From a virus: a stretch of 26,079 bases of DNA. This document shows, piece after piece, positions 1 to 26,079 of this stretch. A program made the position numbers and the translations under genes. The notes beneath the pieces were generated by a model. That model was not told the DNA's origin. It was given only the letters and a program-made list of their open reading frames with translations, and searched no databases. How positions within the stretch are numbered: position 1 is the first letter of the stretch; every line of letters starts with the position of its first letter. The stretch lies in IMG/VR virus record IMGVR_UViG_3300028823_000011, positions 1 to 26,079 of that record. The stretch is one strand, 5' to 3'.

Positions 1-63
1 TCCTACGATGAACCGAGTGTGAATGCACGGCGCTTACATTGGAGTGACCGGGGGGTTTTCTAC

Positions 64-137
64 TACTCATTGGTGTAATGGCAGCATCCTAGTCTCCAAA
101 ACTAATGGTGGCGGTTCAAGTCCGTCATGAGTAGCCA
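64..137 (+). tRNA. tRNA-Trp (anticodon CCA)
   Basis: A full cloverleaf can be folded. The acceptor stem is 64-70 with 127-133, seven Watson-Crick pairs. T71 sits at position 8. The D arm is 73-87, with G80-G81 in the loop. The anticodon stem is 89-93 with 101-105, the outermost pair being a C-A mismatch. The anticodon loop is 94-100 and reads CTCCAAA, which gives anticodon CCA. The T arm is 110-126 with the loop TTCAAGT. The discriminator is G134, as expected for tryptophan, and CCA is encoded at 135-137. It probably supplements host tRNA during late expression. Confidence 0.9.
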
Positions 138-189
138 GTAACCTGAAGGTTTCATTTTGTGAGGCTTTCTGTAACCTATAAGTTTCAAT

Positions 190-268
190 GCGGGTCAACA
201 AGCGCAAGGGGCGCGCAGCAGCCTTCCAAGCTGACGACCGCGGAGTTCGACTCTCCTGATCCGCTCCA
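190..268 (+). tRNA. tRNA-Gly (anticodon TCC), unusual D-arm geometry
   Basis: The acceptor stem is 190-196 with 258-264 (GCGGGTC against GATCCGC, one G-T pair). The discriminator is T265, typical of bacterial glycine tRNAs, and CCA is encoded at 266-268. The anticodon loop 223-229 reads CTTCCAA, giving anticodon TCC, which decodes GGA and GGG. The T arm is 241-257 with loop TTCGACT and one mismatch at its base. The oddity is the D arm: its clear stem is 202-205 with 213-216, leaving five bases (197-201) between acceptor and D stem instead of two, and position 8 is A rather than T. It may be a divergent functional tRNA or a decaying one. Confidence 0.72.
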
Positions 269-280
269 CTTATTATTTTT

Positions 281-541
281 ATGATACCTATTAAAGAACT
301 ACAGAAGTTTCTAAATACCTACGAAGCCCTGCGAGGGATTGAGGTCACACACGAGAGCGATATTAAAAAAGCAATTGCTCCTCAGGTGGTTCTCTTGACA
401 GGGATGGTCAACATCGAAGGCACCCCGCATTTGTTCGAAGCTGAGATCAACCTCATGGAGTTCCACACTAGGGAGGACTTGATCCTTCTGGGTGGTTCAA
501 TCCTGAAAGCCTTCGACAAGGCTGGGGTTCAAAAACTATAG
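281..541 (+). CDS. hypothetical protein, 86 aa
   Basis: I do not recognise this small protein. It is a mixed-charge, probably soluble protein with alternating hydrophobic stretches (for example VVLLTGMVNI and LILLGGSIL) and no signal peptide or membrane segment. Its start codon lies only 12 bases after the encoded CCA of the tRNA-Gly, and those 12 bases (CTTATTATTTTT) hold no Shine-Dalgarno sequence. After tRNA 3' processing the message would have a very short leader. It ends 8 bases before the start of the terminase small subunit gene, so it is probably part of the packaging operon. No function can be assigned. Confidence 0.7.
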   Translation: MIPIKELQKFLNTYEALRGIEVTHESDIKKAIAPQVVLLTGMVNIEGTPHLFEAEINLMEFHTREDLILLGGSILKAFDKAGVQKL

Positions 542-549
542 GACAAACA

Positions 550-791
550 ATGGCAGCACGAATCCGAACGAAAACACACGGTTAAAGATCCAAGCAGCTC
601 AGTTGATCAATCGCCTGACCGACCACGCCAATGGCAAAGTCGAGATGACAGCTACCCAAGTTCGTGCTACTGAGATTCTTCTGCGTAAGATTCTGCCTGA
701 TCTCTCAGATGTCAAGATGGATGTGGATGCAGCACCGATCACCTTCAACCTGAACATGACAGCTCCTGAGGAGAACAAGGATGGGGAATAA
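550..791 (+). CDS. terminase small subunit, frame interrupted near start
   Basis: The small subunit would recognise phage DNA and direct the large subunit ATPase. The call rests on position directly ahead of the terminase/portal block and on a motif typical of these short proteins (RLKIQAAQLINRL ... TATQVRATEILLRKILPDL). ATG 550 has a good Shine-Dalgarno (AGGA at 540-543), but its frame stops after 11 codons at 583-585. The conserved part lies in the -1 frame and is open from 507 to the stop at 789-791. Within that frame the first usual start codon is TTG 603, which has no ribosome site and would remove conserved residues. The likely native protein starts at 550 with one base missing between 561 and 583, for example in the AAAA run 571-574. 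That would give about 80 aa. Confidence 0.7.
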
Positions 792-1185
792 ACCTGATTG
801 GGTTGGCACCAACTTTAAGAAGACTGTTCGCAAGATCGACGACAAAACCAAAATGGTTGGTGTCAAGAAGATGGCTGATGGTTCGCTTCCTGACATCGAA
901 GGGGGTGAGGATGACTTCGATCCCGGCTTTGATATCTCCTACTCGGCTAGTGGACAAGACGCTAAGAACTTCGGAGGCGGTGGCCGCTTAAGTCGGAACG
1001 TATACCACGGAGAAGATGGCACCTTAAACTTAGGCGTGTCTGGCTCTCACTGGAAAGGTGGCGGTCAATCTGGCGCAAGCCTTGATGCCGTAGATGCTAC
1101 CTACATGACCAAGCACGGTGACTTTGGAATCCAAGCCTCGCCGGACTTGAAGTCAGTGAAGTTGACATTTCGGAAAGAGTTTTGA
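781..1185 (+). CDS. hypothetical protein, 134 aa
   Basis: This gene of unknown function sits between the two terminase genes. ATG 781 overlaps the end of the small subunit gene by 11 bases and has GAGGAG seven bases upstream (768-773), so the start is well supported. The N-terminal third is basic (NFKKTVRKIDDKTK). A KKMADGS motif at residues 29-35 precedes an acidic stretch (EGGEDDFDPGF). The C-terminal half is rich in glycine, serine and alternating beta-prone residues, ending in VKLTFRKEF, and could be a small beta-rich domain. The MADG motif recurs in several other proteins of this window. There is no membrane segment or signal peptide. Confidence 0.75.
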   Translation: MGNKPDWVGTNFKKTVRKIDDKTKMVGVKKMADGSLPDIEGGEDDFDPGFDISYSASGQDAKNFGGGGRLSRNVYHGEDGTLNLGVSGSHWKGGGQSGASLDAVDATYMTKHGDFGIQASPDLKSVKLTFRKEF

Positions 1186-1188
1186 TTT

Positions 1189-2622
1189 GTGAGTGAAAAT
1201 ACTTTTAACTACAGACCGCCCGGAAAGAATGCAGCCAAGTTCCATGCATCCGATGCTTTCGTGCGCGGTCTTATGGGGCCAGTGGGCTCGGGCAAATCCA
1301 GCAGTTGCTGCGTGGAGATCGTATCTCGCGCTCTGCGACAGCGTCCTAGCCGCGACAATGTTCGCCGTTCTCGATGGCTTATTATTCGTAACACCTACCC
1401 CGAACTCAAGTCAACCACAATCAAAACGTGGGAGACGTGGTTCCCAGCAGACGTAGCCCCGATCAAGTGGGACACGCCTATCACCTCGACAATGAAGATT
1501 GGCAACATAGGTGATGGCACCTCGCTGGAACTTGAAGTTATGTTTATGGCATTAGACAAGCCTACCGAAACTGGTAAGCTGAGATCGTTGGAATTGACAG
1601 GCGCTTGGATTAACGAAGCCTCTGAGATTCCTAAAGAGATCTTTGATATGGTCACACAGCGTGTGGGACGTTTCCCGTCAATGATCCAAGGTGGCCCTAG
1701 CTGGCACGGGATTATTCTTGACACGAACCCACCTGATGATGACCACTGGTACTACAAGGTAGCCGAAGAGGAACGCCCTGAAGAATGGCACTTCTTCCGC
1801 CAGCCCGGAGCAATGCTTCTGGTTGACGGTGAGTATGTGCCTAACCCAGAGGCAGAGAACATTCGGAATATACCAACAGGGTATGACTACTACACCCAAC
1901 AGTTGCCAAGTAAAGGCTCTGATTGGATCAATGTGTTTGTGCTTGGAAACTATGGTACGACGCTGGATGGTAAGCCTGTTTATCCAGAGTATAACGACAA
2001 GATACATTGCCTTCCTAATAACATAGAGGCAACGCCGGGTCTCCCCATTATCCTTGGGTGGGACTTCGGACTTACGCCAGCATGTGCGATTATGCAAGTG
2101 TCGCCTTCTGGTAGACTGACAATACTTGACGAATTGATATCAGAAGATATGGGTATCCGTCAGTTTGCCAATGATGTCGTTAAACCTTATCTGAGTAACA
2201 ACTATGGTCACTCCCAACTCGTATCTGCTGGCGACCCTGCTGGCAACATTCGCGCACAAACTGACGAACGAACCTGTCTCCAAGAGTTGCTTGAAGCGGG
2301 AATATACACAGAGCCTGCGCCGACTAACGACTTCATACCGAGGAGAGAAGCTGTCGCCTACTTCATGACGAAGATGAGTGATGGTAAACCTGCCTTTGCT
2401 GTGAACCCGCGATGCACAAACATTCGCAAGGGTTTTTTAGGTAGGTACAAGTATGAGAGGTTAAAGACCTCTGGACTTGCACGGTATAAGGATAGGCCGG
2501 TAAAGGATATCTATTCTCACATTCAGGATGCAATCCAGTACGGATGCCTGAAGGTTAGAAGTGGAGTTTCGCCAGCTCGTGCAAAGTCAATACACAAAGT
2601 ATCCTCTAAGGGATGGACATAA
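1189..2622 (+). CDS. terL: terminase large subunit (packaging ATPase/nuclease), 477 aa
   Basis: This is the DNA-packaging motor, which docks on the portal, pumps DNA into the prohead with ATP and cuts the concatemer. The N-terminal ATPase domain has Walker A GPVGSGKS at residues 30-37 and a Walker B-like segment ending in ELTGAWINEASE, with E143 as the probable catalytic glutamate. The C-terminal RNase H-like nuclease domain shows GWDFG with D292, SAGDPAGN with D349, and HIQDAIQYG with D447, matching the acidic triad of large terminases. Length is normal for the family. The start is GTG 1189, three bases after the previous stop. The stop at 2620-2622 abuts the portal start. A terminator-like hairpin lies inside the gene at 2404-2438. 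Confidence 0.96.
   Translation: MSENTFNYRPPGKNAAKFHASDAFVRGLMGPVGSGKSSSCCVEIVSRALRQRPSRDNVRRSRWLIIRNTYPELKSTTIKTWETWFPADVAPIKWDTPITSTMKIGNIGDGTSLELEVMFMALDKPTETGKLRSLELTGAWINEASEIPKEIFDMVTQRVGRFPSMIQGGPSWHGIILDTNPPDDDHWYYKVAEEERPEEWHFFRQPGAMLLVDGEYVPNPEAENIRNIPTGYDYYTQQLPSKGSDWINVFVLGNYGTTLDGKPVYPEYNDKIHCLPNNIEATPGLPIILGWDFGLTPACAIMQVSPSGRLTILDELISEDMGIRQFANDVVKPYLSNNYGHSQLVSAGDPAGNIRAQTDERTCLQELLEAGIYTEPAPTNDFIPRREAVAYFMTKMSDGKPAFAVNPRCTNIRKGFLGRYKYERLKTSGLARYKDRPVKDIYSHIQDAIQYGCLKVRSGVSPARAKSIHKVSSKGWT
2404..2438 (+). terminator. intragenic terminator-like hairpin in terL
   Basis: AACCC-GCGA (2404-2412) can pair with TCGC and GGGTT (2424-2427 and 2430-2434), leaving an AA bulge and an 11-base loop. 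The T run continues to 2438. The shape is that of an intrinsic terminator, but it lies within conserved coding sequence near the nuclease domain, so it may be chance. Confidence 0.25.
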
Positions 2623-4719
2623 ATGGGATATGCAATCAACAGACCGCAGGTCGAAATCGAAATAGACGGTGAAGACGATCTTCAGTCAAACGCTCGTTTC
2701 GAATCTAATCTCGGCGCTTACGTTGGCAAGTGCTGGGATGAGGCTAAGACCGCAAAGGCTGTAATTGTCGAGCGGCTGCTGAAATGCGAACGTCAGCGTA
2801 GGGGTGAGTATGACCCTGACCGCATGATGGAAATCCAACGAGTCGGCGGCTCAGATATTTATATGATGCTGACCGACGTGAAGTGCCGTGCTGCTGAAGC
2901 ATGGATCTCTGACGTGATGCTAAATCAGCAAGACCGCGTCTTTGATCTGAAGGTTTCCAATACGCCACAGATGCCACCCGAGATGCGCCGGAACATTATT
3001 GATCTGGTTCGCATGGAGGCTGAGCAGTTCATAGCCGAAGGTGGTGAGCTTCACCCTGAGACATTCCGCGCCCGTATGGAGGAAGTCCATGAGGCAATCT
3101 CTATGCGCTTAAAGCAAGAGGCTGAAGATGCTGCTCGTCGCATGGGTGACAAGATTGAAGACCAGCTAGGCCGCGGCAAGTTCCAGCCTGAGCTGAAGAA
3201 CTTCATTAACGACTTTACAACTTTCCCTTCGGCTATCATGAAGGGGCCAGTGATCAAGCGTCGCAAGGGCATGGCATGGGGGCCAGAGTTTACCCCTATC
3301 GTTATGACTGAGTTTGTCGAAGAGTTCGAGCGCGTCTCGCCTTACGACATCTTCCCCGCTCCAGCTTCTACTGGCGTGAACGATGCGTACCTGATACAGC
3401 GTCACCGCTTAAATGCGAATAGCCTGCAAGCTATGCGTGGCACCCCGGGTGTAGATAACGATGCACTGCAAACGGTAATCGATCGCTTTGCAATGTCCGG
3501 CTATCGCACATGGATTCAAGGCGACAACGAAGAGCGCGTCTTGGCTGGCAAACCTTTCCGCTATCCATTGCTATCTGGTGAAGTAGAGACCATTGAATTC
3601 TGGGGCTCGGTCACTGGGCAGTACTTGGTTGAGTGGGGCATGACTGACATCGACCCTGAAGAGATCTATGAGATCAATGCTTGGTGGACAGATGGCATCA
3701 TGTGGAAGGTTGTGCTGAACCCTGATCCATTGGGTCATCGCCCATACGGTGTTGCTTCTTGGGAAGATGTTCCTCATTCCTTCTGGGGTGTGGCTCTGCC
3801 TGAGATCATGCGCGACAACCAAACTATGTGTAACGCTGCTGCCCGTTCCATCGCGAACAACATGGCAGTCGCTTCTGGCCCACAGGTTGAGGTTACAGTT
3901 GACCGCTTACCCGATGGTGAGCAGATCACTGAGATCTATCCTTGGAAGATTTGGCAAGCAACGTCTGACCGCACTGGTGGTGGACAACCTGCTGTTCGTT
4001 TCTTCCAGCCAAGCATGAATGCTCAAGAGTTGCTCGGCGTGTTTATGCAGTTTGCGAAACAGGCTGACGAAGTCACAGGCATTCCAAACTATGTGTACGG
4101 TTCTTCCGCTGTGTCTGGCGCTGGCCGTACTGCATCTGGTCTATCGATGTTGATGGACAATGCAAGTAAAGGTATCAAACAAGCTATCGCTGCAATCGAC
4201 GGTGTGGTCGCAGGTATGGTTCAGAAGTTGTACATCCACAACATGATGTTCGACAGTGACCCATACATCAAGGGTGACTTCCGCGTTGTTGCTAAAGGAG
4301 CAATTGGCCTGTTGCATAAAGAGACTCTGCAGATGCGTCGCAATGAGTTCTTGATGGCAACTGCTAATCCGATCGACTCCCAGATTACTGGAGTTGAAGG
4401 TAGAGCCTACCTGTTGCGTGAAGCAGCTCGTGGGTTGCAGATGGACACGAACAAGATCGTACCGGATCAGAACTCGATGGAAGAGCAGAAGATCCAAGCT
4501 CGTGCCCAGATGCTTGCGCAGCAGATGCTGCAACAGATGGCGAACCAAATGCAACCACAGCAAGTGGTGGCCGCACCGCAAGAATCATTACCGGGCGGCA
4601 TGCCAGCAGAGGGAACCGCAGTACCGCAACAGGTTCCTCAAATGGCTGACGGTGGCATGGTTCCCAACACAGCAGAGCAGGTACTGAAAAGCTTAGCAGA
4701 TACAAACTTTATGCAGTGA
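2623..4719 (+). CDS. portal protein, 698 aa
   Basis: The portal forms the dodecameric ring at one capsid vertex through which DNA enters and leaves. Evidence is its place right after the large terminase, its size (698 aa, in the range of large podovirus portals), and characteristic segments. These are an N-terminal region listing tyrosine- and aspartate-rich positions (EYDPDRMMEIQRVGGSDIYM), a middle with SPYDIFPAP and SFWGVALPEIMRDNQ, and the helical GAGRTASGLSMLMDNASKG stretch. The C-terminal 60 residues are glutamine- and methionine-rich (QARAQMLAQQMLQQMANQM) and end with a MADGG motif at 674-678. ATG 2623 follows the terminase stop without a gap. The tail beyond the core is probably flexible and may interact with internal proteins. 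Confidence 0.92.
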   Translation: MGYAINRPQVEIEIDGEDDLQSNARFESNLGAYVGKCWDEAKTAKAVIVERLLKCERQRRGEYDPDRMMEIQRVGGSDIYMMLTDVKCRAAEAWISDVMLNQQDRVFDLKVSNTPQMPPEMRRNIIDLVRMEAEQFIAEGGELHPETFRARMEEVHEAISMRLKQEAEDAARRMGDKIEDQLGRGKFQPELKNFINDFTTFPSAIMKGPVIKRRKGMAWGPEFTPIVMTEFVEEFERVSPYDIFPAPASTGVNDAYLIQRHRLNANSLQAMRGTPGVDNDALQTVIDRFAMSGYRTWIQGDNEERVLAGKPFRYPLLSGEVETIEFWGSVTGQYLVEWGMTDIDPEEIYEINAWWTDGIMWKVVLNPDPLGHRPYGVASWEDVPHSFWGVALPEIMRDNQTMCNAAARSIANNMAVASGPQVEVTVDRLPDGEQITEIYPWKIWQATSDRTGGGQPAVRFFQPSMNAQELLGVFMQFAKQADEVTGIPNYVYGSSAVSGAGRTASGLSMLMDNASKGIKQAIAAIDGVVAGMVQKLYIHNMMFDSDPYIKGDFRVVAKGAIGLLHKETLQMRRNEFLMATANPIDSQITGVEGRAYLLREAARGLQMDTNKIVPDQNSMEEQKIQARAQMLAQQMLQQMANQMQPQQVVAAPQESLPGGMPAEGTAVPQQVPQMADGGMVPNTAEQVLKSLADTNFMQ

Positions 4720-4727
4720 GGCTAACC

Positions 4728-5015
4728 ATGAAGGACAAAGACGCGATGAAAATGTTTAAAGGCAAAGACACCAAGGCTGAGGAAATGAAAGAAGCCAAAG
4801 CTTTGAAGAGCGGCAAGATCACTCCCAAGCAATACATGAAGGGTGAGAAGTCCGAAGGCGAGAAGGGCAAGGATATGACTATGGCAAAGAAAGCTGCCAA
4901 GGCTATTCCTGCTGGCAAGATGACACCGAAGCAGTATGCCGACATGCAGAAGAAAGAAGGCATGAAGAAGATGGCAAACGGTGGCTCGGCTATGAAGAAG
5001 AAAGGCAAATGCTAA
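4728..5015 (+). CDS. lysine/methionine-rich small protein, 95 aa
   Basis: This is a very basic, low-complexity protein of unknown function. I prefer ATG 4728 (GAGG at 4718-4721, six bases upstream) over GTG 4716, which overlaps the portal stop. The protein contains an internal duplication. The segment around residues 20-36 (KEAKALKSGKITPKQY) recurs about 34 residues later around 54-70 (KKAAKAIPAGKMTPKQY). It ends with a MANGG motif at 82-86 and a lysine-rich tail closing in a cysteine. The composition suggests binding to DNA or to an acidic virion surface, but that is inference. It lies between portal and capsid genes. Confidence 0.75.
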   Translation: MKDKDAMKMFKGKDTKAEEMKEAKALKSGKITPKQYMKGEKSEGEKGKDMTMAKKAAKAIPAGKMTPKQYADMQKKEGMKKMANGGSAMKKKGKC

Positions 5016-5016
5016 C

Positions 5017-6087
5017 ATGGCAGTCCCAAAGTGGGCGAGAGAAAATATGGCAAAGACCGGAGGCATGCCCAGCCACGGAGTCGTTAGCAAGCCATCCCCT
5101 TTCCACTCCTCGGACGTTAAGCATCTCGCAGACGGTACTCCATCTGAAGACGATTTCAAACGTATGGGTATTGAAGCTTCTGATCGCTACAACGAAATTG
5201 AGAAGTCTCAAGAAGTTGGTGCATTAGACAAATTGAAAGGCGGCTTCGGTCGTCTGTTCGATCGTTTAAAAGCTGGCAACATTGATGCCCCGGGGTCGGA
5301 TGCTTACAACAAGTACGGAGCTGGCTTAGGCAAAGCAGAGTACGAAAAGGAACAGCAGTTCAAGCAGTCTCGCATTGACAGTGAGAATGCCCGTAGAGAT
5401 TACGTTCCAGATACAGCGGATTCAATCGCTCGTAAGATGGGTCGTGTCACGATGGGGCCAACTGTTGGTGAAGCTAAGACTGAAGCAGTGCCTATGCCTA
5501 AGGTTAATGACACTACGACAGAGTGGGAGAGACTGCAAAAGAGTTCTGCTCCTTCCGCTTCATCGTCTACTGCTGAAGACAAGAAGGTATTCTCTACACC
5601 AGTGATGCCTACAGTCTCGACTGATAAAGCAGAAGACGTGTCTGGTAAGACAGCACCTACGCTACGCAAAACCAATAAGCGAGGACAATCTAACACTAGA
5701 GGTGTATCATCCGGAGATAGGAAAGTTTATATCCCTGATAATCCACGGCCTCCAGTAGACAACGATAGTCGTCCCTCGAAGCCTTATCCGAAAGGAAAGC
5801 CCGGTGCTAGTGACAGCAGACCAAGTAAGCCGATCCCTAAAGCTACGAAGAGTGAGAATGATGCGCGTCCGTCGAAGCCGTATCCGAGTGATGCGCGTCC
5901 GAAGGGCTCTTCAAATTCCGCTAGTGAGAGTGAAGTATCCGCGGCGGGGGCTCGATACGCTGCGACTAAAGCAGCACTCGATCGCGCTCCTGCGAATACT
6001 TCGGCTACCGCTAGAAAAGCACTTGAAGCCGCTGTCGAGTCTGCCCGTCAAGATTACGAGGCAAAGTCTAAGAAATCTAAAAGGTGA
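5017..6087 (+). CDS. low-complexity hypothetical protein with RPSKPYP repeats, 356 aa
   Basis: Function unknown. ATG 5017 lies one base after the previous stop (ends 5015). The first ~130 residues are charged and helical, with an HLADGT motif at 36-41 that resembles the MADGG motif of its neighbours. The middle is rich in threonine, serine and proline. Around residues 252-300 a short repeat of RPSKP(Y/I)P occurs three times at an exact 16-residue spacing (R252, R268, R284), with a partial copy at R294. The C-terminal 50 residues are alanine-rich and probably a helix. There is no membrane segment. Its position between portal and scaffold suggests a virion or assembly protein with long disordered parts. 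Confidence 0.75.
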   Translation: MAVPKWARENMAKTGGMPSHGVVSKPSPFHSSDVKHLADGTPSEDDFKRMGIEASDRYNEIEKSQEVGALDKLKGGFGRLFDRLKAGNIDAPGSDAYNKYGAGLGKAEYEKEQQFKQSRIDSENARRDYVPDTADSIARKMGRVTMGPTVGEAKTEAVPMPKVNDTTTEWERLQKSSAPSASSSTAEDKKVFSTPVMPTVSTDKAEDVSGKTAPTLRKTNKRGQSNTRGVSSGDRKVYIPDNPRPPVDNDSRPSKPYPKGKPGASDSRPSKPIPKATKSENDARPSKPYPSDARPKGSSNSASESEVSAAGARYAATKAALDRAPANTSATARKALEAAVESARQDYEAKSKKSKR

Positions 6088-6090
6088 TTT

Positions 6091-6330
6091 GTGCTAACAA
6101 AACCAGACCACTCTACCGTTCAAGCTCTAGCTAGTTTGAAAGGTAATCAACAATTTGAGACCGTGTGCCAATGGCTTCGGAATACTCTCGAAGAGATCGA
6201 CCGCGATTCTTGCGTTACCAAGGACGAAGTTCAACTTCGCTGGAACCAAGGCGCGGCTCAGATCATACGAGACTTCCTCAATCGTAGTGATGAAGCACTA
6301 GCCACGATCCGTAAGTTTCAAGGGCGCTAA
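6091..6330 (+). CDS. hypothetical protein, 79 aa
   Basis: A short, soluble, probably all-helical protein (for example FETVCQWLRNTLEEIDRD and AAQIIRDFLNRSDEALATI). The start is GTG 6091, three bases after the previous stop, with AAGGTGA immediately upstream partly inside the preceding stop codon. I do not recognise a domain. Small helical proteins commonly sit just ahead of scaffold and capsid genes in podovirus-type genomes, so a role in head assembly is possible but not shown. Confidence 0.72.
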   Translation: MLTKPDHSTVQALASLKGNQQFETVCQWLRNTLEEIDRDSCVTKDEVQLRWNQGAAQIIRDFLNRSDEALATIRKFQGR

Positions 6331-6421
6331 GCTCTGATACCTCGAAGCTGACCGAGGACTACGTCAGCACTAATGAAGACCTAGGATGACAGTTGCATCC
6401 AAGGGCTCATGGAGAAAATTT

Positions 6422-7354
6422 ATGGCACTCCCCCGTAAGGTACGCGAAGCTGCTGAGAAGGCAGACGCAATCCATAGCTCGTTTTATGAGAACAAGCAAT
6501 TGGATGGTAACAATGCAATGAACGAGCCTGTACCCGATCCGGCTCCCACAGTTGATCCTCAGGATGTAGATCCTGCAGCAATGGCGGTGACTCCACCCAT
6601 CGAGACGCCAGAGCCGCCTAAGGAAGAACCGTGGGAACAGCGTTATCGAGTTATTGAGGGCAAGTATCGCGCAGAGGTACCGCGACTCGCGTCCGAGAAT
6701 AAAGAGCTGAAGAATCAAATTCAACTCTTAGCTGAGCAAGTAGAAAGTTTGAAGAGTCAGGCAACACAGGCTCAAGCGTCGTCACTCATCAGTGATGCCG
6801 ATCGTGAGAAGTACGGAGATGATCTGCTCGATGTTATACAAAGAGCAACCAAGGCTGCAAGCTTGGCGAAGGATCAAGAGATTGCTGAACTGAAGCGTCA
6901 ATTTGATAGTGTCCGTGAGACAACTGCCAAAGATGCCAACGTGCAATTTTATGATCGCCTGAACCAACTGGCACCCAACTGGGTCAACATCAACTCTGAT
7001 GAAAACTTCCTACGGTGGCTGGATGAATATGACGAGCTTAGTGGTCATACACGCCAAGACCTCCTATCGACTGCTGAGCAAAACAGGGATGCCGAACTGG
7101 TAGCTCGTTTCTTTAATAAATACGAGAACGAGGTGGCAGCGAAACAAAACCAACGCCACAATCCAGCAGCCGCCGCTCATCAGGTACCGGATAGTAACAA
7201 GCGAGTTACTGCCCCGCCCGGTAAGCGATTCTTTACCCGCAAGGAGATTGCAGACTTTTATGCTGCATGCCGAGCAGGTAGAGTAAGTGCGAAGGATCAA
7301 GTGGCAATGGAAGCTGAAATCCATTCCGCATCAATTGAGGGTCGAATCCGATAA
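6422..7354 (+). CDS. probable scaffolding protein, 310 aa
   Basis: Likely the internal scaffold that guides coat assembly and is absent from the mature head. It lies directly before the major capsid gene, is acidic and proline-rich in its N-terminal part (PVPDPAPTVDPQDVDP), and then has a long predicted coiled coil (about residues 75-160, for example ASENKELKNQIQLLAEQVE). The C-terminal part is basic, as expected for a coat-binding tail (GKRFFTRKEIADFYAACRAG). I choose ATG 6422 because GGAG (6411-6414) lies seven bases upstream. The in-frame ATG 6386 would add 12 residues but has only CTAGG directly abutting. Classification is by position and architecture, since scaffold sequences diverge fast. 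Confidence 0.78.
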   Translation: MALPRKVREAAEKADAIHSSFYENKQLDGNNAMNEPVPDPAPTVDPQDVDPAAMAVTPPIETPEPPKEEPWEQRYRVIEGKYRAEVPRLASENKELKNQIQLLAEQVESLKSQATQAQASSLISDADREKYGDDLLDVIQRATKAASLAKDQEIAELKRQFDSVRETTAKDANVQFYDRLNQLAPNWVNINSDENFLRWLDEYDELSGHTRQDLLSTAEQNRDAELVARFFNKYENEVAAKQNQRHNPAAAAHQVPDSNKRVTAPPGKRFFTRKEIADFYAACRAGRVSAKDQVAMEAEIHSASIEGRIR

Positions 7355-7399
7355 CCTCAAGAGCTGCGGATAATATATCTATCTTGAAAGGAGAACAGA

Positions 7400-8314
7400 A
7401 TGACTGTTCCAGTAAGCGCAGGTTATCCGCAGTATTCCTACAATGGCGATCCAGCAGGCTCAGCCTTTATTCCAGAGATCTGGAGTGGCAAGCTGCAGGT
7501 CAAGTTTTATAAGTCCACAGTTTTGGGCGAGATCACCAACAACGATTGGGAAGGTGAGATCAAGAACCAAGGCGACACCGTTCATATCCGTTCGATCCCA
7601 ACGATCACTATCTCTTCGTACTCGAAGGGCATGAACCTGTCGAACCAAGTTCCTGAGAGCACTCCTCTCGAACTGACTATCGACTACGGCAAGTACTTCT
7701 CTGTTATCGTTGACGACGTTGACGCTGTTCAGGCTGATGTTAAGCTGATGGACATCTTCACCAACGACGCTGGCGAGCAGATGAAGATCGCTATCGACAA
7801 TGACGTTCTGAACAACGTCGCTGCAACTGCTGGTGCTATCTCCGGCGACATCGATCTGGGTACCACTGGTGCTTCGGTCGCTCTCGACAAAGACAACATT
7901 CTGGATAACATCCTGAAGTGCGGTCAAGTACTCGACGAGCAGAATGTCCCTGAAGATGGTCGCTGGATGGTGATCCCTGCTTGGATGTCGGCAATGCTGA
8001 AGACTTCCGATCTGCGTCAAGCTTACCTTACTGGTGACGCTGAGTCCCCTCTGCGTAACGGTAAGATCGGTATGATCGATCGCTTCACTTTGTATGTCTC
8101 TAACAACCTCGACGTTGTTGATGACAGCGGCACTAACTGCTGGCACGTTCTGAGCGGCACTCGTGATGCAATCTCGTTTGCTTCTCAGATCACCAATGTT
8201 GAAACTCTCCGCGCACAGACTACGTTCGGTAACATCGTTCGTGGATTGAACGTGTATGGTTTCAAGGTTGTTAAGCCAGAAGCTCTGGTTGACCTGTATG
8301 TTTCGAAAGCCTAA
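7400..8314 (+). CDS. major capsid protein, 304 aa
   Basis: This is the HK97-fold coat protein that builds the icosahedral head. Evidence is its position after the scaffold gene, a very strong ribosome site (AAAGGAG at 7386-7392), clean hydrophobic/beta patterning and segments typical of P22-like short coat proteins. These include an N-terminal FIPEIWSGKLQVKFYKSTV, a QGDTVHIRSIPTI strand region, a central IDNDVLNNVA helix region, a WMVIPAWMSAML strand and a C-terminal RGLNVYGFKVVKPEALVDLY. Codon use is the most uniform in the window (many CTG, GAC, ATC, AAC), consistent with high expression. The gene is closed by a strong terminator at 8330-8373. Confidence 0.92.
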   Translation: MTVPVSAGYPQYSYNGDPAGSAFIPEIWSGKLQVKFYKSTVLGEITNNDWEGEIKNQGDTVHIRSIPTITISSYSKGMNLSNQVPESTPLELTIDYGKYFSVIVDDVDAVQADVKLMDIFTNDAGEQMKIAIDNDVLNNVAATAGAISGDIDLGTTGASVALDKDNILDNILKCGQVLDEQNVPEDGRWMVIPAWMSAMLKTSDLRQAYLTGDAESPLRNGKIGMIDRFTLYVSNNLDVVDDSGTNCWHVLSGTRDAISFASQITNVETLRAQTTFGNIVRGLNVYGFKVVKPEALVDLYVSKA

Positions 8315-8329
8315 TCTGGGCTAACGAAC

Positions 8330-8373
8330 GGGAGGGGGCTCTTACACGGGAGCCTCTTCCCATTTTTTCTTTT
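8330..8373 (+). terminator. intrinsic terminator after the major capsid gene
   Basis: GGGAGGGGGCTC (8330-8341) pairs with GAGCCTCTTCCC (8350-8361), giving 12 pairs of which two are G-T. The loop is the eight bases TTACACGG. The hairpin is followed by ATTTTTTCTTTT at 8362-8373. It probably separates high capsid expression from weaker read-through into the connector and fibre genes. Confidence 0.9.
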
Positions 8374-8383
8374 ATGAGGCTTT

Positions 8384-8632
8384 ATGTCTACGCAAATCAA
8401 AAGCAAACACAATCGGTTAATCCACCGTCCTACTGGCCGCATCTTCCAATGGAATGAAGGCTTGGCAAAACGTAGTGATATGGAGAGGTATGCACCCGAA
8501 GCGCAGAAGAAGGTAGCTGCTAAGGTGGTACACGAATCTCTCGATGAAGAAGTACAGAATGTAGCTACCGAACCTGATGCATCAGATATGGCTGCAGCAG
8601 TGTTTGGTAAAAAGAAAACATCCAAAGATTAA
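8384..8632 (+). CDS. hypothetical protein, 82 aa
   Basis: A small charged, mostly hydrophilic protein of unknown function that begins 10 bases after the terminator T run. GAGG at 8376-8379 lies four bases before ATG 8384. The N-terminal half is basic and aromatic (NRLIHRPTGRIFQWNEG). The C-terminal half is acidic and then ends in a lysine-rich tail (FGKKKTSKD). There is no membrane segment. Position just after the coat gene would suit a head-decoration or completion protein, but nothing in the sequence proves this. Confidence 0.72.
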   Translation: MSTQIKSKHNRLIHRPTGRIFQWNEGLAKRSDMERYAPEAQKKVAAKVVHESLDEEVQNVATEPDASDMAAAVFGKKKTSKD

Positions 8633-8677
8633 ACGTCAGAGGGTGTTGTATGCCCTCCACCCAACCGAGGGCACGTT
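8632..8677 (+). promoter_or_regulatory. hairpin sequestering the ribosome site of the exported protein gene
   Basis: GCCCTC (8652-8657) pairs perfectly with GAGGGC (8667-8672) around a nine-base loop. The second arm contains the only plausible Shine-Dalgarno (GAGG, 8667-8670) for ATG 8678. AACGT (8632-8636) can also pair with ACGTT (8673-8677), extending the fold up to the start codon. An alternative upstream hairpin, GAGGG (8639-8643) with CCCTC (8653-8657), would free the ribosome site. The pairing is visible; regulation is inference. Confidence 0.45.
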
Positions 8678-9025
8678 ATGAAAAAGTTTATGGTTGCAGC
8701 ACTAGCATTGCTGTTGTCTCTTACCGCGTTCGCTCATGAATGCGAAGAGTGTGATAACCCGGGTAAGCCTCACTACCATGCAATGTTCTTTGAGAACAAC
8801 AGGGGTGGGCTTACCATTATCACAGACAAGAATAAAAATTGCGGTGGCTTTCAGATGATGGATGGCTACGCATTCTCAGCAGAGAACGAGTATGTAGAGT
8901 TCTGCTGGATTCCAAGGGGTGACGCTGTTCTGGTTAAGTTCCCTGATATGGAGCCCGGCGTCTGGCCGTTCGAGGCATTCAAGCCTTTGTATGAGGAACC
9001 AGATATATCTCATTTGAAAAAGTAA
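8678..9025 (+). CDS. exported small cysteine-containing protein, 115 aa
   Basis: The N-terminus is a textbook Sec signal peptide: MKK, a hydrophobic core at residues 5-18 (VAALALLLSLTAFA), and a likely cleavage after AFA19. The mature part begins HECEECDNPG with a CxxC at 22-25, followed by H32, H34 and two further cysteines near residues 54 and 76, so disulphides or metal binding are possible. There is no lipobox and no second membrane segment, so it should be periplasmic. I do not recognise the family. An exported protein in the middle of the head and connector genes is unexpected and may be an accessory gene acting on the host envelope. Its ribosome site lies in a hairpin (8652-8672). Confidence 0.85.
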   Translation: MKKFMVAALALLLSLTAFAHECEECDNPGKPHYHAMFFENNRGGLTIITDKNKNCGGFQMMDGYAFSAENEYVEFCWIPRGDAVLVKFPDMEPGVWPFEAFKPLYEEPDISHLKK

Positions 9026-9034
9026 GGAGCGGCA

Positions 9035-9211
9035 ATGGCTAAACATTGGATCGATAAAGCAATCAAGAAACCGGGTGCGCTGCGTAAGCAACTAGGTGTT
9101 AAAGAGGGCGAGAAGATTCCAGAGAAGAAGTTAGCCAAGGCTGCGAAGGCTCCGGGTAAGTTGGGTCAACGCGCTCGACTTGCCCAGACCTTGAAGGGAT
9201 TTAAGAAATGA
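9035..9211 (+). CDS. small basic protein, 58 aa
   Basis: A very short gene with strong support: AAGGAG lies five bases before ATG 9035, and its TGA stop (9209-9211) overlaps the next ATG (9208-9210) as ATGA, so the two are translationally coupled. The protein is strongly basic (start MAKHWIDKAIKKPGALRKQ; end RLAQTLKGFKK), with about a quarter lysine or arginine and no cysteine. Short basic proteins with the KPGALRKQLGVKEG type of sequence are, from memory, common in phage genomes near capsid genes. Their job is not established; DNA or nucleoprotein contact inside the head is a guess. Confidence 0.82.
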   Translation: MAKHWIDKAIKKPGALRKQLGVKEGEKIPEKKLAKAAKAPGKLGQRARLAQTLKGFKK

Positions 9212-9489
9212 AGAAAGATCCTAGGTTAGAGAGGGCGGGTGTTGCTGGCTTCAACAAGCCTAAGCGCACTCCAGATCATCCAACCAAGTCACACGTCGTT
9301 GTGGCAAAAGAAGGTGATCAGGTCAAGACAATTCGTTTTGGTCAACAGGGTGTTCAAGGCTCACCCAAGAAAGCCGGGGAATCAGAATCGTACCGCAAGC
9401 GCAGAGAAAGCTTCAAGGCTCGTCATGCTAAGGATATAGCCAAAGGCAAGATGAGTGCTGCGTACTGGGCCGATAAAGTTAAGTGGTGA
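9208..9489 (+). CDS. conserved basic phage protein, 93 aa
   Basis: It is coupled to the preceding gene by an ATGA overlap. The protein is basic and hydrophilic, with segments I recall as widespread in phages (GFNKPKRTPDHPTKSHVVV, KTIRFGQQGVQGSP, and a C-terminal GKMSAAYWADKVKW). It may correspond to a domain of unknown function, possibly DUF6321, but I cannot confirm that without a profile search. The arrangement of a beta-prone core flanked by basic segments would suit a nucleic-acid or virion contact. The GKMSAAYW ending loosely resembles the GKMTPKQY repeats of the 95-residue protein at 4728-5015. Confidence 0.82.
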   Translation: MKKDPRLERAGVAGFNKPKRTPDHPTKSHVVVAKEGDQVKTIRFGQQGVQGSPKKAGESESYRKRRESFKARHAKDIAKGKMSAAYWADKVKW

Positions 9490-9495
9490 TAAAGA

Positions 9496-9837
9496 ATGTC
9501 CCATACCTTCCAAGAGATAATTGATGATGTGCGAGTCACCCTTAACGATGCGTCAGGCGTTCGGTACACTGATGAACAGTTGATGGGTTACTGCAATGAC
9601 GGGGTGTCTGAGATGTTCCGTATGCGTCCAGACTTCAGACTAGGTAGTGGTCTTAGTTGGACTGCAGACGATCCTGACTACGTTGCCACAGACGAGATAC
9701 CACTCCCTCATAACGTGCAAAAGTTGCTTTCATATTATGTTGTCTTTAGATCTGAACTTAGAGATGATGAGTATTCAGAAGGAACTAGAGCAGCAAATCT
9801 ACGCGCACTATGGCAGAGGGAGTTGATACAGAAATGA
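9496..9837 (+). CDS. head-tail connector (adaptor) candidate, 113 aa
   Basis: Probably a ring protein that attaches under the portal after packaging. The N-terminal EIIDDVRVTLNDASGVRYTDEQLMGYCNDGVSEMF is the typical start of small phage adaptor proteins: a helix, a short turn with R-Y, and a second helix with N-D-G. The middle FRLGSGLSWTADDPDYV and the helical C-terminus (SEGTRAANLRALWQRELIQK) fit the same helical-bundle fold. It overlaps the next gene by ATGA at 9834-9837, so the two are likely made in coupled amounts. Function is assigned by resemblance and position. Confidence 0.78.
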   Translation: MSHTFQEIIDDVRVTLNDASGVRYTDEQLMGYCNDGVSEMFRMRPDFRLGSGLSWTADDPDYVATDEIPLPHNVQKLLSYYVVFRSELRDDEYSEGTRAANLRALWQRELIQK

Positions 9838-10484
9838 AAAACCATAGCGACTTCCTAGATAATGTTATGCCTCACGTTCCATCTGCGAACGTAGACATGG
9901 CACTACTAGAAATTAAAAACACAATCATTGACTTCTGCGAAAAGTCTTTGATCCTACAAACTACACTAGATCCTGTAACTGGGATTGTCGATGTATCTGA
10001 CTATGACCTTGAGCCACCGAAGGATAGGAGAGTAACAAAGATCCTGAAGGGCTGGTACAAAGGTAGGGAGCTTACCCCCGTCTCATTTGATGAGATCACT
10101 ACTCCTGCTGCGTACAATCCAAATGCAGCAGATGCACCAGTAAGGCGTGAAGATCCGCGGAACGTATGGCAGAAAGATGCTGATACGTTTTCTGTTTATC
10201 CAATCCCTAATGAAACACTTGCCAATGCTATAACTCTAGTTGTAGCGTTAAAGCCAACTCGTAGCACTTCATCTATTGACGATGTTATTTACGAAGACTA
10301 TGCAGAGATCATAGCTCACGGCGTTTTAGCTAGGATGTTCATGTCTCATGACAAGCCTTACACAGACTTCAAACTAGCTGCTGCTCGTCAAGCTCTGTAC
10401 ACTGCTGGATTGAACGTGGCTAGGGATCGCGCTCTGAAGAACTATGTGCGCGTTAGTAAGCATGTAAAAATTCGGAGAATCTAA
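9834..10484 (+). CDS. head-tail connector / tail completion protein candidate, 216 aa
   Basis: Likely the second component of the neck, next to the 113-residue adaptor. I choose ATG 9834, which overlaps the upstream stop as ATGA. The in-frame ATG 9810 would add eight residues but lacks a ribosome site. Segments include VDMALLEIKNTIIDFCEKS, the beta-rich GIVDVSDYDLEPP, FSVYPIPNETLANAITLVVALKP with the pattern of a central beta domain, and a C-terminal helix with ARMFMSHDKPYTDF. That layout (helix, beta barrel, long helix) resembles the tail tubular or connector proteins of short-tailed phages. The stop shares a base with the next start (10484). Confidence 0.75.
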   Translation: MKNHSDFLDNVMPHVPSANVDMALLEIKNTIIDFCEKSLILQTTLDPVTGIVDVSDYDLEPPKDRRVTKILKGWYKGRELTPVSFDEITTPAAYNPNAADAPVRREDPRNVWQKDADTFSVYPIPNETLANAITLVVALKPTRSTSSIDDVIYEDYAEIIAHGVLARMFMSHDKPYTDFKLAAARQALYTAGLNVARDRALKNYVRVSKHVKIRRI

Positions 10485-10816
10485 TGACGGACAAGATCAA
10501 GCTAGTTCAAGGTGATACGAAGCCTACCTTGATCTGCACACTAACAGACGAAACCACTGGCGATGCAATCAACATCACTGGTGCCACAGTCTTGTTAAAG
10601 TTCAGACAAGTTGGAGCTACCGTATTAACAGCCACAATTACTGGCGTGGTAACAAATGGAGCTGGCGGTGTCGTAGCCTTTTATTGGACTACAGAACCTA
10701 CAGCACTTGATGGCCCACCCGGTGAGTACGAAGGCGAAATTGAAATCACGTTCCAAGACGGTTCAATACAGACTGTCTACGACTTACTAAAGTTCAAACT
10801 ACGTTCGGAGTTCTAA
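10484..10816 (+). CDS. BppU N-terminal-like domain protein, 110 aa
   Basis: A single small beta-sandwich protein. Its opening (KIKLVQGDTKPTLICTLTD) and following GDAINITGATVLLKFRQ match the pattern of the N-terminal domain of baseplate upper protein BppU-type modules, which attach fibres or receptor-binding proteins to the tail. It continues with GPPGEYEGEIEITFQDG and ends in LLKFKLRSEF, a normal end for the domain. There is nothing after the domain, so it may be a stand-alone adaptor linking fibre proteins to the connector. The start overlaps the previous stop (TAATG). The next gene starts one base after its stop. Confidence 0.7.
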   Translation: MTDKIKLVQGDTKPTLICTLTDETTGDAINITGATVLLKFRQVGATVLTATITGVVTNGAGGVVAFYWTTEPTALDGPPGEYEGEIEITFQDGSIQTVYDLLKFKLRSEF

Positions 10817-10817
10817 G

Positions 10818-11806
10818 ATGGGAGTGACGGTATCTTCCGTCCTCGCCTCAGCCCTAGTCTCAGAAGTAAGGGTAGCAAGCAGCATTAGTGTCCAAGCGGT
10901 GAATGTAGTCATCGAACGGGCAAAGGCTTCGGCCTCTCTGTTTGCTGCTGTCGGAACCGCAACGGTATCAATAGAGTTACCGCAAACAGCGATTCAAGCT
11001 GCTTTGATAGAAGCTACATCCTATCTCGATGAGGCTGGATGGTACAAGCTCTATCAAGACGTAGTATCGGCAAACGATAGTATCTCCCTTTCTATAGCAA
11101 CAACAAGGGCTGATTCTTTCTCTAGCAACGATGCGGCGGCTAAAGCTGTTGAGAAACCATTCAGTGATTCCTATGGTGTTACTGATGTTATCGTAGTGAC
11201 AATTATCATACTGCGAAGTTTCTCTGATAGTTTTGCGATATCCGATACCAACATCATTGATGTAGATAAATCACTCTCTGATGCGGTTGACGCTACTGAG
11301 AGTTTGGCTAAGGACGTGGACAAATCAATGTCCGACGAGTCCATACTCAGTGACGCTCCGTCAAAGAGTGTAGCTAAACCTGCGTCCGACACCTTTGCAA
11401 TAAGTGATAGTGATACAAGAAGCGTAGCTAAAGCAGTAGCTGAAACCGTATCAACCTCCGACTCTGCGACAAGAGATATATCCAAAGCACTACAGGATGA
11501 ATCTATTCTTTCAGATGCGGCGGCCAAAGATATGGCAAGGGCTCTCGTTGAAAGCTTTAGTGCATCTGATGTATTCACTAGGGTAGTACAATTCAATCGT
11601 AGCTTCAATGATACGAGCATCGTAACTGAGGCACTGAGTAAGCAGTTCAGTAGACCTCTGGCAGACTCGGCAACAATAACGGATGCCGACGCTAGGCACT
11701 ATTACAAGAACGTAACTGGTGACTCTTGGTTGTACAAATCATTTCTGCTGAGGCTCAACTGCTTAACAATTATGTTCTGAACTTCTTCACTCTGAATGGC
11801 CCATAA
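10818..11806 (+). CDS. fibre-like protein of 18-residue repeats (frame doubtful at C-terminus)
   Basis: Function unknown, probably an extended virion appendage. The frame that starts at ATG 10818 stops at 11778-11780 after 320 residues. Residues 133-296 are nine consecutive units, eight of exactly 18 residues and one of 20, with consensus K/R-x-L/F-S-D-S/T-x-x-I-S-D-A/S and a K or R four positions later. The -1 frame is open from 11723 to a TAA at 11804-11806 and reads AEAQLLNNYVLNFFTLNGP, stopping right at the next gene's AAGGAG. I suspect this is the true end and that one base is missing around 11723-11778, so I give the longer end. The N-terminal 100 residues are alanine-, valine- and serine-rich and could be an attachment helix region. 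Confidence 0.68.
11214..11705 (+). repeat. array of 54-bp protein-level repeats
   Basis: Nine units of 18 codons (one of 20) start at 11214. Conservation is at protein level only, so the DNA copies have diverged. A higher-order period of three units is visible: units 1 and 4 share FAISD, and units 3 and 6 share DESILSDA. This suggests growth by duplication of three-unit blocks. Confidence 0.8.
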
Positions 11807-11817
11807 GGAGATACCTA

Positions 11818-12261
11818 ATGTTAACTGAGAACTTCAAGCTGAAAGGCGATGTCCTCATTGAAGTATTTGATCCCGTAACTGGTGATCTGAAAGACAAGCG
11901 CGAGATCCATAACCTAGTCGTTGACGTTGGTCTTGACTTCATTGCCAGCCGTATGGTCGGTACAGCACAAGCTGTTATGTCGCACATGGCTGTTGGTGAT
12001 GATGGCACTTCCCCTGTTGCTGGTGACACAGCCCTTGGTAATGAGTTGGCTCGTCAAGCGCTGACATCTTCCACGGCTGTTGACAATGTTGTAACCTATG
12101 TTGCATCGTTTGGTGCTGGCGTTGGTACTGGCGCACTGGAAGAGGCTGGCATATTCAACGCTGGTTCTGGCGGCATAATGCTTTGCCACACAACCTTTGC
12201 TGTTGTGAACAAGGGTGCGTCTGATGCGATGACTATCACTTGGACTGTAACCGCAGCTTAA
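11818..12261 (+). CDS. virion structural protein of the tail-fibre region, 147 aa
   Basis: A small beta-rich protein with AAGGAG (11805-11810) seven bases before ATG 11818. It opens with LKGDVLIEVFDPVTGDLKD and then HNLVVDVGLDFIASRM, followed by HMAVGDDGTSPVAGDTALGNELARQ. I recall that pattern from small phage structural proteins encoded beside tail fibres, usually annotated as hypothetical or tail proteins. The rest alternates hydrophobic strands (VVTYVASFGAGVGTGALEEAGIF) and ends in AMTITWTVTAA, as in a beta sandwich. It lies between the repeat protein and the glycine-rich fibre and probably belongs to the same appendage. Confidence 0.75.
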   Translation: MLTENFKLKGDVLIEVFDPVTGDLKDKREIHNLVVDVGLDFIASRMVGTAQAVMSHMAVGDDGTSPVAGDTALGNELARQALTSSTAVDNVVTYVASFGAGVGTGALEEAGIFNAGSGGIMLCHTTFAVVNKGASDAMTITWTVTAA

Positions 12262-12275
12262 TAGGAGCATAACGA

Positions 12276-13574
12276 ATGGCAATCAAATGGACTAACAATG
12301 CTAGTACTACTCTAGCAAGTTCCATCTCAGCCGTAGCTACGACTATCACGGTTGCCTCCAGCGGCGGTTCACTGTTCCCTACCTTGGGTGTCGGTGATTA
12401 CTTTTACGCAACTCTTGTTGATTCGTCGAACAACATCGAGATCGTAAAAGTTACCGCTCGTGTTGGTGACGTGATGACTGTGGTTCGCGGCCAAGAAGGA
12501 ACATCTGCCAACGCTTATGTTGGTGGTGACAAGTTTGAACTGCGCCCGACTGCTGCTGGTTTCGCTGCTGCTGCTGAGGGTGAGAACATCGTTGACCTAC
12601 CCATATCTCAGGGTGGTACAGGAGCTGGCAATGAAGGTGACGCTAGAGCAAATCTTGATGTGGTGCAAGACCCGGGTGCCAACGGTATTATGGTACGCAC
12701 GGGAGCTAACGTCTCAACCGCTCGGACTATTACTGCTGGCAATGCTGGTATCAGTGTTGACGATGGCAATGGGGTTGCTGGTAATCCTGTAATCTACAAC
12801 GACGGTGTATGGTCGTTAACGGCTGGCGATGGCATTACTGTAAGCGCACCTGATGGTGACATCACTATTGACAACGATGGCGTGCTTAGCTTCAACGGCC
12901 AAACAGGTGATATCACATTTACAGCAGATCCTCCTTCCATTGAAGTCTTTACTTCTAGCGGCACTTGGACTAAGAACACTGGCCTGAAGGCTGTGATTGT
13001 TGAGGTAGTTGCTGCTGGTGGTGGTGGCTCTACTCGCGGTACAGTAGGTAAAGTAACTAACTCTGGTGCTGGCGGTGGAGGTGGTGGCTACTCTCGCAAG
13101 TTAATTCTTGCTGCAGCCCTTGGCTCTACTGAGACTGTTACTGTTGGTACTGGTGGCACAGCATCTAAGACAGGTACAGCCAACACTGACGGTGGTTCTG
13201 GTGGTGCTTCATCCTTTGGCTCACACGTTACTGCTACTGGTGGTGGTGGCGGTCAAAAGTTTGATGGCGCTGCTCCTGCTACTGCTGCTTCTGTTGGTGG
13301 AAGTGGTGGACTTGGTACATCAACATTCTCCAACACTCCTGCGGAAGGCATCAACATTGATGGTGCTAAGGCTGCTGATGCGACTACTGTTTCAACTGAT
13401 GGCGGTATTTCTGGTTTTGGATATTCTGGTGCTGGTACTGGCGCTAAGAGTACCGCGGCTGGATCTGCATTGTCATCTTTGTACGGTGGTGGCGGCGGAG
13501 GCGGGTTCAACAGCGGCACAAACAATGCTGCTACTGGCGCCAATGGTGTTGTGATAGTCTACGAATACTACTAA
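12276..13574 (+). CDS. tail fibre / adhesin with glycine-rich tip, 432 aa
   Basis: Probably the receptor-binding appendage. Residues 1-100 form an N-terminal domain (WTNNASTTLASSISAVATTI ... VVRGQEGTSANAYVGGDKFE) common at the base of fibre proteins. Then comes GGTGAGNEGDARANLDV, a typical fibre linker. From about F225 (FTSSGTWTKN) begins a glycine-rich region with many GGGG runs, the architecture of polyglycine adhesin tips, ending in GVVIVYEYY. The start ATG 12276 has AGGAG about seven bases upstream. Codon use switches to GGT and GCT in the glycine-rich part. Such domains vary fast and set host range. The next small genes follow immediately. Confidence 0.85.
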   Translation: MAIKWTNNASTTLASSISAVATTITVASSGGSLFPTLGVGDYFYATLVDSSNNIEIVKVTARVGDVMTVVRGQEGTSANAYVGGDKFELRPTAAGFAAAAEGENIVDLPISQGGTGAGNEGDARANLDVVQDPGANGIMVRTGANVSTARTITAGNAGISVDDGNGVAGNPVIYNDGVWSLTAGDGITVSAPDGDITIDNDGVLSFNGQTGDITFTADPPSIEVFTSSGTWTKNTGLKAVIVEVVAAGGGGSTRGTVGKVTNSGAGGGGGGYSRKLILAAALGSTETVTVGTGGTASKTGTANTDGGSGGASSFGSHVTATGGGGGQKFDGAAPATAASVGGSGGLGTSTFSNTPAEGINIDGAKAADATTVSTDGGISGFGYSGAGTGAKSTAAGSALSSLYGGGGGGGFNSGTNNAATGANGVVIVYEYY

Positions 13575-13585
13575 TCGAGGTGATT

Positions 13586-13786
13586 ATGAAAGCTTTAATT
13601 TCCCCAATGGAACCTCGGGAAAGTGGATTCCGTGTAGCAGAGGTTTCAGCGCAGGACTTTCCTGTAGCTGATCCTCTGTTCTGGGTTGACTGTTCCGATA
13701 ACATTGTTGCAGACGAGTACTGGTATAAGGACGGTGTGTTCACACTGTTGCCACGCTACGAACCAGATACCCCAGAGGTGATCTAA
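13586..13786 (+). CDS. hypothetical small protein, 66 aa
   Basis: A short acidic protein right after the fibre gene. ATG 13586 is preferred to GTG 13580 because GAGG (13577-13580) lies five bases upstream. The protein carries several aromatic residues (DPLFWVDCSDNIVADEYWYKDG) and ends DTPEVI. Small proteins with a similar aromatic WVDC...WYKDG stretch accompany fibre genes in various phages, possibly as fibre chaperones or caps, but I cannot assign a function. The stop TAA (13784-13786) overlaps the next ATG (13786). Confidence 0.7.
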   Translation: MKALISPMEPRESGFRVAEVSAQDFPVADPLFWVDCSDNIVADEYWYKDGVFTLLPRYEPDTPEVI

Positions 13787-14304
13787 TGCAAATAAAATCC
13801 TACCCTTGCCACGGCTGGGTTATTGACCGTACCACTCTGCGTAAGGGTGAGTTCATCAATGACCGAGTGATGGCATCAAACAATTTCACTTTCTCTGGCG
13901 GCAAGATTCTCCGTGATGACGGTGAGTTGAAGCAATACTGGTGGTTCATGGAGTCCGGCCACAATACTCATGAGAGTGCAATGGGTCTCATTACTGATCA
14001 AGAGTTTGGCTGGAGCAATAAAGACCACGAGATACCAGATGGTGATTACCTGTTAAAGGTTCTTGAGCCATGTGTCGTATGGTGCTTCAATGAAACTGCA
14101 AACGATACTTTGCCAGCATTTGATTTCCAAGTTGTTAAAGCTGGTGACACTTGGGGATTCCAAGATGGTGATAAAGTATTTTTGATGTGCGGCTCATTCA
14201 CTGTTGATGGTAAAACTGTAACAGGCCCACGCCAGATTGTAGTGTCTGGTAACAAATTTGTTACTGTAACAGTTGATGCAATGTTCATTACGCTAAGAGA
14301 CTAA
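13786..14304 (+). CDS. cupin-like beta-barrel protein candidate, 172 aa
   Basis: Unknown function. It starts in a TAATG overlap with the previous gene. It is soluble and beta-rich, with segments resembling small cupin or jelly-roll proteins: IPDGDYLLKVLEPCVVWCFNE, FDFQVVKAGDTWGFQDGDKV and FLMCGSFTVDGKTV, followed by GPRQIVVSGNKFVTVTVDA. A full set of metal-binding cupin histidines is not obvious, so the fold is a guess from strand patterning. It heads a run of accessory genes after the fibre and could work with them on the virion, on a sugar, or as a sensor. The next gene begins two bases after its stop. Confidence 0.6.
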   Translation: MQIKSYPCHGWVIDRTTLRKGEFINDRVMASNNFTFSGGKILRDDGELKQYWWFMESGHNTHESAMGLITDQEFGWSNKDHEIPDGDYLLKVLEPCVVWCFNETANDTLPAFDFQVVKAGDTWGFQDGDKVFLMCGSFTVDGKTVTGPRQIVVSGNKFVTVTVDAMFITLRD

Positions 14305-14305
14305 T

Positions 14306-14881
14306 GTGTTTCCATATTTCCAAAAGCTAAACATTACGCTGCCAGACGCAGATCTTTCACTTGATGCAACAAAGATGAAGGTTCTGCATTACTATGCGGC
14401 AGCGCAGAAACATAGCCTAAGGGCTAAGAAACAATTTGAGAATTATGTTGCGATACCAAATGCGACATACATCCCGCGGGAAGAAGATGTAGCTACATTG
14501 CTACCTTTACTTCCTGCGGATCTCATAGCTATTGAAAGCCCACAGCTTTGGTGTATGAACATCAAGCCGCAGCACAAGAACAATGTTCTACCAGCGCACA
14601 GAGATCTCACACGCTTGGCAAGCATTAGTTTCTTTTTTGATACACATGGCGAGGAGACTTCCTTCTATGAGTACGAAGGATCTAATCTTGTAAAGGTGGC
14701 AAGCTTTGTGGCGCAACACGGAGATGTGTACCTACTCAACGTCGATAAGGTTCATGATGTTAAGTTGGCAGCACCGCATATACGAAAGTCTTTAGGATTT
14801 TCTTTTATAACAACTCCATTCGAAACAGTCTATGATCAACTACGCAAAGCTGAACTTATCTCTGGACACGAACTGCCTTGA
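14306..14881 (+). CDS. Fe(II)/2-oxoglutarate oxygenase-like protein A, 191 aa
   Basis: The pattern H98-R-D100, H150 and R160 (spacing H-x-D, 49 residues to the second H, then R ten residues on) matches the facial triad and 2-oxoglutarate-binding arginine of the oxygenase superfamily. Strand patterning around the motif (ASISFFFDTHGEETSFYEYE, HGDVYLLNVDKVHDVKL) supports a double-stranded beta-helix core. About 90 N-terminal residues precede it and are probably substrate-specific. The start is GTG 14306. The following gene is a clear paralogue and overlaps this one by 50 bases. Substrate unknown: a hydroxylation of protein, nucleotide or fibre sugar are all open. Confidence 0.7.
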   Translation: MFPYFQKLNITLPDADLSLDATKMKVLHYYAAAQKHSLRAKKQFENYVAIPNATYIPREEDVATLLPLLPADLIAIESPQLWCMNIKPQHKNNVLPAHRDLTRLASISFFFDTHGEETSFYEYEGSNLVKVASFVAQHGDVYLLNVDKVHDVKLAAPHIRKSLGFSFITTPFETVYDQLRKAELISGHELP

Positions 14882-15380
14882 GGGTGTACCTCTACAAGTT
14901 CACAGAACTCTAGGGAAAAGACAGAAGTATGCGAAGGAGCTGGAACTCACAAACACCTTGCTCCCTGTTGATGTACTGCTTATACCAAGCAAGAGAGTTA
15001 CAGAATATTTAATTTCTCAATTGCCAGTAGCAGTAAGGGCTGTCGAGATTCCGACACTATCCATACTTGAAATGAATGTGCCGAAGGATTGTGAGAATCC
15101 TATGTTTGGCACCCATGTTGATCTTGCGAGGATAGCAACAATCAATCATTACCTAGATGCTAATGATGAAGAAACTTGCTTCTATCAGTGGGTAAATGAG
15201 AAGGCTATGCCAGTAGAAAGGTTTGTTGCTCAAGAGGGCGAAACATATCTGCTTGACGTAAGTGTGCCACATTCTGTTAAACTTGTCCCGGGCAAAACCA
15301 GAAGAATACTCACAATGAGTTTTGTGCGTACTTCGTATAGCGACTTGTGGAGGATGTGTGCATCTAAAGTTCATAAATGA
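14832..15380 (+). CDS. Fe(II)/2-oxoglutarate oxygenase-like protein B, 182 aa
   Basis: Paralogue of the upstream gene. The conserved alignment includes EETCFYQW (EETSFYEY in A), RFVAQEGETYLLDVSVPHSVKL (FVAQHGDVYLLNVDKVHDVKL) and the C-terminal SF(V/I). The metal triad is H95, D97, H147, with R157 or R158 as the likely co-substrate arginine. ATG 14832 lies inside the upstream gene without a clear ribosome site. The YAKLNLSL opening aligns with YFQKLNITL of protein A, so the start is kept by homology. Two adjacent, overlapping and diverged copies suggest a duplication that gave different substrates or a heterodimer. Confidence 0.72.
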   Translation: MINYAKLNLSLDTNCLEGVPLQVHRTLGKRQKYAKELELTNTLLPVDVLLIPSKRVTEYLISQLPVAVRAVEIPTLSILEMNVPKDCENPMFGTHVDLARIATINHYLDANDEETCFYQWVNEKAMPVERFVAQEGETYLLDVSVPHSVKLVPGKTRRILTMSFVRTSYSDLWRMCASKVHK

Positions 15381-16074
15381 AATACCTGACGTAGCAAAAG
15401 TTTATCCAATGGAAAGATCTAAGGATGTATCTTTCCCTTGGGTAAGGCGCATGAGAGATGATTATGCAGCCGTAGCAAAGAAGCCTGACTACAAAACACA
15501 GAGTAACGTGCATGCGGCTCGATGCCCCGGAATATTCCATCTGCTTAGGCATGGATGGATTATGCGTACTTGGTCTGATATAGCAATCACAACCAATGGC
15601 GATGGCCTGTCATTTGAATGGCGCTCACCACATAAGTGGGACACACCATTGATGGATTGGGTTCATGAACAGAACTACTCTAAGTTCATGGACAACTGGC
15701 CTGATCAATCACTAAAGCATTTACTAAAGTTTAATACTGGTTGGCGCTGCGAAGTACCCAAAGGATACTACCTTCTGGAAATGCCCATACCCTACCAAGA
15801 TGATTGTAGGTTTGAGGTAATGCCGGGGACGTTTGTCCGTGAGTATGGCGCGGCGGCAATGAATCCATTCATCCGATGGAATGTAAAAGAGGGCACTGAA
15901 CTAATCCCTGCTGGTACACCATTGGCACAATACATCCTAGTTCCTAGAGAAGAAGTATCGTTCTCATGCGAGGAGTATGACCCAAAGATTCACGATGTTG
16001 GTCTACTCGATTTCATTAAGAAGGGAAAATTTGTCAACGACATGGGCTTCGTAAGGAGGTTCTTCGGAGACTAA
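15358..16074 (+). CDS. hypothetical protein, 238 aa
   Basis: An uncharacterised soluble protein that overlaps the end of oxygenase B. I choose GTG 15358, which has GGAGG at 15349-15353 four bases upstream. TTG 15322 would add 12 residues and lacks a site. Segments look like a beta-rich domain with a tryptophan-rich middle (LLRHGWIMRTWSDIAITT, GDGLSFEWRSPHKWDTP, RCEVPKGYYLLEMPIPYQDD, GTELIPAGTPLAQYIL). The opening FINEIPDVAKVYPMERSKDVSFPWVRR is unlike any family I can name with certainty. It has been seen, as far as I recall, next to other phage oxygenase-like genes. It is probably functionally linked to the two paralogues before it. Confidence 0.68.
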   Translation: MHLKFINEIPDVAKVYPMERSKDVSFPWVRRMRDDYAAVAKKPDYKTQSNVHAARCPGIFHLLRHGWIMRTWSDIAITTNGDGLSFEWRSPHKWDTPLMDWVHEQNYSKFMDNWPDQSLKHLLKFNTGWRCEVPKGYYLLEMPIPYQDDCRFEVMPGTFVREYGAAAMNPFIRWNVKEGTELIPAGTPLAQYILVPREEVSFSCEEYDPKIHDVGLLDFIKKGKFVNDMGFVRRFFGD

Positions 16075-16083
16075 AGGAGAGAG

Positions 16084-16614
16084 ATGGAACCGATCATGAC
16101 GATTGCGGCAGTGTTTGCTGGCGCTCAAGCCGCTGTGAAAGGAGTCCGTCAAGCAGTTCAGTTGGGGAAAGAAGTTCGCGATTGCTACCATGAGATTCGC
16201 GACTTCTTCCACGCCCAAGGTCAGATTGAAATTGAGTACAAGAAGACAGCCGAAGTTCAGGTTAAGCCAGAGAATAAACGCTCTGCTACTGAGCAAGCTC
16301 TCGACATTGTATTCATGCGTCGCGAGATGTTCAAGATGGAAGTTGAACTTCGAGAGATGCTGATCTACGGCTTCAACGAGTCCGGCTTGTACGAAGAGAT
16401 GTGTCAAGAACGAGCAAGAATTATTGAGGCAGAGAAACATGCAATCGAAGAGGCTCAACTCAAAGCTAGGGCTGAGCTAGATCGAAAACGAAGACAGAAG
16501 GCTAAACGCCGAGAAGCAATCGAAACCGCCGTGGCAATAGTCATCGCGGTTTTTTTATCGCTTGGTAGTTTCTACGGCATCTGGTGGATGTTCCAACAAG
16601 GGGGTCAATGGTGA
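16084..16614 (+). CDS. membrane-anchored coiled-coil protein, 176 aa
   Basis: Unknown. The N-terminus is short and alanine/valine-rich, followed by a charged helix region with a long predicted coiled coil (about residues 85-145, EEMCQERARIIEAEKHAIEE...). One C-terminal transmembrane segment spans about 149-169 (AVAIVIAVFLSLGSFYGIWWM). The start ATG 16084 has AAAGGAGAG close upstream (16074-16082). It sits at the head of the lysis cassette and overlaps the holin start (16608) by seven bases, so it is a plausible lysis-timing or membrane-recruiting factor. A terminator-like hairpin (16523-16556) lies within the coding sequence for its membrane anchor. Confidence 0.75.
   Translation: MEPIMTIAAVFAGAQAAVKGVRQAVQLGKEVRDCYHEIRDFFHAQGQIEIEYKKTAEVQVKPENKRSATEQALDIVFMRREMFKMEVELREMLIYGFNESGLYEEMCQERARIIEAEKHAIEEAQLKARAELDRKRRQKAKRREAIETAVAIVIAVFLSLGSFYGIWWMFQQGGQW
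16523..16556 (+). terminator. intragenic terminator-like hairpin before the lysis genes
   Basis: AAACCGC (16523-16529) pairs with GCGGTTT (16546-16552). Inside it TGGC (16532-16535) can pair with GTCA (16540-16543) around the loop AATA, with one G-T pair. The T run extends to 16556. It lies in coding sequence about 50 bases before the holin start and could reduce read-through into the lysis genes, but chance is possible. Confidence 0.4.
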
Positions 16615-16892
16615 TGGCAAAATGGTTTGGCGATGATTGGATGCGCACACAATGGCGACCCATGATGGCAATTGTCTATATGATAATTAACCTGTGTGAC
16701 TTCCTAGTATTCCCTATCGTTTGGACATTACTCCAGATCCACGGAGAAGGCAAGGTAGCTCAACAGTGGGTGCCTTTGACATTATCTAATGGTGGTTTAT
16801 TCCACATGGCATTCGGCGCGATCCTTGGTGTAGCTGCTTGGACTAGAGGTCAAGAGAAGGTTGAAGAGGTTCGTAATGCTAAAGCTAATTGA
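16608..16892 (+). CDS. holin (three-segment Holin_3TMs-like), 94 aa
   Basis: The holin forms membrane lesions that let the endolysin reach the cell wall. The sequence matches a family I know as Holin_3TMs: RPMMAIVYMIINLCDFLVFPIVWTLLQ (residues 17-43), the conserved WVPLTLSNGGLFHMAFGAILG (54-74), then VAAWTRGQEK at the C-terminal end. Two or three hydrophobic spans are predicted. There are two nearby starts, ATG 16608 and ATG 16614, two codons apart (M-V-M), with AAGGGGG (16598-16604) upstream. The overall arrangement resembles the dual start of lambda S, but no charged residue lies between them. It is followed by the spanin genes with a 17-base overlap. Confidence 0.9.
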   Translation: MVMAKWFGDDWMRTQWRPMMAIVYMIINLCDFLVFPIVWTLLQIHGEGKVAQQWVPLTLSNGGLFHMAFGAILGVAAWTRGQEKVEEVRNAKAN

Positions 16893-17373
16893 GGGATACG
16901 CATGGATAATCAAGCTGGTTCTTCTGGGTGCCCTGTTTGCCGGGGGCTGGTGGTTAGGGGATTCTCTGAAGCAGGGCGAGTGGGATGCAGCTCGTGTCAA
17001 GGAACTAGCCGAATTCAACCGTGCCCTAGAGGATGCCAATGTAAAGGTACTAGCGGCGGAACGTGCGTCTGCGGAAAAAGCAAGCCAAGTATCAGCCAAG
17101 TATCAAAAGAAACTACAGGAGAAGGATCGTGAAAAAGCTGCTGCTATTGCTGACGCTGAGTCTCGTGGGTTGTGGGTCAACGTCTCAAGTGGTTCGCCCG
17201 GAACTGAAGTGCCCGGAACTACCGCCTGTACCTGCGGATCTAATGGTGAAACGAGAGCCAGACTTTCTGAAAAGACTTCAAGAGATCTTATCGCCCTCCT
17301 CAACGAAGCAGACAGAGCAGTAGAACAACTTAATGCATGCCAAGATATGCTACAGAAAGAACGAAATAAATGA
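16876..17373 (+). CDS. inner-membrane spanin (Rz-like), 165 aa
   Basis: The inner-membrane spanin links the two membranes with its partner lipoprotein and fuses them after wall degradation. It has an N-terminal membrane anchor (residues 10-26, WIIKLVLLGALFAGGWW) and a long coiled coil (about 30-105). A cysteine-rich region (TACTCGSNGE) is followed by another helix (RDLIALLNEADRAVEQLNACQ), the general Rz layout. I prefer ATG 16876 with AAGAGG six bases upstream over TTG 16861, as it starts just before the membrane segment. Its gene fully contains the outer-membrane spanin in another frame. The stop overlaps the endolysin start by ATGA (17370-17373). Confidence 0.9.
   Translation: MLKLIEGYAWIIKLVLLGALFAGGWWLGDSLKQGEWDAARVKELAEFNRALEDANVKVLAAERASAEKASQVSAKYQKKLQEKDREKAAAIADAESRGLWVNVSSGSPGTEVPGTTACTCGSNGETRARLSEKTSRDLIALLNEADRAVEQLNACQDMLQKERNK
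17129..17323 (+). CDS. outer-membrane spanin lipoprotein (Rz1-like), nested
   Basis: This is the lipoprotein partner of the inner-membrane spanin, encoded entirely within it in the +1 frame. The start is GTG 17129 with AGGAG at 17117-17121 upstream. It encodes MKKLLLLLTLSLVGC, a lipoprotein signal with lipobox LVGC and acylated C15. A proline-rich stretch (CPELPPVPADL) and a charged tail follow, 64 residues in all. This full nesting is a well-known arrangement for lambda-type spanins. An earlier in-frame start at 17063 would put the lipobox too far in, so it is rejected. The presence of the pair indicates a Gram-negative host. Confidence 0.9.
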   Translation: MKKLLLLLTLSLVGCGSTSQVVRPELKCPELPPVPADLMVKREPDFLKRLQEILSPSSTKQTEQ

Positions 17374-17789
17374 TAAACTCTCGCAAGATTGACGACCTGT
17401 TGCCAGTTGTGCAAGACAAGGCTCGTAAGTTTCTTGAGCTATGCCATGAGAATGATATAGATATCTTGATAACTTCGACATACCGAGATGCAGAAAGTCA
17501 GAATGCACTATACGCACAAGGCAGAACGCAACCCGGTAAGATTGTTACTAATGCAAAAGCTGGAGAAAGTTGGCATAATCACAGGTGCGCTTTCGATGTA
17601 GTACCTATCGTTAATGGTAAGGCATGCTGGGATACAAAGAACCCTGTATGGCAAACCATCGGTAGTCTAGGTAAAGAGGCCGGATTGGAGTGGGCTGGTG
17701 ATTGGAAGAAGTTCAAAGAGTTTCCGCACTTCCAATACACAGGTGGTAAGACACTAGCTCAACTTCGCAACGGAGAAAGGGTAGCGTAA
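17370..17789 (+). CDS. endolysin, M15 peptidase (VanY-like), 139 aa
   Basis: This is the cell-wall peptidase that cuts peptide links in peptidoglycan, probably an L-alanyl-D-glutamate type as in related phage enzymes. The pattern is complete: TYRDAESQNALYAQGR (37-52), then SWHNHRCAFD with zinc ligands H69 and D76, and GLEWAGDWKKFKEFPHFQY (105-123) with H120 as third ligand and E117 as the likely catalytic base. Length is normal for a single-domain M15 endolysin. There is no signal peptide, so export depends on the holin. ATG 17370 overlaps the spanin stop (ATGA), and its stop overlaps the next start (TAATG). Confidence 0.93.
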   Translation: MINSRKIDDLLPVVQDKARKFLELCHENDIDILITSTYRDAESQNALYAQGRTQPGKIVTNAKAGESWHNHRCAFDVVPIVNGKACWDTKNPVWQTIGSLGKEAGLEWAGDWKKFKEFPHFQYTGGKTLAQLRNGERVA

Positions 17790-18034
17790 TGGACGTGGAA
17801 ATTCACCGCGACTTAGGTCGTCATGAGGCTGAGATCGAGTCCCTGCAACGTGAGTTAAACGCAGTGCATACCGAACTCCGTGAAGTAAAAGAGTGTTTGC
17901 ATTCTATCCGAGAGACATTGTCTGAAGCTCGTGGTGGGTGGAAAACACTGATGTGGTTGTCAGGTGTATCGGCAACCGTAGGCGCTCTAATATTCAAACT
18001 GCTGAGCATGGCAATGACTATGCTCCCAAAATAA
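17789..18034 (+). CDS. coiled-coil protein with C-terminal membrane segment, 81 aa
   Basis: A small protein with an N-terminal coiled coil (about residues 3-45, EIESLQRELNAVHTELREV) and a C-terminal membrane span (about 54-77, LMWLSGVSATVGALIFKLL). The design resembles XhlA-like lysis helpers or a second holin/antiholin, in which a cytoplasmic coil precedes one membrane helix. The start is ATG 17789 in a TAATG overlap with the endolysin stop. As the last gene of the lysis cassette it may regulate holin timing, but no family is certain. Confidence 0.8.
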   Translation: MDVEIHRDLGRHEAEIESLQRELNAVHTELREVKECLHSIRETLSEARGGWKTLMWLSGVSATVGALIFKLLSMAMTMLPK

Positions 18035-18043
18035 GGGTGCTGT

Positions 18044-18979
18044 ATGTCTCGAATAACTGAGCAAGAGTTTTTAGATAGCTGGAATAAATATCAATCTGCT
18101 GCTGCGGTAGCAAGAGATCTTGATGTTGATCTACGGTGGGTATATCGCCGCAGAAAACAACTAGAGCAAAAGATCGGATCAACTCTTGCCGCTTCTGACT
18201 TCAGATCACCGACGTTCACAATCCGTGAACATTCTCCTCGTGTGAACTGTGAGTTAGAAAACGGGACAATACTAGTAGCATCCGATGCTCACTACTGGCC
18301 GGGTGTGGTTAGTACTGCGCATCAAGCATTCTTAGAAATCGCTGGAGAATTGAAGCCAGAAATCATCGTCATGAATGGTGATATGTTTGATGGCTCATCT
18401 ATCAGCAGATTCCCCAAAGCTGGCTGGGGCACAACACCCAACGTCAAACAAGAACTTGAGGCTGTACAAGAGCGACTAGATGAGATTCGTTTAGTTGCTA
18501 AGGGCTCAGAGTTATGGTGGACGATGGGCAATCATGATCAGCGATTCGAAGCTAGGCTTGCTCAAAACGTACCAGAGTATGCGGGTGTTGCTGGATTCAC
18601 TTTAAAGGATCACTTCCCGCACTGGAACTTTACAATGAGCTTGATGGTCAATGAGAACCTCATGATCAAGCATCGCTTCCGCAACGGTGTACATGCTACA
18701 TGGAACAACACCCTATATGGAGGTATCTCTGTTTGTACTGGACACCTTCACAGGTTGCAAGCAACATTACTCACGGATTACCGCGGGACTCGTTGGGGTA
18801 TCGACACTGGCACCCTAGCTGAAGTTGACGGTGATCACATGCACTACGGCGAGGACGAACCAAAGAATCATTGTTCTGGTTTTGCTGTCCTGACGATCGT
18901 AGATGGCGAACTAATATATCCAGAGTTCTGCTCCGTCCATAACGAGAAAGCATTTTTCCGTGGGGAGCGAATTGTGTAA
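18044..18979 (+). CDS. metallophosphoesterase with N-terminal helix-turn-helix-like region, 311 aa
   Basis: A calcineurin-like phosphoesterase with all the usual metal motifs in order: SDAH (D81, H83), NGDMFDG (D113, D116), GNHD (N163, H164), KHRF (H210) and TGHLHR (H234, H236). These coordinate two metals and hydrolyse phosphodiester or phosphomonoester bonds. About 60 residues precede the core, with SAAAVARDLDVDLRWVYRRRKQLEQ having the look of a helix-turn-helix or DNA-binding helix pair. It could act on DNA, for example in replication or genome defence, or on a nucleotide signal. It sits between the lysis and tail genes and has no membrane segment. The substrate cannot be inferred from sequence alone. 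Confidence 0.88.
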   Translation: MSRITEQEFLDSWNKYQSAAAVARDLDVDLRWVYRRRKQLEQKIGSTLAASDFRSPTFTIREHSPRVNCELENGTILVASDAHYWPGVVSTAHQAFLEIAGELKPEIIVMNGDMFDGSSISRFPKAGWGTTPNVKQELEAVQERLDEIRLVAKGSELWWTMGNHDQRFEARLAQNVPEYAGVAGFTLKDHFPHWNFTMSLMVNENLMIKHRFRNGVHATWNNTLYGGISVCTGHLHRLQATLLTDYRGTRWGIDTGTLAEVDGDHMHYGEDEPKNHCSGFAVLTIVDGELIYPEFCSVHNEKAFFRGERIV

Positions 18980-18988
18980 GGGGAAAAA

Positions 18989-20818
18989 ATGGCAGGTCTG
19001 AAGCTTATGACGCAGGGCGGTTATGTACCACGGGTAGCCGCCCACTTGCTTCAAGACAGTGAGGCTCAACGAGCTATCAATACTAAACTTTACGCCGGAG
19101 ACCTCAGGGGTTGGTACAAGCCTTCTGCGGTTACTCCGGCTTTTGAGTGTATTGAGTTCGGTGAAACCCTGTACAAAATGAAGACCAACGCCCAAGATGA
19201 CCGATGGGTTGTCTGGGATTCTGTGGTATCTGCTGTACTGAATCCAATCGTGGATGATTCAGAAGCAAGCTCTGTCTACTACACAGAGAATAGTGAGTTA
19301 AAGAAAACAAATTCAAGCTTGGCTGGGACAACTAACGGCACTCCTCCTGCTGATTGGTTGTACGGCGCAGTTCCAATTCCTGCTGCAGCGCTTACTGCAA
19401 CCGAGGTTCATGTCGGTGGTGGTACTACTGAAGATCGAATCTACGTCTACACTTTCGTCCAAGAGTTTGGCGGCATTGAAGAAGAGAGCGCTCCTTCAGC
19501 AGTTTCAAATGTAGTAACTATTCATGCAAATGATACGGTTGACCTAACTGGTTTTGAAGATGCAACTGCCCTTGCTCATCAGAACGTAACAAAGATTCGT
19601 ATCTATAGATCTGTATCTGGATCTACGCCTACATTTTTGTTTGTTGATGAGATCCCTGCAAGTAACGCAGCAACTCCGGGCTATACCTACAACGACAGCA
19701 AGACAGCAACTCAGCTTGGCGAAGAGCTTCAAACAATTATTCGTGTACCGCCCGGCGAACTAAGCGGGATAGTTGCTCACCCTAGTGGATTCTTGGCTGG
19801 CTTCCACCTTAGAGAAGTTCTGTTTTCTGAGATTGGATTCCCGCAAGCTTGGCCTATAGCCTATCGATACACTGTCGAAGCAGACATTGTAAACATTGCT
19901 GTGTACGGTCAAAGCATTGTGGTTCTAACCAAAGGATACCCAGTTGTATTCTCTGGTACAGATCCGGGTGCCATGACTCCAGAGAAGTTGACTGAGCTTG
20001 AGCCATGCGTGTCTGCGCGTTCTGTTGCATCTGATGCAAACGGTGTGCTGTATGCAAGCCCTAATGGTATTTGCTTGGTAGGCCCTGCTGGTACTGGCTT
20101 GGCAACTGGCAACATCATGCTGCGGGATAACTTTGAAAAGTTCAATCCTCCTACAATTCGTGGCGCAGTATACAACGGTAAGTACTTTGGCTTCTATCAA
20201 CAGGCGACTGAGTATCTGCCTAACGGTGGTTTCATTCTTGACCGCACGATGCAGGCATCTCCGTTCTCTACAACGAACGTGCAAGCTCGTGCATCATTTA
20301 CTGATCCAGAAACTGCTGAGCTGTACTACTTGTGGGATAGGACTGTATACAAGTGGGAAGGCAACAGGCTAAACAACTTCCCATTTGAATGGTTATCCAA
20401 GAAGTTTATCTTCTCAGATCCAATTAACTTGGGTGCCATTGAGATTGATGCCGACTTCCTCAGTGCAGAAGCAGCAGCACAGTGGGAAGCGTATGTACAG
20501 TCTATCAAAGATGCTAACCAAGTTTTGTTTGATACTGGTGATCCTCTTGAGGGCGACTTAAACGATAAACCACTCAATCATTTTGTGATGGGTGGTTCTA
20601 TCCTTCAGCCGATTCCTCAGGCAATGGATGATCGCTTCATTCAGTTTACTTTAATTGTTGACGGTAACGAGGTCTACAATACTGTTTACACTGAGAGTGG
20701 TGTGTACCGATTACCTTCTGGGTACAAGGGCACTATCATTGAAATGAAGATATCCGGCAACGTAGAGTTCAGGTACATCAAAGTTGCTGAAACTATGAAA
20801 GAGCTGAAAACACTATGA
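18989..20818 (+). CDS. large tail protein (stabilisation/nozzle candidate), 609 aa
   Basis: A large beta-rich protein, probably part of the short tail or its nozzle. The N-terminus has LKLMTQGGYVPRVAAHLLQDSEAQRAINTKLYAG and the rest has repeated strand patterns with FLFVDEIPASN, YTYNDSKTAT, HPSGFLAGFHLREVLFSE, GQSIVVLTKGYPVVFSG and ASPNGICLVGP. The layout is consistent with a propeller-like core as in P22-type DNA-stabilisation proteins. The C-terminal residues resemble a beta-sandwich (SILQPIPQAMDDRFIQFTL). The start is ATG 18989 with GGGGAA upstream. It overlaps the next gene as ATGA at 20815-20818. I assign the role only by layout and likeness. Confidence 0.7.
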   Translation: MAGLKLMTQGGYVPRVAAHLLQDSEAQRAINTKLYAGDLRGWYKPSAVTPAFECIEFGETLYKMKTNAQDDRWVVWDSVVSAVLNPIVDDSEASSVYYTENSELKKTNSSLAGTTNGTPPADWLYGAVPIPAAALTATEVHVGGGTTEDRIYVYTFVQEFGGIEEESAPSAVSNVVTIHANDTVDLTGFEDATALAHQNVTKIRIYRSVSGSTPTFLFVDEIPASNAATPGYTYNDSKTATQLGEELQTIIRVPPGELSGIVAHPSGFLAGFHLREVLFSEIGFPQAWPIAYRYTVEADIVNIAVYGQSIVVLTKGYPVVFSGTDPGAMTPEKLTELEPCVSARSVASDANGVLYASPNGICLVGPAGTGLATGNIMLRDNFEKFNPPTIRGAVYNGKYFGFYQQATEYLPNGGFILDRTMQASPFSTTNVQARASFTDPETAELYYLWDRTVYKWEGNRLNNFPFEWLSKKFIFSDPINLGAIEIDADFLSAEAAAQWEAYVQSIKDANQVLFDTGDPLEGDLNDKPLNHFVMGGSILQPIPQAMDDRFIQFTLIVDGNEVYNTVYTESGVYRLPSGYKGTIIEMKISGNVEFRYIKVAETMKELKTL

Positions 20819-21015
20819 GCCGACTAAGGAAGCCAGCGATCCCTGCTGTTGTTGTTCCTGATCGTAGACTATCAACCCTCTTGGGCCCCATGAAACAGAA
20901 CATTGAAATGTTAACTGGGGTTCGAGGGGGTAAATTAGAATACCTTCCTGATACAGCAACACCAGATGAAGCGATTGCAAAAATTAACGAGATCATAGAT
21001 CGTCTTAACAATTAG
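20815..21015 (+). CDS. small conserved protein, 66 aa
   Basis: A short protein coupled to the tail gene by ATGA. It has a basic start, a middle LLGPMKQNIEMLTGVRGGKLEYL and a C-terminal helix (TPDEAIAKINEIIDRLNN). I recall similar short proteins with the GPMKQNIE...TG.RGG pattern beside the tail genes of short-tailed phages. A structural or assembly role is likely, but the activity is unknown. It has no membrane segment or cysteine. Confidence 0.75.
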   Translation: MSRLRKPAIPAVVVPDRRLSTLLGPMKQNIEMLTGVRGGKLEYLPDTATPDEAIAKINEIIDRLNN

Positions 21016-21018
21016 TGT

Positions 21019-21432
21019 ATGGAAAAACTAATTAACGACCCAGATAGGGTATGGCACTTCCTAAAGGATATCGGCGTACCAGTAATGTACTCCGCTGGTA
21101 TGCAAGGAATAGGACGAGAGATCGATGGCGGTCTAGTCGGTGCCGTACTCTATGAAGGGTACACAACGAATAACATCTTCATGCATTGCGCGGGAAGAGG
21201 CAAGAGGTGGATTAGCAAGAGCTTACTTAAAGCTGCGTTTGCATATCCCTTCAAGCAATTATCTTGCAAGAGAATTACAGCTTGGGTTGAAGACTCGAAC
21301 GTAGATTCTAAACGCCTTGTCGAACACATAGGTTTCGAAGTTGAAACTATGCTCAAAGGTGCGGCTCACGATGGCGGTGATGTCATCCTATATGTTATGT
21401 GGCGAGACAAGTGTAGATTTTTAAAGGACTGA
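21019..21432 (+). CDS. GNAT-type N-acetyltransferase, 137 aa
   Basis: It looks like a compact GNAT-fold acetyltransferase. A strand pair around 38-57 (GLVGAVLYEGYTTNNIFMHC) leads to the acetyl-CoA-binding loop AGRGKRW (58-64) and helix SKSLLKAAFAYPF. Then comes KRITAWVEDSNVDSKRLVEHIGFE with N94 and GF105-106, the typical motif B, and a final ILYVMWRDK strand. It would transfer an acetyl group from acetyl-CoA to an amine. The target is unknown. It lies in a block of virion genes, two bases before the next ATG. GNAT proteins are, to my memory, repeatedly found at this place in short-tailed phages. Confidence 0.85.
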   Translation: MEKLINDPDRVWHFLKDIGVPVMYSAGMQGIGREIDGGLVGAVLYEGYTTNNIFMHCAGRGKRWISKSLLKAAFAYPFKQLSCKRITAWVEDSNVDSKRLVEHIGFEVETMLKGAAHDGGDVILYVMWRDKCRFLKD

Positions 21433-21434
21433 GA

Positions 21435-22634
21435 ATGTTCGACAAATACGATAGTTTCAATGAATTCTACGGAGACGTGTGCGACAACCCTAAAGATAAG
21501 GTTGAGCGCCACCTAGCCGTTTGGCAGAAGAAGAACATCTGCTTTGGTGGTAAGGGTAGCGCACCAGATCCAAATCCCGGTATGCTTGCCAGCGCCGAAG
21601 CTGCTAAGACTGCTGCTGATGCTCAGAGGGAAATAGCCAGAGAGCAACTAGACTTCTACAAAAGACAGTACGAAGATCTAAAGCCAGTTCTTACTGAGGT
21701 ACTACAAGGCCAAGTCACGACTCAGGAAGAGTCAATGCGTCAGGCTAAAGAGTACGAAGACTACATGAAAGGCACCTTCCGTCCTCTTGAGCAGAAGCTG
21801 ACGGATGAGGCAATGAAGTACAACACTGAGGCTGAGCGTGAGAAGTTGGCGCGTGGTGCGATTGCTGATACCGCTTCAGCATTTGCAAACATGCGAGGCC
21901 AAGCGCAACGTCAATCCCGTGCATCTGGTGTCAATCCAAACTCTGGTAGGTTCGCAGCTCTGAACCAACAGCTCAACTTGCAAGAAGCTTTGGCTCGTGC
22001 TGGCGCTGCTACTGGCGCTAGAGAAGCTGCTGTTGATAAAGGCCGAGCAATGACGTATGACGCGGCTGCACTTGGTCGTGGCTTACCATCCAACGTGACA
22101 GCATCCTTTGGTACTGGCATTAGCGCAGGTCAAGGTGCTACCAACTCAGCAATGGCTCCCGGCAATATCATGGGTCAAGGCTACCAAGGCTACAGTCAAC
22201 AAATGGCTGGCGCACAACAAGGCTACGGCACTGCTGGTGGAATTTACGGACAAGAGTTCGGCGCTCGTATGCAAGGCTATAATGCTCAACAGCAAGCTGA
22301 TGCTGCTCTGTGGGGTGGCTTAGGTCAGTTGGGCGGTATGGCATTCGGCGGCACTAAAGGCTTTGGTTTGTTTAAAGGCAATGCTGACGGTGGCGAGATA
22401 TCTACTCCTTGGAACCGCAAAGCAATCGGCATGCACGAAGGCCCCGGCCCTGTGAGTGGCCCCGGTGGGCCTGTGGATGACAAGATCCCAGCTATGCTGT
22501 CTGACGGAGAGTATGTGATCCCAGCCGACACTGTCAAGAAGATTGGTAAGAAAAACCTAGACAAGTTGGTTAAGCAGACCCATACCCCTGCTGAAGTACA
22601 GCGTCGCAGGAAAGCACTGAAAGGTAAAAAATAA
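21435..22634 (+). CDS. internal virion protein candidate with ADGG/GPGG C-terminal motif, 399 aa
   Basis: A likely ejection-type or core protein. The N-terminus (MFDKYDSFNEFYGDVCDN) is followed by a long helical, glutamine-rich part (TAADAQREIAREQLDFYKRQ ... TTQEESMRQAKEY), then a glycine- and alanine-rich middle with repeated GYQGYSQQ-like units. Near the C-terminus ADGGEIS (317-323) is followed by GPGPVSGPGGPVDDKIPAM and LSDGEYVIP, a motif I know from various phage virion proteins. The protein ends in a lysine-rich tail (RRRKALKGKK). There is no signal peptide. Its stop overlaps the next start (TAATG at 22632-22636), so the two are probably made together. Confidence 0.78.
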   Translation: MFDKYDSFNEFYGDVCDNPKDKVERHLAVWQKKNICFGGKGSAPDPNPGMLASAEAAKTAADAQREIAREQLDFYKRQYEDLKPVLTEVLQGQVTTQEESMRQAKEYEDYMKGTFRPLEQKLTDEAMKYNTEAEREKLARGAIADTASAFANMRGQAQRQSRASGVNPNSGRFAALNQQLNLQEALARAGAATGAREAAVDKGRAMTYDAAALGRGLPSNVTASFGTGISAGQGATNSAMAPGNIMGQGYQGYSQQMAGAQQGYGTAGGIYGQEFGARMQGYNAQQQADAALWGGLGQLGGMAFGGTKGFGLFKGNADGGEISTPWNRKAIGMHEGPGPVSGPGGPVDDKIPAMLSDGEYVIPADTVKKIGKKNLDKLVKQTHTPAEVQRRRKALKGKK

Positions 22635-23824
22635 TGGCTAGCGGAATCGGTTCCTTCTTGGGCGGGTTAGCTCAAGGCTATCAAACTTCACAAGAGATGG
22701 AGCAGCGTCAACAGGCCATCGAGCGCGATAAAGAACGCATGGCATTGGATAAGGATCGCTTTGCCCTAGAGAAAGATCGTGCTGAGCGTGACGCTAAGAT
22801 GGCTGAGCTTACTCGACAGCAAACACAAATGCAGATTGATGCTGCTAAGCGTGAAGAAGAATTTGTTGCAGACCAAAAAGCTCTCTATACACAATTTCAA
22901 AATCTATCGAAAGCTGGGTACGAGGCTGAGGAGATAACTCCTGACGGTAAAAGTCTTGGTGTTCGTCGCTTCCAAGATGGCCCAACTGCTGTTGCTGAGG
23001 CTAAGGCTCGCGGCAATATGTTTAAGCCCGGCAGTTTAAGAGTAGCCCCAGAGCTAGATTCAACTCAAAAGGCGATTTTATTTAGAGATCTGAACAATCA
23101 GAATCTAATTAAGCACGCCAAATTTACTCCTGAAATTGCTGAAGCTGCTCGTAGACAGGACAAAGAATTAGCAAGTGAAGGGGCTCTGGATGCTCTGAAG
23201 TATTTTGAAGTTACTGGCGACGTTGCTGGCGCAAAAAAAATGTTCAACGACGTTCCAAACAGTAAAATTAAAATACCTGATGATGTTATGTTGAAGCGTG
23301 TCCCAGACGAGTTGCTTGGCGGTTTAAAAACCGTGGGCACTGTAATGAAGAATGGGAAAGAAGAAGTGGTTTTTGACTCTTTCTTAAATGTTATACTTCC
23401 GTCAATGGGGCCAAAAGAATACGCTGCATTCCAAGCACAACAAAGACTGGAAGGCCAGAAGCAAGCGGGCGAGAATCAGCGTACTGACAAGAGAATCTCT
23501 GCAGATATCACTACGTCTCGCGAAGCCAATAAAGCTGCAATGGATCGCGAAGTCTTCCGTGCCCGTAAGGATATCGAAATTGCCAGCATGAAAGGCAAGG
23601 ACGAGAAGGATGCGATAGGCAAACAGCTACGGGATATCATGTTCCCATTGGCAGAGAAGCAAGCATCACAACCCGGCTTCGTATTCAACGCAGATTACTA
23701 CCGCAAGAATACGCTAGACCAACTGAACCGCGCGCGAAACCTATACGAGACAGGAAAAGTTAGAACTCTCGAAGAGGCCGCTGCAGCAGCAGTTAGAGAA
23801 ATACCTTATAGCCCTCCTAAATGA
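22634..23824 (+). CDS. coiled-coil internal virion protein candidate, 396 aa
   Basis: It is coupled to the previous gene. After an N-terminal glycine-rich stretch (MASGIGSFLGGLAQGYQTS) there is a long charged coiled coil (about 20-85, rich in K, E, D, R and Q). The middle and C-terminal parts are mainly helical with no membrane span. A short N-terminal hydrophobic glycine patch followed by a coil is typical of proteins packaged with the DNA and injected early. No enzymatic motif was found. It is followed after 11 bases by the giant last gene of the window. Confidence 0.75.
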   Translation: MASGIGSFLGGLAQGYQTSQEMEQRQQAIERDKERMALDKDRFALEKDRAERDAKMAELTRQQTQMQIDAAKREEEFVADQKALYTQFQNLSKAGYEAEEITPDGKSLGVRRFQDGPTAVAEAKARGNMFKPGSLRVAPELDSTQKAILFRDLNNQNLIKHAKFTPEIAEAARRQDKELASEGALDALKYFEVTGDVAGAKKMFNDVPNSKIKIPDDVMLKRVPDELLGGLKTVGTVMKNGKEEVVFDSFLNVILPSMGPKEYAAFQAQQRLEGQKQAGENQRTDKRISADITTSREANKAAMDREVFRARKDIEIASMKGKDEKDAIGKQLRDIMFPLAEKQASQPGFVFNADYYRKNTLDQLNRARNLYETGKVRTLEEAAAAAVREIPYSPPK

Positions 23825-23835
23825 TAGGTAAATAA

Positions 23836-26079
23836 ATGGCAACTTCCCTCTACAAGACTTCAAACACAGCAGGCTCCGAAGTTAGACGTAGGGGGAAGGG
23901 GATCTCCGATGGTACATACAAACCGGGCGACTTTGTTCAGAAAGATACTGGACAAGAGTACGTCCCGGGGCGTATTGCTAGCGAGGCAATAGGCGAAGAC
24001 TACCGTCCCGGTGTGCTTGCTGATCGTGCTTTACAAGAACCCCTTCCTACCCCTTCCCAGCGTCGTCGTGGTATCTCTACCGCGCCATCAAGGATTCGTC
24101 GCGTCCATTGGAAGGCGATTTCATTGGTGACACTGGTCGTTCCCTATTAACGGGCGGCGTTAACATTGTCAAGGGTGTATATGAACTTGGGAACCTTGCG
24201 TCTGGTGGAGCGCTAGATGAGGCCATTAAGTCCCGTACTGGGACTACTGGGACAGAAAACATTGCCGGAGGTATTCAACAGATCCGTGAGCAAGACTCCC
24301 CAGCCCTGCAAGCACAACGCAAAGAGCTAGAGGATGCTAAGGGTTTTGTTGACAGCTTTACAACAGTCCTGACTAACCCACGTCTGGCTGGCTCCATGCT
24401 GTTTGAGATGGCACCACAGTTGGCTACCGTTGCTTTGGCTGCTCGTACCGTAGCGGTTAAGACATTTGCATGGGGTCTTGAGTCTGGTCTGTCGGCTGAA
24501 GCAGCTTCTAGTCTGGCTGCAACCAACGCAACCCGTACAGTTCTTGGTGTTAACTCCGTGCTTGAGGGCACTGCCGCTGGCTCAGACGCTCGTTCGTCCA
24601 TCCTTGGCATGAAGGAAGAGGAACTAGCCAAGTCTCCCCAGTATCAAAAGCTGTTGGCTGAACTGGGCGATCCTAAGCTAGCCCGTATGAAGCTGGCAAA
24701 CGATGCTTCTGTGGTGTCTACTGCTTTGGCAGGAACCATCTCGCTTGTCTTGAACAAGGTATCTGGCGCTGGTGAGTTGGAAGCTAAGGTTCTGGGTGGC
24801 GTAACTGGCGTAGCTGAAGAAGGTGTCAAAAAGTCAATAGCTAAAGAAGTAGCTAAAGGCGTTGCCAAAGAAACAATACAAGAAGCTGGTGAGGAGGGTG
24901 GATCTCAGTTCGCTCAGAACGTAGGCGAGATGACCTCAGGAGCGCGTCCAGACAAAGATCTCCTTGAGGGAGTACCAGAGGCTGCTGGAGCTGGCGGTGC
25001 GCTTGGCGGGGTGTCTGGTGGCTTCTTTGGGGGTATCTCTAGCCTCAAGGGTAAAACAGCTACGCCTGATGCTGCGCCGGGTACTACCCAAACAGACCAG
25101 ACTCAGAAAGAGTGGCGTAACAATTTGACAAATACCGAGATGGTATCGGGTGCTAACAGTCAAGAACTGATGGCTCACCTGTATGCCACCGGAGATGAAG
25201 CTACTCGCGCTCGTCTAAGGGCTGCAAACCCCGGCCTGAATCTGGAAGCCCTGTCTCAGGATGTCGATCTGGTAAAGAATGGTCAGCGTATTGCAGAACG
25301 CGCACCCGGTTTTGTCAACCAGTTTGTCAACCAGCTAGAAGCTTTCGACCTAAATGCAGCTACTGAGGCTGCTCGGGATGAGATGCGCACTACAGGTAGC
25401 CGCGGTCTTACTGTTGCCAAGGATCTAGCCGCACAAGCTGCTGCAGAACAAGAGCAAGGTATCACCAAAGAACCTCCAGCTCCGGGTGAAGAGCCAGCTA
25501 CCCAACAAGTAGCACCCGCCCCACGTCGCGAACCTCTCGATCAGGAGACTCGTGACCTGCGCTTAGGTGGCTATCAGCGTCAGGCTTTGAATCTGATGCA
25601 GCGCCCACCAGAGTTCCGTAATCAGCAAGCCCAAGAAACTATGTTGGACATGTTGGCTGAGGGCTACACTCAAGATGAAGTGGCAGAAGTATTTGCTCCT
25701 GTCTTTGAGGCTGGCCTTGAGGAAACAGCGCTGGGCTATGATGCTCAGTTGCAAGAGGCTCCTCCTGCTGTACAGGAAACAGAGGCTCCTGACAATATTC
25801 CTGATGCTGGTTACAAGAGAGATACCCTTGAGGTTGTTGAGGCACCCATCCTCCCAACCGACACAGATCCATTCAGCTTTGATCAGATCGTTACTGCGCT
25901 AACTAAGTCTGACTACGAAAAAACTGGTGGAGATCCAGAGCATTTGGACAGGATGAACTACGTCCAGACTAAGGTGCCTCCTGAATTCCAGATGATTGCT
26001 GATGCGCTCGGTATCCGCCTGTACGGTATCAAGTATCTTGGCAAGAACCCAAGAACTACTCGTCGTAATGGTATCTCCT
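23836..26079 (+). CDS. giant virion protein, N-terminal part (frame broken once; runs off the window)
   Basis: The frame from ATG 23836 stops at 24148-24150. The -1 frame is open from 24024 to the last base (about 680 codons) and reads like real protein: SSWYLYRAIKDSSRPLEGDF, then hydrophobic stretches (LAGSMLFEMAPQLATVALA, VVSTALAGTISLVLN), a glycine-rich GAGGALGGVSGGFFGG, and later an acidic, proline-rich region. I infer one gene with one base missing between 24024 and 24147, perhaps in the CCCC runs at 24040-24043 or 24050-24053. Before the break there are three Y-x-P-G units (Y28, Y42, Y56), each 14 residues apart. The end (IADALGIRLYGIKYLGKN) may begin an enzymatic domain. It is probably a polyvalent protein injected with the DNA. 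Confidence 0.8.

Follow-up and report, generated by a model that had tools for sequence, protein, structure and literature searches.

Two diverged Fe(II)/2-oxoglutarate oxygenase-like genes downstream of a glycine-rich tail fibre gene in an uncultured virus

Two adjacent genes of an uncultured virus encode proteins, here called copy A and copy B, which on the strength of their predicted structures and sequences almost certainly have the fold of the Fe(II)/2-oxoglutarate (2OG) oxygenases and belong to the corresponding predicted catalytic class. Judged by their sequences, A and B form a new family within this known superfamily, and the window (the whole stretch of DNA analysed here, i.e. the 26,079 bases of IMG/VR virus record IMGVR_UViG_3300028823_000011) carries a new version of a fibre-linked cluster of oxidative enzymes. 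Based on the gene context, we suggest, tentatively and with somewhat less than even confidence, that A and B hydroxylate a phage protein made together with them, most likely the glycine-rich tip of the tail fibre.

The features of the locus are collected in Table 1. The upstream part of the window contains terminase, portal-like and major head genes, while downstream of the PHROG 7084 gene there is a gene whose product has a C-terminal hydrophobic stretch, as well as holin, spanin and endolysin genes. A preliminary description of this DNA had reported two adjacent paralogous genes, overlapping by 50 bases, behind the fibre gene. Both ORFs are real and their overlap is exactly 50 bases. They lie downstream of the fibre gene, as described, but not directly behind it, since a 68-aa ORF and the gene of a 172-aa protein intervene. 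The 68-aa ORF has a homologue at the same place in the viral contig L009 (related viral contigs are designated here by L and a number) and no match in PHROG, and a PDB search with the 172-aa protein gave no usable match.

Table 1. Oxygenase pair of the window and its neighbouring genes
Feature	Positions	Strand	Details
Tail fibre, glycine-rich C-terminal tip, candidate substrate	12276..13574	+	Pfam Gly_rich_2 2.2e-12; PHROG 863 9.6e-28
Small ORF, 68 aa, between fibre and 172-aa gene	13580..13786	+	
172-aa protein, function not assigned, directly upstream of copy A	13786..14304	+	
Copy A, Fe(II)/2OG oxygenase-like	14306..14881	+	GTG start, 191 aa; predicted ligands H98, D100, H150; predicted 2OG-binding R160
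Copy B, Fe(II)/2OG oxygenase-like paralogue	14832..15380	+	ATG start, 182 aa; predicted ligands H95, D97, H147; R157
PHROG 7084 protein, directly next to copy B	15322..16074	+	start codon uncertain

The paralogy of A and B is borne out by BLASTP (30% identity, 2e-24, over 174 residues, which is almost the whole length). The shared motifs are present as described (EETSFY/EETCFY and FVAQHGDVYLL/FVAQEGETYLL), and so is the spacing of the putative catalytic residues, i.e. H98-R-D100, H150 and R160 in copy A, and H95-V-D97, H147 and R157 in copy B. Elsewhere in the window, an acyl-CoA N-acyltransferase-like gene (21019-21432) was noticed between the genes for the internal virion protein and a further virion protein, and a long open frame (24108-26078), similar to the virion RNA polymerase (1.7e-20) and DarB-like (1.1e-9) protein families, runs off the contig.

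Single-protein scans of viral contigs retrieved only close relatives. An alignment-based scan, which included gp06 of Roseobacter phage CRP-3, gave 65 loci in viral contigs, and when profile searches were iterated on these loci together with CRP-3 and the window, 84 ORFs were obtained, corresponding to 65 distinct proteins. The catalytic set is kept by these homologues: in the numbering of copy A, H98 and H150 are present in 65/65 distinct proteins, and D100 and R160 in 62/65 each, with H in place of D100 in the other three. Each window protein retains all four residues. The proteins in which H-x-H replaces H-x-D are encoded at L032:5836-6444, L038:5836-6444 and L044:4600-5199, and may possess a three-histidine iron site. 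In the second copy of L013 and L014, a TxF segment has been lost and the arginine is shifted by one residue.

CRP-3 gp06, annotated as a hypothetical protein, belongs to the same sequence family as the window pair and keeps the four residues. Unlike the pair, it is encoded by a single-copy gene, located between the thymidylate synthase and primase genes. Among phage records, a DNA search gave no match to the pair, and tblastn gave none for copy A and only CRP-3 for copy B (2e-4). One relative also matched Lactococcus phages, in proteins annotated as exonuclease/helicase, but with E values of 0.4-1 these matches were regarded as fortuitous. Bacterial genomes were scanned with one degenerate pattern, which revealed no relative and does not establish absence of the family in bacteria.

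Neither window protein gave a significant match in Pfam, PHROGs or NCBIfam, and therefore the sequence family has no name; their best PHROG matches are unrelated (E 0.029 or weaker). For the family as a whole, the profile databases gave weak hints of Asp/Asn hydroxylase, 2OG-FeII_Oxy_3 and isoleucine dioxygenase. The Asp/Asn beta-hydroxylase model PF05118 reached a best E value of 0.051 and was matched by 4 of 42 members, one of them with a score of 13.0 bits, i.e. below the gathering cut-off of 22.6 bits. PHROG matches of some members to ‘minor coat protein’ and ‘cysteine dioxygenase’ (E about 0.01-0.02) were rejected as too weak.

The fold was predicted with AlphaFold2 from a 42-sequence alignment, and the mean pLDDT of the models was 87.3 for copy A and 94.0 for copy B. 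The best structural matches of copy A were 1e5r, a proline 3-hydroxylase (Z 11.6 over 148 residues), and 6n1f, a bacterial 2OG oxygenase (Z 10.7), and those of copy B were the same two structures in reverse order (6n1f, Z 11.5 over 145 residues; 1e5r, Z 11.1 over 147). Both match lists are led by 2OG oxygenases with the double-stranded beta-helix fold (Z 10-11.6 over 128-158 residues), and a few other cupin-type beta-barrel proteins appear lower down. All five matches of a PDB sequence-profile search were likewise 2OG oxygenases, each of them weak (E 0.18-0.76).

In the profile alignment, the conserved residues of the family pair with H107-R-D109, H158 and R168 of proline 3-hydroxylase, of which H107, D109, H158 and R168 are the known ligand residues of that enzyme. 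In the model of copy A, the first histidine ends a predicted core strand (94-98), the second starts a later strand (150-153) and R160 starts the next (160-167); such strand positions of the two histidines and the arginine are a requirement of the 2OG oxygenase superfamily. Those of the histidines are also compatible with a predicted triad that would come together in a single pocket. The conserved catalytic residues, the fold prediction and the profile search thus all point to the superfamily that had been proposed from the motifs.

The fold common to A and B and to proline 3-hydroxylase type II (1e5r/1e5s) and the Asp/Asn beta-hydroxylase group (PF05118, 5apa) extends over nearly the whole phage chain. 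Proline 3-hydroxylase also shares with the pair the H-x-D motif, a second histidine about 50 residues further on and an arginine ten residues after it. However, identity to both groups is only 8-14%, no Pfam model is significant, and the phage proteins are shorter (182-191 aa versus 260-290 aa), and hence they presumably lack the C-terminal part of proline 3-hydroxylase.

The order of the two copies is conserved in L009-L011, L013 and L014 (contig L012 ends after copy A), with identities down to 39% for A and 30% for B. A maximum-likelihood tree separated the five A sequences (support 98/91) from the five B sequences (95/91), each set forming a clade of its own. Copy B and single-copy relatives group apart from copy A with a support of 81/81, which is below the threshold of the tool, and thus the split between A and B may predate their pairing, but this branch is not firm. 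The pN/pS values between the window and L009 are 0.33 for A and 0.16 for B, and those between the window and L011, where synonymous sites are saturated, are 0.25 and 0.40, respectively. Judged by these ratios, both copies are under purifying selection, and the pair is kept in divergent relatives. As the copies form separate clades and show pN/pS values of 0.16-0.40, we conclude that they are both maintained and distinct, in agreement with the earlier proposal that they are specialised rather than redundant. Separate adjacent pairs of family genes are present in L020, L022, L036, L048, L049, L051 and L052, and looser pairs in L032, L038, L039 and L047.

The clade comprising A, B and their nearest relatives has a branch support of 84/85, below the threshold of the tool. 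In seven of its eight representative contigs, a glycine-rich gene is located one to three genes upstream of the oxygenase gene, and the eighth contig, L016, starts too near the oxygenase gene to show one. Among the other representatives, a glycine-rich gene was found in 1/31, at a distance of five genes, and it is not fibre-like. Homologues of the 172-aa protein gene directly precede a family oxygenase gene in L009-L014, L016-L018, L044 and L045. In the larger sister group, the family members are not located beside fibres; they have thymidylate synthase and primase genes, psbA or other genes as neighbours, and therefore the fibre cannot be the substrate for the whole family. Moreover, enzyme and fibre do not change together, because dS between the window and L009 is 0.39 for the fibre gene versus 0.06 and 0.08 for the oxygenase genes. 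The fibre gene (compared with L009:3159-4454) is a divergence hot spot, with dS of 0.06-0.13 in the genes just behind it.

Further oxidative-enzyme genes were observed around the family members. In L016-L018, three further, different 2OG-oxygenase-like genes follow the family member in a row, and more are also present in L044. Of these rows of four (L016:1162-3306, L017:1919-4027 and L018:2250-4394, the family member being the first), those of L017 and L018 follow a glycine-rich fibre. L020 carries three kinds of 2OG oxygenase together with a radical-SAM and a fatty-acid-desaturase-like gene; the genes seen at L020:2206-8196 and in L052 are radical-SAM, fibre-like, 2OG-FeII_Oxy_5, the family pair, desaturase-like and Asp/Asn hydroxylase. 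Three (or two) similar 2OG-oxygenase-like genes are placed in tandem right after the family member in L067:6344-7900 and L034:6202-7241, with no glycine-rich fibre nearby. By a rough count, such oxidative-enzyme genes make up 28/193 of the genes within three positions of a family member versus 8/242 of those farther away, figures that are indicative only, as the seeds were picked by eye, mostly near family genes.

A related arrangement was found in cyanomyoviruses. Homologues of the PHROG 7084 protein of the window are encoded in 14 cyanophage records (24-29% identity, tblastn E down to 5e-24), and outside cyanomyoviruses this family was detected only together with the window type. The window protein has a weak dUTPase-like similarity, seen in six of seven weak PDB profile matches (E 0.12-2.4) if Wsv112 is counted among the dUTPases, and one homologue is annotated as ‘triphosphate nucleotidohydrolase’. 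Seven of the 14 records were inspected (syn9, S-RIM44, P-TIM40, Syn10, S-CREM1, Sf-FR1 and Sf-FP1), and the gene order in all seven is as follows: fibre genes, a small gene, one or two tryptophan halogenase genes (two in Syn10), the PHROG 7084 homologue and a series of genes, most of which are annotated as 2OG oxygenase or ‘DNA endonuclease V’. For Syn10, similarity to syn9 genes is the sole annotation of the fibre genes and of this series. In S-CREM1, at least eight genes named 2OG oxygenase and one JmjC gene follow the PHROG 7084 homologue in the stretch read, and the fibre-like neighbour is annotated as ‘collagen-like protein’.

The C-terminal part of the window fibre is homologous to fibres of syn9, S-RIM44 and P-TIM40 (best phmmer value 1.4e-13). 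A 27-residue stretch of the tip that is free of glycine bias gives, on its own, 1.9e-8 against cyanomyovirus fibres, and the chains of the window fibre and the S-RIM44 fibre both end with GVVIVYEY. Tips of this glycine-rich type are built, in T2-type phages, as a polyglycine sandwich with loops that bind the receptor (PMC12892980).

The cyanomyovirus clusters (syn9 gp41-gp51 and the others) therefore resemble the window in having a homologous glycine-rich fibre tip, the PHROG 7084 family and 2OG oxygenases. The window differs from them in that no halogenase ORF was found between the fibre and the oxygenases, only two oxygenases are present, and these are placed before the PHROG 7084 gene, not after it. 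The window oxygenases also represent a different sequence family from those of the cyanophage arrays (best match P-TIM40 gp051, 4e-5 when 35 proteins were searched). As far as genes and sequences can be compared, it is the arrangement and the superfamily that are common to both. Oxygenases behind glycine-rich fibres, frequently in rows, thus recur in related contigs and in cyanomyoviruses, and the initial impression that oxygenases beside an adhesin are unusual had to be abandoned.

The cyanophage proteins labelled ‘DNA endonuclease V’ (PHROG 274) are structural neighbours of the pair in BFVD (E 9e-7), although with only 11-16% identity in the fold search. One family member matches PHROG 274 (E 0.0014), whereas the window proteins themselves do not. 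Proteins with this label that resemble 2OG oxygenases include L074:9818-10336, L075:7679-8314 and L076:7869-8477, and the BFVD entries A0A0E3EVN2 and Q58MQ0. Their fold neighbours and sequences indicate that the label is probably wrong.

It is already known that cyanophages may carry several 2OG oxygenases per genome and that phages encode tryptophan halogenases, and nitrogen signalling, DNA repair and antibiotic-like protection have been offered as explanations (PMC3037559, PMC2984593). Among 153 cyanophage genomes, 2OG oxygenases are present in 76 and halogenases in 20 (PMC10452541). For VirX1 of Syn10, the first viral halogenase, the characterisation made use of substrates that are not natural ones (PMC8407142). 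The co-occurrence of a prolyl hydroxylase with collagen-like tail fibres has been raised as an open question (PMC9301287). In the literature that we covered, which is only a part, no report of the fibre-linked oxygenase/halogenase arrangement or of the smaller version seen in the window was found.

Based on these observations, we propose that in A and B Fe(II) would be bound by the H-x-D motif and the second histidine, and 2OG by the arginine ten residues past the latter. Molecular oxygen would be used to hydroxylate or otherwise oxidise the substrate, with succinate and CO2 as by-products. The substrate would be a phage protein made together with the enzymes, the foremost candidate being the glycine-rich fibre, whose gene lies three genes upstream, and gene context and phylogeny suggest that both copies may have been retained because their target sites or substrates differ. 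The fibre tip is our first choice since, in two widely different types of phage, it is the shared neighbour. Among the substrates named in the preliminary description, gene context favours the fibre, while the only hint of a nucleotide is the weak dUTPase-like similarity of the PHROG 7084 protein. Little can be concluded from position by itself, because late-gene clusters also carry unrelated cargo genes.

A broader reading, which is possible though doubtful, is that a portable module exists in several kinds of phage, in which 2OG oxygenases oxidatively tailor the glycine-rich fibre tip after translation, together with flavin halogenases in the cyanomyoviruses. If this module is real, the window would be its minimal form, with two diverged oxygenases and no halogenase, and the orphan viral halogenase of Syn10 would gain a natural protein substrate.

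Several other substrates have to be considered. A and B might be auxiliary metabolic genes whose location in the late region is accidental and which act on a host molecule or a free metabolite, e.g. a free amino acid, as in the case of proline hydroxylases, or they might consume 2OG and so shift host nitrogen signalling. We regard this as unlikely, yet serious: the closest structures include the free-amino-acid enzymes 1e5r, cis-4-hydroxylase (4p7w) and lysine halogenases, other family members are located among metabolic genes, and an influence of cyanophage 2OG oxygenases on the level of 2OG has been proposed (PMC3037559). However, the clade is repeatedly found beside glycine-rich fibres, late structural genes and the families of the 172-aa and PHROG 7084 proteins, and neither a pair of diverged copies nor arrays of up to eight would be required to lower 2OG.

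It is quite unlikely that the enzymes serve another co-encoded protein, such as the 172-aa protein, the PHROG 7084 protein or a different virion protein. L015 and L038 combine the oxygenase with a glycine-rich fibre and have no detected homologue of the 172-aa protein, even though most of the clade has a gene of this family immediately before the oxygenase gene; similarly, the PHROG 7084 family travels with the 2OG arrays of cyanomyoviruses, but was found only in these and with the window type.

Action on nucleic acids, by AlkB-like repair or by base hydroxylation, seems improbable. AlkB/ALKBH and FTO structures are indeed among the fold matches, but the AlkB-type ones rank under amino-acid and protein hydroxylases. 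A role of 2OG enzymes in cyanophage DNA repair has been suggested (PMC3037559). The ‘DNA endonuclease V’ label of related cyanophage proteins, the weak dUTPase-like matches of the PHROG 7084 neighbour and the position of CRP-3 gp06 between thymidylate synthase and primase would fit an action on nucleic acids. On the other hand, the window pair lies between the fibre and lysis genes, not among replication genes. Finally, it is scarcely credible that A and B are degenerate or non-catalytic cupin-like proteins which merely retain the fold, e.g. structural parts or fibre chaperones, as the H-x-H variants and the altered second copy of L013/L014 might hint, since the four residues are intact in both window copies and in nearly all of the family.

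The 2OG oxygenases and halogenases of marine phages are widespread and have usually been described as host-metabolism genes. If the fibre-side enzymes modify the fibre tip, as we tentatively favour, phages would tune host binding by chemistry besides sequence, and fibres purified from E. coli could be incomplete. The purpose of the viral halogenase VirX1 would then become testable. Regardless of the substrate, a sequence family without a database model gets a clear enzyme class.
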